From Solirubrobacteraceae bacterium (lineage in GTDB: Bacteria > Actinomycetota > Thermoleophilia > Solirubrobacterales > Solirubrobacteraceae), in NCBI GenBank assembly GCA_030681525.1, contig JAUXSD010000216.1, positions 1-64,000 of the forward strand: a stretch of DNA of 64,000 nt, in the 5' to 3' direction. Positions within the stretch are counted from its first letter, which is position 1; each line of letters opens with the position of its first letter. The notes below the pieces were generated by a model. That model saw only the letters and a program-made list of their open reading frames with translations, did not search any database and was not told the DNA's origin. A program made the translations under genes and the position numbers. Below, piece by piece: positions 1-64,000 of this stretch.

Positions 1-267
1 CGACCGCGGCCCAGGCCGCAGCCGGGCCCGCCGCGGCCCGCGGCCGAACCCGATCTCGCCGGCGCCGGTGCCCCCACGGCCCGCAGCCGCGAGCTGCGCC
101 AGACCCCAGCCGCCTCGCGGCAGGTCAGCACGCTGCCCGCCGCACGGCGCGCGCCGTCGCATCGCCTGCCCTCCGAGCTCGTCGTCGGCATCGTGCTGCT
201 GCTCATCGCCGCGACGGCGGCGGTCCTGCTGCTGTTCGGCATCCTGCGCGTCGCCGTCACGGGCTGA
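1..267 (+). CDS. C-terminal end of a membrane protein (5' truncated)
   Basis: Frame 1 is open from the first base to a TGA at 265-267 (88 codons) with no start inside the window, so this is the 3' end of a gene that begins outside. The first ~55 residues are rich in Pro, Arg and Ala with no recognisable domain. The last ~33 residues form one hydrophobic segment (residues about 60-82, pattern LVVGIVLLLIAATAAVLLLF) ending in a short tail. This looks like a C-terminal membrane anchor behind a low-complexity linker. The downstream deacylase starts 22 bases after the stop, so the two may be cotranscribed. The function cannot be named. Confidence 0.5.
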   Translation, partial: RPRPRPQPGPPRPAAEPDLAGAGAPTARSRELRQTPAASRQVSTLPAARRAPSHRLPSELVVGIVLLLIAATAAVLLLFGILRVAVTG

Positions 268-289
268 TCGCGCGCGCCCCCGGCCCGCC

Positions 290-1531
290 GTGAGCCTCGC
301 CGCCGCCCTCGCCGCCATCGACCGCGCGGCGATCGCGCGCGACACCGCGCGTCTCGTGCGGGAGCGCAGCGTCACCGGCCGGGAGCGCGGCGCGGCCACC
401 TGCGTCGTGCAGCTCGCCCGCGAGCTCGGCCTGCACGCGACGCTCGACGAGCACGACCTCGACGCGCTGCGCGCGCACCCCGGCCACCCCGGCGAGGAGG
501 CCCCGCGCAGCGAGCTCGTGGGCGCGACCGTCACGCTGCCGGGCCGCGATCCGCGCGCGCCGCGACTGTGCGTCAACGGGCACGTCGACGTCGTGCCGGC
601 GGGCACGGAGGCGTGGGAACGCGATCCGTGGGCGGGCGCGATCGACGACGACCGCGTGCACGGCCGCGGCGCCGTCGACATGAAGGGCGGGGTCGTCGCG
701 GCACTGCACGCGCTCGGCGCCCTGCGCGCCGCGGGCACCCGGCTGCCCGGCGACGTCGTCCTGCAGGCCGTGGCGTCCGAGGAGGACGGCGGCCTCGGCA
801 CGTTCGCGGCGCTGGGGCGCGACGCGGACTTCGCCGCCTGCCCCATCCCCGAGCCGACCGAGCTGCGGATCGTCTGCGCCCACGGCGGCGCGCTGACCTT
901 CACCGGCGTCGTGCGCGGGCGCGGCGCCCACGCGGCCAAGCGGCTCGAAGGCGTGTCGGCGATCGATCGCTACGTGCCCATCCACGCCGCGCTGCACGCG
1001 CACGAGCGGGCGGTCAACGCCCGCCCGCGCCACCCGTTGCTGTCCGGCGACCCGCTGCCCTACCCGCTGCTCGTCGGCCGGCTCGACGCCGGCCGCTGGT
1101 CAAGCCAGGTGCCCGACGAGCTGCGCTTCGAGGGCCGCCTCGGCGTGCCCGTCGGCGAGTCGCTCGCGGACGCCCGGGCCGGGCTGGAGCGCGCCGTCGC
1201 GGCCGCCACCGACGGCGCGGGCCCGCCGGTGCAGATCACGTGGTCCGGCGGCCAGTTCGGGCCCGGCGAGACCGACGTGCGCGATCCGTGGGTGGGGCTC
1301 GTGCGCGACGCCGCCGCCGCCGAGCTCGGCAGCCCGCCGCCGCTCGTCGGCGTCGGCTACGGCTGCGACATGCACCTGTATCGCGACCACGCGATCCCCT
1401 GCGTCCTGTTCGGCCCGAGCGGAATCGATCTCGCGCACGCCGCCGACGAGCGGGTCGCGATCGACGACCTGGTGGCGGTCGCCCGGGTCGTCGTGCGCAG
1501 CGCCGTGGCGTTCGCCGCGCAGCGGGGATGA
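290..1531 (+). CDS. M20 family metallopeptidase (ArgE/DapE-type deacylase)
   Basis: A 413-residue di-zinc amidohydrolase of the M20 family, which cleaves N-acyl groups from amino acids (acetylornithine deacetylase, succinyl-diaminopimelate desuccinylase and relatives) or small peptides in the cytosol. The metal site is visible: His98 and Asp100 in NGHVDVVPAG, the bridging Asp130 in RGAVDMKGG, the catalytic pair Glu164-Glu165 in SEEDGG, Glu188 in PEPTE, and a late His near residue 383 in LAHAADE. The lid (dimerisation) domain lies between about residues 200 and 310. GTG at 290 is chosen because it begins just before the conserved N-terminal helix; longer readings overlap the preceding gene. 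The substrate is not determinable from sequence, and the neighbours are not arginine or lysine biosynthesis genes. Confidence 0.85.
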   Translation: MSLAAALAAIDRAAIARDTARLVRERSVTGRERGAATCVVQLARELGLHATLDEHDLDALRAHPGHPGEEAPRSELVGATVTLPGRDPRAPRLCVNGHVDVVPAGTEAWERDPWAGAIDDDRVHGRGAVDMKGGVVAALHALGALRAAGTRLPGDVVLQAVASEEDGGLGTFAALGRDADFAACPIPEPTELRIVCAHGGALTFTGVVRGRGAHAAKRLEGVSAIDRYVPIHAALHAHERAVNARPRHPLLSGDPLPYPLLVGRLDAGRWSSQVPDELRFEGRLGVPVGESLADARAGLERAVAAATDGAGPPVQITWSGGQFGPGETDVRDPWVGLVRDAAAAELGSPPPLVGVGYGCDMHLYRDHAIPCVLFGPSGIDLAHAADERVAIDDLVAVARVVVRSAVAFAAQRG

Positions 1532-1564
1532 CAGCGGCCGTGCCCGATCGGGTAGGCAGCGCGC

Positions 1565-1654
1565 ATGAGCTCGCGGGTGATGCTCGTCCTCTACGTGGCG
1601 GTCATCGCGACCGGCCTCGTGCTGTACACGATCGTCGGCCTGACGCACGGCTGA
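1565..1654 (+). CDS. 29-residue single-pass membrane peptide
   Basis: ATG at 1565 opens a 29-codon frame ending in TGA at 1652-1654, three bases before the DUF6766 start at 1658. Nearly the whole peptide is one hydrophobic helix (VMLVLYVAVIATGLVLYTIV) with a short polar start and a GLTHG tail. The fixed position directly in front of the DUF6766 gene and the clean transmembrane pattern support a real small membrane protein, possibly a subunit or partner of the next gene product. No family is recognised. Confidence 0.5.
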   Translation: MSSRVMLVLYVAVIATGLVLYTIVGLTHG

Positions 1655-1657
1655 GCG

Positions 1658-2332
1658 ATGCGACGCTTCTGGCGCGAGAACAGCCTCACGATCGTCTTTC
1701 TCGTGCTGTTCGCCGGCGCGCTCGCCGGCCAGGCGTTCGCCGGCTGGCACGAGTTCAACAACGAGGCGACGAGCCACGAGCAGGCGACGATCTCGCTCGG
1801 CCGCTACCTGCTGTCCTCCTCGTTCGGCAACGCGGTGATGGAGAACTGGCAGTCGGAGTACCTGCAGTTCACGCTCTACATCCTGCTCACGGTCTGGTTC
1901 GTGCAGAAGGGCTCGCCGGAGTCCAAGCAGCTCGACAAGGCCGGTCGGGAGGACGACGAGGACCAGCTCGTCGGCGAGTACGCCAAGCCGGACTCGCCGG
2001 GATGGGCGCGGGCGCGCGGCGTGCGGCTGTGGCTGCTGTCGAACTCGCTCGTGCTCGTCATGGCGACGATCTGGCTGGGCTCGTGGTCCGCGCAGGCCGT
2101 CACGGGCTGGAGCGACTTCAACTCCGACCGGCTCGTGCACGGCGAGCCGGCCCTCTCGCTGTGGCAGTTCGTCGGCACCGCCCACTTCTGGGAGGCCACG
2201 CTGCAGAACTGGCAGTCGGAGTTCCTCGCCGTCGGCTCGATGGCGGTCCTGGCGATCTACCTGCGCCAGCGCGGCTCGCCGGAGTCCAAGCCCGTCGGCG
2301 CGCCGCACTCGGCGACCGGGATGGAGGGCTGA
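1658..2332 (+). CDS. DUF6766 family membrane protein with internal duplication
   Basis: A 224-residue integral membrane protein matching the pattern I know as DUF6766 (N-terminal RFWRENSLTIVF, then GW.EFN). It contains two copies of one unit. Each has a hydrophobic helix, a GW-x-(E/D)FN motif, a second helix preceded by ENWQSEYLQF or QNWQSEFLAV, and a cytoplasmic QKGSPESK or QRGSPESK tail. Four transmembrane helices are predicted at about residues 10-30, 60-85, 125-145 and 170-205. The family is uncharacterised. The gene converges on the ligase-like gene (stop-to-stop gap of 4 bases), so it likely shares a short operon only with the 29-residue peptide upstream. Confidence 0.8.
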   Translation: MRRFWRENSLTIVFLVLFAGALAGQAFAGWHEFNNEATSHEQATISLGRYLLSSSFGNAVMENWQSEYLQFTLYILLTVWFVQKGSPESKQLDKAGREDDEDQLVGEYAKPDSPGWARARGVRLWLLSNSLVLVMATIWLGSWSAQAVTGWSDFNSDRLVHGEPALSLWQFVGTAHFWEATLQNWQSEFLAVGSMAVLAIYLRQRGSPESKPVGAPHSATGMEG

Positions 2333-2336
2333 CGGG

Positions 2337-4511
2337 CTACGGCGCGGTCGGCGTGCCCGGCGCCGCCGGCGTGCCCGCCGCCGGCACCGGTGCGACGGCC
2401 GGCCCGGAGTAGCGCGGGCTCAGCGGCGTGCCGGTCGCCGTCGGAGATCCGCCCGCCGGGACCTCGAAGAGCACGAGCCGGGCCACGAGCGCGCGCGTGC
2501 CGGAGCCGATCGGGTCGAGCTCGAGCAGTCGCGTGGCGGCCGAGCGCGCGGCCGGCCGGTCGGCGGTCTTCAGCGCGACCTCGAGCAGCCGCTGCCACGC
2601 GGTCGCGTTGTAGGGCTGGCGGTCGACGGCGTCGACGAGGTAGCGCTGCGCCTCGACGAGCCGGCCGCGCCCCTGGGCGATCGCGGCGGCCGCGAACAGC
2701 GGGCGGACCGCAGTGGGATCCAGCCGCGCGGCGAGGTCCGCCTCTGCGGCGGCGTCCTCGAGCTCGGCGGAGCCGGCGTTCGTGCTGATCGCCTGCGCGT
2801 CGCTGGCCTTCTTGTCGGCGAGCATCGGCAGCCCGGCCGACACGACGAGCAGCCCCGCCGCGACGCAGGCCAGCGCGACGAGCGCGCCGCGCGTGCCGAT
2901 CGCGCGGTGGTCGGGAGGCGCCGCGCTGTGCGGGCGCCACGGCGTGGCGGCGAGGACCCCGAGGAAGACCAGCGCCGGGATCGTCACGCCGGGGATGTCC
3001 CAGTCCCAGTCGACGAGGCCGTGCGCGATCCAGGCGACGGCGCCGGCGAACAGCGCGACCGCGATGTCGCGCTCGCGCCCCGCCGCCATCGTGCGCACCC
3101 GCTCGAAGGCGCAGAACAGCAGGAAGCCGAGCGCGCCCGAGACCAGCAGCGTGCCGACGACCCCGGTCTCGGCGAGGAACTGCAACGGCATGTTGTGCGG
3201 CTGCACGACGCCGAGCTCGGTGTCGCGGTACATCTTGTGGGTCACGGCGAACGAGCCCGCGCCCCAGCCCTGCAGCGGCTTGTCCGACCACGCGCCGGCC
3301 GCCTCCTTCCACCACACCCAGCGGTTGCCGGAGTTCGACGACACGAGGCGCGCGGGATCGGACACCTCGTCCTTGCTCGTCTCGGTGAACTTCGTCCAGG
3401 CGTCGTCGGCCCAGCCGCCCGGCCCGCCCTCGTAGCTGGCGATGCCGCCCAGCAGCATGACCCCGAGGATCGCGGCGGTCGCGGCCAGACCGCGCCAGAC
3501 GAGCTGCGTGCGCTCGGCGTCCCACGGCGTGCGCTCCTCGAGGCGCAGCAGGCCCCAGCCGGCGATGAGCAGCGCCAGCAGGCAGCCGGCGCCGACGAGC
3601 CCGAGCAGGATGCCGTCGGGGATGCGCTCGTCGAGCGGGACGTTGACGCCCTTCAGCGCCGGCCGGCTGAACGACAGCCCGAGGATCGGGATCGAGGCGA
3701 CGATCGTCACGCCGATGACGGCCAGACCGCGCAGCCGCTGGCCGCCGAGCAGCGTCACGACCGCCAGCGCGACGAGGAACGCCAGGACGCCGCCGCGCGA
3801 GTACGTCATGCCGAGGCAGACGAGCAGCACGAACAGCGCCGCGAGGCCGAGCAGCCGCATCGGGTCGCGACGCGTCGGGTCGGTGGCGATCCGCAGCGCG
3901 ATCGGGATCGCCAGCACCATCACGAGCCCGAGCGCGTTCCAGTACTCCAGCGGCGCGCGCAGGCGCGAGGCGACCGCGGTGTGATTGAAGTCGACGCCGA
4001 GCAGCTCGACGCCGGGCATGATCTTGCCGGCCAGGCCGTAGAACGCGCACGCCAGCGCCACGAGCAGCCAGCCGTAGGCGAAGTGCTCGATCGCGCGCGG
4101 CAGGCTGGAGGCGAGCGTCAGCGCGAGGACGAGGACGAGGACGTAGGCGACCGCGCGGTTGACGTGCGCCCACGTCTGCTCGGGCGCTACGGACCACAGC
4201 AGCGTCACACCGCACCACACCGCGAAGCCGGCGAGCAGGCCGATGCCGATCCACACCTCGGCCGGGGCGCGCAGCGACAGCGTGCGCGTCAGCAGCAGCC
4301 CGACCGCGGCGCCGACGCCGACGAACGCCAGCCCGATCTGCAGCCGCGGCTCCTCGGGCAGCCCGACCGCCCCGTGCGCGAAGACGGCGTAGGCGCAGAC
4401 GGCCACCACGGCGGCGAGGAGCGCGATGCCCGAACGCGGCGTGCGGCTCCGGGCGGGAGGCGCGCCCAGCGGCGTGGCGACCCGAGGGCTGGCTGGGGTC
4501 GAAACGGCCAT
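2337..4511 (-). CDS. O-antigen ligase-like (Wzy_C) membrane protein with TPR-like tail
   Basis: A 724-residue polytopic membrane protein. Roughly residues 28-560 hold a dozen hydrophobic helices. The large periplasmic loop carries the Wzy_C signature: RWVWWKEA, then GWGAGSF, then QPHNMPLQFLAETG, with the conserved His-Asn pair. This family joins or polymerises lipid-linked glycans at the outer face of the membrane (WaaL, Wzy) or glycosylates proteins. The last ~150 residues are soluble and helical with TPR-like repeats (AEADLAARLDP, AQRYLVDAVDRQP). The C-terminus is Pro/Ala/Thr-rich. ATG at 4511 precedes a polar N-terminus. In a Gram-positive actinobacterium it would act on an exopolysaccharide or cell-wall glycan rather than LPS; that is inference. 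Confidence 0.8.
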   Translation of the reverse strand: MAVSTPASPRVATPLGAPPARSRTPRSGIALLAAVVAVCAYAVFAHGAVGLPEEPRLQIGLAFVGVGAAVGLLLTRTLSLRAPAEVWIGIGLLAGFAVWCGVTLLWSVAPEQTWAHVNRAVAYVLVLVLALTLASSLPRAIEHFAYGWLLVALACAFYGLAGKIMPGVELLGVDFNHTAVASRLRAPLEYWNALGLVMVLAIPIALRIATDPTRRDPMRLLGLAALFVLLVCLGMTYSRGGVLAFLVALAVVTLLGGQRLRGLAVIGVTIVASIPILGLSFSRPALKGVNVPLDERIPDGILLGLVGAGCLLALLIAGWGLLRLEERTPWDAERTQLVWRGLAATAAILGVMLLGGIASYEGGPGGWADDAWTKFTETSKDEVSDPARLVSSNSGNRWVWWKEAAGAWSDKPLQGWGAGSFAVTHKMYRDTELGVVQPHNMPLQFLAETGVVGTLLVSGALGFLLFCAFERVRTMAAGRERDIAVALFAGAVAWIAHGLVDWDWDIPGVTIPALVFLGVLAATPWRPHSAAPPDHRAIGTRGALVALACVAAGLLVVSAGLPMLADKKASDAQAISTNAGSAELEDAAAEADLAARLDPTAVRPLFAAAAIAQGRGRLVEAQRYLVDAVDRQPYNATAWQRLLEVALKTADRPAARSAATRLLELDPIGSGTRALVARLVLFEVPAGGSPTATGTPLSPRYSGPAVAPVPAAGTPAAPGTPTAP

Positions 4512-4553
4512 GGGAAGCGGCCGTCGATGCTAGTGGTTCGTTGCGCGCCGTGG

Positions 4554-4568
4554 CGCCGGAAACCGGCG
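4554..4568. promoter_or_regulatory. Small inverted repeat in a divergent promoter region
   Basis: The 78-base gap between the divergent genes starting at 4511 (minus) and 4590 (plus) contains CGCCGG-AAA-CCGGCG, a perfect 6-bp inverted repeat with a 3-base spacer, 22 bases before the GTG at 4590. It could be an operator or a hairpin in the leader of the plus-strand gene. GC-rich 6-bp repeats occur by chance, so support is weak. Confidence 0.2.
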
Positions 4569-4589
4569 TCATTGCTAGCGTAGGCAGTT

Positions 4590-5288
4590 GTGACGCGTCG
4601 CCTCGTGCCCTTCCTGCTCGCGCTCGTCGCGTGCCTCGCGTGCGCCCCGCCGGCCTCCGCGGACACGCTGACGACGATCCTGCAGGACTACGTCGACGAT
4701 CAGCGCATCGACCCGTGCCGGTACAGCGAGAAGCAGCTGCGCCAGCTCAAGGATCTGATCCCGAACGACGCGAACGCCTACGCGGCGGACTTCGCGGCAG
4801 CGGTCGACGACGCGCTCGCCAACCGCGCGCAGGGCGCCTGCAACAAGGCCAAGGCGCAGGCCGACGGCGCGACCGCGGCGCCCGCCACGGGTGGCGGCAC
4901 GGGGTCGACCCCGCCGCCGGCCGCGTCCGGCGACACCGGCGCGGGCGCCCAGGCCGGCGGCTCCGCCGAACCGGCGCCGAACGTCGCCAAGCCGCCGCCG
5001 ACGCCCACCGCGCAGCCCACGGCCGCCCCGGAGATCGTCGCGATCCGCGACGCGATCACGGTCGCCGCGGGGACGACCGACCCGGCCACCGACGCACCCT
5101 TCCCCGTCCTGGCGCTGGCGATCCTCGCCGGGCTGTTCGCCCTCTCGGGCCTCGTCGTCGCGCTGGCCCGCTGGCGCGGCTGGGAGCCGGCCTGGGCCGA
5201 CAACGTCCGCCACGCCGCCGGCGAGGCCGGCTGGCGCGCGTCGTCGACGTGGGCGGAGTTCACCGACTTCGTGAGGCTCGGCCGGTAG
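4590..5288 (+). CDS. Exported protein with C-terminal membrane anchor, unknown function
   Basis: A 232-residue protein starting at GTG 4590. Residues 1-24 are a classic signal peptide (RR, a hydrophobic LVPFLLALVACLACA core, cleavage after PASA-D). The mature N-terminal ~75 residues form a small helical domain with two cysteines (PCRYSEKQLRQL and GACNKAKAQ) that could form a disulfide. A Gly/Pro/Ala/Thr-rich linker follows (about residues 95-150), then a single transmembrane helix (about 170-192, PVLALAILAGLFALSGLVVAL) and a basic/aromatic cytoplasmic tail. The architecture is a surface domain tethered through a stalk. No known family is recognised. It lies directly upstream of fabI (25-base gap) and may be cotranscribed. 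Confidence 0.75.
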   Translation: MTRRLVPFLLALVACLACAPPASADTLTTILQDYVDDQRIDPCRYSEKQLRQLKDLIPNDANAYAADFAAAVDDALANRAQGACNKAKAQADGATAAPATGGGTGSTPPPAASGDTGAGAQAGGSAEPAPNVAKPPPTPTAQPTAAPEIVAIRDAITVAAGTTDPATDAPFPVLALAILAGLFALSGLVVALARWRGWEPAWADNVRHAAGEAGWRASSTWAEFTDFVRLGR

Positions 5289-5313
5289 GGGCCGAGTAGA
5301 TAGCCTCGCCTTC

Positions 5314-6114
5314 ATGCTTCTCGAAGGCAGACGGCTACTCATCACCGGAGTCCTCACCGAGGGCTCGATCGCCTACTCCGTCGCGCAGCGCGCGCAGGAG
5401 GAGGGCGCCGAGATCGTGCTGACCGGCTTCGGCCGCGGGCTGCGGATCACACAGCGGATGGCCAAGCGGCTCGGCGATCCGGGGCCCGCCGTGCTCGAGA
5501 TGGACGTCAACGAGCCCGACCAGATGGCCGCCGTCGCGGCCGACCTGCAGGAGCGCTGGGGGGCGCTCGACGGCATCCTGCACGCGATCGCGTTCGCGCC
5601 CGGCGACGCGCTCGGCAACAACTTCCTCAACACCCCGCTGGAGAGCGCGCAGATCGCGTTCGCGACGAGCGCCTACTCGCTGAAGTCGCTGTCGGTCGCG
5701 ATGCTGCCGCTGCTCGAGCAGGGCGACTCGCCGTCGATCGTCGGCCTGGACTTCGACGCGCAGGTCGCCTGGCCGGTCTATGACTGGATGGGCGTCGCGA
5801 AGGCCGCGCTGGAATCCGTCAACCGCTACCTCGCGCGCGACCTCGGCCCGAAGGGCATCCGCAGCAACCTCGTCTCGGCCGGCCCGATCGGCACGATGGC
5901 GGCGAAGTCGATCCCCGGCTTCGACGAGCTGGCCGGCGTGTGGAACACGATGGCCCCGCTGCACTGGGACACCGCCGACGCCGGCCCGACCGCCGACGCG
6001 ATCATCTTCCTGCTGTCGACGATGTCGCGCGGCATCACCGGCGAGATCACGCACGTCGACGGCGGCTTTCACGCGATGGGCGCGCCGCCGTCGCCGCCGG
6101 CCGCCGCCGAGTAG
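5314..6114 (+). CDS. fabI: Enoyl-[acyl-carrier-protein] reductase (NADH), FabI
   Basis: A 266-residue short-chain dehydrogenase fold enzyme catalysing the last reduction of each fatty acid elongation cycle (trans-2-enoyl-ACP to acyl-ACP). FabI hallmarks are the atypical N-terminal cofactor loop ITGVLTEGSIAYSVA instead of GxxxGxG, and the active-site pair Tyr156-x6-Lys163 in VYDWMGVAKAALES, preceded by VGLDFDAQVAW. The substrate-loop segment GPIGTMAAKSIPGF follows, and the usual HVDGG C-terminus is present. The length is normal for the family. The other FAS-II genes sit about 26 kb away as one operon (31.7-37.1 kb) that lacks an enoyl reductase, so this unlinked gene probably supplies that step. 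Confidence 0.93.
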   Translation: MLLEGRRLLITGVLTEGSIAYSVAQRAQEEGAEIVLTGFGRGLRITQRMAKRLGDPGPAVLEMDVNEPDQMAAVAADLQERWGALDGILHAIAFAPGDALGNNFLNTPLESAQIAFATSAYSLKSLSVAMLPLLEQGDSPSIVGLDFDAQVAWPVYDWMGVAKAALESVNRYLARDLGPKGIRSNLVSAGPIGTMAAKSIPGFDELAGVWNTMAPLHWDTADAGPTADAIIFLLSTMSRGITGEITHVDGGFHAMGAPPSPPAAAE

Positions 6115-6119
6115 CGACG

Positions 6120-6136
6120 GCGGCTCCAGGAGCCGC
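6120..6136 (+). terminator. Hairpin just downstream of fabI
   Basis: GCGGCTC-CAG-GAGCCGC is a perfect 7-bp stem with a 3-base loop, starting six bases after the fabI stop and followed by TTGAGTTG. The position and stem suit a transcription terminator, but the T-tract is poor, as is common in high-GC actinobacteria. Confidence 0.4.
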
Positions 6137-6173
6137 TTGAGTTGCGGCGCGCCCGCGCCGATACGTGTCGGGC

Positions 6174-6875
6174 ATGCGCCGCCTCGGCCCGCAGCTGACG
6201 TACGCGAACATCGTGTCGACGCTGTGCCTGTTCGTCGTCCTCGGCGGGTCCGCCTACGCCGGCACGCTGCTCACCGGCAGGGACGTCAGAAACGAGAGCC
6301 TCACCGGCGCCGACGTCAGGAACAACTCGATCCGCAGCGCCGACGTCCGCGACGGAACGCTGACGGCCGGCGACTTCGCGTTCGGGACGCTGCGCGTAGG
6401 GCCCCAGGGTTCAAGGGGCGATCGCGGCCCGAAGGGCGATCCGGGTGCGCCGGGGCAGCCGGGCCAGCGCGGCGAGCAGGGCGTGCCGGGGCCGCTGAGC
6501 GAGACGCTTCCGAGCGGCCTCACCTCGCGCGGGGTGTGGGTGATCAGCCAGGACAACCAGGTCTTCGAGGCGAGCGTCTCCACCGCGATCGCCATCAGCT
6601 TCCCGTTCCGGCTGGCCCAGACGCCGACCTTCCATCCGCTGACGCACTGGCGCGTCGGCTCGAGCTACACCGATGCATGCCCCGGCTACGACGCCGGCGG
6701 TCTGCCGCGGGCGGCGCCCGGCCACCTCTGCGTCTACCAGACCAACCAGGATCTGAACTCCGGCGTGGCCACGAAGACCGCGCAGTGGAGCAAGATCGGC
6801 ATCCAGCTGGCCGCCACCTCGAGCCCGAGCACGAGCCTCGCGGCCGAGGGCAGCTGGGCCGTCACCGCGCCCTGA
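6174..6875 (+). CDS. Collagen-like exported protein
   Basis: A 233-residue protein. Residues 1-29 form the signal/anchor typical of a repeated Thermoleophilia family (MRRLGP, then a hydrophobic IVSTLCLFVVLGGSAYA core). A stretch with repeated ADVRN/SADVRDGTL units follows (about 35-70). A short collagen-like Gly-X-Y tract with about ten triplets comes next (about 76-107, starting GPQGSRGDRG). The C-terminal domain (~110-233) is globular with two Cys (DACPGYD and GHLCVYQ) and no recognised fold. ATG 6174 is preferred to GTG 6165 because family members start immediately before the double Arg. It is likely a cell-surface or secreted structural protein. It is a distant relative of the collagen/Hcp-like protein at 61.5-62.3 kb. 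Confidence 0.75.
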   Translation: MRRLGPQLTYANIVSTLCLFVVLGGSAYAGTLLTGRDVRNESLTGADVRNNSIRSADVRDGTLTAGDFAFGTLRVGPQGSRGDRGPKGDPGAPGQPGQRGEQGVPGPLSETLPSGLTSRGVWVISQDNQVFEASVSTAIAISFPFRLAQTPTFHPLTHWRVGSSYTDACPGYDAGGLPRAAPGHLCVYQTNQDLNSGVATKTAQWSKIGIQLAATSSPSTSLAAEGSWAVTAP

Positions 6876-6930
6876 CGCCGCGCCGCCGGCTCGCGGACGA
6901 AGTCATCACCGGGCGGGCTGCGGCGGGGGT

Positions 6931-6969
6931 GAGTCGGTTTGATCGCGGCCCGCGCGAGTAAACCGACTC
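6931..6969. terminator. Long hairpin between collagen-like gene and MFS exporter
   Basis: GAGTCGGTTT (6931-6940) is perfectly complementary to AAACCGACTC (6960-6969). The 19-base loop itself contains a CGCG/CGCG pairing. The structure lies 55 bases after the collagen-like gene and 160 bases before the exporter start. It could end the upstream transcript or serve as an operator for the exporter. There is no T-tract. The rest of the gap (6970-7129) shows no other clear signal apart from the exporter's ribosome binding site. Confidence 0.45.
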
Positions 6970-7129
6970 CCGCCTCCCCCCGGCCGCGATCACCGCCGCG
7001 CCCGCCAGCGCCCCCCCGAGACGGTGCGGCTGGCCGTACGGCCAGACACGGGCTGCCCCGATCGTCGGCCTTCCGATGCCGTGGAAGTCTCGCGTCAATG
7101 ATCTTGAGACCGAGACCAAGGAGCACGGA

Positions 7130-8545
7130 ATGAGAAGCCAACGCTGGACGCTGGCGGTCGTCTGCGCCGCCACCGCGATGCTCATGCTCGACATCGCCGT
7201 CGTGAACACCGCGCTGTCGCGCATCGCCGAGGACCTGGACACCGGCCTCGGCGGGCTGCAGTGGGTCGTCGACGCCTACACGCTGACGCTGGCCGCCACC
7301 GTCCTGACCGCCGGCGTGCTCGCCGACCGGCTCGGTCGTCGCCGGATGTTCGCGATCGGCCTGGCGTTGTTCACCGTCACCTCGCTGGCGTGCGCGCTGA
7401 GCACGTCGATCGACGCGCTGAACGCCGCCCGCGCCATGCAGGGCGTCGGCGCCGCGATCATGTTCGCGGTCTCCCTGGCGCTGCTCGCGCACGCCTTCCC
7501 GGGCACGGTCGAGCGCACGAAGGCGCTCGCCGCCTACGGCGCCACGATCGGCGCGTCGTTCGCGATCGGCCCGGCCGTCGGCGGCGCGCTCACGAGCGCC
7601 CTGGACTGGCAGTGGATCTTCCTCATCAACCTGCCGATCGGCATCGCCTGCCTCGCGATCACGCTGACCCGCGTCGAGGAGTCGCGCGACCCGCGCCCGC
7701 GGCGCATCGACTGGGCGGGCCAGCTGACCCTCGCGGGCGGCCTGTTCCTGCTCGTGCTCGGGCTGCTGCGCGGCAACGAGCAGGGCTGGACGAGCACGCC
7801 GATCGTGCTCGAGCTGACCGGCGCCGCCGTGCTCATGTGCCTGTTCGTCGCGATCGAGCGGCGCGTCCGCGAGCCGATGCTCCCGCTCGGGCTCTTCCGC
7901 CGGGCGGACTTCGCCGGCGCCCAGCTGACGGCGTTCGCGATCTCCGCGTCGTTCTTCGCGATCTTCCTCTACGTCACGCTGTACCTGCAGCAGATCCTGG
8001 GGCTGTCGGCGATCGAGGCGGGCCTCGTCTACATCCCGGGCACGGTCATCATGTTCGTCGTCTCGGGCGCGACCGCGAGCCTGGGCACGCGCGTGCATCC
8101 GGGGACGCTGATCTCGGTCGGCCTGCTGCTGGTGGCCGCCGGCATGGGCCTCATGCTCGTCGCCGACGAGACGTCCTCGTGGACGGCCGTCCTGCCCGGC
8201 TCGATCGTCGCGCTGATCGGCACCGGGCTGTTCAACCCCGCCGTCAGCGCGGTCGCGCTGGGCTCGGTCCCGGCCGAGCAGAGCGGCCTCGCCGCCGGCG
8301 TCAACGACACGTTCCGCCAGGCCGGCATCGCCGTCGGCGTCGCCGCGCTCGGCGCGCTCGTGCCCGCCGAGGCCGCGCTCGGCGGCGGCTCGGCCACCGC
8401 CTACGTCGACGGGCTGCACCAGGCGGCGCTCGCCGGCGCGGGCCTCGCGCTGGCCGGAGCGATCGTCGCCGCGGTGCTCATCCGGCCGCGCCGGGCGCGG
8501 CGCGCGGAGCAGCCCGCCCCGGCGCTGGCGTTCGAAGGCGCCTAG
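7130..8545 (+). CDS. MFS transporter, DHA2 (14-TM) drug/H+ antiporter family
   Basis: A 471-residue polytopic membrane protein of the major facilitator superfamily, predicted to have 14 helices. Family signatures are LDIAVVNTAL in helix 1 (DHA2 motif D1), WVVDAYTLTLAATVLTAGVLADRLGRR in helices 2-3 (motif A as GxLaDrxGrr), and the proton-antiporter motif C region in helix 5 (GATIGASFAIGPAVGGALT). Such proteins export lipophilic drugs, antibiotics or metabolites in exchange for protons. ATG 7130 is fixed by a good Shine-Dalgarno AAGGAG at 7118-7123; the longer frame from 7076 lacks one. No adjacent regulator gene is present, so the substrate is unknown. Confidence 0.87.
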   Translation: MRSQRWTLAVVCAATAMLMLDIAVVNTALSRIAEDLDTGLGGLQWVVDAYTLTLAATVLTAGVLADRLGRRRMFAIGLALFTVTSLACALSTSIDALNAARAMQGVGAAIMFAVSLALLAHAFPGTVERTKALAAYGATIGASFAIGPAVGGALTSALDWQWIFLINLPIGIACLAITLTRVEESRDPRPRRIDWAGQLTLAGGLFLLVLGLLRGNEQGWTSTPIVLELTGAAVLMCLFVAIERRVREPMLPLGLFRRADFAGAQLTAFAISASFFAIFLYVTLYLQQILGLSAIEAGLVYIPGTVIMFVVSGATASLGTRVHPGTLISVGLLLVAAGMGLMLVADETSSWTAVLPGSIVALIGTGLFNPAVSAVALGSVPAEQSGLAAGVNDTFRQAGIAVGVAALGALVPAEAALGGGSATAYVDGLHQAALAGAGLALAGAIVAAVLIRPRRARRAEQPAPALAFEGA

Positions 8546-8564
8546 AGGCCGGCGTCAACCGCGC

Positions 8565-8597
8565 GCGCCCCGGCGGGAGGCTTCCTGGCCGGGGCGC
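8565..8597. terminator. Bidirectional terminator between convergent genes
   Basis: GCGCCCCGGC (8565-8574) pairs perfectly with GCCGGGGCGC (8588-8597), and the 13-base interior can pair further (GGAGG with CTTCC). It sits between the exporter (ends 8545) and the STAS gene (ends 8613, opposite strand), where a terminator serving both strands is expected. Confidence 0.6.
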
Positions 8598-8612
8598 TGC
8601 CCGCACAGACTC

Positions 8613-9023
8613 CTAGCGCGGGCTCAGCCGGCGCGTCGAGCGGCCCTGGCGGCGCAGCTGCGCCACGTAGCCCTGAAACGCGATGCTCAGGCGCTGTCGG
8701 TCGACGTCGGCATGCCGCCACACGACACGGCCGCTCGCGGGCTCCGCGAACCGGTCGTCGAGGTCCAGCTGTGCGGACACGCCGCAGACCCCGAGCACGC
8801 GCTGCACGGCCGGGACCCCCGCGATGAGCGAGAAGCGGCGGCCGGCGCTGCGCGCCAGGCGGTCCTCGCCGAGGATCAGGCGGACGCCGCTGCTGTCCAT
8901 GAAGGTCAGCTCGCGCAGGTCGAGCACGACGTGCTCGAATCCCGCGACGCGCAGCTCGTCGAGTTGTGCCTGCAGCGAGGCGGCGCTCGCGACGTCGAGC
9001 TCGCCGCACGGCGCGACGCGCAC
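8613..9023 (-). CDS. STAS-domain protein (anti-sigma factor antagonist type)
   Basis: A STAS-domain protein, 136 residues when read from GTG 9023. The signature is LTFMDSSGVRLILGE with Asp43-Ser44-Ser45-Gly46; Ser44 corresponds to the serine phosphorylated by anti-sigma kinases in SpoIIAA-type antagonists. After the ~95-residue STAS core there is a ~40-residue basic, Arg/Gln-rich tail. The GTG start cuts into the first beta strand. In-frame codons continue upstream to about 9098 and encode a fitting strand (ALHISVHPQRGAVRV), with a strong GAGGGAGG ribosome site at 9107-9114 eight bases before an ATC codon, so the true start may be non-canonical. No anti-sigma kinase or sigma factor is adjacent. 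It probably acts in a partner-switching stress pathway (inference). Confidence 0.75.
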   Translation of the reverse strand: MRVAPCGELDVASAASLQAQLDELRVAGFEHVVLDLRELTFMDSSGVRLILGEDRLARSAGRRFSLIAGVPAVQRVLGVCGVSAQLDLDDRFAEPASGRVVWRHADVDRQRLSIAFQGYVAQLRRQGRSTRRLSPR

Positions 9024-9189
9024 GGCGCCGCGTTGCGGATGGACGCTGATGTGCAGCGCCGACGGGTCATGTCCGGAACGGACGTTGGTGCGGCTGATGG
9101 CGGACGCCTCCCTCGGACAACGATCGGTTGTGAGGGGTATCCGGCGCCCCTTGGTCCGGGACCCGGCGTGCCTTCATCCTTCAGGTGAG

Positions 9190-9214
9190 GCCCTCGCTGG
9201 CTGAAGACGAGGGC
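9190..9214 (-). terminator. Hairpin downstream of the histidine kinase gene
   Basis: GCCCTCG (9190-9196) pairs with CGAGGGC (9208-9214) around an 11-base loop, about 50 bases past the kinase stop codon on the minus strand. It is a plausible end for the four-gene minus-strand transcript. The remainder of 9099-9262 holds the STAS gene leader. Confidence 0.35.
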
Positions 9215-9262
9215 AGCTCATCGAGGCTACCGTCGCCGGGCAGGGGAATGCAAGTCCTTCGA

Positions 9263-10447
9263 CTACGCGGCGGTCGTCGGCAGCCGGAAGCGCACGCAGG
9301 TCCCCCGCTCGGCGTCGGCCAGCCAGATGCGTCCGCCGTGCGCCTCGATGATCGCGCGCGAGATCGCCAGGCCCAGACCCGCGCCGGCGTCGGGCCGGGC
9401 GCCGTCGCCGCCGCCCTGGAAGAACGGCTCGAAGACGCGCTCGCGGTCGTCGCCGGCGATGCCCGGCCCGGTGTCGGCGATCTCGACCTCGATCGCGTCC
9501 TCGGTCGCCGGCGCAGCCCGGACGACGACGCTGCCGTCGGCGGGTGTGTGGCGGATCGCGTTCTGGATGAGGTTGAACAGCACGCGCTGGATCTGCTCCG
9601 GGTTGGCCCGCGTGGCGGCGAGCCGCGGCGCGAGCTCGGCCCGCACCGCGACCGCGCCGGCCTCGGCGTGCGGCCGCATCGCTTCGATCGTCTCCTGCAC
9701 GAGCTCGCCGAGCATGACGTGCTCCATCGACCAGCGGATGTCGCCGGCCTCCAGCCGCGACAGCTCGAAGAGATCCTCGATCAGGCTGCTCAGGGCGTGC
9801 ACGTTGGTGGAGATCCGCCGCAGGTAGTCGCGACGCGTCGCCGGGTCGGTCACGAGGTCGTCGTCGATCGCGTCGACGAGCAGCCGCAACGAGGTCAGCG
9901 GCGTGCGCAGGTCGTGCGAGACCGAGGCGATCAGGCCGCGGCGCGCGCGCTCCTCCGACGCCAGCCGCGCGACCATCGCGTCGACGTCGGCACCCAGCCG
10001 CGCGAGCTCGTCCTGCCCGGCGAGCTCGGTCGCCACGTCCCGCCGGCCCTGCCCGACGGCGGCGAGCGTCCTGCGCACGGCGTCGACGTCGGCGAGCGCG
10101 CGGCGGCCGAGCAGCCGCCCCGTCCACAGCGCGAGCGCGCCGGCGAAGGCGGCCACGATCACCGTGAAGAACGCGTCGTGGGCCGAGACGAACATGAGCT
10201 CGACGAAGACGCCGACGGCGATCGCCAGCTGCGCGGCGGCGACGGCGGCCAGCAGCGCGAACTGGCGCCGCAGCCCGCCGATCCGCGATCGGGCACCCAG
10301 GATCGCGTGGGCGGCGAGCACCGTGGCGCAGCCGAGCGCAACGAGGATCAGCAGCGTCGTGACGCCCGCCGAGGCGCCGTAGACGGCGGCGGTGAGGCCG
10401 GCGGCGACGGCCGCCGCCACAACCGCGAAGGCGAGGCCGCGCATCAT
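9263..10447 (-). CDS. Sensor histidine kinase
   Basis: A 394-residue membrane sensor kinase. Four hydrophobic helices occupy about residues 5-112 with almost no extracellular loop, so it may sense the membrane or an intramembrane partner. A HAMP-like segment (about 115-165) leads to the dimerisation/phosphoacceptor box SVSHDLRTPLTSLR. The HATPase_c domain has N-box FNLIQNAIRHT, G1 IADTGPGI, F-box FEPFFQGGG and G2 GAGLGLAIS, so all catalytic boxes are intact. Its ATG at 10447 overlaps the TGA of the response regulator (ATGA), which shows translational coupling and identifies the regulator as its partner. Confidence 0.9.
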   Translation of the reverse strand: MMRGLAFAVVAAAVAAGLTAAVYGASAGVTTLLILVALGCATVLAAHAILGARSRIGGLRRQFALLAAVAAAQLAIAVGVFVELMFVSAHDAFFTVIVAAFAGALALWTGRLLGRRALADVDAVRRTLAAVGQGRRDVATELAGQDELARLGADVDAMVARLASEERARRGLIASVSHDLRTPLTSLRLLVDAIDDDLVTDPATRRDYLRRISTNVHALSSLIEDLFELSRLEAGDIRWSMEHVMLGELVQETIEAMRPHAEAGAVAVRAELAPRLAATRANPEQIQRVLFNLIQNAIRHTPADGSVVVRAAPATEDAIEVEIADTGPGIAGDDRERVFEPFFQGGGDGARPDAGAGLGLAISRAIIEAHGGRIWLADAERGTCVRFRLPTTAA

Positions 10448-11148
10448 GGCGAGAACCGGTAGCCGACGCCCCAGACCGTGTCGATGTAGCGCGGCACCGC
10501 CGGGTCGGGCTCGATCTTCGCGCGCAGGCGGCGGATGTGGACCGTCACGGTCGACGTGTCGGTGTAGAACGAGTAGCGCCAGACGCGGTCCATGAGCTGA
10601 TTGCGGGTGAACGCCTGGCCGGGGTGGCGGGCGAGGAACGCCAGCAGCTCGTACTCGCGCTGGGTGAGCGCCACCTCCTGCTTCTCGACCGTGACGCGGC
10701 GGGCGGCCGGGTCGATCACGAGCTCGCCGAAGCGCAGCGGCGGCTCCAGGTCGGGGGTGGTGTCCAGGCGGCGCAGCACCGCGTCGACGCGCGCGACGAG
10801 CTCGGCCGGCGAGAACGGCTTGACGACGTAGTCGTCGGCGCCCAGGCGCAGGCCGATGACGCGGTCGGACTCCTCGCCGCGCGCGGTCAGCAGGATGATC
10901 GCCGTGTGGTCGTGATCGCGCTCGCGCACGCGGCGCATGACCTCCAGCCCGTCGATGCCGGGCAGCATGAGGTCGAGCACGATGAGGTCCGGCGCGTGCT
11001 GCGCGACCGCGCGCATCGCCGCGTGGCCGTCGTCGGCGACCCGCGTCCGGTAGCCGGCGCGCTCGAGGTAGCGGCACAGCACCTCGGAGATCGTCGGCTC
11101 GTCGTCGACGACGAGGATGTTGCCGCGTGCGTGCTCGGCGGTCGCCAT
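10444..11148 (-). CDS. OmpR/PhoB-family response regulator
   Basis: A 234-residue two-component regulator. The N-terminal receiver begins NILVVDDEP, with the phosphoacceptor Asp in LIVLDLMLPGIDG and the Lys in DDYVVKPFSP. The C-terminal winged helix is of the OmpR type (LTQREYELLAFLARHPGQAF, then YIDTVWGVGYRF). It is phosphorylated by the kinase it overlaps. ATG 11148 gives the usual short lead before the receiver. An alternative ATG at 11208 overlaps the epimerase TGA (ATGA) and would add 20 residues, so both starts are possible. The chain epimerase-regulator-kinase implies cotranscription with sugar-modification genes. Confidence 0.9.
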   Translation of the reverse strand: MATAEHARGNILVVDDEPTISEVLCRYLERAGYRTRVADDGHAAMRAVAQHAPDLIVLDLMLPGIDGLEVMRRVRERDHDHTAIILLTARGEESDRVIGLRLGADDYVVKPFSPAELVARVDAVLRRLDTTPDLEPPLRFGELVIDPAARRVTVEKQEVALTQREYELLAFLARHPGQAFTRNQLMDRVWRYSFYTDTSTVTVHIRRLRAKIEPDPAVPRYIDTVWGVGYRFSP

Positions 11149-11204
11149 GCCTCGTTTCAGTGTCGCAGCGCGGGGCGCCCGCGTTACGGGCCGGGCCGCC
11201 TCGT

Positions 11205-12275
11205 TCATCCTCTGTTCACTCCCGACGGCGCGCGCAGCGCCGCCGCTGCGAACTGCGTCATCCCGGCCTCGAACGCCACCTCCGCGCGGAAGCCCAGCCG
11301 CTGCGCGGCGAGCTCGGCGCCGGCGAAGACGTGGCGCACGTCGCCGAGGCGGTACTCCCCCGTCGTCAGCGGCGCCGGCGCCCCGGCGTGGGCGGCGTGC
11401 AGCGCCGCCGCCATCTCGCCGATCGTGTGCGGCCTGCCGCTGGCGACGTTGAAGGCGCCCGGCACCGGCTCGGGGACGGTGAGCGCGAGCACGTTCGCGC
11501 GGGCCACGTCGCGCACGTGGACGAAGTCGCGCAGCTGGCGGCCGTCCTCGAAGACGCGCGGCGCCCGGCCGCCGGCCAGGGCGCTGGCGAAGATCGACGC
11601 CACGCCGGCGTAGGGCGTGTCGCGCGGCATCCGCGGGCCGTAGACGTTGTGGTAGCGCAGCGCCGTCACCGGCACGCCGGTCTCGCGGCCGAAGGCGGCC
11701 GCCAGGTGCTCCTGGTGGAGCTTCGTCGCCGCGTAGACGTTGCGCGGGTCGGCCGGCGCGTCCTCGGGGATGCTGCGCGGCGCCAGCGCCGCGCAGCAGG
11801 CCGGACAGGGGGGCTCGAAGCGGCCCGCCGCGAGGTCGGCCTGCCGGCGCGGACGGGGCCGGACGAGGCCGTGCTCGGCGCAGGCGTAGCGGCCCTCGCC
11901 GTAGACGACCATGCTCGAGGCGAGCACGAGGCGGCCGGCGAAGCGCGCGCGGGCCAGCTCGCGCAGCAGGACGGCGGTGCCGAGGCCGTTGTGGGCGGCG
12001 TAGTCGGCGATGTCGCCGATGTCGCTGCCCAGGCCGACCATCGCCGCCTGGTGGCAGACGTGGTCGATCCCGTCGAGCGCCGCGGCCACCGTGGCGCCGT
12101 CGCGGACGTCGCCGTGCACGAACTCCGCGGTGGCGTCGAGGTAGTCCGGGCGCGCCGCGTGCGCGGCGGGGTGCAGCACGTCGAGGATCCGCACGTCGTG
12201 GCCGCCCGCGAGCAGCGCGTCGGCGATGTGCGAGCCGATGAACCCCGCGCCGCCGGTGACGAGCACGCGGCTCAT
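11205..12275 (-). CDS. NAD-dependent nucleotide-sugar epimerase (dTDP-L-rhamnose 4-epimerase-like)
   Basis: A 356-residue extended SDR enzyme. It has the Rossmann motif TGGAGFIGSHIAD at the N-terminus, NAD-contact DVRD, catalytic SSMVVYG, and YAATK (Tyr-x3-Lys). An insert before YAATK carries a CPACC cysteine cluster, as I recall from dTDP-L-rhamnose 4-epimerase (6-deoxy-L-talose route) relatives; that assignment is from memory of the subfamily. It interconverts activated sugars for surface glycans. ATG 12275 starts directly at the Rossmann strand. It sits 10 bases downstream of the membrane glycosyltransferase gene and overlaps a possible start of the response regulator, so the four minus-strand genes likely form one operon. 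Confidence 0.82.
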   Translation of the reverse strand: MSRVLVTGGAGFIGSHIADALLAGGHDVRILDVLHPAAHAARPDYLDATAEFVHGDVRDGATVAAALDGIDHVCHQAAMVGLGSDIGDIADYAAHNGLGTAVLLRELARARFAGRLVLASSMVVYGEGRYACAEHGLVRPRPRRQADLAAGRFEPPCPACCAALAPRSIPEDAPADPRNVYAATKLHQEHLAAAFGRETGVPVTALRYHNVYGPRMPRDTPYAGVASIFASALAGGRAPRVFEDGRQLRDFVHVRDVARANVLALTVPEPVPGAFNVASGRPHTIGEMAAALHAAHAGAPAPLTTGEYRLGDVRHVFAGAELAAQRLGFRAEVAFEAGMTQFAAAALRAPSGVNRG

Positions 12276-12285
12276 CGCGCGCGCC

Positions 12286-13611
12286 TCACCACGGCGAGCG
12301 CACCGTGAGCGCCAGCACGAGGGCCAGCCCGATCTGCGCGGCCAGCCAGCGGCGCGAGCCGCCCAGCGCCGCGGTCGCCACGAGCAGCCACGGCACGAAC
12401 GGCAGCCAGATGCGCTCGGTCTCGCCCTTGGACATGCCCGACAGGTTCGCCGCCGCGAGCGCGACGAGCGTGCCGCCGACGAGCAGCCAGGCGCCGCGGT
12501 CGCGCAGGCGCGCCAGGCCGGCGGCGGCCGCCGGCCCCGCCGCGAGCGCGAACGCCGCCGGCGAGATGACGAGAAACTCCGCGTACGGCCGGCGCCGCGA
12601 GACGCCGGCGAGGTACTGCTCGCGCGTCGCCGCCAGCCCCTCGAGCCAGTTGAAGCGCAGCGCCAGGAACGCCCCGAGGACGGCGGCGACGCCGGCGCCC
12701 GCCCAGGCGACGGCCGCCGGGCGGCGCCGGCCGGCGGCGATCGCGATCACGACCGCGCCGAGCACCGCGATGCCGTAGCTGAGCATGAGCGCGGCGCCGA
12801 GCACGAGCCCGGCGGCGAGCGCCATCAGCGCGGCGCGGCGCCCGCGCGGCGTGACGCAGGCGAGCGCGAACAGCGCGATCGCCGCGGCGGCGACCCCGGC
12901 GTAGAGCGCGTCGAGCGACGTCGCCATCCAGACCGCGGCCGGCGTGAAGACGACAAACGGCGCGACGGCGCGGGCGCGCGCCTCGCCGGCCAGCGCGCGC
13001 ACGGCGACGAGCACCGCGGGCGCCGTGAGCGCGCCGCAGGCGAGCGCCAGCGCCGCGGCGAAGGTGGCGCCGCCGAGCCCGACCGCGTCCATCGCCCACA
13101 GCGCCAGCACGCCGCCGGGCGGGTGGCCCTGGACGTGCGTGGGGTAGCTCGCGAGGACGTCGCTGAACGATGCGAGAAAGGCGCCCGGCGCGCCGACGAG
13201 CGGGACCGCCGCGAGCGGCTCGTACTCCGTGGCCAGCGGCGCCGTGATCGCGCCGGGCCCGTCGGTCGCCGCGAGCGCGACGGCCCAGGCCGCCGCCGCC
13301 GCCCAGCCGGCCGCCAGCAGCGCGGGCCAGCGCAGGCGCTGCGCCAGCGCCGGCGCCCACGCCACCGCCGCGGCGGCCAGGACGAGCGCCGGCAGCGCCT
13401 GCGCGGTGAGGCGCACGTCGAAGCTGCCGACGAGCGGCGGCGCCCCGATGTGGACGAGCGGCTGGCGCGCGACGAGCGCGGCGCCGAGCAGGTGGCCGGC
13501 CACGATGAGCAGCAGCCAGGCCGCCGCCGCGGGCGCGACCGGCCGCGCAACCGCGTCTCCCGCGCGGACGCTCGCCGGGCGCCGGCCGGCGGGCCTCATC
13601 ACGACCTCCAT
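12286..13611 (-). CDS. GT-C-like integral membrane glycosyltransferase (putative)
   Basis: A 441-residue, extremely Ala-rich membrane protein with about 11-12 hydrophobic helices. The first large extracellular loop, after an acidic TEYEPLAAVP stretch, contains YPTHVQGHPPGG. This resembles the conserved loop of polyprenyl-phosphate-dependent GT-C enzymes, which transfer sugars at the outer face of the membrane. Another loop has EGLAATREQYLAGVSRRRPY. The stop is 10 bases before the epimerase start, which supports a role in the same glycan pathway. The exact acceptor and donor cannot be told. The start could be ATG 13611 or ATG 13599, since MEVVM has two Met. Confidence 0.65.
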   Translation of the reverse strand: MEVVMRPAGRRPASVRAGDAVARPVAPAAAAWLLLIVAGHLLGAALVARQPLVHIGAPPLVGSFDVRLTAQALPALVLAAAAVAWAPALAQRLRWPALLAAGWAAAAAWAVALAATDGPGAITAPLATEYEPLAAVPLVGAPGAFLASFSDVLASYPTHVQGHPPGGVLALWAMDAVGLGGATFAAALALACGALTAPAVLVAVRALAGEARARAVAPFVVFTPAAVWMATSLDALYAGVAAAAIALFALACVTPRGRRAALMALAAGLVLGAALMLSYGIAVLGAVVIAIAAGRRRPAAVAWAGAGVAAVLGAFLALRFNWLEGLAATREQYLAGVSRRRPYAEFLVISPAAFALAAGPAAAAGLARLRDRGAWLLVGGTLVALAAANLSGMSKGETERIWLPFVPWLLVATAALGGSRRWLAAQIGLALVLALTVRSPW

Positions 13612-13714
13612 GGTCTCGAGGCTACGGCCGCGACGAGGCGATGCAAGGGTCGCGGGGACGGTGTTTCGCGGTTCGTAATCGAGTCCGGGAGCGGCGGTTC
13701 ATAGGGTCGCGGGC
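13612..13714. promoter_or_regulatory. Divergent promoter region
   Basis: A 103-base gap between the divergent starts at 13611 (minus) and 13715 (plus). It holds an 11-base direct repeat AGGGTCGCGGG at 13646-13656 and 13703-13713. It must contain promoters for both transcription units, but no convincing -10/-35 pair was identified. Confidence 0.3.
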
Positions 13715-14356
13715 ATGCCGACCGTGGTGCTCCCCGTGCTCGACGAGGCGCAGGCGTTGCCCTGGGTGCTGTCACGCATGCCGGCCGGCTACACCCCGAT
13801 CGTCGTCGACAACGGCTCGACCGACGGCTCCGCGCAGATCGCCGCCGGTCTCGGCGCGCGGGTCGTGGCCGAGCCGCGGCGCGGCTTCGGCGCCGCCTGC
13901 TACGCCGGCCTGCTCGCCGCCACCGAGGCCGTCGTGTGCTTCATGGACTGCGACGCGTCGCTGGACCCCCGCGACCTGCCCCGCGTGGCGGATCCCGTAC
14001 GGGCCGGCGACGCCGATCTCGTGCTCGGCGCCCGGCTGGCCGAGCGGGGCGCGATGGCGCCGCACGCCCGCCTGGCCAACCGCGCGCTGACGCTCGAGCT
14101 GCGCCGGCGCAGCGGCGTGACGCTGCGCGACCTCGGGCCGATGCGCGCCGCGCGCCGCGACGGGCTGCTCGAGCTGGGCATCGAGGACCGCCGCTTCGGC
14201 TGGCCGCTGGAGATGGTCCTGCGCGCCGCGGCGCAGGGCTGGCGGATCGCCGAGGTCGGCGTCCCGTACCGCGCGCGCAGCGGGCGTTCGAAGGTGACCG
14301 GGACCGTGCGCGGCACGGTGCGCGCGGTGCGTGACATGGCGGGCGTGCTGGGCTGA
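13715..14356 (+). CDS. Family 2 glycosyltransferase (dolichol-phosphate sugar synthase-like)
   Basis: A 213-residue soluble GT-A enzyme. The N-terminus is VVLPVLDEAQAL, followed by the nucleotide-binding VVDNGSTDGSA, the GFGAACYAGL loop, and the metal-binding DCDASLDP (in place of the usual DxD). A basic KVTG region near the C-terminus suits membrane or lipid-phosphate contact. Such proteins transfer a sugar from a nucleotide donor, often to polyprenyl phosphate, feeding GT-C enzymes such as the one encoded divergently at 12286-13611. The stop lies 2 bases before the DUF2064 gene, and the three plus-strand genes form a tight operon. Confidence 0.82.
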   Translation: MPTVVLPVLDEAQALPWVLSRMPAGYTPIVVDNGSTDGSAQIAAGLGARVVAEPRRGFGAACYAGLLAATEAVVCFMDCDASLDPRDLPRVADPVRAGDADLVLGARLAERGAMAPHARLANRALTLELRRRSGVTLRDLGPMRAARRDGLLELGIEDRRFGWPLEMVLRAAAQGWRIAEVGVPYRARSGRSKVTGTVRGTVRAVRDMAGVLG

Positions 14357-14358
14357 GC

Positions 14359-14994
14359 GTGACCGCGATCGCCGTCATCGCCAAGGCCCCGGTCGCGGGG
14401 CGCAGCAAGACGCGGCTGACCCCGCCCTGCACCCCCGAGCAGGCGGCGGCGCTCGCGGCCGCGGCGCTCGCCGACACGCTCGCGGCGGTCGCCGCGACAC
14501 CGGCGGCGCGCCGCGTCGTGGTGCTCGACGGCGCCCCCGGCGCATGGCTGCCCGACGGATTCGAGGTCATCGCGCAGCGCGGCGCGGGCCTCGCCGAGCG
14601 GCTGGCGGCGGCCTTCGCCGACATCGGCGCGCCGGCGCTCGTCGTCGGGATGGACACGCCGCAGCTCACCCCGCGGCGGCTCGCCCACGCGCTGACCCGG
14701 CTCGACCGCTCCGACGCCGTCCTCGGCCCCGCCCCCGACGGCGGCTACTGGGCGATCGGCCTGCGCGCCGCCGACGCCGCGGTGTTCGCCGGCGTTCCGA
14801 TGAGCCACCCGCAGACGTGCGCCGTGCAGCGGGCGCGCCTGCACGCGCTCGGTCTGAGCGTCCGCGAGCTGCCGGCGCTGCGCGACGTCGACGACATCGA
14901 CGACGCGCGCGCGGTCGCGGCGACCGCACCGCACACGCGCTTCGCCCGCACGCTCGCCGCCCTGCGGCTGCCCGCCGAGGCCGTCGCCGCATGA
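14359..14994 (+). CDS. DUF2064/TIGR04282 family nucleotide-diphospho-sugar transferase
   Basis: A 211-residue GT-A-like protein starting at GTG 14359. The family signature is visible: VIAKAPVAGRSKTRLTP near the N-terminus, VVGMDTPQLTP in the centre and LGPAPDGGYWAIGL further on. In some organisms members act in arsenosugar biosynthesis; elsewhere they accompany small glycosyltransferase/methyltransferase clusters of unknown product, as here (GT2 upstream, methyltransferase overlapping downstream by ATGA at 14991). The C-terminus has DVDDIDDAR, typical of the family. The substrate is unknown; no arsenic genes are in view. Confidence 0.82.
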   Translation: MTAIAVIAKAPVAGRSKTRLTPPCTPEQAAALAAAALADTLAAVAATPAARRVVVLDGAPGAWLPDGFEVIAQRGAGLAERLAAAFADIGAPALVVGMDTPQLTPRRLAHALTRLDRSDAVLGPAPDGGYWAIGLRAADAAVFAGVPMSHPQTCAVQRARLHALGLSVRELPALRDVDDIDDARAVAATAPHTRFARTLAALRLPAEAVAA

Positions 14995-15632
14995 CGCCCA
15001 CGGCGGCCGACCTCTACGCCCTCGCGCTGACCGGCGACGACGCGCCGCGGCTACGCGCGCGCCGCCCCGACGGAACGGCGCTGCGGCTCGCCCTGGACCG
15101 CTGGCTCGGGCCGCTGACGACCGCCGATGCCGCGGTCCTGGACCGCGCGAGCGCGCCGGTGCTCGACGTCGGCTGCGGTCCCGGCCGGCACGTCCTCGCG
15201 CTCGCGCGCCGCGGCCGCCTCGCGCTCGGCGTCGACATCGCTCCGGCGGCGGTGCGCGTCGCACGCATGCGCGGCGCGGCCGCGATCGAGGGGTCGGTCT
15301 TCGACCGCGTGCCCGGGGCGGGCACCTGGGGCAGCGCGCTGCTGCTCGACGGCAACATCGGGATCGGCGGCGCGCCGCAGGCGCTGCTCGCACGGCTGGG
15401 CGAGCTTCTGCGGCCCGCCGGCGAGGTGCTCGTCGAGCTCGCCCCGCCCGGCGTCGCGGTCACGAGCGAGCGCATCCGTCTGGAGCTCGGCGCACTGCAC
15501 AGCCGGCCGTTCGCCTGGGCCTACGTCGGCGCCGACGCGATCGATGCGCCGGCGCGCGCCGCGGGCTTCGCCGTCGCCGAGCGCTGGCGCGACGAGCGGC
15601 GCTGGTTCGCCCGCCTCGTCGCGGCAGGCTGA
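14991..15632 (+). CDS. Class I SAM-dependent methyltransferase
   Basis: A 213-residue methyltransferase whose ATG overlaps the upstream stop (ATGA). Motif I is VLDVGCGPGRHVLAL (about residues 57-71), motif II region LGVDIAPAAV, and a later LLLDGNIGIGG replaces the more usual DxxxL. An N-terminal helical lid (DLYALALTGDDAPRLRARRPDG) precedes the Rossmann core. Its position as third gene after a GT2 and a DUF2064 transferase suggests it methylates the same product, probably a glycosylated lipid or small molecule (inference). Confidence 0.8.
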   Translation: MTPTAADLYALALTGDDAPRLRARRPDGTALRLALDRWLGPLTTADAAVLDRASAPVLDVGCGPGRHVLALARRGRLALGVDIAPAAVRVARMRGAAAIEGSVFDRVPGAGTWGSALLLDGNIGIGGAPQALLARLGELLRPAGEVLVELAPPGVAVTSERIRLELGALHSRPFAWAYVGADAIDAPARAAGFAVAERWRDERRWFARLVAAG

Positions 15633-15648
15633 CGCGACCGAAGCGCCG

Positions 15649-16086
15649 CTATCGCGACCCTCCCCGGGTCCGCGCGCGGACGGCGTACAGCAGCGCCGAG
15701 CCGGCGAACAGCGCGCCGCAGAGCAGCAGCCAGCGCCCGAGGTAGACGTCCTGCGAGAGCGCCGTGGCGCGCTCGTAGCGGCCGTCGCCCAGACCGAGGA
15801 TCAGCGGCGCGAAGACGAGGAGCGCCAGCCCGGCGAGCAGCGCCGGCACGCGCACGTAGTTGATCGAGGGCCGTGCCCGACGCCCGCGTGCGAGGCGGTC
15901 GAGCGCGGAGTACAGCGGGAAGGCGACGAGGTCGTGCAGGACGAGCGCGCCGGCGGACCACAGCACGACGTTCCAGGGCTGGCCGCCGGCGAAGATCCGC
16001 GTGAACGCATAGGCCGCCAGCGCGAGCGCCGCGACGTGGCTGAGCAGGTGCAGCGGGCCGGCGCCATAGACAGGTCGCAACCTCAT
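15649..16086 (-). CDS. Small four-helix membrane protein linked to the molybdoenzyme fusion
   Basis: A 145-residue protein with four predicted transmembrane helices (about residues 10-30, 38-58, 75-95 and 115-135). A conserved-looking HLLSHVAALALAAYAF begins helix 1 and VLHDLVAFPLYSALDRL ends helix 2. Its ATG at 16086 overlaps the stop of the molybdopterin oxidoreductase fusion (ATGA), so it is translated with it. The His residues in helices 1 and 2 could bind haem or simply be structural; the family is not recognised. It may be a membrane partner of the oxidoreductase. Confidence 0.65.
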   Translation of the reverse strand: MRLRPVYGAGPLHLLSHVAALALAAYAFTRIFAGGQPWNVVLWSAGALVLHDLVAFPLYSALDRLARGRRARPSINYVRVPALLAGLALLVFAPLILGLGDGRYERATALSQDVYLGRWLLLCGALFAGSALLYAVRARTRGGSR

Positions 16087-17378
16087 GCCCGCGTCACCTT
16101 GAACTCCAGGCGACGCACCCACTTCGTGCAGTGCACGCCGGGCAGCGCGGGGACGATGATCCGCGCCGGGAAGCCGTGGTCGGCCGACAGGTCCGCGCCG
16201 TTGACGCGCAGCGCCAGCAGCGAGCGGCGGTCGCCGGCCTGGCCGGGGCTGAGCGTGGCGCGGCGGAAGCTGCCGGCGGTCTGCAGCGACTCGACGAGCA
16301 GCTCGTCGAACGCCGCCACGCCGGCGAGCGCCGCGAGGTCGCGCAGCCGCACGCCGCTCCAGGTCTGGGTCGTCGACCAGCCCTCGACACAGGCGATCGG
16401 CAGCTCGTAGGCGTGCTGCGCCAGCGCCAGCAGCCCCTCGCGCGACAGCTCGAGCGGGCGCGCGCCGCCGGCCACCGCCAGGCGCCATGCGTCGCCGGTC
16501 TGCGCGGGCCTGATCCCCACCGAGCGCGCCGTCTTGTTGATCTGGAAGTCGTTGGGGCCGTCGCCGAGATCGCGGCCGTGCGGGGCGAGCAGCGCGATCT
16601 CGCGCAGCGGCCCGCCGACCGACTGGCCGGCCGTCAGCGCGAGCAGCCCGAGCGACGCACCGCCCGTCAGCCCGAGCACGCCGCGGCGCGAGATCGTCGG
16701 CGCGCTCGGCGCCGGCGCGATGAGCGGCGAATCGCCGGTCTCCGGCGTGGTCGCGTCGAGGCCGCGGCGCAGCTCGTCGAGCAGCCGGCGCTCGCGCAGC
16801 GAGCGGCGCATCGTGGGCAGCTTGATCGCGGCGTGCAGCACGAACGCGGCGATGAAGACCCAGCCGCCGTAGAAGTGCGCCGCCAGGAACGAGAACCTCC
16901 ACGGGTAGTACAGCTGCGCGTTGAGGATCCCGGTCGCGAACTGAAACAGCGTGGAGCCGACCAGCAGGGCGAGGCTCGCGCGCTCGAGCGCGTGCGCGGG
17001 GGAGCGCAGCGGCGGCCAGTCGAACAGCCGCGGCATCGCCGACCAGAGCTTCACGAGCACGATCGGCACGAGCGCGATGCCGACCGTGACGTGCAGGCCC
17101 TGCGTCAGCGCGTACAGCCAGCTCGGGCTCGTCGGCCACGAGAACACGTAGAAGTCCAGCGGACCGGGATCGCCGATGAGGTTGTTGCGCCCGAGCGCCG
17201 GCTCGTAGGCGGCGTAGGACAGCAGGCCGGTCAGCGCGACGATCGGCAGGCCGGCGAGCAGCGCCGCGCCGAGCACCGACGTCAGCCACGGGCCGCGCAG
17301 CGGGCTGCGCCACGCGTCGCGCCGGAACGGGCCGCGTGCCGCGATGTGTGACGGGCGCCTCACCGCCCGGACGATCAC
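16083..17378 (-). CDS. Cytochrome b561-like membrane domain fused to a sulfite oxidase-like molybdopterin domain
   Basis: A 431-residue two-domain protein. Residues ~1-195 hold four to five hydrophobic helices with His residues at helix ends (GLHVTVGIALVP, AAHFYGGWVFIAAFVLHAA), resembling a b-type cytochrome. Residues ~230-431 are a molybdopterin-dependent oxidoreductase domain of the sulfite oxidase/YedY superfamily, with the Mo-ligand candidate Cys330 in ACVEGWSTTQTW and SADHGFPARIIVP. Between them is SRRGVLGLTGGASLGLLAL (about 230-248), a twin-arginine-like hydrophobic segment. The parsimonious reading is electron transfer between a periplasmic Mo site and membrane quinone or haem within one chain, in the manner of MsrP-MsrQ. 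The substrate is unknown. Confidence 0.78.
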   Translation of the reverse strand: MIVRAVRRPSHIAARGPFRRDAWRSPLRGPWLTSVLGAALLAGLPIVALTGLLSYAAYEPALGRNNLIGDPGPLDFYVFSWPTSPSWLYALTQGLHVTVGIALVPIVLVKLWSAMPRLFDWPPLRSPAHALERASLALLVGSTLFQFATGILNAQLYYPWRFSFLAAHFYGGWVFIAAFVLHAAIKLPTMRRSLRERRLLDELRRGLDATTPETGDSPLIAPAPSAPTISRRGVLGLTGGASLGLLALTAGQSVGGPLREIALLAPHGRDLGDGPNDFQINKTARSVGIRPAQTGDAWRLAVAGGARPLELSREGLLALAQHAYELPIACVEGWSTTQTWSGVRLRDLAALAGVAAFDELLVESLQTAGSFRRATLSPGQAGDRRSLLALRVNGADLSADHGFPARIIVPALPGVHCTKWVRRLEFKVTRA

Positions 17379-17466
17379 CGATCGCAGCCGGCGCCGGAAG
17401 GGGGCGCGGCCGTCGTTCAGCGAATCGTCATCGCAGTCGGGGCGCGGCGGGGCGCCCGCGTGCCGG

Positions 17467-17841
17467 TCAGCGCACCTCGGGCGCCGCCGCGCCGGTCAGG
17501 TGATCCAGGACGCGCTGGAAATCCTGGGTCGGCGAGAAATCCACGTACTCGCAGTCCTCCAGGGCCTGCGGCGCGTGGCCCGGCGCCCAGTAGAACGCGT
17601 CCCCGGCGGCGAAGTCCTGGTGACCGTCGGTGGTGTGCATCCGCACCCGGCCCTTGAGCATGTAGCCCCAGTGCGGGCAGGGGCAGAGATCGTCGGGCAG
17701 CCCGACGGTGGCCGGTCGCAGGTCGGTGCCCGCCGGCAGGCTGACGAACCCGACCATCAGGCCTTCCTGATCGAGGACGCGGACCTCGACGCCGCCGTCG
17801 GCGATCGCGACGGGCACGTCCTCGCGGGGGATGCAGCGCAT
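17467..17841 (-). CDS. Cupin-domain protein
   Basis: A 124-residue single-domain beta-barrel protein. The cupin features are weak but present: CPHWGYMLKGRVRMHTTDG (motif 1-like, with His and Gly residues), then AGDAFYWAPGHAPQ (motif 2-like, with GD and His). A CPCPHW cluster is unusual. ATG 17841 is supported by GGAGG about 6 bases upstream; longer readings start inside a neighbouring palindrome. It could bind a metal and a small molecule. A strong inverted repeat 28 bases upstream suggests tight regulation. The enzymatic role is not determinable. Confidence 0.7.
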   Translation of the reverse strand: MRCIPREDVPVAIADGGVEVRVLDQEGLMVGFVSLPAGTDLRPATVGLPDDLCPCPHWGYMLKGRVRMHTTDGHQDFAAGDAFYWAPGHAPQALEDCEYVDFSPTQDFQRVLDHLTGAAAPEVR

Positions 17842-17868
17842 GGGAGACCTCCTGGTCGTCGTGTGATC

Positions 17869-17891
17869 GCGTCGTGCGCGTGGCACGACGC
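17869..17891. promoter_or_regulatory. 9-bp inverted repeat upstream of the cupin gene (candidate operator)
   Basis: GCGTCGTGC-GCGTG-GCACGACGC is a perfect 9-bp inverted repeat with a 5-base spacer, centred about 39 bases before the cupin ATG (minus strand). The size and symmetry suit a dimeric repressor. As it also lies 60 bases below the end of the FAD-GNAT gene, a terminator role for that gene is the alternative. Confidence 0.5.
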
Positions 17892-17950
17892 GCAGACACG
17901 GTCGCCGACGGGCGTTCCCGAAACGTTCCCCAACCGGGTTCGTCGGCTCG

Positions 17951-19954
17951 TCATGCCGGCGCGCGCCACATCCGCCACAGCGGGGGGCCGTCGTCAGGCA
18001 GGCGGATCTCGTCGACGACGGCAAACCCGTTGCGCCGATAGAGCGCGACGTTGCGCGGCGTTGTCGCTTCGAGGTAGGCCGGCAGGCCCTCGCGGTCACA
18101 GCGCGCGAGCATCGGCCTCATGAGCGCCGTGCCGATGCCCCGGCCCTGCCATTCGGGCAGCACGCCGAGAAACGGCAGGTAGAGGTGCGGCTCACCCGGG
18201 TGGTGGCGGTCCATGAACGCCATGGCCTTGATCGCACGGGCCAGGCCGCGGCGCCAGACGGCCGCCATGACCGGCAGCAGTCGCACGCTGTCGAGCGGGC
18301 GCAGCTGCCACGCCCCCGGGGGCGTCCAGAGCGCCGCGGCGATGACGGTCTCGGTCGTGTACGTCTCGTCGTGGGGCAACGCGAGCCGCGGCAGGACGAG
18401 CGAGCCGTACATCCGCTCGAGCCGGTGCAGCCGGTCGCTGGGGTCCGGGAAGAAATACGCGGACACCGGGTCGTCGAGGAACGCCTGCGCCAGCACGCGC
18501 GCGATGCGCTCGACGTCCTCGGTGGTCGCCTTGCGCACGGCCGGCGCGGCGGCGCCCGTCGGACCGCCGCCCGCTGCGAGCTCGCGCACGGCCTGGTGCG
18601 TGCGAAACACGCCGTGCGGATCCCAGTCCGCCTTGACCGCCACGAGGCGCTCGCCGCTCGCCCCGAACGCGTGGGTCATCCGCGAGCCGCCCTCCGCGCC
18701 GAGGAAGTTCGGGTACGCGGCCCCGGTCGACCAGGGCTTCATGTCGCCGCCGAACGCGCGGGCGAGGGTGCGACAGCGCGCGTCGTCGCGCGGGTCATCC
18801 CAGAGCAGGAGCGGGTGCACGATGAAGCGCGCCTCGCGACCGGCCAGCGGCGAGTGCTCGGGCCCGGCGCGGCGGACGGCGCCGCCCCACGCGACGACGA
18901 ACACCTGCGACGGCCCCGCCGGCAGCTCGGCGGCGCGCGCGACGAGCACGTCGACCGCCGCGTCGGGCAGGTCGACGACGCTCTCTGCCGTCCAGTAGTT
19001 GCGGTAGCCGGGCGGATCGTCGACGGAGCACTGGAACTCGGCGTAGGTCGTCGGGCCGAAGAAGTCGGCAGCGGGACCCAGCGCCCGGATCGGCGCCAGC
19101 GCCCGCTCGCCGTCGGCGACGCCGCCGGCCCACATGCCGAGCACCGCGATCGCCGGGCGGCCGCGCAGCTCGGCGGGCACGTCGTCGTCCTCGGGCGCGG
19201 TGATGAACGCGCAGGCCAGCGAGAGCTCGCCCGCTGCGCCGTTCATGACGTCGCGGAAGGCGCGCATGACCTCCCGCGCACGGGCGCGCTCGAACAGCGC
19301 GACGCCGGCCCACACCGCGGGACCGAGCGGATGCAGCTCGAGCTCGAGCGCCGTCACGACGCCGAAGCTGCCGCCGCCGCCGCGCAGCGCCCACAGCAGT
19401 TCGCGATTCTCGTCGGCCGACGCGCGCACGATCCGGCCGTCCCACGTGACGAGCTCGGCGGCGACGAGGTTGTCGCACGCCAGGCCGTGCTTGCGCTCCA
19501 GCCACCCCGAGCCGCCGCCCAAGGTCAGCCCGGCCACGCCGGTCGTCGACACGCGGCCACCCGTCGTCGCGAGCCCGTGGACCTGCGTCGCGCGGTCCAT
19601 GTCGGCCGCGGTCGCCCCGCCGCCGACACGCACGGTGCGCCGCGCGGCGTCGACGTCGACGCCGTTCATGCCGCGAACGTCGAGCACGACACCGTCGTCG
19701 CACAGCGACAGGCCGGCGACCGAGTGTCCCCCGGACCGCACGGCGACCGGCAACTCGTGATCGCGGGCGAACGCCAGTGCTGCCACGACGTCGTCGACGA
19801 CGACGCACTCGGCGACGATGCGCGGCCGGCGGTCGATCATCGTGTTGAACAGGGTGCAGGCGTCGCGGTAGGACGCGTCGCCGGGCTCGTGCACGCCGCC
19901 GTGGAGGCGAAAGCGCAGCTCGTCGAGGCTGGAGTCGGTGCGGGTGGTGGACAT
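17951..19954 (-). CDS. FAD-binding (BBE-type) oxidase fused to a GNAT acetyltransferase
   Basis: A 667-residue fusion. Residues ~1-460 are a PCMH-type FAD oxidase: RSGGHSVAGLSL carries the His that covalently binds FAD in berberine-bridge-enzyme relatives. GVAGLTLGGGSGWLERKHGL occupies the position where bicovalent enzymes have a Cys, so the flavin should be attached through His only. ALRGGGGSFGVVT follows. Residues ~472-667 are a complete GNAT domain starting VRKATTEDVERIARVL, with the acetyl-CoA loop PEWQGRGIGTALM and the C-terminal ATTPRNVALYRRNGF. A Gly/Ala-rich linker joins them in one continuous frame. ATG 19954 precedes STTRTDSSLDEL. A TPR-LuxR regulator lies upstream on the same strand. 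Substrate unknown; oxidation and acylation of one product is a reasonable guess. Confidence 0.83.
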   Translation of the reverse strand: MSTTRTDSSLDELRFRLHGGVHEPGDASYRDACTLFNTMIDRRPRIVAECVVVDDVVAALAFARDHELPVAVRSGGHSVAGLSLCDDGVVLDVRGMNGVDVDAARRTVRVGGGATAADMDRATQVHGLATTGGRVSTTGVAGLTLGGGSGWLERKHGLACDNLVAAELVTWDGRIVRASADENRELLWALRGGGGSFGVVTALELELHPLGPAVWAGVALFERARAREVMRAFRDVMNGAAGELSLACAFITAPEDDDVPAELRGRPAIAVLGMWAGGVADGERALAPIRALGPAADFFGPTTYAEFQCSVDDPPGYRNYWTAESVVDLPDAAVDVLVARAAELPAGPSQVFVVAWGGAVRRAGPEHSPLAGREARFIVHPLLLWDDPRDDARCRTLARAFGGDMKPWSTGAAYPNFLGAEGGSRMTHAFGASGERLVAVKADWDPHGVFRTHQAVRELAAGGGPTGAAAPAVRKATTEDVERIARVLAQAFLDDPVSAYFFPDPSDRLHRLERMYGSLVLPRLALPHDETYTTETVIAAALWTPPGAWQLRPLDSVRLLPVMAAVWRRGLARAIKAMAFMDRHHPGEPHLYLPFLGVLPEWQGRGIGTALMRPMLARCDREGLPAYLEATTPRNVALYRRNGFAVVDEIRLPDDGPPLWRMWRAPA

Positions 19955-19995
19955 GCGACGATCCTCGCGCCGTGGCCGAGGCGCAGCTTCACCGC

Positions 19996-20029
19996 AACCG
20001 GCCATCGTGCGAGATGGCCGAAACCGGCC
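19996..20029. promoter_or_regulatory. Inverted and direct repeats between the LuxR gene and FAD-GNAT gene
   Basis: CGGCCATC (19999-20006) and GATGGCCG (20013-20020) form an 8-bp inverted repeat with a 6-base loop. AACCGGCC is also repeated directly at 19996-20003 and 20022-20029. The element lies between the TPR-LuxR stop (20040) and the FAD-GNAT start (19954), so it may be a terminator for the regulator or an operator for the oxidase. Confidence 0.4.
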
Positions 20030-20039
20030 AGTGACGGCG

Positions 20040-21662
20040 TCAGAGCAGGCCGTGCCGGGTGGCGTACGCCACGGCGGCGGCGCGCGACGGCACGCGCAGC
20101 TTCGCTCGGATGTTCGCGATGTGGCGGTGAATCGTGTGCGGGCTGAGAAACAGCCGCTCGGCGATCGAGGCGTCTCCGAGTCCCTGCGCCACGTAGCGCA
20201 GGATCTCGACCTCACGCGCGCTGAGCTCGTCGGTGGCGGTGCCACGGCTGCCGCGCGGCGTGTGCAGCAGGGCCAGGGCCTCGCGCGCTGCGCGTCCGTG
20301 CGCTGCGGCGCCCTCGCAGCGACCGAGCGCCTCCAGCGCGCCGGCCAGAAGCAGCCGCGCGCGGGCCGCCTCGAACGGCGCCGAGCAGGCATCGAACAGA
20401 TCGCCCGCGTCCTCGGCCGCCCGCCGGGCGGCGTCGTGGTCGCCCGCCGCCGCCAGCACCTCGGCGAGCACCAGGCGGCTACGCCCGCGCATGTACGGCG
20501 TCAGCGGCGCGGCCTCGCGCTCGAGCTCGGCGGCCGCAGCCGCCGCGCCGGCGCCGTCGCCCTCCGCCGCGCGAGCGCGCGCCAGCAGCTCGAGCGCGGG
20601 GACGCGATCGAAGACGCTCGCGCCACCGGCCAGCCGGCGCAGGACGCGGTCGGCCGCGTCGACCGCCGCGCCGGGGTCGCCGTCCAGCAGGTCCAGTTCG
20701 GCCACGCCGAGGATGGCCTGCGGCAGCGGCAGCGCCGCTTCGAACAGCGCACGCGCCTGGGCGAGCTCGCCTTGGCGCACGCGCAGCCGGCCGAGGCGGA
20801 CGTTGCTCGGCGCCGCGAGCGCCGGGCGCGTCGTGCTCAGGTCCTCGATCGCGCTGACGAGCTCCGTCTCGGCCGACCTCCAGTCGCCGCCGGTCGCCAG
20901 CACCTCGCCATACGCGGTGCGACAGACCCCGAAGAAGTGCCGCGCGTGCCACGTCGCCGACCAGCTGTGCATCGCGCGGCACCACTGCGCCGCGCGCCCG
21001 AAGTCGCCGACGTCCGCGCAGGCGGAGACCGTGTGGCAGAGCGCCCAGCCGGGCGCGGCGGTCTCGGCGAAGTCCTCGCCGACCGCCAGCGCGGCGCTTT
21101 CCTCCAGGCGTCGCAGGCCGTCCTCGATCGCTCCCGCCGCCACGAGGGCGCTGCCGAGGATCGCCAGGGCCACCACCTCCACCCCGCTGTCCGCGATGCC
21201 CCGCGCGAGCTCCAGTGCCTCGACGGCCCCCCGCTCGGCGGACGGCGGATCGGAATGGACGAGCAGCGCGATATCCGACTCGAGCAGCATGATCCACGCC
21301 TGCTCGGCGCAGGGCTCGTGGTCGCGGACGAGCGATCGCGCCCGCCGCAGCCATGCCGATGCGACTGCGTCGTCGCCGTGGAAGTCGAGATGGTCCGAGC
21401 CGAGCCACATCGCCGTGCGAGCCGCGCCGCGCGCGTCGCCGGCGCGCCGGTACCCGCGATAGGCGCGCTCGCGCGCGTCCAGCGTTGCCCGCTGGTCGCC
21501 CTGCCACCACGCCGCGCGGCTCAGGCCTTCCCACGCCTCGGGCGCGTCCCCCTCGGCGACGGCCGCCTCGAAGCGGGCGCGCGCCACGACCCAGTCCGCG
21601 CGCGCGAGCGCCGCGCGGCCCGCCGTCAGCGAATCCGCCCGGCTGGCCTTCGGCGTGCCCAT
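20040..21662 (-). CDS. LuxR-family regulator with TPR-like sensor region
   Basis: A 540-residue regulator without an ATPase domain. Residues ~10-460 are Ala-rich helical repeats of TPR type (LSRAAWWQGDQRATLDARERAYRGYRRAG and similar units). The C-terminus is a LuxR/FixJ helix-turn-helix: LSAREVEILRYVAQGL, then IAERLFLSPHTIHRHIANIRAKL. The domain order matches the protein encoded at 46080-47720, and both end in the same HGLL tail, so they are paralogues. It sits directly upstream of the FAD-GNAT oxidase gene on the same strand and is the obvious candidate for its regulator. The inducing signal is unknown. Confidence 0.85.
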   Translation of the reverse strand: MGTPKASRADSLTAGRAALARADWVVARARFEAAVAEGDAPEAWEGLSRAAWWQGDQRATLDARERAYRGYRRAGDARGAARTAMWLGSDHLDFHGDDAVASAWLRRARSLVRDHEPCAEQAWIMLLESDIALLVHSDPPSAERGAVEALELARGIADSGVEVVALAILGSALVAAGAIEDGLRRLEESAALAVGEDFAETAAPGWALCHTVSACADVGDFGRAAQWCRAMHSWSATWHARHFFGVCRTAYGEVLATGGDWRSAETELVSAIEDLSTTRPALAAPSNVRLGRLRVRQGELAQARALFEAALPLPQAILGVAELDLLDGDPGAAVDAADRVLRRLAGGASVFDRVPALELLARARAAEGDGAGAAAAAAELEREAAPLTPYMRGRSRLVLAEVLAAAGDHDAARRAAEDAGDLFDACSAPFEAARARLLLAGALEALGRCEGAAAHGRAAREALALLHTPRGSRGTATDELSAREVEILRYVAQGLGDASIAERLFLSPHTIHRHIANIRAKLRVPSRAAAVAYATRHGLL

Positions 21663-21773
21663 CGACCGAGCCTAACCCCCCGTGCGGCAGGGCGCCCGTC
21701 GCGTCGCTGCACGCCTTCCGCGCCGGGCTCCGTCATCGTGCCGGCGTGCAGCCGGCGGGTGCCGGTCCTCGGC

Positions 21774-22988
21774 TCACGTCGCCCCGGCCTCGGCGTAGGC
21801 CGCCTCGCGGCGCGGCGCCGGCGGTCTGAGCAGGGCGGTCAGTCCCGCCGCCGCGGCGAGGATCGGGCCGGACGCCGCGATCACGAGCGCCACACGCGGC
21901 CCGACCGCGGTCACGAGCAGACCGCCGGCCCCGACCGCGCCGAGCTCGGCGCTGTTGCGCGCCGCGTTGTAGGCGGCAAACGCGCGGCCGTGGACGGCCG
22001 CCGGCACACGCGCCGAGATGAGCCCGCGCAGCAGCACGTTCTTGACGCCGTGGCCGACGCCGCCGACGAGATACCCGGCGAACGCCACGGGCAGGATCGC
22101 CCACGTGGCCTGAGCGCCCATCCCGGCGCCCTGCACGGCGAGCGCGACGAGCGCCGCCGCGGCGATGATCCGCGGCGGCACGCGGCGGGCCAGCGCCGTG
22201 GCGCCGCTGACCATGCCGGCCATCCAGGCGCAGACGAGGAGCGCGTACGCGGTATCGCTCGCGCCGACGACGTCCTTGAGGTAGAAGATCTCGACCGTCA
22301 GGGACGCCGAGATGAACAGCAGCGCTCCGACCGCGGCGGCCAGCGTGATCCGCAGGACCCGGTCGCGGCGCAGCACCCGGAAGCCCTCGAGCGCGTGCAG
22401 CCGTTCGCCCGGCACCCGCGCGCTGGGCGGGCGGCGGGCGCGCATCGTGCCCGCGGCGATGGCGATGGCCAGGAACGTCACGGCGTTGGCCAGCAGGGCC
22501 GTCTGCGGGCCGAGCGCCGCCAACCCGGCGGCCAGCAGCGGCCCGGCCGCGAAGCCCGCGTAGCGCGCCGACTCGACGACACCCGTGGCCTCGGTGACGC
22601 GCCCGGCGCCGGCGACGGCCGGGATCAGCGTGAACTCGGCCGGCTGGGCGAACGCGTTGCCGATCGTCAGCAGCGCCGTCAGCGCCAGGATCGCCGCCAG
22701 CTCACCACCGCTGAACGCCAGCGCCGCGGCGACCGCCGCCTGAGCCAGCGACGCGAGGACGAGCACGCGGACGCTCTCGCAGCGGTCGGCGACCAGGCCG
22801 GCCAGGGGCGCCAGGAGCACCATCGGCAGCAGCGTCGCGGCGAACAGCGCCGAGACGGCCAGGCCGCTGCCGGTCAGCGCGTGGACCTGCAGCGCCAGCA
22901 CGATGAGGGCCAGCAGATCGCCGGCCGCCGAGAGGAAGACGGCGCCCGCCAGGCAGCGCAGGTCGCGGGACATGGCGGGCGGGGCCAT
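21774..22988 (-). CDS. MFS transporter (12-TM efflux type)
   Basis: A 404-residue major facilitator protein with 12 predicted helices. Helices 2-3 carry LLAPLAGLVADRCESVRVLV (motif A, with Asp and Arg), and helix 5 has GPLLAAGLAALGPQ. It resembles the enterobactin-exporter/macrolide-efflux branch (MFS_3-like). It lies 3 bases downstream of the FAD oxidase gene (22992-24395), so the two are surely cotranscribed and the exporter probably exports the oxidase's product or protects against it. Confidence 0.82.
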   Translation of the reverse strand: MAPPAMSRDLRCLAGAVFLSAAGDLLALIVLALQVHALTGSGLAVSALFAATLLPMVLLAPLAGLVADRCESVRVLVLASLAQAAVAAALAFSGGELAAILALTALLTIGNAFAQPAEFTLIPAVAGAGRVTEATGVVESARYAGFAAGPLLAAGLAALGPQTALLANAVTFLAIAIAAGTMRARRPPSARVPGERLHALEGFRVLRRDRVLRITLAAAVGALLFISASLTVEIFYLKDVVGASDTAYALLVCAWMAGMVSGATALARRVPPRIIAAAALVALAVQGAGMGAQATWAILPVAFAGYLVGGVGHGVKNVLLRGLISARVPAAVHGRAFAAYNAARNSAELGAVGAGGLLVTAVGPRVALVIAASGPILAAAAGLTALLRPPAPRREAAYAEAGAT

Positions 22989-22991
22989 CGG

Positions 22992-24395
22992 TCAGGCCGC
23001 GGGGCGGATGTTCTGGTTCAGGCGGAAGCGATTCTCCGGGTCGTACGCCGCCTTGATGCGCGCCAGCCGAGCGTGGTTGGCGCCGTAGCTGGCACGCACC
23101 GCGGCGTCTCCCTCCTCGAGCAGGCCGGGGAAGTTGAAGTACGTCTGGCCGTTGGAATGCGGCGTCGCGGCGCCGAGGAACGCGCGGGTGTAGTCGATGT
23201 TCGAGGCGTCGCCGGCGGGGTCGTCCCAGGTCGAGTCGACGCTCAGCATCCACTCCGAGCTGCGGTCGCCGAAGGCCGTCTCGCCGGCGCCGACGCGTCC
23301 CATCGCCCCGCCGCAGTGACGGACGATGACGAGCGTCTGCGCCGACGGGCGGCGGTCAGACCAATCTGCCGTCGTCGTGATCGCGGCGTCGGAGAACCCG
23401 TCGAGGTACAGCGCCTTCCAATAGCGGCGCGCGCCCGCGGGGAAGTACGGATCCAGCGACGCCTGGAAGTCGAGGTACGAGACGGGACCGCTCAGGTCCA
23501 GCAGCGGGGTGCTGAGCTCGCGCAGCGCACGTGTGGCGCGCTCGCCGTCGACCGGGTCGCCGGCCCACATGCCCGCCACGCCGACGTACGGCGCGCCGCG
23601 CAGCGACTCGGGCAGCTCGTCGACGACCGGCAGCGACCAGACGAGGCCGGCGGTGGACAACTCGTCGGGAGCGCCGGCTACGGCGTCGCGCCACCCGGCC
23701 AGCACGCGCACGGCGTCCTCGATCGGGTAGGCGACGTTCAGGGCGAACACCTCGGGCCCGAGCTCGTGCACGCGCAGCTCGAACGACGTGACCACGCCGA
23801 AGTTGCCGCCGCCGCCGCGCAGGGCCCAGTGCAGGTCGGCGTGCTCGCCTGCGCTCGCCCGCACGCGGCGGCCGTCGGCGAGGACGACCTCGGCCGAGAC
23901 GAGGTTGTCGACGGTCATCCCGTCACGCCGGCGCTGATGCGACACGCCGCCGCTGAGCGCCAGGCCGGCGACGCCGGTGTCGGACACCACGCCGCCGGGC
24001 GCGGCGAGACCGTACGGCGCGGTCACGCGGTCGACGTCGCCCCACGTCGCGCCGCCCTGCACGTGGACCGTGCGGGTCGCGGCGTCGAGGCTGACGCCAC
24101 GCATCGTCGACAGGTCGATCACCAGTCCCTCGTCGACGACCGCGGTACCCGCCACGTTGTGCCCGCCGCCGCGGACGGCGAGCGGCAGCCCGCGCTCGGC
24201 GGCGAAGCGCATGGCCGTGGCGACGTCGGCGGCGTCGGCGCAGCGCGCGACGACCGCCGGGCGCTTGTCGATCATGCCGTTCCACACCCGGCGCGCGGCG
24301 TCGTACTCGGCATGATCGGGCGAGATGACCGCACCGGTCAAGCGCTCGGCGAGCGCAGCGGCGAGGTGGGTGCGGGGGGTGGGCGCGACGGCCAT
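22992..24395 (-). CDS. FAD-binding (BBE-type) oxidoreductase
   Basis: A 467-residue flavoprotein oxidase. The PCMH FAD domain has RGGGHNVAGTAVVDEG with the covalent-FAD His, GVAGLALSGGVSHQRRRDGM (no second Cys), and ALRGGGGNFGVVTSFEL. The C-terminus YDPENRFRLNQNIRP is the usual berberine-bridge end. These enzymes oxidise sugars, alkaloids or polyketide alcohols with O2. ATG 24395 has an AAGGAG site 6 bases upstream. It is a paralogue of the FAD half of the fusion at 17951-19954. It is divergent from the BTAD regulator at 24513 and shares a 117-base promoter region with it that holds SARP-like repeats. Confidence 0.88.
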   Translation of the reverse strand: MAVAPTPRTHLAAALAERLTGAVISPDHAEYDAARRVWNGMIDKRPAVVARCADAADVATAMRFAAERGLPLAVRGGGHNVAGTAVVDEGLVIDLSTMRGVSLDAATRTVHVQGGATWGDVDRVTAPYGLAAPGGVVSDTGVAGLALSGGVSHQRRRDGMTVDNLVSAEVVLADGRRVRASAGEHADLHWALRGGGGNFGVVTSFELRVHELGPEVFALNVAYPIEDAVRVLAGWRDAVAGAPDELSTAGLVWSLPVVDELPESLRGAPYVGVAGMWAGDPVDGERATRALRELSTPLLDLSGPVSYLDFQASLDPYFPAGARRYWKALYLDGFSDAAITTTADWSDRRPSAQTLVIVRHCGGAMGRVGAGETAFGDRSSEWMLSVDSTWDDPAGDASNIDYTRAFLGAATPHSNGQTYFNFPGLLEEGDAAVRASYGANHARLARIKAAYDPENRFRLNQNIRPAA

Positions 24396-24428
24396 GGGGT
24401 GCTCCTTCGATGGGGACCCGCCAAGCCT

Positions 24429-24503
24429 GCGTCCACGGCGCCCGCCCTCCGTCCGCGACAGCGTCCGGGATGCGTCCCGCGCGCGTCCGGGGCCGGATAG
24501 GCT
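24429..24503 (+). promoter_or_regulatory. Heptameric direct repeats at 11-bp period with -10 box (SARP-type operator)
   Basis: GCGTCC(G/C) occurs at 24461-24467, 24472-24478 and 24483-24489, exactly 11 bp apart; related copies lie at 24429 (GCGTCCA) and 24449 (CCGTCCG). Eight bases after the last repeat is TAGGCT (24498-24503), a fair -10 hexamer, ending 9 bases before the GTG at 24513. Streptomyces SARP regulators bind 7-bp direct repeats with 11-bp periodicity whose last copy is 8 bp from the -10 box, so the layout fits the rule closely. The element lies between the BTAD regulator and the divergent FAD-oxidase/MFS operon. Confidence 0.6.
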
Positions 24504-24512
24504 CGGCGGGCC

Positions 24513-27500
24513 GTGCTCGAACTGCGCCTCCTCGGTGGTCTCCGTGCCGCGGTGGACGGGCGGCCGGTCGAGCTGCCGGCCGACGCGCGGGCGCGCGAGC
24601 TGCTGGCCCGGCTGGCGCTGTCGCCGGGGCCGCACCCGCGCTCGGCGCTGGCCGGCCGCCTGCGCCCCGACGTCCCGGAGCAGAGCGCCCGCAAGACGCT
24701 GCGCAACGCCCTCTACGAGTTGCGCCGGGCACTCGGACCGGCGGGCGCCGAAGCGCTGGCGGTCAGCGGCCAGCGCGTCGGGCTGGGCCCCGCCGGGGTT
24801 TGGGTCGACCTGTGGGAGTTTCGCCGCTGCCTCGCCGACGGGCGTCTCGAGGCCGCCGCCGAGGCGGGTCATGGCGAGCTGCTCGACGGCTTCGACGGCG
24901 ACTGGGCGCTGCGCGCGCGGGAGGAGCACGCCGCCGAGCTGGCGGGTGTGCTCGCCGCGCTGGCCGCGCGTGCCGAGCAATCCGGCGACGTACCCGCCGC
25001 GGTCGCGTGGGCGCGCCGGCGCGTCGCTGCCGAGCCGCTGGCCGAGGCGGCGCATCGCGAGCTCATCCGCCTGCTTGCGCTCGGCGACGATCGGCCGGCC
25101 GCGCTCGCCGCCGCCCGCGTCATGAGCGACCGCCTGCGCGCGGAGCTTGGGGTCCCGCCCTCGGCCGCGAGCCGCGCGCTCGTCGAGGCCGTCCGCCGCG
25201 GCGTCGTCGCGCGGCAGGCCCCGGAAGCCGCCACGCGGGTCGCACCCCCGCTGCCGGCCGCCCTGGCCGCCGCGGAGCACCCCGCGGGCCGCGAGCCCGC
25301 GCTGGCGCGGCTCGAGCAGGCGTGGGCGGACGCCGCGTCGGGAGCACAGCGCTTCGCCGTCGTCACCGGCGAGGCGGGCATCGGCAAGACCACGCTGGCG
25401 GCGGAGCTCGCCCGGCGCGTCCACGCGCAGGGTGGCGCGGTGCTGCTCGGGCGCAGCGACGAGCACGCGCTCGTGCCCTTCCAGCCGTGGATCGAGGCGC
25501 TGGAGCGACTGCTCGACGCGCTGCAGGCCGGTGACGCCGATCACTGGCTGAGCGCGCACGACGGGGCGCTGGCGCGCCTGCTGCCGGCGCGCAGCGCGGG
25601 GCAGGCGGCGACCGGCGGGCCGCGCGAGCGCTACCTCGCGTTCGACCTCGTGCGGGCGCTGCTCGACGACGTCGCCGCGCGCCGGCCGCTGCTGCTCGTG
25701 CTCGACGACGTCCACTGGGCGGACGCGGACTCGCTCCTGCTGCTGCGCCACCTCGCCCGGTCCGCTCCGCGCCGGCGGCTGCTGGTCGTCCTCAACGCCC
25801 GGTCCGACGAGATCGAACCGGCCGCCGCCCAGACCTTGGCCGAGCTGCGTCGCGAGGGACCGCTCGTCGACATCGCGCTCGCCGGCCTCGACGAGGACGC
25901 GGTGGCGGCGGTGATCGCGCGGCACAGCGGGGTCGCCGACCGCCAGTCCGCGCAGCGCTATCGCACGCGCAGCGGAGGCAACCCGTTGTTCCTCGGGGAG
26001 CTCCTGCGCGCGGCCCAGGACACCGTCGCTGACGTCGCGGGTCCGCCGGCGGGCGTACGCGACATGATCGCCCGCCGCCTGGCGCGGCTCGATCCGCCCG
26101 CCGTGCGCGCGCTCGAGGTGGCAGCGGTCTGCGGGGTGCAGTTCGACGTGAGCGTGCTCGGGCGTGTCGACGACCGGCCGGTCGTCGACGTCCTCGAGGC
26201 GCTGGATGCGGCGATCGACGCGGCGCTCGTCGTGCAGAGCGACCGGCGCGGACGCTACGCGTTCGCGCACGCGCTCGTCAGCGAGGCCATCGTCCACGGG
26301 CTGGCGCCGTCGCGCCGCGCACGGCTGCACCTGCGGGTCGCCGACGTCCTCGCCGACCGGCACGACGCGGGCGGGGCCGGCGCCGGCGCGGTCGTCCGTC
26401 ACCTGCGCGGCGCCGGGCCGCTGGCCGGCGACGACCGCCTGGCGACGTGGGAGCTGGCCGCCGCGCGCGAGGCCAGTGCCGCGCTGGCCCACGCCGACGC
26501 GGCAACGCACCTCGAGGCGGCGCTGGCCGCGCGGTCAGGCGCTGCGGGTGCCGAACGGGCAGAGCTCCTGCTCGAGCTCGGCCGCGCCAGCGACCGAGCC
26601 GGGCGCAGCGGACGGGCACGCGCCGCGTTCGCCGAGGCCGCGGAACTTGCCACCACCGAGAACGACTCGCCGCGCCTTGCCCGAGCGGCCCTCGGCCACG
26701 GCGGGACGGCGGTCGTCATCGCCGCGGCCGACGCGACGACCGTGCGGCTGCTCGAGGCTGCGCTGGCGGCCGTGCCGGCCGGCGATGCGGCGACGCGCGC
26801 CCGGCTGCTCGCGCGGCTGTCGGTCGAGCTGTACTACAGCGACCCGGATCGGGCCCGCGAGCTCGGCGCGCTCGCGGTCGAGCGGGCGCGCAGCACGAAC
26901 GACGCCACGGCGCTGGCGGCGGCGCTGAACGCACACCGCGTCGCGCTGTGGACCCCGCACCACGTCCATGAGCGGCTGGCCGTCGCCGGCGAGATGGTGG
27001 CCGCCGCCGACGCGGCCGGTGATCGCGCGGCGATGCTGCAGGGGCGCAACTGGCGCGTCGTCGACCTGCTCGAGCTCGGCCGGGTCAGCGCGGCGGCGAC
27101 CGAGATCGACGCGTATGAGGCGCTCGCCGAGGCGGTCGCGCTTCCGCACTTCGGCTGGTACGTGCCGCTGTGGCGCGGCACGCTCGCGATGCTGACCGGC
27201 CGGTGGGACGCGGCGGACGAGTTGGCAGAGCGGGCGCTCGCGCTCGCGCGCCGGGCCGACGATCCCAACGGGCCGCTGTTTGTCGGCATCCAGCGCGAGC
27301 ACACCCAGTTCACCCAGCGGCGGATCGCCGAGATCGACCGCGCACGCCTCGTCGCCGAAGGGGAGGCTTCGCCCGCCACCGACGGGTGGCGCGTCCACCT
27401 GGCCCTCGTCGACGCCGAGACCGGAGCGATCGAGGACGCGCGTCGCCTCGTCGCCGAGCTCGCCCGCGACGGCGCCCGCGCGCTGACGATGGACGTCAAC

Positions 27501-27905
27501 TGGCACGCCGCCTCGATCCTCGCCGACGCCGCGGTGCAGGTGGGCGACCGCGAGGCGGGCGCGACGCTGTACGCGCTGCTCGAGCCGCACGCCGCCCTGT
27601 TTCCGCTCATCGCCCGTGCGGTCGGATGCCTGGGTTCCAACGAGCTCTACGTCGGGCGCCTGGCCGGCCTGCTCGGCCGCCACGACGAGGCCGAGGCGCG
27701 GTTGCGCCGCTCCGTGGCCGAGAACGATCGCGCCGGCGCCGGGCCCCACGCCGCCCTCGCGCTGATGCGCCTCGGCGAGGTGCTCGGGGCGCGCGGGGAG
27801 CGCGACGCGGCGCGCGAGGTCCTGCAGCAGGCCCGGCAGCGGGCGGACGCGCTCGCCATGCCGGCGCTGGGCGCCGACGTCCGGCGGCGGCTGGAGGCGA
27901 CCTGA
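24513..27905 (+). CDS. BTAD/AAA-ATPase transcriptional regulator (SARP/AfsR-like)
   Basis: An 1130-residue regulator starting at GTG 24513. Order: N-terminal winged helix (~1-85, LELRLLGGLRAAVDGRPVEL), bacterial transcriptional activation domain (~90-230), AAA/NB-ARC-like ATPase with Walker A GEAGIGKTT (~286-294) and Walker B LLLVLDDVHWAD (~395-406), then ~600 residues of TPR-like helices. No C-terminal LuxR helix-turn-helix is present. AfsR/SARP proteins of this kind activate secondary-metabolite genes, using ATP binding as a switch. The near-leaderless promoter with SARP-like repeats suggests autoregulation and control of the divergent FAD oxidase/exporter pair. It converges on the second BTAD gene with a 3-base gap. 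Confidence 0.87.
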   Translation: MLELRLLGGLRAAVDGRPVELPADARARELLARLALSPGPHPRSALAGRLRPDVPEQSARKTLRNALYELRRALGPAGAEALAVSGQRVGLGPAGVWVDLWEFRRCLADGRLEAAAEAGHGELLDGFDGDWALRAREEHAAELAGVLAALAARAEQSGDVPAAVAWARRRVAAEPLAEAAHRELIRLLALGDDRPAALAAARVMSDRLRAELGVPPSAASRALVEAVRRGVVARQAPEAATRVAPPLPAALAAAEHPAGREPALARLEQAWADAASGAQRFAVVTGEAGIGKTTLAAELARRVHAQGGAVLLGRSDEHALVPFQPWIEALERLLDALQAGDADHWLSAHDGALARLLPARSAGQAATGGPRERYLAFDLVRALLDDVAARRPLLLVLDDVHWADADSLLLLRHLARSAPRRRLLVVLNARSDEIEPAAAQTLAELRREGPLVDIALAGLDEDAVAAVIARHSGVADRQSAQRYRTRSGGNPLFLGELLRAAQDTVADVAGPPAGVRDMIARRLARLDPPAVRALEVAAVCGVQFDVSVLGRVDDRPVVDVLEALDAAIDAALVVQSDRRGRYAFAHALVSEAIVHGLAPSRRARLHLRVADVLADRHDAGGAGAGAVVRHLRGAGPLAGDDRLATWELAAAREASAALAHADAATHLEAALAARSGAAGAERAELLLELGRASDRAGRSGRARAAFAEAAELATTENDSPRLARAALGHGGTAVVIAAADATTVRLLEAALAAVPAGDAATRARLLARLSVELYYSDPDRARELGALAVERARSTNDATALAAALNAHRVALWTPHHVHERLAVAGEMVAAADAAGDRAAMLQGRNWRVVDLLELGRVSAAATEIDAYEALAEAVALPHFGWYVPLWRGTLAMLTGRWDAADELAERALALARRADDPNGPLFVGIQREHTQFTQRRIAEIDRARLVAEGEASPATDGWRVHLALVDAETGAIEDARRLVAELARDGARALTMDVNWHAASILADAAVQVGDREAGATLYALLEPHAALFPLIARAVGCLGSNELYVGRLAGLLGRHDEAEARLRRSVAENDRAGAGPHAALALMRLGEVLGARGERDAAREVLQQARQRADALAMPALGADVRRRLEAT

Positions 27906-27908
27906 TCC

Positions 27909-30900
27909 TCAGCCCTGCTCGGCGAGCATCGCGCAGCGCCGCGCGTCGAGCGGCTGGCCCCACGCACCGAACTCGGCGGCGGCGCGATGCAGGTGATCGC
28001 GCGCCTCGTCGCGGCGCCCGCCGGCGCGCGCGACCCAGCCGCGTACCTCCGCGACCGCGGCGTGCCACGCCGGCGGGAGCGCGATGACCTCGAGCGCGGT
28101 CTCGCAGGACTGTGCGTAGCGGTCGGCGCGACCGACATCGCCGGCGCGGGCGGCGGCGATCGCCGCCGGGACGACGAACGCGATGCGGCAGGTCGGGCAC
28201 GTCTCGGCGGGGCCGCGGATCGCGTCCTCGGCCTCCCGCACGAGCTCGAGGCCGGCGGCCGGCTCGGCGGCCGCCTGCACCATCGCGCCGTAGATGCGAT
28301 CGAGCGTGTGGTGGCCGACCTCGGACTCGCGCGCCATCAGCAACGCGTCGGCGAGAAACGGCCGCGCGAGCTCGCAGCGGCCGCGGTACGTCGCCACCTG
28401 GGCGCGCCCGAGGAGCGACAGCGCCTCCCCCGCGACGGCGCCGATGGCGCCGTGCAGGCGTGCGCCCTCGGCGAAGTCGCGGTCGGCCTCGTCCAGCCGG
28501 CCCGCGAGGATCTCGGCCTCCCCGCGCAGGGTGAGCGCGAACGCGTGGCCGCGGGCCGCGCCGATCCGCTCGGCCTCGGCGGCGAGACCGTCGGCGAACG
28601 CGATGATCTCGGCGTTGGGCAGCCCGCCGTGGAGCATTCGCTCGGTGACGCACAGCTGCCCGTCGAACACCCGGGTGGCGATCTCGGGCAGATGGTGCGT
28701 GGCGCGCAGGTACTCCCGCAGCCGCGCGGGCAGCTCGCCCTGCGCGTGAGCGGCCAGGGCGTGAGCCCACGTCGCATCGAGGATCGCGCCCGGGTCCCCG
28801 AGCTCGATCGCGAGGCGATGCGCCTCGTCGGCCTTCGCCGCGGCGGTCGCGGAATCGGCGTAGGCGCCGATCGCGGCGGCGGCGCTGAGGGTCAGCGCCT
28901 CGGCCAGGCGGCCGACGGTCGTGCGCGGCGTGGCGCCGTCGAGCGTGCGCAGCGCGCCGGTGGGGTCGCTGGCCTTGAGCTGTGCGAGCGCCTGGCGCGC
29001 CTTCAGCTCCTGGGCGGCGGGTTCACCGACCGCCTCCGCGGCGGCGGCGTAGGCGGCGGGAGCCCCGCTGTCGCCCAGGGCGTCGAGGATCTCCGCCCGC
29101 AGGCAGAGCGCCTCGGCGTGGGCGGGCCGCTCGAGGAGCAGCCGGTCGACCTGGGCGCGCGCATCGGCGTAGGCGCCGATCTTCGTCGCGTGGCGCGCCG
29201 CGCGCAACAGCCACGGGACCGCCGCGGCCGGCCGCTCGCCCTTCAGCCAATGACGGGCGATGAGCGTGGCCGCGGCGCCCGCGACCTCGAGCCGGCGCGC
29301 GGCGTCGCGGTGCAGGCCGACGCGCCGATGCGGCGCCATGTCGTCGGTGAGCGCCTGGCGGACCAGCGCATGGCGGAAGCGGTAGCGCGTCCCCGCGACG
29401 ACGAGCAGTCCGGCGTCCAGCGCCGCGTCGAGCAGCGCGAAGGCGGCGGCCTCGTCGTGGCCGGTCAGCGCGAGGACGCTGGCGATGTCGAGGTCGTCCT
29501 CGACGATGGCCAGGGTGGTCAGTGCGCCCAGCGCCTCCGCGTCCAGGCCGGCGAATCGCTCCCTGATCGCGGCGCGGACGGTCTCGGGCAGCGGGCTCGA
29601 CGGATCCGTGCCGAGCGAGCGCGCGAGCTCGAGGGCGAAGAACGGGTTGCCCTGCGCGCTGTGGACGATCGCGTCCACCGCGTCCGGGGCGGGCCGCTGC
29701 GCCGCGGCGAGCGTCACGAGCTGCGCGATCGCGGCGTCCTCCAGCGGCCCGAGCTCGAGCGCCAGCGTGCGGTCGCCGCGCGCGAGCCGGCGGATGCCCT
29801 GCGGCAGGCTCGTCCGGATCCACTCGGCGCGGCAGGCGAGCAGCACGACGAGGGGATGCCGGCCGCCGCCGGCGACGAGCTGGTGCAGCACGTCGGCGGT
29901 CGCCTCGTCGCAGAGGTGGGCGTCCTCGATGCACAGCAGCGTCGGCGAACCGCCCTCGGCCAGCGCAAGCGCGCGCCAGAACGCCGCGACGACCTGATGG
30001 CGCGTCAGGGCGCTGTCCAGCGGGGGCGCCGGCCCGGCCAGCGGGTTCAGCTCGGCCAGCACCGAGTGCGTGCGACGTGGCAGGGCATCCAGCGGCCCGC
30101 GGCCATGAACGAGCAGCTGGGCGACAGCCGACCCGATCGGGTCGTAGGGCGCGCCGGTGGCGCTGGCGCCGGTGCTGAGGATCCGCCAGCCGCCGGCGAC
30201 GGCACGGCGCATCGCCTCGCGGCAGAGCGCCGACTTGCCGATGCCGGCCCTGCCTCGCACGAGCACCGCCGCCGCACCGCCCTCCGCGACCCGCTCGCGC
30301 AGGCCGTCGAGGTCGGCCAGCTCGAGCCCCCGGCCGACGAAGGTGTCCTCGCCGAGCCGGATGCCTGCCGTGCACAGGTCGTAGAGCGCGCGCGTCTGCA
30401 CCCCGGGATGGGTGCCGAGCTCACGGATCAGCGCGATCCGCAGCCGCTCGTAGCAGCGCAGCGCAACGTGCCGCCGGTCCGCTTCGATGGCCGCCCGCAT
30501 GAGCTGCTGGCAGGCGATCTCGTCGGTCGGCTCGATCTCCACCAGCCGCTCCCACTGCTGCGTCCGGCGCAGAAGCTCGGCGAGCACGGCCCGCGCCCGC
30601 CGGCGCGGTTGCTGCGTCCACTCCTCGTACGGGCTGGCGGGCAGCACGTCGCCCCGGTATGCCGCCGCGACGCGAGCGCACGCACGGTCGTCGCCGCGGC
30701 GCAGGGCGAGGTCGCCCTCGGTCAGGAAGCGCTCGGCGTCGCAGATCACCGTGCGCGAGGGGAAGAGCGCGACCTGGCCGCCGCGCAGCACGACCGCATC
30801 CGCCTCGCCGAGCACGCGGCGGGCATGGTGCGCCGCCTTGCGCAGGTTCGCCGCCCCCGCCTCCCGCCCGAGGTGCGGCCAGAGGTGCTCGAGCACCTGG

Positions 30901-31121
30901 TCGCGGACGAGCCGGTGTCCATCCGCGAGCGCCAGGAGCGCCACGAGCTCCTGAGCCCGGCGCCCGGGCCAGTCGGCCTCGAGGATCTCGCGGTGGCCGA
31001 TCCGGACACGGAAGCCGCCCAGCAGGTCGATCCGCGCGGCGTCTGGTGTGGGTGGCGCTACGCCGATCCCGCAGGACCCCCGCCGGCCGAGCCCCCGCCC
31101 GCGTACACCGCGCGGAACCAC
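27909..31121 (-). CDS. BTAD/AAA-ATPase transcriptional regulator
   Basis: About 1,070 residues. A winged helix (ARIDLLGGFRVRIGHREIL, then WPGRRAQELVALLALADGHRL) and BTAD (~100-270) are followed by an ATPase with Walker A RGRAGIGKSALC (~290-301), Walker B-like LLCIEDAHLCDE, and a long TPR-like C-terminal half. No LuxR motif ends it. The start is uncertain: no ATG, GTG or TTG lies close to the first domain, the nearest in-frame one is GTG 31121, and that adds an unnatural Gly/Arg-rich lead overlapping the TetR 3' end by 64 bases. Translation may be coupled to the TetR gene, or a non-canonical start may be used. Target genes are unknown. Confidence 0.8.
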   Translation of the reverse strand: MVPRGVRGRGLGRRGSCGIGVAPPTPDAARIDLLGGFRVRIGHREILEADWPGRRAQELVALLALADGHRLVRDQVLEHLWPHLGREAGAANLRKAAHHARRVLGEADAVVLRGGQVALFPSRTVICDAERFLTEGDLALRRGDDRACARVAAAYRGDVLPASPYEEWTQQPRRRARAVLAELLRRTQQWERLVEIEPTDEIACQQLMRAAIEADRRHVALRCYERLRIALIRELGTHPGVQTRALYDLCTAGIRLGEDTFVGRGLELADLDGLRERVAEGGAAAVLVRGRAGIGKSALCREAMRRAVAGGWRILSTGASATGAPYDPIGSAVAQLLVHGRGPLDALPRRTHSVLAELNPLAGPAPPLDSALTRHQVVAAFWRALALAEGGSPTLLCIEDAHLCDEATADVLHQLVAGGGRHPLVVLLACRAEWIRTSLPQGIRRLARGDRTLALELGPLEDAAIAQLVTLAAAQRPAPDAVDAIVHSAQGNPFFALELARSLGTDPSSPLPETVRAAIRERFAGLDAEALGALTTLAIVEDDLDIASVLALTGHDEAAAFALLDAALDAGLLVVAGTRYRFRHALVRQALTDDMAPHRRVGLHRDAARRLEVAGAAATLIARHWLKGERPAAAVPWLLRAARHATKIGAYADARAQVDRLLLERPAHAEALCLRAEILDALGDSGAPAAYAAAAEAVGEPAAQELKARQALAQLKASDPTGALRTLDGATPRTTVGRLAEALTLSAAAAIGAYADSATAAAKADEAHRLAIELGDPGAILDATWAHALAAHAQGELPARLREYLRATHHLPEIATRVFDGQLCVTERMLHGGLPNAEIIAFADGLAAEAERIGAARGHAFALTLRGEAEILAGRLDEADRDFAEGARLHGAIGAVAGEALSLLGRAQVATYRGRCELARPFLADALLMARESEVGHHTLDRIYGAMVQAAAEPAAGLELVREAEDAIRGPAETCPTCRIAFVVPAAIAAARAGDVGRADRYAQSCETALEVIALPPAWHAAVAEVRGWVARAGGRRDEARDHLHRAAAEFGAWGQPLDARRCAMLAEQG

Positions 31122-31756
31122 AGCTCGGTCAGCTGGCGCACCGCCTCGCGCATGTCGCGGCCGTTGCGGATGACCTCGATCGTCAGGTGGCGCTCGACCA
31201 TCGCGCACAGCGCCTGCGCCGCCACCCGCGCCGGGATGTCGCCGGGCGCCTGGCCGCGCAGCTGGTCGCGCGCGATGCGCGCCTCGGCGCCGGCGATGAA
31301 GCGGTTGACGTAGGGCTCCCACTGCGACGGCATGTGCTCGTCGGAGCCGTACAGATGCGCCGCGAGCACGAGGATCGGGCCGTTGCGGTTGACGACCCCC
31401 ACGAACCGCGCCAGGCCGAGCGCGAGCTCCATCCGCGGATCCCCCGACCCCTCGAAGTACGGCGACGCCGCGTCGTCCATGTCGGCGAACGCCTGCTGGA
31501 TGAGGCGGTCCATGACCGCGCGCTTGTTCTCGAAGTAGAAGTAGACCGTCGTGCGCGATACGAACGCCCGCCGCGCGATGGTGTCGATCGTGACCTGCTC
31601 GTGCGAGCCCTCGCTGAGCAGCTCGCGGGCGGCCTCGAGGATCGCGTCCTCGGTCGCGTTGCGCGGCGCCAGGAGGCCGGGCGCCGCCGCGGCACCGTCT
31701 CCCGCCGTGCCCGGTCCGTTACCGGCGGGCTTCGAAGTGGGCGGCGATTCGCTCAC
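31058..31756 (-). CDS. TetR/AcrR-family transcriptional regulator
   Basis: A 232-residue repressor-type protein. A Pro/Gly/Ala-rich 30-residue lead precedes the TetR helix-turn-helix: ATEDAILEAARELLSEGSHEQVTIDTIARRAFVSRTTVYFYFENK. An alpha-helical ligand/dimer domain follows. Its 5' end overlaps the 3' end of the carboxyltransferase gene by 38 bases, so it is the last or a late gene of the FAS operon unless an inner start is used. In other actinobacteria FasR-type TetR proteins control fabD operons, so control of fatty acid synthesis here is a plausible inference. The Gly-rich tail is low complexity. Confidence 0.87.
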   Translation of the reverse strand: MSESPPTSKPAGNGPGTAGDGAAAAPGLLAPRNATEDAILEAARELLSEGSHEQVTIDTIARRAFVSRTTVYFYFENKRAVMDRLIQQAFADMDDAASPYFEGSGDPRMELALGLARFVGVVNRNGPILVLAAHLYGSDEHMPSQWEPYVNRFIAGAEARIARDQLRGQAPGDIPARVAAQALCAMVERHLTIEVIRNGRDMREAVRQLTELWFRAVYAGGGSAGGGPAGSA

Positions 31757-33137
31757 GAGTCTTGTCCGGGCTCACGATCTCGTCGATGAACCCGGCCTTC
31801 GCGGCGATCGCGACCGGCAGGTGCTGCTCCTCGTAGGCGGCGGCCAGCTCGGCGGGATCGGCGCCGGCCTCGAGATCGCGGCGGTGCACGATCTCGATCG
31901 CCTGCGGCGCGCCCATGACGCCGATCGTGGCGCCGGGCCAGGCGAGCGTGAGGTCGTGTCCGAGGTCGCGGCAGTTCATGACGATGTACGCACCACCGTA
32001 CGCCTGTCGCATGGTCACTGTCACGCGCGGCATCTCGCAGACCGAGAACGCCCGCAGCAGCTCGGCCCCGCGGCGCAGCACGGCCTCGCGCTCCTGGCGC
32101 ACGCCGGGGCGGTAGCCGGGCGTGTCGGAGAGCACGACCAGCGGGATCTGGTACCTGTCGCACATGTTCACGAACCAGGCGCCCTTGTCGGACGCGGCGG
32201 CATCGAGCACGCCGCCGAGGTAGCGCGCCTGGTTGGCGATGACGCCGACCGGGTGGCCCTCGATGCGGCCGAAGCCGATGACCATGTTCTTCGCGTAGCG
32301 CTTGCTCAGCTCGAGGAACTCGCCGCCGTCGAGCAGGTGGCCGATGACGTCGCGCACGTCGTAGACCAGGCGCTTGTTCGCGGGGATCGGGTCCGACGGA
32401 TCGCCGGGCAGCGGATCGACCGGCTCGCGGTAGGGCAGCGGCCCGCCCGGCGTGCCGGGAAAGTAGGAGAGCGCCTGGCGGATGAGCGCGGAGGCGGCGA
32501 CGTCGTCGTCGGCCTCGACGTGCGACACGCCGCTCTTGCGGTGCACGCGATGGCCGCCGAGCTCGACGCCCGTGACGACCTCGCGGGTGACCTTCGCGAT
32601 GACGCGCGGGCCCGTGAGGAACATCTGCGCCTCCTCGCCGACCATCATCACCAGGGTGCCGAGCGACGGCGAGTACGCCGCGCCGCCCGCGCAGGGCCCG
32701 CAGATGACGCTGATCTGCGGCACCGTCGCACGCGACGTCGCGCGGAAGATCGAGGCGTACGCCCCGAGCGCGCCGATGCCCTCCTGCAGGCGTGCCCCGC
32801 CGGAGTGCAGGAAGCCGACGACCGGCGCGCCGGCCTTGTTGGCGGCCTCGATGGTCCTGACGATCGTCGCCCCGCCGGCCTGGCCGAGCGAGCCGCCCTT
32901 GTGCTTGACGTTCTGCGCCCACACGTACACCGGCCGGCCGTCGACGCGGCCCGAGCCGCAGATGACGCCGTCGCCGGAGTGGGTGCGCGTCGGGTGGAAG
33001 GAGCGCTCGTCGAGCAGCAGGTCGATCCGCACCTGCGCCGCGAGCGGCGGCTCCGCGACGACCTTGGCCGAGCTCGCCCCGTTGCCGCTGCCGACTTCTG
33101 CCTCCGGCGTCACCGCGCTTCCCCCAGGTGCCGTCAC
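31719..33137 (-). CDS. Acetyl/acyl-CoA carboxylase carboxyltransferase subunit
   Basis: A 472-residue biotin-dependent carboxyltransferase of the acyl-CoA carboxylase beta type (single chain with both crotonase-like halves). It transfers CO2 from carboxybiotin to acetyl- or propionyl-CoA. Visible features are GFLHSGGARLQEGIGALGAYASIF with the acyl-CoA oxyanion-hole Gly pair, CGPCAGGAAYSPSLG, and in the second half LSDTPGYRPGVRQE, YGGAYIVMNCRDLGHD and ATIGVMGAPQAIEIVHRR. GTG 33137 overlaps the fabF stop (GTGA); a second GTG at 33113 with a GGGGGA site is possible. As the last biosynthetic gene after fabF it most likely makes malonyl-CoA for the same FAS. No biotin carboxylase or carrier gene is in the window. 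Confidence 0.88.
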   Translation of the reverse strand: MTAPGGSAVTPEAEVGSGNGASSAKVVAEPPLAAQVRIDLLLDERSFHPTRTHSGDGVICGSGRVDGRPVYVWAQNVKHKGGSLGQAGGATIVRTIEAANKAGAPVVGFLHSGGARLQEGIGALGAYASIFRATSRATVPQISVICGPCAGGAAYSPSLGTLVMMVGEEAQMFLTGPRVIAKVTREVVTGVELGGHRVHRKSGVSHVEADDDVAASALIRQALSYFPGTPGGPLPYREPVDPLPGDPSDPIPANKRLVYDVRDVIGHLLDGGEFLELSKRYAKNMVIGFGRIEGHPVGVIANQARYLGGVLDAAASDKGAWFVNMCDRYQIPLVVLSDTPGYRPGVRQEREAVLRRGAELLRAFSVCEMPRVTVTMRQAYGGAYIVMNCRDLGHDLTLAWPGATIGVMGAPQAIEIVHRRDLEAGADPAELAAAYEEQHLPVAIAAKAGFIDEIVSPDKTRERIAAHFEARR

Positions 33138-34336
33138 GTCGCCTTCCGGAACACGAGGCAGGCGTTCTGGCCGCCGAAGCCGAACGAGTTCGACATCGCG
33201 ACCGTGAGGCCCGGCGCCTCGCGCGGCCCGTCGGGGATGTAGTCCAGGTCGCAGTCGGGATCGACGTCCTGGAAGTTCAGCGTCGGCGGCAGCAGCCCGC
33301 GCTGCAACGCGCCGATCACGGCGATCGCCTCGACCGCGCCGGCCGCGCCGAGCAGGTGCCCGATCGCCGACTTCGTGCTCGACACCGGCGGCGAGCCGCC
33401 GTCGAAGATCGAGTGGATCGCGCGCGTCTCGATGCGGTCGTTGAACGGCGTCGACGTGCCGTGCGCGTTGATGTAGCCGACCTCCTCGACGCTCGTCTGA
33501 GCGTCCGACAGCGCCGCCCGCATCGCCTTCTCGGCGCCGCGGCCCTCCTTGTCGGGCTGCGTCATGTGAAACGCGTCGTTCGACGCGCCGTAGCCCGCGA
33601 CGTAGCCGAGGATCTTCGCCCCGCGCTTCTCCGCGTGCTCCTTGCGCTCCATGATGATCACGCCCGCGCCCTCGCCCATGACGAAGCCGTCGCGCTTGGC
33701 GTCGAACGGGCGCGAGATGCCCTCGCGCGACAGCGCGCCCAAGCGCCGGAAGGCGGCGATGCACAGCGGTGTGATCGCCGCCTCGGTGCCGCCCGCGACG
33801 ACGATGTCCGCCTCGCCGCGCTCGAGCATCCGCTTGGCCTCGCCGATCGCGTGGCTGCCCGTCGCACACGCCGACGAGACGCTGAAGCCGGGGCCGTGGG
33901 CGCCGAGCTCCATCGCGATCGCACCGGCGGCGGCGTTGGGCATCATCATCGTCACGAAGTGCGGCGACACCGCGCGCTCGCCGCCCTTGACGAACTCGCG
34001 GCACTCGTCCTCGAGCGTCTTGAGACCGCCGACGCCGGTGCCGACGAGGATCGCCAGGCGCTCGAGATCGATGCCGCCGTTGCCCAGGCCGGCCTCCTCG
34101 GCCGCCTGCACCGCGGCGCCGAACGCCAGCTGCGTATAGCGATCCGAGCGCCGCGCGAGCTTCGGCGACATCGCCGTCTCAGGGTCGAACTCGCTGCACG
34201 GGGCCATGCCGTCGACGATGCCGGAGCGGCGCTCGAGCACTGCGTCGACGAACGCGTCCGCCCCCTCGCCGATCGACGAGACGACACCGCGGCCGGTGAT
34301 CGCGATCTCGATGTGGGGGGACGCCCAGTCGCTCAT
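33134..34336 (-). CDS. fabF: Beta-ketoacyl-ACP synthase II, FabF
   Basis: A 400-residue condensing enzyme that elongates acyl-ACP with malonyl-ACP. The nucleophile is Cys157 in SVSSACATGSHA, with catalytic His in NAHGTSTPFND and His in KSAIGHLLGAAG. The C-terminal loop NSFGFGGQNACLVF is typical. The length is normal. ATG 34336 overlaps the acyl carrier protein stop (ATGA), and its stop overlaps the carboxyltransferase GTG, so three genes are translationally linked. Confidence 0.93.
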   Translation of the reverse strand: MSDWASPHIEIAITGRGVVSSIGEGADAFVDAVLERRSGIVDGMAPCSEFDPETAMSPKLARRSDRYTQLAFGAAVQAAEEAGLGNGGIDLERLAILVGTGVGGLKTLEDECREFVKGGERAVSPHFVTMMMPNAAAGAIAMELGAHGPGFSVSSACATGSHAIGEAKRMLERGEADIVVAGGTEAAITPLCIAAFRRLGALSREGISRPFDAKRDGFVMGEGAGVIIMERKEHAEKRGAKILGYVAGYGASNDAFHMTQPDKEGRGAEKAMRAALSDAQTSVEEVGYINAHGTSTPFNDRIETRAIHSIFDGGSPPVSSTKSAIGHLLGAAGAVEAIAVIGALQRGLLPPTLNFQDVDPDCDLDYIPDGPREAPGLTVAMSNSFGFGGQNACLVFRKAT

Positions 34337-34602
34337 GCAGGCGCACCCTCTTCAGCCTCGGAGAGGCGCATCGTCAGCGCAATGGCGTCGCCGACGGACT
34401 CGATCGGCTTGAGGTCGTCGTCGGAGATCGTGATGTCGAAGCGGTCCTCGAGCGCCTTGACCAGCTCGACGAGGTCCAGCGAGTCGACGTCGAGCTCAGA
34501 CCACGTGTTCTCCGGCTTGGCCTCCTTGGCGCCGGGCACCTTGATCGCCTCGAGCTGATCGCGGATCTCTTCCAGGACGTCGTTCTCGGTTACAGCAGCC
34601 AT
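34333..34602 (-). CDS. acpP: Acyl carrier protein
   Basis: An 89-residue acidic four-helix carrier. Ser41 in DVDSLDLVELVKALED is the phosphopantetheine attachment site, and KFDITISDDDL-like sequence (RFDITISDDDLKPIESVGDAI) follows. It shuttles the growing acyl chain between the FabD, FabH, FabG and FabF enzymes encoded around it. The N-terminus is slightly longer than E. coli AcpP, with a KVPGAKEAKPE insertion before the conserved Leu-Asp-Ser region. Confidence 0.94.
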   Translation of the reverse strand: MAAVTENDVLEEIRDQLEAIKVPGAKEAKPENTWSELDVDSLDLVELVKALEDRFDITISDDDLKPIESVGDAIALTMRLSEAEEGAPA

Positions 34603-34615
34603 CTGTGTGCTCCTC

Positions 34616-35296
34616 TCATGCGGCCAGCGCGCCGTCGACGGCGAGCGTGGCCCCGTTTACGTATGCCGCTCCGTCCGAACAGAGGAAGGAGACGGCGTGG
34701 GCGACCTCTTCGGGTCGGCCGATGCGGCCGGCGGGAACGCCGGCCAGCAGCTTGTCCGCGACGCCGACGGTCATGTCGGTCTCGATGACGCCCGGCGTCA
34801 CCGCGTTGCAGGTGATGCCCTTGCGGGCCATCTCGCGCGCGATCGTGCGCGTCAGCGAGAGCATCCCGGCCTTCGCGGCGCCGTAGTTGCTCTGGCCGGG
34901 GTTCGCGCGCTCGGCGACGACCGAGGAGATGTTCACGATCCGCCCCCAGCGCGCGCTGAGCATGTCGTCCAGGCCCTGGCGGATGCAGTGAAAGGCGCCG
35001 TTGAGGTTCGTGTCGATCACGGACTCCCACTGCTCGGCCTTCATCCGGACGGCCAGGCCGTCCTGGCGCTCGCCGGCGTTGTTGACGAGCACGAGGACCG
35101 GGCCGAACCGCTCGCGCACGTCGGCGAAGGCCTGTGCGACCGAGGCGGAGTCGCCGACGTCGGCCTGCACGTCGCCGCTCGTGCGCCCGAGCGTGACGAC
35201 GGTCAGGCCGTCGGCCTTCAGCCGCTCGGCGATCGCCGCGCCGATGCCGCGCGAGCCGCCGGTCACGAGCGCGACCCCGCCGTCAGGCACCGGCAT
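34616..35296 (-). CDS. fabG: 3-oxoacyl-ACP reductase, FabG (SDR)
   Basis: A 226-residue classical short-chain dehydrogenase: NADPH motif TGGSRGIGAAIA, NNAG, catalytic Ser in NISSVV, and Tyr-x3-Lys in SNYGAAKAG. It reduces beta-ketoacyl-ACP in each cycle. It is slightly short in the beta2-alpha3 region (GRTSGDVQADVGD directly after beta2). The position between fabH (14-base overlap) and the carrier gene (13-base gap) supports the FAS role over other SDR functions. Confidence 0.9.
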   Translation of the reverse strand: MPVPDGGVALVTGGSRGIGAAIAERLKADGLTVVTLGRTSGDVQADVGDSASVAQAFADVRERFGPVLVLVNNAGERQDGLAVRMKAEQWESVIDTNLNGAFHCIRQGLDDMLSARWGRIVNISSVVAERANPGQSNYGAAKAGMLSLTRTIAREMARKGITCNAVTPGVIETDMTVGVADKLLAGVPAGRIGRPEEVAHAVSFLCSDGAAYVNGATLAVDGALAA

Positions 35297-36242
35297 GGAC
35301 GCGTTCCTTCCACTTGACGACGCCCGCGCCCCACACGAAGCCGCCGCCGAACGCCGCCAGCGCGACGATGTCGCCGGGCTTCAGCGCGCCGGCCAGCTCG
35401 GCGTGGTGCAGCGCGAGCGGGATCGACGCACTCGACGTGTTCGCGATCGTGGCGACGTTCGCGAAGACCTTCTCCTCCGGAACGCCGAGCCGGCGGGCCG
35501 CCGCGTCGATGATGCGCTGGTTGGCCTGGTGGACGATCAGCACGTCGACGTCGTCGACGGTCATGTCCGCGCGGTGCAGCGCCTCGCGGGTGGCCTCGAC
35601 CATCCGCTCGACGGCGTGGCGGTAGACCTCCTGGCCCTCCATGTGCAGCAGCCGCTCGTCGCGCTCTGCGTAGAGCAGGTCGCCGTGCTCGCCGTCGGAG
35701 GCCAGCACAAAAGGGGTGCAGCCGATCTCGAACTCGCCGCCCTCGACGACGACCGCCGCGGCGCCGTCGGCGAAGAGGATCGCGGTGCCGCGATCGTTGG
35801 GGTCGGTCACGCGGCTGAGCGCCTCGGCGCCGACGACGAGCGCGCACTTCACGCGGCCGGACTCGATGAGCGCGGCGGTCTGGTCGAGTCCGTAGAGAAA
35901 GCCCGCGCAGGCGGCGTTGACGTCGATCGCGCCGGCGCCGTCCGTGCCCAGCAGCTTGGCGAGCTTCGGCGCCAGGCCCGGCATGAGGCGGTCGGGTGTG
36001 AACGTCGCGACGATGACGTGGTCGATGTCGGCGGCGACGCGGCCGGCGTCCTCGAGCGCGGCGACGCACGCCGCGAGGGCGAGGTCGGTCAGCGTCACCG
36101 TGCCGTTGAGATGGCGGCGCTCGCGGATCCCCGTGCGGCGGCGGATCCACTCGTCGGTCGTGTCGAGATAGGTCTCGAACTGCTTGTTGGTGACGATGTG
36201 CTCGGGCAGCGCCGAGCCGATCCCGATCACGCCGGCCCTCAT
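35283..36242 (-). CDS. fabH: Beta-ketoacyl-ACP synthase III, FabH
   Basis: A 319-residue initiating condensing enzyme that joins an acyl-CoA primer to malonyl-ACP. The Cys-His-Asn triad is visible: Cys112 in DVNAACAGFLYG, His in IVHQANQRII and Asn in ATIANTSSASIPLA. The N-terminal GIGSALPEHIVTN and DEWIRRRTGIRERR are characteristic. The primer preference (straight or branched) cannot be judged by eye. It follows fabD by 52 bases on the same strand. Confidence 0.93.
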   Translation of the reverse strand: MRAGVIGIGSALPEHIVTNKQFETYLDTTDEWIRRRTGIRERRHLNGTVTLTDLALAACVAALEDAGRVAADIDHVIVATFTPDRLMPGLAPKLAKLLGTDGAGAIDVNAACAGFLYGLDQTAALIESGRVKCALVVGAEALSRVTDPNDRGTAILFADGAAAVVVEGGEFEIGCTPFVLASDGEHGDLLYAERDERLLHMEGQEVYRHAVERMVEATREALHRADMTVDDVDVLIVHQANQRIIDAAARRLGVPEEKVFANVATIANTSSASIPLALHHAELAGALKPGDIVALAAFGGGFVWGAGVVKWKERVHAGA

Positions 36243-36294
36243 CGCGTCGCGCCTTCGGACTGCCCGGGGTCACGCGTCGAGCGCTGGCGTGCGG

Positions 36295-37125
36295 TCATGC
36301 AGCCGCCCGCAGGGTGCGCTTCACAAGCCCGCGCAGCACGCTGCCCGGTCCGCACTCGACGTAGTCGATGGCGCCCATCGCCTGCAGCTCGAGCAGGATC
36401 TCGCGCCAGCGCACCGGCTTGAGGAGATTCTCTGCGAGCTCCGCGCGGATGTCCTCGAAGGGGCGCGTGCTGCCGTTGGAGAGGACGGGGAAGACGGGTT
36501 CCTGGATCGGCGTGTTGTCGAGCGCCTCGCGCAGCGCGTCGGCGGCGGGCGCCATGAGCGGGGAGTGAAACGCGCCGGCGACGTCGAGCTTGCGCGCGCG
36601 GCAGCCGATGTCGGCGGAGCGCCGCACGGCGGCGTCGACGGAGCGCATCCGGCCGGAGAGCACGATCTGGCCCGGCGCGTTGTCGTTGGCCAGCGACAGC
36701 TCGAGCTCGGCCGCCAGCTCGTAGACGTCGTCGCGGTCGCCGCCGAGCATCGCGACCATGCCGCCGGGCTGGCGCGCGGCGGCGTCGGCCATCGCCTGGG
36801 CGCGGGCGCGGACGAGCCGCACGCCGTCCTCGAAGTCGATCGCGCCGGCGGCGGTCAGCGCGGCGTACTCGCCGAGCGAGTGGCCGGCCGCGGCGAGCGG
36901 ATCGGTCTCGTGGTCCTCGCGCGAGGCCCACTGCGCCATCGAGCACAGAAACAGCGCGGGCTGCTGCGTGCGCGTTCCCTCTGACAGGCGGCTGAACGGG
37001 TCGAATCCGAGCAGCTCGATTCCGCGCTTGAGCAGCGGATGGTCGGTGAAGGGCTCGTGCATCCCCTCGGAATGGCTGCCCTGTCCGGGGAAGAGCAGCG
37101 CTGACGACGTCGGCATGGTGTCCAT
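36295..37125 (-). CDS. fabD: Malonyl-CoA:ACP transacylase, FabD
   Basis: A 276-residue acyltransferase that loads malonate on the carrier protein. It has LFPGQGSHSEGM at the N-terminus, nucleophile Ser83 in AAGHSLGEYAAL, the Arg in VRLVRARAQAM, and His in AGAFHSPLM. ATG 37125 has GAGG about nine bases upstream; GTG 37140 or ATG 37116 are alternatives. It is the first FAS gene of the operon fabD-fabH-fabG-acpP-fabF-carboxyltransferase-tetR, preceded by a 104-base promoter region with an inverted repeat. Confidence 0.92.
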   Translation of the reverse strand: MDTMPTSSALLFPGQGSHSEGMHEPFTDHPLLKRGIELLGFDPFSRLSEGTRTQQPALFLCSMAQWASREDHETDPLAAAGHSLGEYAALTAAGAIDFEDGVRLVRARAQAMADAAARQPGGMVAMLGGDRDDVYELAAELELSLANDNAPGQIVLSGRMRSVDAAVRRSADIGCRARKLDVAGAFHSPLMAPAADALREALDNTPIQEPVFPVLSNGSTRPFEDIRAELAENLLKPVRWREILLELQAMGAIDYVECGPGSVLRGLVKRTLRAAA

Positions 37126-37167
37126 ACAACCCAACCTCACCCGCGCGTGGGGATTCTGTTACCGATG

Positions 37168-37194
37168 TTCGACAGAGCGGCGGCATGTGTCGAA
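37168..37194. promoter_or_regulatory. Inverted repeat in the fabD promoter region (candidate FAS operator)
   Basis: TTCGACA (37168-37174) and TGTCGAA (37188-37194) form a perfect 7-bp inverted repeat with a 13-base spacer, and the flanks continue the symmetry with CGAT and ATCG, allowing one unpaired base. It lies 43-69 bases upstream of the fabD ATG, between the ASCH-domain gene and the FAS operon. It is a candidate site for the TetR protein of the operon or for the upstream winged-helix protein. Confidence 0.4.
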
Positions 37195-37229
37195 ATCGCC
37201 ATCGGTCGCTCGATGGGTGGACAGACCTG

Positions 37230-37811
37230 CTACGCGCGACGGTTTCGCAGGAGCGTTTGACCGCGCGGCGAGATGCGATAGCCGCGCTCCAGCGACTCGG
37301 TCAGGCCGAGCTCCTTGAGCTTGCGCACGTCGCGCTTGAAGGCGGCCGTCTCGCGTTGGGTCTGCTCCGCGAGCTCGGCCGCCTTGGTCTCCGGCTGACG
37401 CTCGATGAGCTCCAGCGTCGCGCGCGTCCAGGGCTCGCCGCGGGCGCGATCGAGGCGGTCGAGTCGTTGGATGATCTGGTTGATTTCGTCGACGGTGAGG
37501 TCGGCGTTCTCGCGCAGCGCGACGCGCGGGTCGGCGCCCGCGAAGCGCAGGCCGATGCGGTAGATCGGCTGGTCGGGGTTCTTCCTGTCGAGGCGTGCGA
37601 TGAGCTCCTCGCAGGTGCCGGCGCCGGCACGGCGCGCTTCGCCGGCGCTGATGCTCTCCGCGGCGACCGGCTCGACGGCGGTCACCTCGACGAGCCCGAT
37701 CGCCGTGCGGATGTGCGTGCCTTCGCGCAGCCGCGGCCGCTCCCAGCGGCGAAACGCGAGGTCGATCTCGCCGTCCCTGATCGCCCTCAGCTCCGCGGCG
37801 CGCAGCAGCAT
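37230..37811 (-). CDS. ASCH-like (PUA-fold) domain protein with C-terminal winged helix
   Basis: A 193-residue protein. The N-terminal ~100 residues resemble an ASCH domain: AIRDGEIDLAFRRWERPRLREGTHIR, then GLVEVTAVEPV, a small RNA/nucleotide-binding PUA-like fold. Residues ~125-190 look like a winged helix: EPWTRATLELIERQPETKAAELAEQ, KRDVRKLKELGLTESLERGYRISPRG. The combination suggests a nucleic-acid-binding regulator. It is the gene just upstream of fabD on the same strand (104-base gap), so it may precede or regulate the FAS operon, but no direct evidence exists. ATG 37811 begins directly at the ASCH region. Confidence 0.65.
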   Translation of the reverse strand: MLLRAAELRAIRDGEIDLAFRRWERPRLREGTHIRTAIGLVEVTAVEPVAAESISAGEARRAGAGTCEELIARLDRKNPDQPIYRIGLRFAGADPRVALRENADLTVDEINQIIQRLDRLDRARGEPWTRATLELIERQPETKAAELAEQTQRETAAFKRDVRKLKELGLTESLERGYRISPRGQTLLRNRRA

Positions 37812-38020
37812 CGCCGCCGATTATCGGTCGCCCGCGCGCGGCTTGTGCGCTTCGCGGTGCGGTGGGGCGGCGGGCGCGTGGTCGAACGGCATCTCCGAGA
37901 GAGCCTGCCTCTCGGCGCGTGCGGGCCGTGGCGGCGGCGGCGGGCGCGGCGGGCCGGCGGCAGTGTGGCGCGTGGATGCTCGAAGCGAACACAACCCCGC
38001 CACGCTCGCCGCCCTGGCCG

Positions 38021-38830
38021 TCACGCCGCCTTCAGAAAGCCCGAGTCGACGACGACCTCGCTGCCGGTCGTGCTCGCCGAGCGCGGCGACGCGAGCAGCA
38101 CGACGGCGTCGGCGATCTCCTGCGGCTCGGCGAGCCGCCCGGTGACGAGCGCCATCATCGCGGGCGCCTCGACGGTCATGAGCGTGGCGCGATCGCTGCC
38201 TGTGGCCGCGGCGATGATGTCGGCCGCGCCGCCCGCGTCGGTCCACCACGGCGTGTTGACCGGGCCCGGGCAGACGCTGTTGACGCGCACGCCCTGCGCG
38301 CCGAACTCCTCCGACAGCGCCTTCGTGAGGTTCGCCAGCGCGGCCTTCGCCGCGCCGTAGTGGACGTTGACGGCGGACGGCTGGCGCGCGTGCCCGGAGG
38401 TGACGTTGACGATCGATCCGCCGCCGCGCTCGACGAGCAGCGGGATCGCCGCGCGGCAGGCCCGGACCGCGGCAAGGAGGTTGAACTCGAGCATCGCACG
38501 CCAGGCGTCGTCGGTCAGCCCGAGGAAGCCGAACTGCGGAAGCTTCGTGCCGGGCGGCGGGCCGCCGGCGTTGTTGACGAGGATGTCCAGGCCGCCGAAC
38601 GTCTCGACCGCGCGGGCGATGACCTCCGCGGGGGCGGCGGGATCCATGAGGTCGGCGGGGACGTGCAGCAGGCCGCCCGTGCCGGCGAGGGCGTCGAGCT
38701 CGGGGGTGCCGGCGCGCGAGGTCGCGACGATGCGCGCCCCCTCCTGCAGCAGCGTGCGCGTGACCGCGAGGCCGATGCCCTTCGAGGCCCCCGTGACGAC
38801 GGCGACGCGGCCTGAGAGATGCAGATCCAT
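38021..38830 (-). CDS. Short-chain dehydrogenase/reductase
   Basis: A 269-residue classical SDR: TGASKGIGLAVTRTLLQEG (NAD(P) site), NNAGGPPPG, catalytic Ser in IVNVTSGHA, and Tyr-x3-Lys in VHYGAAKAAL. The C-terminal GSEVVVDSGFLKAA is normal. It oxidises or reduces an alcohol/ketone; the substrate is unknown. ATG 38830 has AAGGAG upstream (AAGGAGCACGAATG). The 209-base gap below its stop (37812-38020) shows no clear gene. It is divergent from nrdJ. Confidence 0.85.
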   Translation of the reverse strand: MDLHLSGRVAVVTGASKGIGLAVTRTLLQEGARIVATSRAGTPELDALAGTGGLLHVPADLMDPAAPAEVIARAVETFGGLDILVNNAGGPPPGTKLPQFGFLGLTDDAWRAMLEFNLLAAVRACRAAIPLLVERGGGSIVNVTSGHARQPSAVNVHYGAAKAALANLTKALSEEFGAQGVRVNSVCPGPVNTPWWTDAGGAADIIAAATGSDRATLMTVEAPAMMALVTGRLAEPQEIADAVVLLASPRSASTTGSEVVVDSGFLKAA

Positions 38831-39086
38831 TCGTGCTCCTTGCACTCGTTGTGCATGTTCAACGCACTCGCAGCGCCGTTCGTGAGGTCCCCGCTCCTTG
38901 GGTCGTTTTTCGCCTGCTGGGAACGCGGTTTGCGCGCGCGCGGGCGGTAAACTGGAGTGGTCGTCCGGCGGGTTGGCACTCCCTCGTTCCGTCCGACCCG
39001 AGGCGTAGAAACCGACGCCCGCCATATCGCAGACGACACGCCGCAAACAGGGACAATTTGAGTGCGGCGACGAGAGGAGCAGGACG
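38831..39086. promoter_or_regulatory. Divergent promoter region of SDR and nrdJ
   Basis: This 256-base gap contains promoters for the SDR (minus) and nrdJ (plus). Near the SDR start is a small symmetric element, CGTTG-8-CAACG, flanked by two GCACTCG copies. nrdJ has a strong ribosome site (GAGAGGAG) about 9 bases before ATG 39087. No B12-box (GCCACTG) of a cobalamin riboswitch and no clear NrdR box was seen. Confidence 0.3.
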
Positions 39087-42000
39087 ATGCAGCGCACTTC
39101 GCAGACCCCACCCGTGACCGACGTCAAGGCAGGCGAGGCGCTGTCCGTTTCCCGCTACTTCACGAAGCCCGGCGTCGATCCGTTCACGACGGTCGAGTGG
39201 GAACTGCGCGATGCCCGCATCGCCCACGGCGAGCGCGTCGCCTTCGAGCAGCGCGGCGTCGAGTTCCCGCGCACGTGGTCGCAGAACGCGACGAACATCG
39301 TCGCCCAGAAGTACTTCCGCGGCCAGCTCGGCGCGCCGACGCGCGAGCACTCCGTGCGCCAGATGATCGGCCGTGTGGCGGGCACGATCGCCGACTGGGG
39401 CCGGTCGCGCGGGTACTTCGCGTCCGTCGAGGACGGCGACGCGTTCCAGGACGAGCTGACCTACGTGCTGCTGCACCAGATGGCGGCGTTCAACTCGCCC
39501 GTCTGGTTCAACGTCGGCTTCGAGGAGAGCCCGCAGTGCTCGGCATGCCAGCCCTACGGCGCACTCGTCTCCACGCCCGAGGGAATGGTCCCGATCGGTG
39601 AACTCGTCGAGCGCGACCTCGTCGGCCGCGAGGTCTACGACGCCAACGGCGTCACGGAGATCGTCGCGACGAAGGCCAATGGGGTGAAGCCCGTCTACCG
39701 CGTGCGTCTACGCAACGGCAGCTTCGTCGAGGCGACCGCCGACCACGTCGTGAAGGCGGTGCGCGAGCGGCGGACGCAGCCGCAGTGGCTGCGGATCGAC
39801 GAACTCGAACTCGGGATGCGCATGCATCTGCACCCGCACCGGGCGAAGGTCGCGGAGCGCGCGCTCGTCACAGCCGGCAGCATGCCCGACGATGACGGCG
39901 CTCCTGCCGCGGCCGATCCGGTGGCGGTCTCCGAGGCCGCCCTTGCCGGCTGGCTGCAGGCCGATGGATTCGTCGGCCAATACAAGTACGGCACCAACCG
40001 CTCGCTGACGATCGAGTTTCAGGTGGCTACCGCCGCGGAGCGCTCATGGGTCGAGCACCACCTCGACGTCGTGTTCCCGGACGTTCACCGCAACGTCCGC
40101 GACGCCGACACGATCTCGACTCCCGTCCAGCGCATCCGTCTGTACGGCGAGGTGCTGCGCGAGTACGTCGAGCGGTGGCAGCTGCTCGCCCGCGGCACCG
40201 ACATCCGCGTGCCGACCAAGCTCTGGACGGCGTCGCACGACGAGATCGTGGCGTACCTGCGCAGCATCTTCCAGGCTGACGGCTACGTCAGTGTCCGCCG
40301 AGCCAACGGCGGCTACGAGAACGGTCGCATCGGCTTCGCCGTCATCGGAGAGCGTTGGTCAGAAGACGTGCAGATCCTGCTCGGGGTCATCGGTATCTAC
40401 TCGCGGCGGACGCACAAGAAGGAGCGGCGCAGCGACCGCCACGACATGCACGAAGTCTTCGTCTCGATCGGCTCGGAGCGAGCGCGGTTCGCGGAGCTCG
40501 TGGGCTTCGTCGACGCAAAGAAGCAGGACAAGCTGCTTGCGTCGCTGGACCTGCGCAACCCCAAGCGCTGCCCGGACCTGCGTGAGGAGGAGATCGTCGC
40601 GATCGAGCCGCTCGGCGAGATGGAGGTCTACGACATCCAGACCGAATCCGGCGAGTACCTCAGCAACAACGTCGCGGTCCACAACTGCTTCATCCTCTCC
40701 GTCGACGACACGATGGACTCGATCCTCGACTGGAACACCAACGAGGGCAAGATCTTCCTCGGCGGCTCGGGCTCGGGCATCAACCTCTCGAACATTCGCG
40801 GCTCGACGGAGCCCCTGTCCAAGGGCGGCACCGCCTCCGGCCCGGTCTCCTTCATGCGTGGCGCCGACTCGTGGGCGGGCACGATCAAGTCCGGCGGCAA
40901 GACGCGCCGCGCGGCGAAGATGGTCGTGCTGGACATCGACCATCCGGACATCCGCGAGTTCATCTGGTGCAAGGCCAAGGAGGAGAAGAAGGCCAACGCG
41001 CTGCGCGACGCCGGCTTCGACATGTCGATCGACGGTGAGGGCTTCATCTCGATCCAGTACCAGAACGCCAACAACTCGGTGCGGCTGACCGACGAGTTCA
41101 TGCGCGCCGTCGAGAACGACGAGGACTGGCACCTGCTCGCACGCACGACCGGCGAGCCCGTCGGCGATCCGATCCCCGCGCGCGAGCTCATGCGCGACAT
41201 CGCCGAAGCGGCGTGGCAGTGCGCCGACCCGGGCGTGCAGTACGACACGACGATCAACCAGTGGCACACGTCGCCGAACTCGGGCCGGATCAACGCGTCC
41301 AACCCGTGCAGCGAGTACATGCACGTCGACGACTCGGCCTGCAACCTGGCCTCGCTGAACCTCATGAAGTTCCGCCGCGCCGACGGCACGTTCGACGTGG
41401 AGTCCTACGAGCGCGCGGTCGACGTCATGTTCCTCGCCCAGGAGATCATCGTCGGGCCGTCGAGCTATCCCACGGAGAAGATCGGCGTCAACGCCCGCGC
41501 GTTCCGTCAGCTCGGCCTGGGCTACGCGAACCTCGGCGCGTTTCTCATGTCCAACGGCATGGCCTACGACTCCGACGAGGGTCGTGGCACGGCGGCGGCG
41601 ATCACCTCGCTGATGACCGGTCGCGCGTACCTGCAGTCCGCGCGCGTGGCCGCGGCGCTGGGGCCCTACGAGCGCTACGAGGAGAACCGCGACGCGCACA
41701 ACGCGGTCATGCGCATGCACCGCGACGCGTCCTACGCGATCCCCGACCCGACGTGCTCGGACGCCGAGCTGCTCGACGCGGCGCGGATGGCGTGGGAGGA
41801 GGCCGTCGAGGTCGGCGAGCAGCACGGCTACCGCAATGCGCAGGCGACGGTGCTCGCGCCGACGGGGACGATCTCGTTCCTCATGGACTGCGACACGACC
41901 GGCGTCGAGCCGGACTTCTCGCTCGTGAAGTTCAAGGAGCTCGTCGGCGGCGGCCAGATGACGATCGTCAACCAGACGATCCCGATGGCGCTGCGCACGC

Positions 42001-43136
42001 TCGGCTACGACGAGCCGCAGATCGCCGCGATCGAGGCGCACATCAACGAGCACGCGACGATCGTCGGCGCGCCGGGACTGCTGCCCGAGCACCTGTCGGT
42101 GTTCGACGTGGCGGTCGGCGAGCGCGCGATCTCGCACATGGGCCACATCAAGATGATGGGCGCCGTCCAGCCGTTCATCTCGGGCGCGATCTCGAAGACC
42201 GTCAACCTGCCGCACGAGGCCGGCGTGGAGGACATCGCCGACGCCTACCTGCAGGCGTGGCGGCTCGGCGTCAAGGCGCTGGCGATCTACCGCGACGGCT
42301 CGAAGACCGCGCAGGCGCTGCGCACCGACGCGCAGGACGCCAAGCCGGTGCTGACGGGTGCGGAGGCGATGATCGTGGAGGGCTATTCGCAGGAGCAGGT
42401 CGACGAGCTCATCGAGGGCGCCGTCGCCTCGGCGCGCAGGAAGGCGATCGCCGAGGCGGGGCCGAAGCGCAACCGCATGCCGCGCGAGCGCCAGTCGATC
42501 ACGCACAAGTTCTCGATCGCCGGCCACGAGGGCTACATCACCGCGGGCATGTACGAGGACGGCACGGTCGGCGAGATCTTCCTCACCGACATCGGCAAGG
42601 AGGGCTCGACGCTGCGCGGCATGATGAACGCGTTCGCGACGTCGATCTCGATCGCGCTGCAGTACGGCGTGCCGCTCGACACGCTCGTGGAGAAGTTCTC
42701 CTACATGCGCTTCGAGCCCGAGGGCATCACGCAGAACCCGGAGATCCCGTTCGCCAAGTCGATGCCCGACTACATCATGCGCTGGCTGGCGTCGCGCTTC
42801 CTCGACACCGACACGCAGGAGGAGCTCGGCATCCTCACGCCCGAGGTGCGGGCGCGCAAGATGGCCGAGGACTCCGGCACGTCGCGCGCGTCGGACACGA
42901 GCCGGCCCTCCAACGGCGGGGGCACCGCTGCCGCGAAGCCCACGCCGCAGGCGGTAACCCAGCCGGCCACGACGCGCGCGGCCGCCGACGCGATGACCGA
43001 CTCCCCGCCGGTCGTCCCCGCCCGCATGCGCGGCCTCGACCTCGGACCGGCGTGCGCGCAGTGCGGCGGCATGATGCAGCGCACGGGATCCTGCTACACG
43101 TGCTCGAGCTGCGGGAACAACACGGGCTGCGGGTGA
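39087..43136 (+). CDS. nrdJ: Class II (adenosylcobalamin-dependent) ribonucleotide reductase with intein
   Basis: A 1,349-residue precursor; 969 residues remain after splicing. NrdJ reduces ribonucleotides to deoxyribonucleotides using a B12-derived thiyl radical. Catalytic residues (precursor numbering): Asn739-Cys741-Glu743 in NPCSE, where Cys741 is the radical cysteine, and the redox pair Cys534 (start of CFILSVDDTMDSI) with Cys752 in DSACNLASLNL. The C-terminus holds a Cys cluster (CAQCGG, CYTCSSCG, GC) typical of the zinc-binding, redox-relay tail of bacterial NrdJ. An intein of 380 residues separates Ala153 from Cys534. The enzyme works without oxygen-dependent assembly, and no other RNR is in the window. 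An N-terminal ~30-residue lead precedes SRYFTKPG. Confidence 0.95.
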   Translation: MQRTSQTPPVTDVKAGEALSVSRYFTKPGVDPFTTVEWELRDARIAHGERVAFEQRGVEFPRTWSQNATNIVAQKYFRGQLGAPTREHSVRQMIGRVAGTIADWGRSRGYFASVEDGDAFQDELTYVLLHQMAAFNSPVWFNVGFEESPQCSACQPYGALVSTPEGMVPIGELVERDLVGREVYDANGVTEIVATKANGVKPVYRVRLRNGSFVEATADHVVKAVRERRTQPQWLRIDELELGMRMHLHPHRAKVAERALVTAGSMPDDDGAPAAADPVAVSEAALAGWLQADGFVGQYKYGTNRSLTIEFQVATAAERSWVEHHLDVVFPDVHRNVRDADTISTPVQRIRLYGEVLREYVERWQLLARGTDIRVPTKLWTASHDEIVAYLRSIFQADGYVSVRRANGGYENGRIGFAVIGERWSEDVQILLGVIGIYSRRTHKKERRSDRHDMHEVFVSIGSERARFAELVGFVDAKKQDKLLASLDLRNPKRCPDLREEEIVAIEPLGEMEVYDIQTESGEYLSNNVAVHNCFILSVDDTMDSILDWNTNEGKIFLGGSGSGINLSNIRGSTEPLSKGGTASGPVSFMRGADSWAGTIKSGGKTRRAAKMVVLDIDHPDIREFIWCKAKEEKKANALRDAGFDMSIDGEGFISIQYQNANNSVRLTDEFMRAVENDEDWHLLARTTGEPVGDPIPARELMRDIAEAAWQCADPGVQYDTTINQWHTSPNSGRINASNPCSEYMHVDDSACNLASLNLMKFRRADGTFDVESYERAVDVMFLAQEIIVGPSSYPTEKIGVNARAFRQLGLGYANLGAFLMSNGMAYDSDEGRGTAAAITSLMTGRAYLQSARVAAALGPYERYEENRDAHNAVMRMHRDASYAIPDPTCSDAELLDAARMAWEEAVEVGEQHGYRNAQATVLAPTGTISFLMDCDTTGVEPDFSLVKFKELVGGGQMTIVNQTIPMALRTLGYDEPQIAAIEAHINEHATIVGAPGLLPEHLSVFDVAVGERAISHMGHIKMMGAVQPFISGAISKTVNLPHEAGVEDIADAYLQAWRLGVKALAIYRDGSKTAQALRTDAQDAKPVLTGAEAMIVEGYSQEQVDELIEGAVASARRKAIAEAGPKRNRMPRERQSITHKFSIAGHEGYITAGMYEDGTVGEIFLTDIGKEGSTLRGMMNAFATSISIALQYGVPLDTLVEKFSYMRFEPEGITQNPEIPFAKSMPDYIMRWLASRFLDTDTQEELGILTPEVRARKMAEDSGTSRASDTSRPSNGGGTAAAKPTPQAVTQPATTRAAADAMTDSPPVVPARMRGLDLGPACAQCGGMMQRTGSCYTCSSCGNNTGCG
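39546..40685 (+). mobile_element. NrdJ intein with LAGLIDADG homing endonuclease
   Basis: Codons 154-533 of nrdJ are an in-frame intein. Splicing block A starts with Cys154 (CQPYGALVSTPEGMVPIGEL); block B is NGSFVEATADHVV, with the TxxH motif; block F is MEVYDIQTESGEYL; block G is NNVAVHN, ending in Asn533, followed by Cys534 as the +1 nucleophile. Two dodecapeptide motifs of a DOD endonuclease are visible: LAGWLQADGFVG and YLRSIFQADGYVS, each with the catalytic Asp. The last His-Asn pair is intact, so self-splicing is expected, joining SA to CFILSVDD. The full endonuclease suggests the element is still, or was recently, able to home. Confidence 0.93.
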
Positions 43137-43230
43137 AGTGAGCGGGGGAGCAGACCGCGAAACGTAGGAGAGCCCTGATTTCACGCTCAAGAGCGATCGT
43201 CGGTCGCTGCGGCGCGAGCCGCTCGCCGCC

Positions 43231-43794
43231 ATGCTGATCTACTCGATGAGCGTCTCAGTCGACGGCTTCATCGCCGACCGGGACGGCGACTTCGGGTGGA
43301 GCGTCCCGACCGAGGAGACGTTCCGCTTCCACATCGAGGAGGTCCGCGAGCTCGGCGGCTTTCTCTGCGGCCGCAGGCTGTACGAGACGATGGTGGTCTG
43401 GGAGACGGATCCGTCGATGCGCGACAGCGAGCCCGAGGCCGAGTTCGCCGATCTCTGGTGCGCGATCCCGAAGATCGTCTTCAGCCGGACGCTCGACAGC
43501 GTCGCGGGGAACGCCCGCCTCGCCGAGGCGTCGCTGGCCGAGGAGACGGCCGCGGCGATGGCCGCGACGGACAAGGACATCGCGATCGGCGGTGCCGGCC
43601 TGGCCGCGCAGGCTGTCGAGCTCGGCCTGGTCGACGAGCTGCGCATGTTCCGCTATCCGGTCGTCCTCGGTGGCGGCACGCCGTTCCTGCCGCCGGTCAC
43701 CGACGAGGTCCCGCTCGACCTGATCGAGACCAGGACGTTCGGCTCGCGCGTGATCTACGAACGCTACGGGCGCGCCCGCGCTGAGCCGGCCTGA
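43231..43794 (+). CDS. Dihydrofolate reductase family protein (RibD C-terminal-like)
   Basis: A 187-residue protein of the DHFR/RibD_C fold: YSMSVSVDGFIADRDGDFGW (N-terminal strand and loop), GFLCGRRLYETM, and GAGLAAQAVELGLVDELRMF near the NADPH region, then VVLGGGTPFLPP. Members reduce small heterocycles or have unknown substrates; they are not the housekeeping DHFR. A 126-base segment near its 3' end (43593-43718) is duplicated at 54540-54665. A GCGGC-GCGA-GCCGC hairpin lies 9 bases before the start. The gene converges on the FAD monooxygenase gene. Confidence 0.82.
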   Translation: MLIYSMSVSVDGFIADRDGDFGWSVPTEETFRFHIEEVRELGGFLCGRRLYETMVVWETDPSMRDSEPEAEFADLWCAIPKIVFSRTLDSVAGNARLAEASLAEETAAAMAATDKDIAIGGAGLAAQAVELGLVDELRMFRYPVVLGGGTPFLPPVTDEVPLDLIETRTFGSRVIYERYGRARAEPA

Positions 43795-43797
43795 GAC

Positions 43798-43831
43798 TGC
43801 GGGCAAGGTGACCGGGTTCTGAGTGCCCGCA
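43798..43831. terminator. Bidirectional terminator between convergent genes
   Basis: TGCGGGCA (43798-43805) and TGCCCGCA (43824-43831) form a perfect 8-bp stem with an 18-base loop, filling the gap between the DHFR-like gene (ends 43794) and the FAD monooxygenase gene (ends 43832, minus strand). Confidence 0.55.
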
Positions 43832-45055
43832 TCAGGCTGCCGCCGCTGCGGTCGCGTCGGCCATGATGCGCGCCGTGTTCTGCGGCCCGAAGAACGCCGC
43901 CGGGGACACCGACCCCGCCAGCACGCCGACGAAGCCGTTCATCGCTTCGCGGTTTCCATGCATCGCGCCGAGCAGCTGCTGCATCTGCGGCGGGGGCGGC
44001 GCGAGCGTCGCGAACTCGCAGGTGAGCTCGTAGATGGGCAGCGCCGACGCGTCTCGCGTGCGCTGGTAGCGCGCCATCGCCTCGCTCATCGGGAGTCGCC
44101 CGGCGAACGCCTCGTCGACGGCGTCCGCCATCGCCTCGCCATCGCGGAAGGCGTCGCTGATGCCCTGGGCGGTGATCGGATCCTTGTGATAGCCGGCGTC
44201 CCCCACGAGCGCCCAGCCGGGACCGGACGGCTGGCGGAAGAAGTTCGGCAGGTCCGCCGTGCCCACGAAGCGGGTCTCGCGCGTGGCGTCGCGCACGCGC
44301 TCGGCGAGCTCCGGGGCGAGCTCGAGCGCCGCGCGGCAGTTGCCCGCGACGTCCTTGCGGTTGGCCTCGAACTCCGCACGCGGCCAGTTCACGATGAGGA
44401 TCGTCAGGCCATCGTGGGTCGGCGCGACCCCGAACGCCCGGTCGGGACGGATGTAGGCCTCGAAGCGGTCGGTCGGCAGGCCGCTCCAGTAGGAGTAGTA
44501 GCCCGCAGACAGCGCGGGCCGCTCGCGATAGGACGCTGCCCCCACGGCCTTCGCCACGAGCGAGCGGCGCCCGTCCGCCCCGATCACGATCCGGGCTCGC
44601 TCGGTGACGGTCGCGCCGGACCGCGTGTGCCCCCGCACGCCCCGCACGCGGTCGTCGTCGACGACCAGCTCGTCGACGACGAAGCCCTCGCGCAGCTCGA
44701 CACCCGCCTCGACCGCCGCCGCGGCCAGCAGCTCGTCGAGCACGATCCGCCGGGGACACACGGCGTCGTGCCCGCCGCCCGGCAGGCGCGGGGATCCGCT
44801 GATCGTCAGCGGCCCGAAGTCGAACGCGTAGGTCGCGATCGGCCCGCACCCGCTGGCGTGCAGGCGCTCGAGCAGTCCCCAGCGGGCGAGCGCCGCAACC
44901 CCGCGTGGATGGATGATGTGCGTGGACATCGTGTCGCTGGGGAACGTCGCCCGGTCCACCGCGAGCACGCGATAGCCCTTGCGAGCGAGCAGCATCGCCG
45001 TCGGCGACCCGGCGCAGCGCGCGCCGACGACGATCGCGTCGTACGTGGCGCTCAC
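43832..45055 (-). CDS. FAD-dependent oxidoreductase (geranylgeranyl reductase/aromatic hydroxylase type)
   Basis: A 407-residue flavoprotein of the PHBH-like fold. It has the dinucleotide motif DAIVVGARCAGSPTAMLLARKG, GADGRRSLVAKAVG in the DG region, and the FAD ribityl site ALVGDAGYHKDPITAQGISDAF. Typical activities are monooxygenation of aromatics or reduction of isoprenoid chains; the substrate is unknown. GTG 45055 overlaps the stop of the alpha/beta-hydrolase-fold gene (GTGA), so the two are produced together. Longer upstream readings lie inside that gene and are discarded. Confidence 0.85.
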   Translation of the reverse strand: MSATYDAIVVGARCAGSPTAMLLARKGYRVLAVDRATFPSDTMSTHIIHPRGVAALARWGLLERLHASGCGPIATYAFDFGPLTISGSPRLPGGGHDAVCPRRIVLDELLAAAAVEAGVELREGFVVDELVVDDDRVRGVRGHTRSGATVTERARIVIGADGRRSLVAKAVGAASYRERPALSAGYYSYWSGLPTDRFEAYIRPDRAFGVAPTHDGLTILIVNWPRAEFEANRKDVAGNCRAALELAPELAERVRDATRETRFVGTADLPNFFRQPSGPGWALVGDAGYHKDPITAQGISDAFRDGEAMADAVDEAFAGRLPMSEAMARYQRTRDASALPIYELTCEFATLAPPPPQMQQLLGAMHGNREAMNGFVGVLAGSVSPAAFFGPQNTARIMADATAAAAA

Positions 45056-45954
45056 CGGTCGCCCCCCGTCCGCATCGCCGCGTGCAGCGCCCGCAGCAAC
45101 GCCGCGGGCTGCTCGATCGGGGGATCGTCGGCGCAGCCCTCGATCACGTGCAACGCCCAGCCGTAGCGATCGCGGGCGGCCTCGGCGATCGGCAGCGCGG
45201 TCGCCAGGTCGTGGCGTCCCCAGACCAGCGTCGTGGGCACGGCGATGCGCTTGAGCTGCGCGACCGGGATGGCCGGCAGGCCGACCTGCGCCATCAATCC
45301 GCCGAGCGCCGCGCTGGCGCCGGGCGTGCGCGCACGGTCGAGGTTGTAGGCCGCGAAGGACTCCCAGTGCTCGCCCATCTGCGCGCGCAGGCCATCGAGG
45401 TCGAGCGCGCAGTGCTGCCACAGCTTGTCGTGCGTCCGCTCGCCCGGCCGCGCGAGGAACTCCTCCAGGGCGAGCCCGAACTCGGGGGTCGGAGCGAAGC
45501 CGGTCAGGCCGAGCGCGTCGACGAGCACGAGCCGGTCGAGCCGATCGCCGTGGTCGGCCGCGAACTGCGCGGCGATCGCGCCGCCGAGCGCGTATCCGAC
45601 GAGCGTCGGAGGCGATGGGCAGGTGCACTCGATCAGCTCGCGCAGCCAGTCGACCACGCGCGCGACGTCGAGCGTGCCGTCGTCGTCGGCCAGCTGCGAT
45701 TCGCCGTGACCCGGCAGGTCGGGGACGATCACCGCGTGCGTCGTGGCCAGCTCCGGGATCACCCGCATCCAGTGCGTCGCGTTTCCCGCGGGACCGTGCA
45801 GCAGCACGACCGGCGCTCCCTCGCCGCCCTCCAGGACGGTGGTCCAGACCCCGGCCAGCAGCTCGCGCCGCTGCGTGACCGGCAGCCGGCTGAGCAGATG
45901 CTGACGCGCTTCCTGCCCGCTGGTCGTCGTCGCCGCACCCTGTGTCGTCGTCAT
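45052..45954 (-). CDS. Alpha/beta-hydrolase-fold protein lacking the catalytic Ser and His
   Basis: A 300-residue alpha/beta-hydrolase fold. Oxyanion region VVLLHGPAGNATHW and VPDLPGHGES are normal. The nucleophile elbow, however, reads LVGYALGG with Ala122 where Gly-x-Ser-x-Gly is expected, and the C-terminal IEGCADDPPIEQP has Asp276 where family members have the catalytic His (pattern GxGHxPxxExP). The acid in WGRHDLA (Asp249) is kept. So two of three triad residues are lost while the fold motifs are conserved, suggesting a non-hydrolytic role such as ligand binding or assisting the coupled FAD monooxygenase. ATG 45954 is the chosen start (GGAG upstream). Confidence 0.82.
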   Translation of the reverse strand: MTTTQGAATTTSGQEARQHLLSRLPVTQRRELLAGVWTTVLEGGEGAPVVLLHGPAGNATHWMRVIPELATTHAVIVPDLPGHGESQLADDDGTLDVARVVDWLRELIECTCPSPPTLVGYALGGAIAAQFAADHGDRLDRLVLVDALGLTGFAPTPEFGLALEEFLARPGERTHDKLWQHCALDLDGLRAQMGEHWESFAAYNLDRARTPGASAALGGLMAQVGLPAIPVAQLKRIAVPTTLVWGRHDLATALPIAEAARDRYGWALHVIEGCADDPPIEQPAALLRALHAAMRTGGDR

Positions 45955-45960
45955 GTCGTC

Positions 45961-45988
45961 ACGCTCCGTCAGTCGCTCGTCGGAGCGT
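45961..45988. promoter_or_regulatory. 8-bp inverted repeat overlapping the hydrolase ribosome binding site
   Basis: ACGCTCCG (45961-45968) and CGGAGCGT (45981-45988) form a perfect inverted repeat with a 12-base spacer, beginning 7 bases upstream of the ATG at 45954 (minus strand). One arm contains the GGAG ribosome site, so an RNA hairpin would hide it; as DNA it could be an operator for the neighbouring TPR-LuxR regulator. Confidence 0.45.
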
Positions 45989-46079
45989 GCGACGCTACGG
46001 CGCTGCACCGCCGCTGCCATCGCCTGCATTGACCAACCAACGCGGGCGGTCGCGTGGTCATTTCTGACTACGCGCGGTC

Positions 46080-47720
46080 TCAGAGCAGGCCGTGGGCGTG
46101 GGCGAACGCGCTTGCCGCGGTCCGCGACGCCACGCCGAGCTTGGCGAAGATGTTCTGCAGGTGACGGGCGACGGTGTGCTGGCTGATCACGAGCTCGCCG
46201 GCGACCTCCCGGTTGCTGCGGCCCGCCGCCACGAGACGCAGCACCTGCAGCTCGCGCGGCGTCAGGCCGTGCGTCGCGCCATCCCTCGTGCCGGTCGAGC
46301 GCTCCTCGGGGAGGTCGAGATCGGGCGCGGCGCCGAGCCGCTCGAACGCGGCGCGTGCCTCGTCGAGCTCGAGCGCCGCGCTGTCGTCATCGCCCAGCGC
46401 GCGGCAGCAGCGCGCGATCAGCCTGCGAGCGCGCGCCGCCTCGTAGGGCGCGTCGAGCGCGCGCCAGGTCTCGTCGGCGCGGCGCAGCGCGACGAGCGCC
46501 GCGCGCGCATCGCCGTCGGCCAGTTCGACGGCGCCGCGGGCGTGCGCCGCCAGCGCGGCCAGCATCGGTCCAGTCCAGCGCTCGGCGAGCGCCTGCAGTT
46601 CGTCGCCCGCGCGACGCGCCGCCGGGACATCGCCGATGGCCAGCATGATCTCGACGCAGGCCGGCAGCATCCGCACGCGCTGCGCCGGTTGCAGCGCCTC
46701 CTCGACCAGACGTCCGATCGCCGCGGCGGCCACATCGCCGTCGCCCTGCGCAAGCCGCAGCAGCGCGAGGCCGGGCTGCGGGTCGCAGCCGCCGCGGCGC
46801 GCGTCGCGGTAGGCCTCCTCGGCCGCGGCGAACTCGCCGCGCAAGCGATGGATCTCGCCCTGCACGTAGCGGGCCTGCGCGGCTGTCGACACGTTGCTCG
46901 CCAGCGCGCAGCGCTCAGCGGCGCGCCGCGCCTCCCCCAGCGCCTCGGGCCACGCGCCGTGCAGCGCCATGATCTCGGCTCGGTGCACGAGGCACGTGCC
47001 CGTGAAGCTGACGAGGTCGGGCTGTTGCTCACACCACGCCGCCAGAGCCTCGGTCCACTCCTGCGCGCGCCGTGGCTCGTGCGCGGCGCGGCAACCGGTG
47101 ATCACGCCGCAGTAGACGAAGCCGTTGATCATCGGCGACAGCTCGCCCGCGGTGACGGCCACCATCGCCTCGTCGAGCAGCGCGAGGCCCTCGACCACCC
47201 TGCCCAGCTCGATCAGGAGCAGGCCTTGATCCTGTGCGGCGAGCGCGTGCAGGTCCATCTCGCCGAAGCTCGCGCCGATCGCCGTCGCCTGGGCCGCGAC
47301 CCCGGCCGCGGCCTCGAGGTCGCCGGCGGCCTCGTGCGCGAACATGTCCGCCAGCAGGAGGTAGCCACGTTCCACGCAGTCACCCTCCTGGCCCTCGACG
47401 AGCCGCCGGGCGCGCCCGAGCCACCCCGTCGCACCGCCGAGCTTGCCGCGCAGGATGAGGTTGATCGCGATCCAGAACGCACAGCGCGCCGCGCGCAGGC
47501 CCGCGCCGCCGTCGAGGTGCGCCTGATACGCGCGCTCCATGGCGCTGACGTAGTCCGCGTCGCGACCCAGCATGTACGCCGACGTCGCCAGCGACTCGAG
47601 ATCCTCGGCGGCCAGCGGCTGCACCCGATCGGCGCGCGACAGCGACTCGTGCGCGTCCGTCCAGGCCCGGCTCGCATAGAACGCACGGCCCCGTTCGATG
47701 TGATCGACCGCACCCGCCAT
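46080..47720 (-). CDS. LuxR-family regulator with TPR-like sensor region
   Basis: A 546-residue regulator. About 450 residues of TPR-type helical repeats ([28 protein letters not shown] and later units) are followed by a LuxR helix-turn-helix at the C-terminus: [52 protein letters not shown]. It has the same architecture and HGLL end as 20040-21662 and no ATPase domain. ATG 47720 gives a natural N-terminus. It precedes the pseudo-hydrolase/monooxygenase pair on the same strand (125-base gap holding an inverted repeat) and is divergent from a CMD-family gene, so it likely controls one or both. Confidence 0.85.
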
Positions 47721-47815
47721 GCGCACATGCTGGTCGACTGACCCGCAACGCTCAAGGCTGCAGTTGAAACCCGCCGATACGTGACATCCGACACCGACAT
47801 GAGGGAGGCCGGGGA

Positions 47816-48259
47816 ATGGCCACGACCGACACGGATGCACAACCCGAGCACGACGAGGCATCCGCCGAATACCAGCGCGGGATGGAGGAGATCCGCAAGC
47901 AGCTCGGCCCGATGGCCGACTCCTACATCCAGAAGATCAAAGCGCTCGCGCCCGAGTTCGCCTGGGTGAACGTCACGTTTCCGTTCGGCGAGCTCTACAC
48001 GCGCGACGTCCTCGATCTGAGGACGCGCGAGCTGTGCACCGTTGCGGCGCTGACCGTCCAGGGGTTCGCCCTTCCCCAGCTCAAGCTGCACGTCGACGCG
48101 GCGCTGCGTTCCGGCGCCTCGCGCGAAGAGGTGATCGAGGTGATCACCCAGATGATCGCCTACGCCGGCTTCCCGGCCGCGACCAACGCCCTGATGACCG
48201 CCCAGACCGTCTTCCAGGACCACGACGCAAGCACCGAAGCAGTGAAGGCGGCGGGCTGA
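47816..48259 (+). CDS. Carboxymuconolactone decarboxylase (CMD/AhpD-like) family protein
   Basis: A 147-residue all-helical protein of the CMD fold: [16 protein letters not shown], then [47 protein letters not shown], the core motif of gamma-carboxymuconolactone decarboxylases. The AhpD CxxC pair is absent (a single Cys in ELCT), so peroxidase reductase activity is unlikely. It probably acts on an aromatic or lactone intermediate or has an unknown role. It is divergent from the TPR-LuxR regulator (95-base gap), with the ribosome site GGGAGG upstream of ATG 47816. Confidence 0.85.
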
Positions 48260-48276
48260 CACTTCGCGCCCGCCCG

Positions 48277-48290
48277 GCCCCACCCGGGGC
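48277..48290 (+). terminator. Small hairpin after the CMD gene
   Basis: GCCCC-ACCC-GGGGC, a 5-bp stem with a 4-base loop followed by ATAAT, lies 18 bases after the CMD stop. It is a possible weak terminator. Confidence 0.3.
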
Positions 48291-48377
48291 ATAATCGCGG
48301 TGTGCGTCTCACATCGCACATCATTTCGGCTGGGCCGTGGCCGTGACGGCGTCGGCCGATCACAGGGTCGTCGATCG

Positions 48378-48785
48378 GTGCTTCGTGCGACGTCAGATGC
48401 CCTGGATGAGGCGGGCCTGGCCGGCGACTTCCCCCAGGACATCGCCGTCCTGCGGCGAGTGCCGTACGAGGCCCGCGCCGACTCCGTCATGTACCGCCCG
48501 GTGCTGGCCGAGTCCGCGCACGCGAGCGGCTGGGAGGTCCACCTCTACGACGCCAAGACCGTGGAGACCCGAGCGGCCGGCCGGCTGGCCGAGCGGGCCG
48601 ACGAGATCCTGCTCGGGCCGCGGGCGGCGCTCGGTCCGCCGTGGACGGAGGACCACCGGATGGCGCTGGCCGCGACCATCGCGCACGGGCATGGCGGGAT
48701 GCCCCGGGGGGCCTTCAAGTCATGTCACGCGCTGCGCAGGATCCTCCTCGGAGGCTATGCGCAGGGCGACCGCGGTGCGACTTGA
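48378..48785 (+). CDS. Hypothetical protein
   Basis: A 135-residue frame from GTG 48378 (an alternative GTG is at 48300). The central part looks like real protein: DIAVLRRVPYEARADSVMYRPVLAESA, then SGWEVHLYDAKTVETRAAGRLAERADEILLGPRAALGPPWTEDHRMALAATIAHG. Charge and residue composition are balanced, unlike the Arg-rich shadow frames here. The last 22 codons overlap the 3' end of the LAL regulator on the other strand. No domain is recognised. Confidence 0.45.
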   Translation: MLRATSDALDEAGLAGDFPQDIAVLRRVPYEARADSVMYRPVLAESAHASGWEVHLYDAKTVETRAAGRLAERADEILLGPRAALGPPWTEDHRMALAATIAHGHGGMPRGAFKSCHALRRILLGGYAQGDRGAT

Positions 48786-51626
48786 CACACCGAGCTTGGC
48801 GAACATGCGAGACATGCTGCGCTCGACGGACTTCTCGCTGACGTGGATCGTCGCCGCGATCGCGCGGTTGGTGTGACCGTCGCGCACGAGCTCGCCGATC
48901 TGTCGCTCGCGCTCGGTCAACGACGCAAGCCCTCCCCGGCCGGCGATCGCCGACCGCGCACCGCCGCCGCGCCGTAGGCGCTGCAACTCGACTTCGGCCT
49001 GGGCGCGAAACCCGTGCGCTCCGCCGCGCCGGAGCTCGCCGGTGGCGCGCTCGAGCTCGCCGGTGGCTGCCTGCAGATTGCCGTCGCGGCCAAGCGCCTT
49101 CGCCGCGAGGATCCGGCAGCGGGCGGCCTCGATCGGTATCGCGTGCCGATCGGCGCGCTCGGCGGCCGCCAGCGCGATGTGCGCAGCGGCTGCGCTGTCG
49201 CCGCGCGCGTGAGCGACAGCCGCGATCGCGCGCTGCGCGAACGCCGCCTCGGCGGCGAGCTGCCCACCGTGGGTGGCCGCGATCGCCTTGCGCGCCCAGG
49301 CCTCCGCCGCGTCGATGCGGCCGAGTGCGATCTCGGCCCGGGTGAGCAGCTCGTAGGCGGGGGCGTGGCCTGAGCGGGACGTCTGCAGATCCGTGCCGCC
49401 GCTCATCTCCAGCAGGATGTCGCGCGCGGGCAGGGGCTCTGCGAGCTCGATCAGCGCGGTTGCGTGATACAGGCCGCTCATGCCGGGGATGAGGCCCGGA
49501 TCGGCCGTCCGCGCGAGGCTGACGCATCGCTCGCCGGCCTTGACAGCGGCGTCGAAGTCGCCCTTGTAGGTCGCCACGACCGCCGACAGTCCCACCGCGA
49601 CGGACAAGAACAGGTTCGGAGCGAGCGATCCGGCCTCGATCGCGGCCGTCAGCGTCTCGTCGGCGTCGTCGAGGCGACCCATCCGGATCAGCGCCCACGC
49701 CTTGGCGGTCATCGTCACAAGCAGCGCGGCGCCCTGACCGGATGCGAGCGAAACGGCGATCACGCGATCGCAGTGCTCCAGCGCGCGCTCATGACGTTCG
49801 AGCACCGCCTCGGTCCAGCCGACCCACAGCCCGAGGTCCAGGCGACTTGCCAGCTGCTCGTCGTCGAGGGCGTCAAACCCATCAGCCGCGCGATCGGTCA
49901 CCTCGTCGGCGGGCAGGCCGAGGAAATAGTGCGCCAGCGCGATCTGGCCGGCAGCCGCGACCTCGGCCGCCGCCAGGCCGAGCGAGACGGCTCCCGTCCG
50001 CGCAGCTCGCGCCCAGTCGAGCATGTCGGCGTGGCGATTCTGGAAGGCGTGCCCGGCCGCGATCTCGATCTTCAGCAGCACCGCATCGGCCGAATCCGCT
50101 GTGGCCTGCGCGCGGTGCGCGCGGGCCAGCCGCGCATCGGCTTCGCGGTGACGGCCGAGCAGATGCTCGACACCGGCACAGTACGCGACGACCGTCACCC
50201 GGTTGCCGTCCGCTTCGGGCAGCCGCTCGAGCACTTCGCACAATGCCGCCCGGCTGTCCTCCAGCTGCCCGGACGCGCCGTGCGCCGTCGCCATCGCGAT
50301 CAACAGCTCGATGCGTTGCGCGAGCGCGGCCGGCGTGTCGGGCAGCAGGCGCAACGCAGCGGCGCACCAGCGCGCGGCCAGCGCCGGCGCTCGAGGCGCG
50401 ATCGTCGCGGCGGCCCCCGACAGCACCGCCACCGCGCGCATGTCCCCGGGCATCGCCGAACGCTCGACGTGGGGCGCCTGGGCGACGGCTGGGTCGCCAC
50501 GCGCCGCCAGCAGCTCCGCGATCCGGCCATGCGCCGCCGCACACCAGCTGCGCGCCGCCAGCTCGTAGACGGTCGCGCGGACGATCGGATGACGAAACGC
50601 GTAGCGCTCGGCGGCCGCGGTCGGCCGCACGAGCCCGAAGCGCAAGAGCTCGTTGGTCAGATCCAGTGCCTCGCGGCCCCGCATCCCGGCGGCGACGTTC
50701 GCCATCGACATGGCGAACGGGTCACCCGTCACCGCCGCCCCCTGCAGCAGCACACGAGCCGGCGCCGACAGCGACGACAGCTCGCTCGCCAGCGCAGCCC
50801 GGACCGTCTCGGGCACTGCAGTCGACCCCGCCGCGCCGACCGCACCCTCGCGCCGAGCGGCGGCAAGCTCGGCGCCCCGCGCCAGCTGCAGCAAGAAGAA
50901 CGGGTTGCCACCACTCTCGCGATACAACCGATCGTGCTCGGCAGGGGGCGCGACCCCGTCGAGCAGCTGCCAGGCCTCCGGCGCGCTCAGCGGATCGAGG
51001 TCCATGCGCCATCCCTGACGGTCGCGCACGGCGCCTGCAAGCGCCGAACTCAGCTGCGCCGAGACCTGCGACGGCCGGAAGCCCAGCGCAATCAGCACCG
51101 CGCCTCTCGGAGGGTGCGTGACGAGATGACCGATCAGCTCGATCGATCCCGGGTCGGCCCACTGCACGTCGTCGAGCACGAGGACGACGGGAGCATCGGC
51201 TGCGATCACGCCCAGCAGCCCGCGGACCGCCCGGTAGGCGCGATAGCGCTCCTGGTCGATCTCGGGCCGCCCGCGCGATCGCAGACCCTCGAACGCCTGC
51301 AACACGACGGCGAGCTCGTCGGCCAACCCGCAGGCCAGCCGCTGCAGACGATCGCGACCGAGCTGCATGAGCCAGTCGTCAAGCGCGTCGCTGAACACCC
51401 CAAACGGGAGCTCTGCCTCGAACTCGGCCGCGCGACCGGCGAACACCTGATGGCCGCGAGCGGACGCCCGCCATCGCAGCTCGCGCAGCACACAGGTCTT
51501 GCCGATCCCGGGCTCACCGGCCACCTGCAATGCCACCACGCCGGCGGATTCCGTGGTCAGATCGTCGAGCAACCGCGCCAGGACACTCAACTCGGGCTTG
51601 CGACCCACGAGCACCGGCTGGCTCAC
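48720..51626 (-). CDS. LuxR-family ATPase regulator (LAL/MalT type)
   Basis: A 968-residue large ATP-binding LuxR regulator. The N-terminal AAA domain has Walker A VAGEPGIGKTCVLREL (~35-50) and Walker B VVLVLDDVQWADPGS (~145-160). A long TPR-like middle follows (~370-880). The C-terminal LuxR helix-turn-helix is LTERERQIGELVRDGHTNRAIAATIHVSEKSVERSMSRMFAKLGVSSRTAVALRI. LALs sense an inducer through the ATPase/TPR part and activate target operons. No obvious target is adjacent apart from divergent surface-protein genes at 52 kb, 370 bases away. ATG 51626 begins right before the ATPase domain. Confidence 0.9.
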   Translation of the reverse strand: MSQPVLVGRKPELSVLARLLDDLTTESAGVVALQVAGEPGIGKTCVLRELRWRASARGHQVFAGRAAEFEAELPFGVFSDALDDWLMQLGRDRLQRLACGLADELAVVLQAFEGLRSRGRPEIDQERYRAYRAVRGLLGVIAADAPVVLVLDDVQWADPGSIELIGHLVTHPPRGAVLIALGFRPSQVSAQLSSALAGAVRDRQGWRMDLDPLSAPEAWQLLDGVAPPAEHDRLYRESGGNPFFLLQLARGAELAAARREGAVGAAGSTAVPETVRAALASELSSLSAPARVLLQGAAVTGDPFAMSMANVAAGMRGREALDLTNELLRFGLVRPTAAAERYAFRHPIVRATVYELAARSWCAAAHGRIAELLAARGDPAVAQAPHVERSAMPGDMRAVAVLSGAAATIAPRAPALAARWCAAALRLLPDTPAALAQRIELLIAMATAHGASGQLEDSRAALCEVLERLPEADGNRVTVVAYCAGVEHLLGRHREADARLARAHRAQATADSADAVLLKIEIAAGHAFQNRHADMLDWARAARTGAVSLGLAAAEVAAAGQIALAHYFLGLPADEVTDRAADGFDALDDEQLASRLDLGLWVGWTEAVLERHERALEHCDRVIAVSLASGQGAALLVTMTAKAWALIRMGRLDDADETLTAAIEAGSLAPNLFLSVAVGLSAVVATYKGDFDAAVKAGERCVSLARTADPGLIPGMSGLYHATALIELAEPLPARDILLEMSGGTDLQTSRSGHAPAYELLTRAEIALGRIDAAEAWARKAIAATHGGQLAAEAAFAQRAIAAVAHARGDSAAAAHIALAAAERADRHAIPIEAARCRILAAKALGRDGNLQAATGELERATGELRRGGAHGFRAQAEVELQRLRRGGGARSAIAGRGGLASLTERERQIGELVRDGHTNRAIAATIHVSEKSVERSMSRMFAKLGVSSRTAVALRIASEEDPAQRVT

Positions 51627-51995
51627 GAGCCCGTCTTATCAGATCAGTTGCCGCACCGCACGTCGTTCGCGATACCCGCAGAACGCCTCGTCTGTCGAGC
51701 GATGCGCCGATCGCTGCCGCGCGGCGTTTCGATGCTCATGCTGATCGCTCCTGGAGGTGTGTGTCGACGTCTTCTGACGCCATGCTCCGCCTCGCTGCGA
51801 CCCCCTGTCGACCTGCATGATACGGGCGTCGTGGTCTCGTAAGTTGAGGGATTTCCCCCCCTTGACCGGGCGCGGCAGGCCATGGGACGGTCGCATGCAT
51901 AGCGAGCCGCGTGGCTTTGCGGTGAACGGGAAGCCGGCGGCGGTTTTGCCATGTGCGGTGTCGCGCATGTGCGCGACACGTGGGAGGGGAGAGGT
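51627..51995. promoter_or_regulatory. Long divergent intergenic region with a 10-bp-arm palindrome
   Basis: A 369-base gene-free gap between the LAL regulator (minus) and the first thrombospondin-repeat gene (plus). At 51958-51979, GTGTCGCGCA-TG-TGCGCGACAC has perfect 10-bp arms around a 2-base centre, ending 16 bases before the ATG at 51996 and abutting its ribosome site (GGGAGGGGAGAGG). It could be an operator or a leader hairpin. Short frames in the gap lack convincing composition. Confidence 0.5.
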
Positions 51996-53216
51996 ATGCG
52001 GCCGTATCGAGCCGGACGCCGCAGGTCGGCGATCCGGCGGGGCATGTTGTTTGCGGCGCTGCTGCTGACCGGCAGCCTGTCGAGCGCAGTCAGCAGCGCG
52101 TCCGCGGCGATCGAGATCACGAAGGAAGCATCGCGGACCGAGTCGCGACCTGGCCAGACCGTCGCGTTCACGATCACGGTGCGCAACACCGGCTTGGTGC
52201 CGGCGACGGTCACCATGACCGACGCGCTACCGCCGAACCTCACGTTCGTGTCCATGGGCGCCACCGGCGGCAGCTGCGTCCAGGAGGGGCCGGTCACCGT
52301 GAGCTGCGTGGCCACGTTGAGCGCATCCGAGGCGTTGACAGTGACCATCTCCACCGTGGGGACAGACCCGGGCAAGTGGTGCAACAGGGCCCAGGCCAGG
52401 GCTGGGACCACGGCCTTCGTCGACGACACCGCGTGTGGCGAAATCGTCATGCCGGTCAGCGACAGCGACGGCGACGGCGTGGCCGACCCGAACGACAACT
52501 GTCCCGACATCCCGAACCCCGGCCAGGCCAACACCGATGGCGACGCGCAGGGCAACGCATGCGACGCCGACGACGACAACGACGGGGTCGCAGACGGCCC
52601 CGACCTGTGCGAGGGCACCTCTCCCGGGACCGTCGTCGCGGGGGATGGCTGCCCGGACCCCGACGGCGACGGGATCTCGACCCACGCCGGTGACAACTGC
52701 CCGAGCGTCGCCAACGACGGCCAGGCCAACACCGACGGCGACGGCCAGGGCGACGCCTGCGACGCCGACGACGACAACGACGGAGTCGACGACAGCGCCG
52801 ACCTGTGCGAGGGCACCCCGGCCGGAACCACCGTCGCAGCGGATGGCTGCCCCGAGCCCGACCCCGACCCCGACGGCGACGGCATCTCGACCAACGCCGG
52901 CGACAACTGCCCGGACATCGCCAACCCCGACCAGGCCAACACCGACGGCGACGCACAGGGCGACGCCTGCGACGCCGATGACGACAACGACAATGTCGTC
53001 GACGGCGCGGACAACTGCCAGTCGACGGCGAACCCCGATCAGCAGGATCTCGACGGTGACGGCATGGGCAGCGCCTGTGACGCGGTCGAGCTGCCGACCG
53101 GCGACGACAAGGAGCAGTGCAGGAACGGCGGGTGGATGTTGTTCTACGACCTCGACGGCCCGCGGTTCAAGAACCAGGGCGACTGCACGAAATTCGTTAC
53201 GCGAGGGCCGAAATGA
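51996..53216 (+). CDS. Exported DUF11 and thrombospondin type 3 repeat protein (copy 1)
   Basis: A 406-residue secreted protein. Residues 1-37 are a signal peptide with an Arg-rich start (MRPYRAGRRRSA) and a hydrophobic core LLLTGSLSSAVSSASA. Residues ~40-150 are a DUF11-like Ig domain (KEASRTESRPGQTVAFTITVRNTG). Then come calcium-binding TSP3 repeats: DSDGDGVADPNDNCPD, DADDDNDGVADGPDLCEG and similar acidic units (~155-365) with paired Cys. The tail is DDKEQCRNGGW and DLDGPRFKNQGDC. Such proteins sit on the cell surface and need Ca2+ for folding. The start at 51996 follows a strong purine-rich ribosome site. Confidence 0.85.
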   Translation: MRPYRAGRRRSAIRRGMLFAALLLTGSLSSAVSSASAAIEITKEASRTESRPGQTVAFTITVRNTGLVPATVTMTDALPPNLTFVSMGATGGSCVQEGPVTVSCVATLSASEALTVTISTVGTDPGKWCNRAQARAGTTAFVDDTACGEIVMPVSDSDGDGVADPNDNCPDIPNPGQANTDGDAQGNACDADDDNDGVADGPDLCEGTSPGTVVAGDGCPDPDGDGISTHAGDNCPSVANDGQANTDGDGQGDACDADDDNDGVDDSADLCEGTPAGTTVAADGCPEPDPDPDGDGISTNAGDNCPDIANPDQANTDGDAQGDACDADDDNDNVVDGADNCQSTANPDQQDLDGDGMGSACDAVELPTGDDKEQCRNGGWMLFYDLDGPRFKNQGDCTKFVTRGPK

Positions 53217-53251
53217 CCCTCGCCGAACAGACCCAAGCGAAGGGGAAAGGT

Positions 53252-54451
53252 ATGCGACCGTATCGAGCCGGACGTCGCAGGTCGGCGATCCACCGGGGCA
53301 CGCTGCTTGCGGCGTTGCTGCTCACCGGCAGCCTGTGGATCGGAGTCAGCAGCGCCTCCGCGGAGGTCGTCATCTCGAAGTCGGCATCGGCGACCGTGTC
53401 GCACGTCGACGAAAACGTCCACTTCACGCTGACCGTGACCAACACCGGTGCTCTGCCGGCGACGGCGACCGTGCGAGACACGCTGCCGCCGAACTTCGTA
53501 TATGTGTCTGTGATCTCGGCGATCATCACCGAGTGCACCCAGGCTCCTGCAGGCACCCTGACCTGCCAGGTCGCGTTGCCCGCGTCGCAGAGTGGGACGG
53601 TGGTCATCGTGGCCGCTGGCACCAGCCCGGGGCCGTGGTCCAACCAGGCCTCGGTGACCTCAGGCACCGTCACGACGGACAGCAACATCGTGTCTGGCGT
53701 CATCCTCCCCCGCGACATCGACGGCGACGGTGTGGCCGACGAGCTCGACAACTGTCCCCGCAACCCGAACCCCGGTCAGGCCAACACGGACGGTGATGCG
53801 CAGGGCGACGCGTGCGACGCCGATGACGACAACGACGGTGTCGGCGACGGCGCCGACGGGTGCGAGGGCACCCCGGCCGGCACGACCGTCGCGGCCGACG
53901 GCTGCGCCGACCCCGACGGCGACGGCATCTCCACCAACGCCGGCGACAACTGCCCCGACGTGGCCAACGACGACCAAGCCAACACCGACGGCGACGGCCA
54001 GGGCGACGCGTGCGACGCCGATGACGACAACGACGGTGTCGGCGACGACGCCGACGGGTGCGAGGGCACCCCGGCCGGCACGGCCGTCGCGACGGACGGC
54101 TGCGCCGACCCCGACGGTGACGGCATCTCCACCAACGCCGGCGACAACTGCCCCGCCGACGCCAACCCCGACCAGGCCAACAGCGACGGCGACGCACAGG
54201 GTGACGTCTGCGACCCCGATGACGACAACGACAACGTTGCCGACGGCGCGGACAACTGCCAGTTCACCGCCAACCCCGATCAGCAGGATCTTGACGGCGA
54301 CGGCATGGGCAGCGCCTGTGACGCGGCCGAGCTGCCGACGGACAAGGAGCAGTGCAAGGACGGCGGGTGGAAGCTGTTCTACGGCGTCGACGGCCCGCGC
54401 TTCGAAAATCAGGGTGACTGCGTGAGCTTCGTCCAGCGGGGACCGAGATGA
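53252..54451 (+). CDS. Exported DUF11 and thrombospondin type 3 repeat protein (copy 2)
   Basis: A 399-residue tandem paralogue of the preceding gene: the same signal peptide opening MRPYRAGRRRSAIHRG, a DUF11-like domain (KSASATVSHVDENVHFTLTVTNTG), TSP3 repeats with the recurring DGDGISTNAGDNCP and ACDADDDNDGV units, and a similar tail KEQCKDGGWKLFYGVDGPRFENQGDC. The DUF11 half is clearly more diverged than the repeat and tail parts. An upstream ATG at 53213 overlaps the first gene's stop (ATGA) and would prepend 13 residues; 53252 matches the start of copy 1 and has AAGGGGAAAGG upstream. Confidence 0.85.
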   Translation: MRPYRAGRRRSAIHRGTLLAALLLTGSLWIGVSSASAEVVISKSASATVSHVDENVHFTLTVTNTGALPATATVRDTLPPNFVYVSVISAIITECTQAPAGTLTCQVALPASQSGTVVIVAAGTSPGPWSNQASVTSGTVTTDSNIVSGVILPRDIDGDGVADELDNCPRNPNPGQANTDGDAQGDACDADDDNDGVGDGADGCEGTPAGTTVAADGCADPDGDGISTNAGDNCPDVANDDQANTDGDGQGDACDADDDNDGVGDDADGCEGTPAGTAVATDGCADPDGDGISTNAGDNCPADANPDQANSDGDAQGDVCDPDDDNDNVADGADNCQFTANPDQQDLDGDGMGSACDAAELPTDKEQCKDGGWKLFYGVDGPRFENQGDCVSFVQRGPR

Positions 54452-54830
54452 CCTCGCCGACACGATCGTCCTGACCTTCGACCTCGGCGAAGACCCGCGG
54501 AGATCGAGTGGGTACGTGGCCCGGCCGTCGCGACGGCGCTGCCGGCCTGGCCGCGCAGGCTGTCGAGCTGGGCCTGGCCGACGAGCTGCGCATGTTCCGC
54601 TATCCGGTCGTCCTCGGTGGCGGCACGCCGTTCCTACCGCCGGTCGCCGACGCGGTCCGGCTCGAAGACCACCGGCGAGCCGCCGGCAGTTGCACGATGC
54701 CCGCACCTGCTTCGTCGGGTAGGCGAAGGCGACACGTGCCGTCGACGCCTGGGACACGTGGCCGGACCCCGCCGGACCGGTCGAGCCGAAGGGCGCCCCG
54801 GGGCGGGCCGCCCTGAGAGAAACTTGCGCG
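54452..54830 (+). pseudogene. Strip of duplicated gene fragments (NodB start piece and DHFR-family piece)
   Basis: This gap holds no intact gene but two recognisable relics. At 54459-54475, GACACGATCGTCCTGAC matches exactly the start of the deacetylase gene (54837-54853), and the frame continues as TFDLGED. At 54540-54665 is a gapless 126-base copy of 43593-43718 of the DHFR-like gene with 6 mismatches (about 95% identity), encoding AGLAAQAVELGLADELRMF. The rest has no similarity that I can see. A hairpin with AGGGCG/CGCCCT ends lies at 54790-54814. Confidence 0.7.
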
Positions 54831-55667
54831 ATGACCGACACGATCGTCCTGACGATCGACAACCTCGGCGAGGCGGCCGAGCTCGAGCAGGGCAGGTGGC
54901 CGGCCGGCGCCCCACGCGGGCAGCATCCGTCGGTCACGCAGGTGCTCCCGCGCCTGCTGGACCTGCTCGACGCGATCGCGCTGCGGGCCACCTTCTTCGT
55001 CGAGGCCGTCAACACCCGGGACTATCCGGCGGCGCTACTGGAGATCGCCGCGCGCGGGCACGAGCTGGGCTTCCATGCCTGGCGCCACGAGCGCTGGGCC
55101 AACCTCTCCGACGACGACGAGCAGGACGTCATCGACCGCAGCTTCGCCGCCTACGCGCAGCTCGGCCTCGACGTCCGCGCGTTCCGCCCGCCGGGCGGCG
55201 GGCTGAACCGGCACACGACCCGGCGGCTGCGCGCCGCCGGGGTGTCGTGGTGCTCGGCGAAGGGCGAGCGGGCCGGCGTCGACGACGCCGGAATGGCCCA
55301 CCTGCCGTTTCGCTGGGACCTCGTCGACGCGACCTACCTCCACCGGCCGTTCGCCGGCCTGCGCGCCGAGCGCGGCCTGCCGGCGCGGCCGCTGGCGCCG
55401 CAGCAGGCCGTCGTCCGGCTGACCGATGAGCTCGGCGCCGAACCCGACCCGACCGCCGCCACGCTCGTCCTGCATCCGTTCCTCATGGCGGGCGACGCGG
55501 CGTGGTCCGCCTACGAAGGGCTCCTGCGCGAGCTGGCGGGGCGCGCGGCCGCCGGCGCCGTCCGTGTCCTGCCCGGTGGCCTCGCGGCCGCCGGGCTTCT
55601 CGGCCGCCACGCTGCCCCGCTGCCGGTCGTCGGGTCGTCCATCGGTTCGCTGGATGTCCAGAATTGA
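54831..55667 (+). CDS. Polysaccharide deacetylase family (NodB-like) protein
   Basis: A 278-residue protein of the NodB homology fold. TIVLTIDNLGEA replaces the usual TFDDG strand (one acidic residue, Asp9, retained), then ATFFVEAV, the metal-binding motif as ARGHELGFHAWRHERW, FRPPGGGLNRHTTRRL (motif 3), and LVLHPFLM near the end with the last His. It would remove acetyl groups from cell-wall or exopolysaccharide sugars; with the changed first motif the substrate may differ. No signal peptide is visible, so it is likely cytoplasmic. A degenerate copy of its 5' end lies about 380 bases upstream. Confidence 0.8.
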   Translation: MTDTIVLTIDNLGEAAELEQGRWPAGAPRGQHPSVTQVLPRLLDLLDAIALRATFFVEAVNTRDYPAALLEIAARGHELGFHAWRHERWANLSDDDEQDVIDRSFAAYAQLGLDVRAFRPPGGGLNRHTTRRLRAAGVSWCSAKGERAGVDDAGMAHLPFRWDLVDATYLHRPFAGLRAERGLPARPLAPQQAVVRLTDELGAEPDPTAATLVLHPFLMAGDAAWSAYEGLLRELAGRAAAGAVRVLPGGLAAAGLLGRHAAPLPVVGSSIGSLDVQN

Positions 55668-55703
55668 GTGGCCCGGGGCCGCCGCCCGCCCTAGCGTGCT
55701 CGC

Positions 55704-55898
55704 ATGGAGCACATGCCCCCGACCTGCTGTCGACTCTGCGGGCAGGCCCCCTCGCCGGGTGCACGCTTCTGCCGGCGCTGCGGCGGCCGGCTGCCCAAGC
55801 CGGGTGACGGGTCCGATCCGCACCACGACGGTCCCCAGGCCGGCGCTCCCGGGACGGGCGAACGAGAGATCCCTCGTCCGCGGCCTTCCGACGGTTAG
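55704..55898 (+). CDS. Small zinc-ribbon protein
   Basis: A 64-residue peptide: MEHMPPTCCRLCGQAPSPG, then ARFCRRCGGRLPKPG gives a CxxC-n-CxxC zinc ribbon like the one that begins the cyclase-ATPase protein at 56.7 kb (CADCGNR...FCEQCGA). A Pro/Gly/Asp-rich tail follows. It lies 36 bases after the deacetylase and 9 bases before the Crp-family gene. It may be a partner that shares an interaction surface with the cyclase protein, or merely a short zinc-binding peptide. Confidence 0.55.
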   Translation: MEHMPPTCCRLCGQAPSPGARFCRRCGGRLPKPGDGSDPHHDGPQAGAPGTGEREIPRPRPSDG

Positions 55899-55907
55899 GA
55901 TCGCCCC

Positions 55908-56585
55908 GTGGTGGTCGAGCGGGCCGAGCCCGGCACCTTCCTGTCGCTGCTCTCGGACGGCGACCTAGCCGCGTTGCTCAAGCTCGGCACCTTCCGCCGG
56001 TTCGCCAGCGGCGAGCGCATGATGCGCCAGGGCGAGCCGGGCGACCGCGTGCTCGTCCTGCTCGAGGGCCACGTGAAGGCGACCAGCGTCGACTCGCACG
56101 GTCGCGAGATGGTGCTCAGCATCCGCGGGCCGGGCGACGTCCTCGGGGAGCTCACGTTCAGCCATGGCGAGCCGCGCTCGAGCAACGTCATCGCGATCGA
56201 GCCGGCCCAGGCCCAGGCGGTCGCGGCCTCCGATTTCCGCCTGTACCTCGCGCAGAGACCCGCCGCCGCGCTGACGCTGATCGACGTGATCAGCCGGCGG
56301 TTTCGCGACGCCAACAGCAAGCGCGTCCAGTTCGGCGACCTCGACTCGGTCGGCCGCGTGGCGGCCCGGTTGATCGAGCTTTGCGAGCGCTACGGCGAGC
56401 GGACCGACGCGGGGATCCAGATCGGCCTTCCGGTCACCCAGGAGGACCTCGGAAGCTGGACCGCATCCTCGCGCGCCGGCGTCGCCAGCGCCCTGCGAAC
56501 GATGCGGGACCTCGGCTGGATCAAGACCGAGCGCCGGCGCATCACCGTCCTCGACCTCGAGGCGCTCACACAGCGCGCCGCCTGA
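55908..56585 (+). CDS. Crp/Fnr-family transcriptional regulator
   Basis: A 225-residue protein from GTG 55908. Residues ~10-125 are a cyclic-nucleotide-binding barrel (FRRFASGERMMRQGEPGDRVLVLLEGHVKATSVDSHGREMVLSIRGPGDVLGELTF); the phosphate-binding region reads GELTFSHGEPRSSNV. A dimer helix and Crp-type winged helix follow: VAARLIELCERYGE, LPVTQEDLGSWTASSRAGVASALRTMRDLGWIKTERRRITVLD. The FNR Cys cluster is absent. It lies just before a cyclase-domain protein, so cNMP signalling is suggested, but the cyclase site there looks degenerate. Confidence 0.87.
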   Translation: MVVERAEPGTFLSLLSDGDLAALLKLGTFRRFASGERMMRQGEPGDRVLVLLEGHVKATSVDSHGREMVLSIRGPGDVLGELTFSHGEPRSSNVIAIEPAQAQAVAASDFRLYLAQRPAAALTLIDVISRRFRDANSKRVQFGDLDSVGRVAARLIELCERYGERTDAGIQIGLPVTQEDLGSWTASSRAGVASALRTMRDLGWIKTERRRITVLDLEALTQRAA

Positions 56586-56717
56586 CGCGGCGTTGCGGCC
56601 TCGCGCGCTCCCGGACCCTCCGCGCAGCACCGTGCGCTCGGTCGCGCGACCGATCTGCCGAAAGTAGGGGTGACAGGAGCCGCAGCGGCCCGTAGGCTCG
56701 CGCTTTTCGGGACGGGG

Positions 56718-59700
56718 ATGACGGGGATGAGACGCTGCGCCGACTGCGGGAATCGCGCCACCACGCGCGCGCGGTTCTGCGAGCAGTGCGGAGCGGCGCT
56801 CACGCCGAACGCCAAGCCGTTGCGGGCTCCCCGGACGCTCGAGGCCAAGATCCTCAGACAGCGAGCCGGGATCGAGGGCGAGCGCAAGCAGGTGACGGTC
56901 ATGTACACCGACATCGTCGGCTCGATGGAGCTGACCCGCGCGCTGGATGCCGAGCGCTACGGCGTCGTCCTCGATCGCTTCCTGGCGATCGCCGCCGACG
57001 CGGTCCACGAGTTCGAGGGAACCGTCAACCAGTTCACCGGTGACGGCCTCCTGGCGGTCTTCGGCGCGCCGCTGGCGCACGAGGACCACGCGCGGCGCGC
57101 CTGCCTGGCGGTCCTTCGGCTCCAGCGCGAGGTGGCGCAGCTGGCCGCCGAGACCGCGCGCCGCGACGGCGTCCGGTTCGCGGTCCGCTGCGGGTGCAAC
57201 TCGGGCGAGGTGATCGTGGGCGCGATCGGCGATGACGTGCACATGGACTTCGTGCCGATCGGCAGCACGACGGCACTGGGCAAGCGGATCGAGTCGCTGG
57301 CCCCGGCGGGGTCGACGGCGATCAGCGCGTCCACCGCCGCCCTGGTCGAAGGCGAGTTCGAACTGCGCGAGCTCGGCCGGTTCGAGGTCAAGGGCGAGCC
57401 GACGCCGCAGCGCGTGCTGGAGCTGGTCGGACCGGGAACCGCGCAGACGCGCCTGGCGGCTGTGGCCGCCACGCGCGGCCTGTCGGTGTTCGTCGGTCGC
57501 GATGCGGAGAGCGCGGAGCTTCTGGCCGCGCTCGAGCGCGCCGTGGCCGGCGACGGGCGGGCGATCGGGATCGTCGGCGACGCGGGCGTGGGCAAGAGCC
57601 GTCTCGTGCACGAGTTTGTCGCCGGCTGCGCTGCGCGCGGGCTGGTGGTCAACGCGACGGGCGGTGTCGCGCACGGCCGCTACGTCCCGTTCCTGCCGAT
57701 CCTCGCCCTGTACCGCGCGTACTTCGGCATCGGTGAGCGCGACGTGCCCGAGATCGCCCGCGAGCGCATCGAGCGCACGCTGCGGGCCCTCGATCCGGCG
57801 TTGACGGCCGACGTGCCGCTGCTGTGCGAGTTCCTCGGCGTCGCGGGTGCCGACCGGCCGCCTGTGCTGCCGGATCCCGTGGCGCGCCGGCGCCGGCTCC
57901 TGACGGCGCTGACCCGCATCTTCACGACGCGCAGCCGCCGCGAGCCGGCGGTGCTGGTGGTCGAGGACCTGCACTGGATCGACGACGCGAGCGACGCGTT
58001 TCTCGAGGAGCTCGCCGAGGCGGTGGTCGGCACCCGGACGCTCCTGATCTGCACCTATCGGCCGGATTACGATGCCGCGTGGACCAGCCACGAGGCGCAC
58101 GCCCAGCTCAGCCTCGGTCCACTGCCGGTCGACGCGAGCGACGATCTGCTGACCGGGCTGCTCGGATGCGACCGCTCGCTCGACGGCCTCCCGACCCTGA
58201 TCGAGGCGCGCACCCGCGGCAACCCGTTCTTCATCGAGGAGATCGTGCAGGCACTCGTCGAGGGGGGCCACCTCACCGGAGCGCGCGGGCAGTATCGGCT
58301 CGTCGCCGAACTGGACGGGCTGGTGCTGCCCGCGACGGTTCAGGCGGCGCTCTCGGCGCGTATCGACCGCTTGCCCGCGCGTGCCAAGGCGCTGGTGCAG
58401 ACGATGTCCGTGATCGGCAGCGAGGTCCCCGCGCCGATCTTGAGCGAGGTCGCCGATCTCGGCGAGGGCCAGCTCGCCGAAGCGGTTGAGATCCTCGCCG
58501 CCGCGCAGTGGGTCATCCTCGCCGGCGCGGGCGACAGCCGCGAGTACGCGTTCAAGCACCCCCTGACGCAGGAGGTCGCCTACCGGTCGCAGCTCTCGGG
58601 ACAGCGAGCGCGCACGCACGAGGCGGTCGCCGCCGCGATCGAGCGCACCTATCCCGACGGGCTGGACCAGCGAGCCGCCCTCCTGGCCCACCACTGCGAG
58701 GCTGCGGGCGACATGCTCCAGGCCGCCGCCTGGCACGCGCGCGCGGCCGCCTGGGCCGAGGTCGCGTCTCCGGCCGACAGCATGCGTCACTGGCGCCGCG
58801 TCCGCCACCTGGCGAGCGCGCTCGAGCCCTCCCCCGAACGCGACGAGCTGGCGACCAAGGCCGCAGCCGGCATCCTGAGCCTGGCCTGGCGGCTCGGGAT
58901 CTCACCCGAGGAATCCGCGGCGCTCCACGCCGAGGGTTCGGACGCCGAGCGCCTTCGTCTCGATCTCTTCTACGCGGGGAGCCTCATGCACAGCGGCCGT
59001 GAGCGGGAGGGGCTCGAAGGGTTTCGCGCGGCCCATCGGCAGGCCGTCGCGGACTGTGAGCCCGGGCGCGCGCTGACGGCGTCCACGGGCGTGGCCTACG
59101 CCAACTGGATCGCAGGGTCGTTGAGCGAGGCGTCGGAGACGATCGACCGCGCGCTTGCGCTGGCCGGTGGCGACCCGACGACGGGCTCCGGGATCGCGTT
59201 TCGTTGCCCGCTCGCGCATTCCATCGGCGACCGCGGCCGCAGCATCGGATACATGGGCCGGCTCGACGAGGCGCGCCGCGCGTTCGACCTCGCGATCGAG
59301 CTGGCCCGCGAGCACGGCGACCCCGAGACGGAGTCGGCCGCACACGCGAACCTCGCGCACCTCGAAGTCGACGCCGGGGACGTCGAGGCCGCACTCCGCA
59401 ACGCCGCGCTGGGCCTCGCGATCGCCGAGCCGGCCGCCAACGCGATTCACATCATCGCCTGCACGAGCCCCGCCGCCGCGGCCCAGGTCCGCGCGGGACA
59501 CCATGCCGACGGGCTCGCGCGGGCTGCGGCGAACCTGGCGACGATCCGAGAGCTGGGGATCGGTCTGTACTTCGAGCCGCTGCTGCTCGCGACGATCGCC
59601 CACGCCCAGCTTGCGCTCGGCAAGCCCGGCGAGGCGCTCGCCGCCGCCGAGCAGGCCGTCGAGATCATGGACGCCCGGGGCCTCAAGACGTGCGCGCTGC

Positions 59701-59966
59701 GCGCGCCGATCACGCTCGCACAGGTCCTGCTCGCCACCCAGGGCGACGCCGCCGGCGACCGCGTCGACGCGGTGCTCGCACGCGCGCTGGCCGTCGCGCG
59801 CGAAAGCCACGCGCGCGTCTTCGAACCGCCGATCCATCGCGAGCTCGCGGCGCTGGCCCGCCTGCGCGGCGACGACGTCACGGCCGCACGCCAGCAGGCC
59901 GCGGCGGAACGGATGGTCGCGGCGATGCGGTCCGCGACCGCCTACGGCGACGCGCTCAGCGGGTAG
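56718..59966 (+). CDS. Zinc-ribbon, class III cyclase-like domain and AAA-ATPase/TPR signalling protein
   Basis: A ~1,080-residue protein: zinc ribbon (CADCGNR, FCEQCGA), class III nucleotide cyclase domain (~50-220), AAA ATPase with Walker A VGDAGVGKSRLVHEF and Walker B VLVVEDLHWIDD, and TPR-like repeats to the end. In the cyclase domain both metal-binding Asp are present (MYTDIVGS, FTGDGLLAVF), but the transition-state segment reads VPIGSTTALGKRIES, with Ala where the catalytic Asn stands (GDxVNLAxR pattern); the Arg is retained. Activity is therefore doubtful, and the domain may only bind nucleotide. The start may be 56670, 56718 or 56727. It follows the Crp-family gene by 132 bases. Confidence 0.85.
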   Translation: MTGMRRCADCGNRATTRARFCEQCGAALTPNAKPLRAPRTLEAKILRQRAGIEGERKQVTVMYTDIVGSMELTRALDAERYGVVLDRFLAIAADAVHEFEGTVNQFTGDGLLAVFGAPLAHEDHARRACLAVLRLQREVAQLAAETARRDGVRFAVRCGCNSGEVIVGAIGDDVHMDFVPIGSTTALGKRIESLAPAGSTAISASTAALVEGEFELRELGRFEVKGEPTPQRVLELVGPGTAQTRLAAVAATRGLSVFVGRDAESAELLAALERAVAGDGRAIGIVGDAGVGKSRLVHEFVAGCAARGLVVNATGGVAHGRYVPFLPILALYRAYFGIGERDVPEIARERIERTLRALDPALTADVPLLCEFLGVAGADRPPVLPDPVARRRRLLTALTRIFTTRSRREPAVLVVEDLHWIDDASDAFLEELAEAVVGTRTLLICTYRPDYDAAWTSHEAHAQLSLGPLPVDASDDLLTGLLGCDRSLDGLPTLIEARTRGNPFFIEEIVQALVEGGHLTGARGQYRLVAELDGLVLPATVQAALSARIDRLPARAKALVQTMSVIGSEVPAPILSEVADLGEGQLAEAVEILAAAQWVILAGAGDSREYAFKHPLTQEVAYRSQLSGQRARTHEAVAAAIERTYPDGLDQRAALLAHHCEAAGDMLQAAAWHARAAAWAEVASPADSMRHWRRVRHLASALEPSPERDELATKAAAGILSLAWRLGISPEESAALHAEGSDAERLRLDLFYAGSLMHSGREREGLEGFRAAHRQAVADCEPGRALTASTGVAYANWIAGSLSEASETIDRALALAGGDPTTGSGIAFRCPLAHSIGDRGRSIGYMGRLDEARRAFDLAIELAREHGDPETESAAHANLAHLEVDAGDVEAALRNAALGLAIAEPAANAIHIIACTSPAAAAQVRAGHHADGLARAAANLATIRELGIGLYFEPLLLATIAHAQLALGKPGEALAAAEQAVEIMDARGLKTCALRAPITLAQVLLATQGDAAGDRVDAVLARALAVARESHARVFEPPIHRELAALARLRGDDVTAARQQAAAERMVAAMRSATAYGDALSG

Positions 59967-61460
59967 TCAGGCGACGAGCAGGCTCAGCTCCGCGAGCCGC
60001 GCCAGGGCGGCATCGAGCGCGGCGGCGAGGTCGCCCGGTGGCGGCTCGACGCCGGTCCCGTCGAGGCCACCGCCCGCGAGGTACTCGCGGAGCGCCACCT
60101 CGAGGTCGTCGCGGTCGCGCGAGCCGTCGAGCAGCGAGAGCAGGTGCACGGCGAGCGGGTCCTCGAGCTGGACGGAGGCGTGGCGCAGCGAGGTGACGCG
60201 GTCCAGGCCCGCCGCCACCTGGTGCAGCGCGAGCGGCGACGCGACGGGACGCGAGCCCGGGACCGCCGCGGGCGCCGGCGGATGGGTGTGCAGATCGAGG
60301 GCCCCCGCCGCATGGATCTCGAGCAGCTCGTCGCCGAGCCGGTCGCGGGCCGTCGCGTCGAGGTTCGCGGTGAGCCACTCGAAGGTCACCGCTCTGGGCC
60401 AGGCGGCGGCGATGGCCCGCAGCGCAGCGCTCAGCCGCGGCCGCCCGGGCTGGAAGCTGACGGGCCCGCGCACGAAGGTGGGCTCTCCGCCGTCGGCCGC
60501 CGGCTCGACGCGCAGCGGCGCCGCGAACGACAGGCCGGCCAGGCGGCGGGCGTCGAGGCTGCGTTCGAGCGCGACGTCGTCGCGGCAGAGCAGGGTCTGG
60601 CGGAACATGCGGTTGACGACGAAGTCGATGTACTGCTCGCGCACGACGGCGTCGTCAGGCAGCCCGTCGAGTTCCCAGGCGACGTCTTCGGGCAGCTCGT
60701 GCAGCTGCGAGTCGTGCAGCCGCGCCTCGGAGAGGAACTGCAGGCCGTGGCGTGCCGCGTGGGCGACGAACTCGTGGAGGTAGACGGGCGTGTTGACCTC
60801 GGCGATGTCGTCGTGGTACAGCAGCGGGTCCGGATGCTGCAGGACGCGCTCGAAGTGGTGGCGCAGCACCCCGGCGTACGGGGTCTGCGCGTTGGCGGCG
60901 ACGACGAGCGCCATGAGGTGGCGTGCGCGGGCGAGGCGCTCGGCGGGCTCGCCGACGCCCTCGAGATGAAACCGGAGGATGTCGGAGGCCATGTCGCGCA
61001 GGTAGCTGCCCGGATAGGCGTTGTAGGAGATGTAGGCGACGCCCTGAGAGGTCAGCAGCCGGCCGCAGGCCGCCACCAGCGCGTCACGCGGCTGCGGCCC
61101 GATCCACGAGTAGACACCGTGGCTGATGACGTAGTCGAACTGCCCCAGGTCGGCCGGCAGCTCGAGGACGTCGGCGACGCGCAGCGTGACGTTGGGCAGC
61201 TCGAGCTCGTCGATCACGGGCGCGCCGCGGGCGACCGCCTCGGCGCTGAGATCGATGCCGACGAACTCGCTGCCCGGCAGGCCGAGCGCCATCGGGATGA
61301 GGTTGCCGCCGTCGCCCGCGCCGATCTCGAGCACCCGGCAGGCCGCCGGGGGCGCGGGCGCCATGCCGAACAGGGTCGCCTGGGTGGCGAGCCTGTCCGG
61401 ATGGGTCTGGTTGTAGGCGTAGCCGGGGTAGCTGACCGCGTCGTAGCCCGTCCCGCTCAA
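59967..61460 (-). CDS. Class I methyltransferase with methyltransferase regulatory domain
   Basis: A 497-residue protein. Residues ~1-200 form a SAM-binding Rossmann domain: VLEIGAGDGGNLIPMALGLPG (motif I), FVGIDLSAEAV, and VISHGVYSWIG (motif IV region). The C-terminal ~300 residues match the pattern of the methyltransferase regulatory domain (PF10119-like): VNRMFRQTLLCRDDVALERSLDARRLAGLSFAAPL. TTG 61460 overlaps the stop of the collagen/Hcp-like gene (TTGA), so the two are coupled. Its stop abuts the cyclase stop on the other strand without a gap. Substrate unknown; such proteins can modify peptides or surface components. Confidence 0.82.
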   Translation of the reverse strand: MSGTGYDAVSYPGYAYNQTHPDRLATQATLFGMAPAPPAACRVLEIGAGDGGNLIPMALGLPGSEFVGIDLSAEAVARGAPVIDELELPNVTLRVADVLELPADLGQFDYVISHGVYSWIGPQPRDALVAACGRLLTSQGVAYISYNAYPGSYLRDMASDILRFHLEGVGEPAERLARARHLMALVVAANAQTPYAGVLRHHFERVLQHPDPLLYHDDIAEVNTPVYLHEFVAHAARHGLQFLSEARLHDSQLHELPEDVAWELDGLPDDAVVREQYIDFVVNRMFRQTLLCRDDVALERSLDARRLAGLSFAAPLRVEPAADGGEPTFVRGPVSFQPGRPRLSAALRAIAAAWPRAVTFEWLTANLDATARDRLGDELLEIHAAGALDLHTHPPAPAAVPGSRPVASPLALHQVAAGLDRVTSLRHASVQLEDPLAVHLLSLLDGSRDRDDLEVALREYLAGGGLDGTGVEPPPGDLAAALDAALARLAELSLLVA

Positions 61461-62284
61461 CCGGTCTTGTTTTCCTTCAGGTCGTAGCCGGCCGTGATCG
61501 GGGGTCCGAGCGATCCGTCCGCCTTCTGCGGCTTGTATTCGATCGAGATCTTCGCCGCGTCCAGGGAGACGGCTTCGTGCAGCGGCGGCTCCTTCGTGCC
61601 GCCCTGCTGGTAGCCGCTGATCAGCACGTCGGTGAGCTTGACCGTGAGGAACTCGACCGGGTTCTCGCCGTTGCGGCGGAAGACGAACGTCGCGTCCTTG
61701 AAGTGCTCGCCGGTCGCGGTCCCCTCGAACAGCGCCGGTGACGACGAGTCGTAGAGCTTGTTGAACTTGAAGCTCGAGAAGCTCGCCTTCCCGGCACCGA
61801 GCCCTCCGCCGACCTGGGCGGATCCGGAGTTCGTGACGCCGAACGAGAACGACGAGATGTCGATCGCGTCCTTGTGCGCCTTGTCGGTGCTCTCGCCCTT
61901 GATGCCGTTGATCGTGAGAAAGCCCTGCGCGCGACCGCCCTGGAGCGCCTCGCCGCCGATGAGCAGCGCCTCCGACGCGCCGGCCGGCCCCTGCGGCCCG
62001 GTCTGACCCTGCGGACCGGCCGGCCCCTCGGGCCCGCGATCGCCCTGCACGCCCTTCTGGTTCCACGTGATCTGCGTCTCGGCCTTGTTGCAGCTCTGGC
62101 CCTCGTCGATCACCCGCAGGTTGCCCTGCTGGCCCCCGGACGTCGTGTAGCACCCGGTGACGGTGCCGTCCGCCCCCGGGATCGCCGCGGCGGCGAACGC
62201 GCCACCGGCCCCCAGCGCCGCCACGGTCGGCAGCGCGATCCTCGCCGTCCGGCTGCGGGGGAGGCGCCGTTCCTTGTCGCTCAT
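61457..62284 (-). CDS. Exported collagen-like protein with Hcp-like C-terminal domain
   Basis: A 275-residue protein. A signal/anchor (RIALPTVAALGAGGAFAAAA) leads to a cysteine-containing module (IPGADGTVTGCYTTSGGQ, then DEGQSCNKAETQITWNQKG), then a collagen-like tract (GDRGPEGPAGPQGQTG, ~81-102). The last ~170 residues resemble the Hcp/T6SS tube-protein family: DISSFSFGVTNSG, KASFSSFKFNKLYDSSSPALFEGTATG, FVFRRNGENPVEFLTVKLTDVLISGYQQGG. No other type VI genes are in view, and the phylum lacks the system, so it is probably an independent Hcp-fold secreted or surface protein. ATG 62284 is chosen because upstream codons lack signal character. Confidence 0.75.
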   Translation of the reverse strand: MSDKERRLPRSRTARIALPTVAALGAGGAFAAAAIPGADGTVTGCYTTSGGQQGNLRVIDEGQSCNKAETQITWNQKGVQGDRGPEGPAGPQGQTGPQGPAGASEALLIGGEALQGGRAQGFLTINGIKGESTDKAHKDAIDISSFSFGVTNSGSAQVGGGLGAGKASFSSFKFNKLYDSSSPALFEGTATGEHFKDATFVFRRNGENPVEFLTVKLTDVLISGYQQGGTKEPPLHEAVSLDAAKISIEYKPQKADGSLGPPITAGYDLKENKTG

Positions 62285-62449
62285 CAGCTCAGTCCCTTCG
62301 ACGTCGTCACTCCTTGTCGCACCTACCGTACACCGGGCTGTCAAGGCCTCCGCGACCGTCGGAGCCGGCCACGGATGCCGTGGTGCACGCGCCGTCGGGC
62401 GCGACCGCGAAGATCACCGTATGGGCGCACGCGAGCATGGCTTCCGGGG

Positions 62450-64000
62450 ATGACCACGCCGGAGCCTGTCGAAGGCTGGCTCGACGTCGAGCGCCTGGGA
62501 TCGCACTTCGTGCTCGGGGTCTCCGACGCCGCGGCCCCGCCGGCGCTGGCGTCGCCGCTCGGCGAGCGGGGGGTCTGGTCGGTGCCGGCGGTCCCCGGCG
62601 CCGCGGCGGCGCTGCGAGCGTTTCTCGAGGCGCATCCCGCGGTCTACGCGCGCCCGGCCGCCGAGCGGCTGCTGCGCGATCTCGACCTGCTGCCGACCAC
62701 GGCGACCGCCGCCGTCCACGCCTGCGAGCACCGCCCGGGCCGCGCCGGGTTCATGGTCGTCGGTGAGCAGCCGTCCGCCGTCGCGCGCGCCGTCGCGCCG
62801 GTGCCGGGGGTTCGCCACGACGCGAAGCTCGGCCGCTGGTGGATGCCCGACGACGCGGCGTCGGCCGCCGCGCTGTGCTCCGCCCTGGCCACCAACGCGT
62901 GGATCGCGCCGTCCGACGAGGTGCGATCCCGGCTGGCGCCGGCCGAGCAGATGTCGCTCACCCCCGCGGCCGCGAGCGGCCTGCGCCACCGCTGCGTCCT
63001 CGACGTCGAGCTGACCGGCGACGAGGCGCGCCTGCGGCTGTGCCGCCTGTGCCACCCGGCGCTCGAGCCGGTGCTCGCGTCGCTCGGCGCGCCGCCGGCG
63101 CGGTCGTTGGACTCCTGGTACGCGCCGATCGCCGGCGCGACCGCCGCCGCCCTGCGCGGCCTGCTCGACGACCGGCCCGAGCTCGGCGCCGACGCCGCGC
63201 TCACGGAGCGCTTCGACGCCGCCCTCGCGGTCGTGACCGCCGCGGAGGCGATGGAGCGCCTCTCCGCGGCGACGGGAGGCGAGGCCGCCGCCGGTGCGAC
63301 GGCGCTGCGGCCGTTTCAGGCCGCGGGCGTCGAGTACGCGCTGCGGGCGCGCCGGACGTTCATCGCCGACGAGCCCGGGCTGGGCAAGACGCTGCAGGCT
63401 CTGACGACTCTCGAGACCGGCGACGGGTTCCCCGCGCTCGTCGTGTGCCCGGCGTCGTTGCGGCTGAACTGGATGCGGGAGGCGGCGCGCTGGCTGCCGG
63501 ACCGGACGGTCGGCGAGTACGGCGGCGGCACGGCCAACGACATCGACGTCGTCAGCTACGACGTCCTGCACCGGCTGGTGGCGGCGCTCACCCGGCGCCC
63601 GCCGCGCGCGCTCGTCCTCGACGAGTCGCATTACTGCAAGAACCCGGCGGCGCGCCGCACGCGGGCGGCCCAGGCGGTCGCCGCCGCGCTGCCGGCGGAC
63701 GCGCTCGTCCTGCTGCTGACCGGCACGCCGATCGTCAACCGCCCCACGGAGCTCGCCTCGCAGTTGCAGATCCTGGGCCGGCTCGACGAGGTCGGTGGCG
63801 CGCGGCGCCTGGCGACGGTGCACGCCCGCGGCGAGGACCTCGACGGCCTGCACCGCCGGCTGCGCCGCACGTGCTTCGTGCGCCGCCACAAGCGCGACGT
63901 CCTCAGCCAGCTGCCGGCCAAGCAGCGCGTGGTGGTGGCGCTGGAGCTGTCGAACCGCGGCGAGTACGAACGCGTCCGGCGCGACGTGCTGTCGTGGCTG
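62450..64000 (+). CDS. SNF2-family DNA helicase/ATPase (3' truncated)
   Basis: The frame from ATG 62450 runs 517 codons to the window end without a stop. Residues ~1-280 form a domain that I do not recognise (WLDVERLGSHFVLGVSD, WYAPIAGATAAALRG). Then come the SNF2 helicase motifs: Q-like RPFQAAGVEYAL, motif I ADEPGLGKTLQAL, Ia VVCPASLRLNWMREA, II VLDESHYCKN (DESH), III LLLTGTPIVNRP, and CFVRRHKRDVLSQLPAK. The DESH box and neighbours resemble the SMARCAL1/HARP-type branch that anneals or remodels DNA. The second RecA lobe lies beyond the window. It is oriented away from the collagen/Hcp-like gene (165-base gap). Confidence 0.88.
   Translation, partial: MTTPEPVEGWLDVERLGSHFVLGVSDAAAPPALASPLGERGVWSVPAVPGAAAALRAFLEAHPAVYARPAAERLLRDLDLLPTTATAAVHACEHRPGRAGFMVVGEQPSAVARAVAPVPGVRHDAKLGRWWMPDDAASAAALCSALATNAWIAPSDEVRSRLAPAEQMSLTPAAASGLRHRCVLDVELTGDEARLRLCRLCHPALEPVLASLGAPPARSLDSWYAPIAGATAAALRGLLDDRPELGADAALTERFDAALAVVTAAEAMERLSAATGGEAAAGATALRPFQAAGVEYALRARRTFIADEPGLGKTLQALTTLETGDGFPALVVCPASLRLNWMREAARWLPDRTVGEYGGGTANDIDVVSYDVLHRLVAALTRRPPRALVLDESHYCKNPAARRTRAAQAVAAALPADALVLLLTGTPIVNRPTELASQLQILGRLDEVGGARRLATVHARGEDLDGLHRRLRRTCFVRRHKRDVLSQLPAKQRVVVALELSNRGEYERVRRDVLSWL

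What the first reader, a model, noticed from the sequence alone, without database searches (positions are those of the whole stretch)
24429..24503. SARP-type 11-bp-period direct repeats before the BTAD regulator
Three GCGTCC(G/C) heptamers begin at 24461, 24472 and 24483, a strict 11-bp period, and the last ends 8 bp before TAGGCT at 24498. This is the geometry reported for Streptomyces SARP operators. Here it lies between a BTAD-ATPase regulator and a divergent FAD-oxidase/MFS operon, suggesting that the regulator controls itself and the oxidase/exporter module, possibly a small secondary-metabolite or detoxification locus. The promoter would be nearly leaderless (GTG 9 bases past the -10).
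Basis: partly seen in the sequence, partly recalled or inferred. Interest (0 to 1): 0.68.

Follow-up and report, generated by a model that had tools for sequence, protein, structure and literature searches.

The report
SARP-type switch for an oxidase operon
The 11-base repeats are real and look like the landing site of an AfsR/SARP-type activator protein, but they point away from the activator's own gene and towards a neighbouring oxidase-exporter operon, and the same layout recurs in about 26 related bacterial gene pairs.

Summary
In detail: GCGTCC(G/C) begins at 24461, 24472 and 24483, TAGGCT is at 24498 and GTG at 24513. It is not chance. Across 29 homologous BTAD-ATPase genes, self-similarity in the upstream gap peaks only at lag 11 (z = 24.8) and lag 22. 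A repeat model trained without the window ranks this site first of 127,936 positions.

The SARP reading holds, but the direction should be reversed. On the strand of the divergent gene the repeats read nnnACG (TTGACG, TTCACG; CGGACG here). In 21 of 26 homologs exactly 9 bp separate the last unit from a (G/C)AnnnT -10 (4 more at 9+11). On the regulator side the spacing varies. This is the AfsR-afsS promoter layout.

In the window: five units at 24489-24439 (minus strand), 9 bp, CAGGCT 24429-24424, Shine-Dalgarno, ATG 24395 of the FAD oxidase-MFS operon.

Two oxidase orthologs settle the direction. In G003 (72% identical) and G164 (77%) such an array precedes the oxidase, while the related regulator gene lacks one, and in G164 it lies on another contig. 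The G164 units are also GGACG.

The regulator gene has a separate, near-leaderless promoter. Best reading: a large SARP activating one adjacent effector operon. New member of a known kind; no binding was tested.

The parts
24439..24489 (-). array of five SARP-type units read towards the oxidase: CGGACG 24489-24484, GGGACG 24478-24473, CGGACG 24467-24462, CGGACG 24455-24450, CGGGCG 24444-24439 (steps 11, 11, 12, 11 bp)
   Evidence: held-out homolog models rank it first in the window
24430..24438 (-). 9-bp spacer between last unit and -10 (conserved length)
   Evidence: offset 9 in 21 of 26 homologs plus 4 at offset 20
24424..24429 (-). predicted -10 element CAGGCT of the oxidase operon, (G/C)AnnnT type
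   Evidence: promoter model trained without the window: rank 1 of 127,870 with 3 or 4 units and flexible spacing, rank 2 with two rigid units
24417..24417 (-). predicted transcription start of the oxidase operon (about 7 nt past the -10)
   Evidence: inference from promoter geometry, not measured
24402..24407 (-). Shine-Dalgarno AAGGAG of the oxidase gene
   Evidence: sequence
22992..24395 (-). FAD_binding_4/BBE oxidase gene (467 aa), predicted target
   Evidence: PF01565, PF08031; orthologs 73-78%
21774..22988 (-). MFS transporter gene, next in the operon
   Evidence: PF07690/PF05977; starts 3 bp after the oxidase stop
24513..27905 (+). large SARP-type regulator (OmpR-type wHTH, BTAD, AAA_16 STAND ATPase, TPR), 1130 aa, GTG start
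   Evidence: PF03704 37.7 bits over cut-off 22.1, PF13191, AlphaFold pLDDT 94 and Foldseek best hits AfsR 8k60/8hvr and EmbR
24684..24734 (+). codons of recognition-helix residues 58-74 (SARKTLRNALYELRRAL); Y68 at 24714-24716 aligns with AfsR S91
24498..24503 (+). TAGGCT, predicted -10 of the regulator's own near-leaderless promoter
   Evidence: TAnnnT 6-10 nt before the start codon in 28 of 33 homologs

Best explanation
The 24439-24489 array is a SARP (AfsR-type) activator site for the divergent FAD oxidase-MFS operon. Two or more molecules of the BTAD-ATPase regulator encoded at 24513 would bind side by side on one face of the DNA, one per 11-bp unit. The unit nearest the oxidase sits 9 bp upstream of a weak -10 (CAGGCT), so the bound protein stands in for a missing -35 element and recruits RNA polymerase to the oxidase promoter. 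The ATPase/TPR part would gate this on an unknown signal. The regulator gene is transcribed from its own near-leaderless promoter (TAGGCT, GTG 24513), which the array adjoins only incidentally or perhaps represses. Shown here: array, polarity, fixed spacing, conservation with the oxidase, family of the protein. Inferred: binding, activation, signal, substrate.
For: Lag-11 signal z = 24.8 over 29 homologous gaps. Window-free repeat model ranks the site 1 of 127,936. The divergent-side -10 is at exactly 9 bp in 21/26, with binomial P = 4e-36 against a 1.2% background. Window-free promoter model: rank 1 of 127,870 with flexible spacing, rank 2 with two rigid units. Leave-one-out over homologs: rank 1 in 21 of 24, rank 2 in the rest. 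The 72%-identical oxidase in G003 carries an array of the same polarity with 9 bp to GATGGT although its regulator is upstream in tandem. The 77%-identical oxidase in G164 carries CGGACG/GGGACG units, one 12-bp step, 9 bp, GACCCT, while the related regulator (63% in the DNA-binding and BTAD part, same KT...Y helix) is on another contig without an array. The AfsR cryo-EM paper gives the same register: 11-bp repeats -40 to -19, -35 TTCAGC at -38 to -33, -10 CACTGT (PMC10936776). Top PDB fold hit is AfsR.
Against: In the window the unit next to the -10 is degenerate (CGGGCG) and one step is 12 bp; a rigid three-unit promoter model does not find it (rank 412). Four of the seven closest oxidases (L117, L119, L120, L122) have no such array. 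The two AfsR base-contact residues (T88, R92) align with N65 and E69 here, so base readout differs. The residue-68/base-3 association (19:0 versus 0:10) rests on about 5 changes on a poorly resolved tree and has an exception (L093), so it is not significant after phylogeny. No binding or expression data exist.
Confidence: 0.78

Rival explanations
1. One reading: the repeats are the regulator's own operator, activating the TAGGCT promoter 8 bp downstream, with the oxidase operon co-regulated.
For: In the window the third heptamer ends exactly 8 bp before TAGGCT, the distance reported for AfsR, Aur1PR4 and FdmR1 (PMC7040171).
Against: Repeat-to-(-10) spacing on this side is 2-43 bp in homologs and no offset stands out. 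Motif polarity and fixed spacing fit the other side. Regulator genes L075 and L093 have no array while the oxidase orthologs in the same genomes do. The regulator -10s are closer to consensus (TAnnnT), so they may need no activator.
Confidence: 0.08
2. Dual use: the regulator activates the oxidase operon from the array and at the same time represses its own promoter, because bound protein covers the -35 region of TAGGCT. (Compatible with the best explanation, an addition to it.)
For: In the window the distal units lie directly upstream of TAGGCT; arrays lie between the two promoters in nearly all homologs.
Against: Distance to the regulator promoter varies, up to 43 bp; two relatives lack the array at the regulator gene altogether.
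Confidence: 0.3
3. The array is bound by another protein; the adjacent BTAD regulator is a bystander.
For: No binding data; the own genome also holds a second BTAD gene (27909-31097).
Against: Arrays accompany this one regulator clade across genera with different divergent genes; unit base 3 follows recognition-helix residue 68 (19:0 vs 0:10); AfsR itself binds this kind of site.
Confidence: 0.1
4. Chance repetition in G+C-rich DNA.
For: G+C-rich gap; short motif.
Against: Shuffles 4/20,000; held-out model rank 1; 28 homologs; two oxidase orthologs.
Confidence: 0.01

Closest known systems
AfsR-afsS promoter of Streptomyces coelicolor (large SARP; cryo-EM 8HVR/8JKE/8K60; PMC10936776)
   Same: SARP domain fold (Foldseek E 1e-9), STAND-type ATPase plus TPR architecture, 11-bp direct repeats, TT at positions 3-4 of the unit in many homologs, unit register to a weak (G/C)AnnnT -10 (CACTGT)
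   Different: Three to five units rather than two; unit CGGACG here instead of TTCAGC-like; base-contact residues T88 and R92 replaced by N65 and E69; target is the adjacent divergent operon, not a global regulon
PimR (SARP-LAL) operator upstream of pimM, S. natalensis (PMC5930380, PMC10972967)
   Same: Three heptamers with 4-bp spacers, large ATP-binding regulator
   Different: PimR operator is CGGCAAG and does not overlap the -35 box; here the last unit is at the fixed AfsR distance from the -10
PapR2 (GTCAGSS) and OtcR SARP sites (PMC7040171, PMC4393881)
   Same: Heptamer/hexamer direct repeats every 11 bp, the last one 8 bp before the -10 in SARP promoters generally
   Different: SARPs serving antibiotic clusters; here a single enzyme-transporter operon in a genome whose relatives are Solirubrobacterales
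EmbR of Mycobacterium tuberculosis (2FEZ)
   Same: wHTH plus BTAD fold, sequence similarity
   Different: Ends in an FHA domain, no ATPase/TPR

Membership tests
SARP family regulator (large type) | N-terminal OmpR-type winged HTH followed by BTAD | tested here: met
   BTAD over Pfam cut-off; AlphaFold model best matches AfsR and EmbR over the whole 238 aa. The wHTH did not reach a Pfam model on its own.
SARP family regulator (large type) | C-terminal ATPase (NOD/STAND) and TPR | tested here: met
   PF13191 E 2e-30; TPR_12 just under its cut-off
SARP-regulated promoter | direct repeats with 11-bp period | tested here: met
   one 12-bp step in the window
SARP-regulated promoter | last repeat 8 bp (heptamer) / 9 bp (hexamer) upstream of the -10 of the target gene, correct polarity | tested here: met
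   in the window through a degenerate last unit
   8 bp in the window, but variable in homologs
SARP-regulated promoter | specific binding and transcription activation | not testable with these tools
   needs EMSA, footprint, reporter
Antibiotic gene-cluster regulator | lies in a biosynthetic cluster | tested here: inconclusive
   neighbours are an oxidase, an MFS, a LuxR-TPR and a second BTAD regulator; no synthase seen among the five proteins scanned

The most novel reading that the evidence does not exclude
Solirubrobacterales carry a large set of plug-in modules: one STAND-type SARP next to one effector (SnoaL-like protein, methyltransferase, hydrolase, MFS pump, FAD oxidase), all built on one rigid promoter layout, with DNA specificity set largely by one recognition-helix residue (aromatic at 68 with G at unit base 3). 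That would make SARP recognition partly decodable and would mean that large SARPs often serve as local small-molecule switches rather than antibiotic-cluster activators.
Probability: 0.3. Interest if true: 0.62.

Novelty: new member of a known kind. Interest (0 to 1): 0.47.

Why it matters
SARPs are studied mainly in Streptomyces antibiotic clusters; the paper searches here found no report that combines SARP and Thermoleophilia. The comparative set gives a strict promoter layout (11-bp units, 9 bp, (G/C)AnnnT) that can be used to predict the target gene and the transcription start of uncharacterised large SARPs, and a candidate specificity residue that can be tested by swap experiments. It also corrects the direction of control at this locus: the regulator's likely target is the oxidase-exporter operon.

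Tried and rejected
Looking for the 8-bp geometry on the regulator side across homologs failed. TTGACG as a plain -35 with a 17-bp spacer to a consensus -10 in the divergent direction was looked for by eye in the printed gaps and not seen. The closest regulator homolog L075 was expected to have an array in front of it and has none; its genome has the array at the oxidase ortholog instead. A rigid three-unit promoter model misses the window site (rank 412) because of the 12-bp step. The residue-68/base-3 association was tested on a tree and is not significant after allowing for kinship. L076, L088 and L093 have no convincing array in front of the regulator; L010 has only a weak one. Other copies of the motif that would make a regulon in the own genome were not found.

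Full report
Observation. Two further units continue the array away from the regulator (CCGTCCG at 24449, after a 12-bp step, and a weaker CGCCCG at 24439). In shuffles of the gap an exact 6-mer triple at lag 11 appears 4 times in 20,000, and five CGTCC within 61 bp never. In the 4.56-Mb genome the triple occurs only here.

Neighbours. To the right is a 1130-aa protein with BTAD, AAA_16 ATPase and TPR signals. An AlphaFold model of residues 1-238 (pLDDT 94) has AfsR and EmbR as its best PDB fold matches. To the left, divergent, are a FAD_binding_4/BBE oxidase and an MFS transporter, 3 bp apart. The own genome has only two BTAD genes over the cut-off, both in this window.

Comparative test. Homologous regulators were collected from the family and order and from GTDB contigs; identity of the DNA-binding/BTAD part is mostly 44-54%. 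In 29 upstream gaps, 6-mer self-matches are enriched at lag 11 (200 observed, 22 expected, z = 24.8) and lag 22 (z = 6.8); lag 12 is mildly raised (z = 3.8) and no other lag stands out.

Direction. On the regulator side the distance from the last unit to the TAnnnT box is variable. Read on the other strand, the units are TTGACG, TTCACG, CGAACG, CGGACG and so on, and the unit nearest the divergent gene is followed by exactly 9 bp and (G/C)AnnnT in 21 of 26 homologs, with 4 more at 20 bp (9+11, one degenerate unit missed) and at most 2 at any other offset up to 39 (background 1.2%, binomial P 4e-36, not corrected for kinship). This is the register of the AfsR-afsS promoter: two 11-bp repeats from -40 to -19, a -35 TTCAGC at -38 to -33 inside the upstream repeat, and CACTGT as -10 (PMC10936776). 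If that -10 occupies -12 to -7 as usual (my assumption), the corresponding hexamer of the downstream repeat (-27 to -22) is also 9 bp away. Other papers give '8 bp upstream of the -10' for the repeat (PMC7040171; PMC4393881).

Window promoter. A unit-plus-(-10) model trained on 24 homologs ranks CAGGCT 24429-24424 (minus) second of 127,870 with two rigid units and first with three or four units and flexible spacing. With close relatives excluded, leave-one-out ranks are 1 in 21 of 24 homologs and 2 in three. The predicted leader has AAGGAG at 24407-24402, 6 nt before ATG 24395.

The array goes with the oxidase. Of six orthologs of the oxidase at 73-78% identity, two have the array. In G003 (72% over 469 aa in a BLASTP comparison) the regulator lies upstream in the same direction, its own start has no array, and the array fills the gap before the oxidase: TTGACG, TTGACG, CTCACG, CTGACG, GTTGCG, 9 bp, GATGGT. 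In G164 the oxidase is preceded by CGGACG, GGGACG, [12 bp] GGGACG, GGGACG, 9 bp, GACCCT, with the same GGACG core as the window. The G164 regulator most like ours (63%, helix SARKTLRDAVYELRR against SARKTLRNALYELRR) is on another contig and has no array. In the other four, different sequences lie upstream.

Regulator promoter. TAnnnT stands 6-10 nt before the start codon in 28 of 33 homologs, 6 nt in 18, so the first base of the start codon would often be the first transcribed base.

Partners. In homologs the divergent gene varies: SnoaL-like protein, class I methyltransferase with an Rv2258c-like HTH, alpha/beta hydrolase, SCO4226-like protein, MFS transporter.

Specificity. Over 29 gene pairs, an aromatic residue or histidine (W/Y/H) at position 68 of the recognition helix goes with G at unit base 3 (19:0), other residues with C, A or T (0:10). 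Position 68 was the best of the DNA-binding-domain positions in the scan and aligns with AfsR S91. On a tree there are about five changes and one exception (L093), too few for significance. I treat it as a lead.

Verdict. The array is most likely a SARP-type activator site of the oxidase-MFS operon, read away from the regulator. The family assignment rests on sequence, fold and promoter geometry; binding and activation were not tested. The signal sensed and the oxidase substrate are unknown; a small-molecule oxidation-and-export module is a guess from gene content.

Noticed in passing
17951-20392 (-): A second FAD/BBE oxidase (45% identical to the first) appears fused in frame to a C-terminal GNAT-like acetyltransferase (GNAT read by eye); a LuxR-TPR regulator lies just upstream at 20040-21662.
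   Followed up: no
27909-31097 (-): A second BTAD-AAA_16 regulator converges on the first one; a TetR-like gene (31058-31756, read by eye) overlaps its start. No repeat array was found near it.
   Followed up: partly
L119, L120, L122 upstream of the oxidase orthologs: Three oxidase orthologs without the SARP array share another upstream element, about GGAACGRACCGGTYKTGCGCA, suggesting a different regulator.
   Followed up: no
L037/L054 (G016:C7, record CAMCUD010000007.1): The record is titled Bifidobacterium breve MAG, but it has the same length as a contig of a same-family genome here and encodes a Solirubrobacterales-type regulator module; probably mislabelled.
   Followed up: no
L146 3973-6927: In G027 the oxidase ortholog follows a second BBE-type oxidase in tandem, without an array.
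   Followed up: no
window 43195 (+): The two-unit promoter model scores slightly higher here than at the finding (14.3 against 13.2) but drops behind once three units with flexible spacing are required; probably chance.
   Followed up: partly
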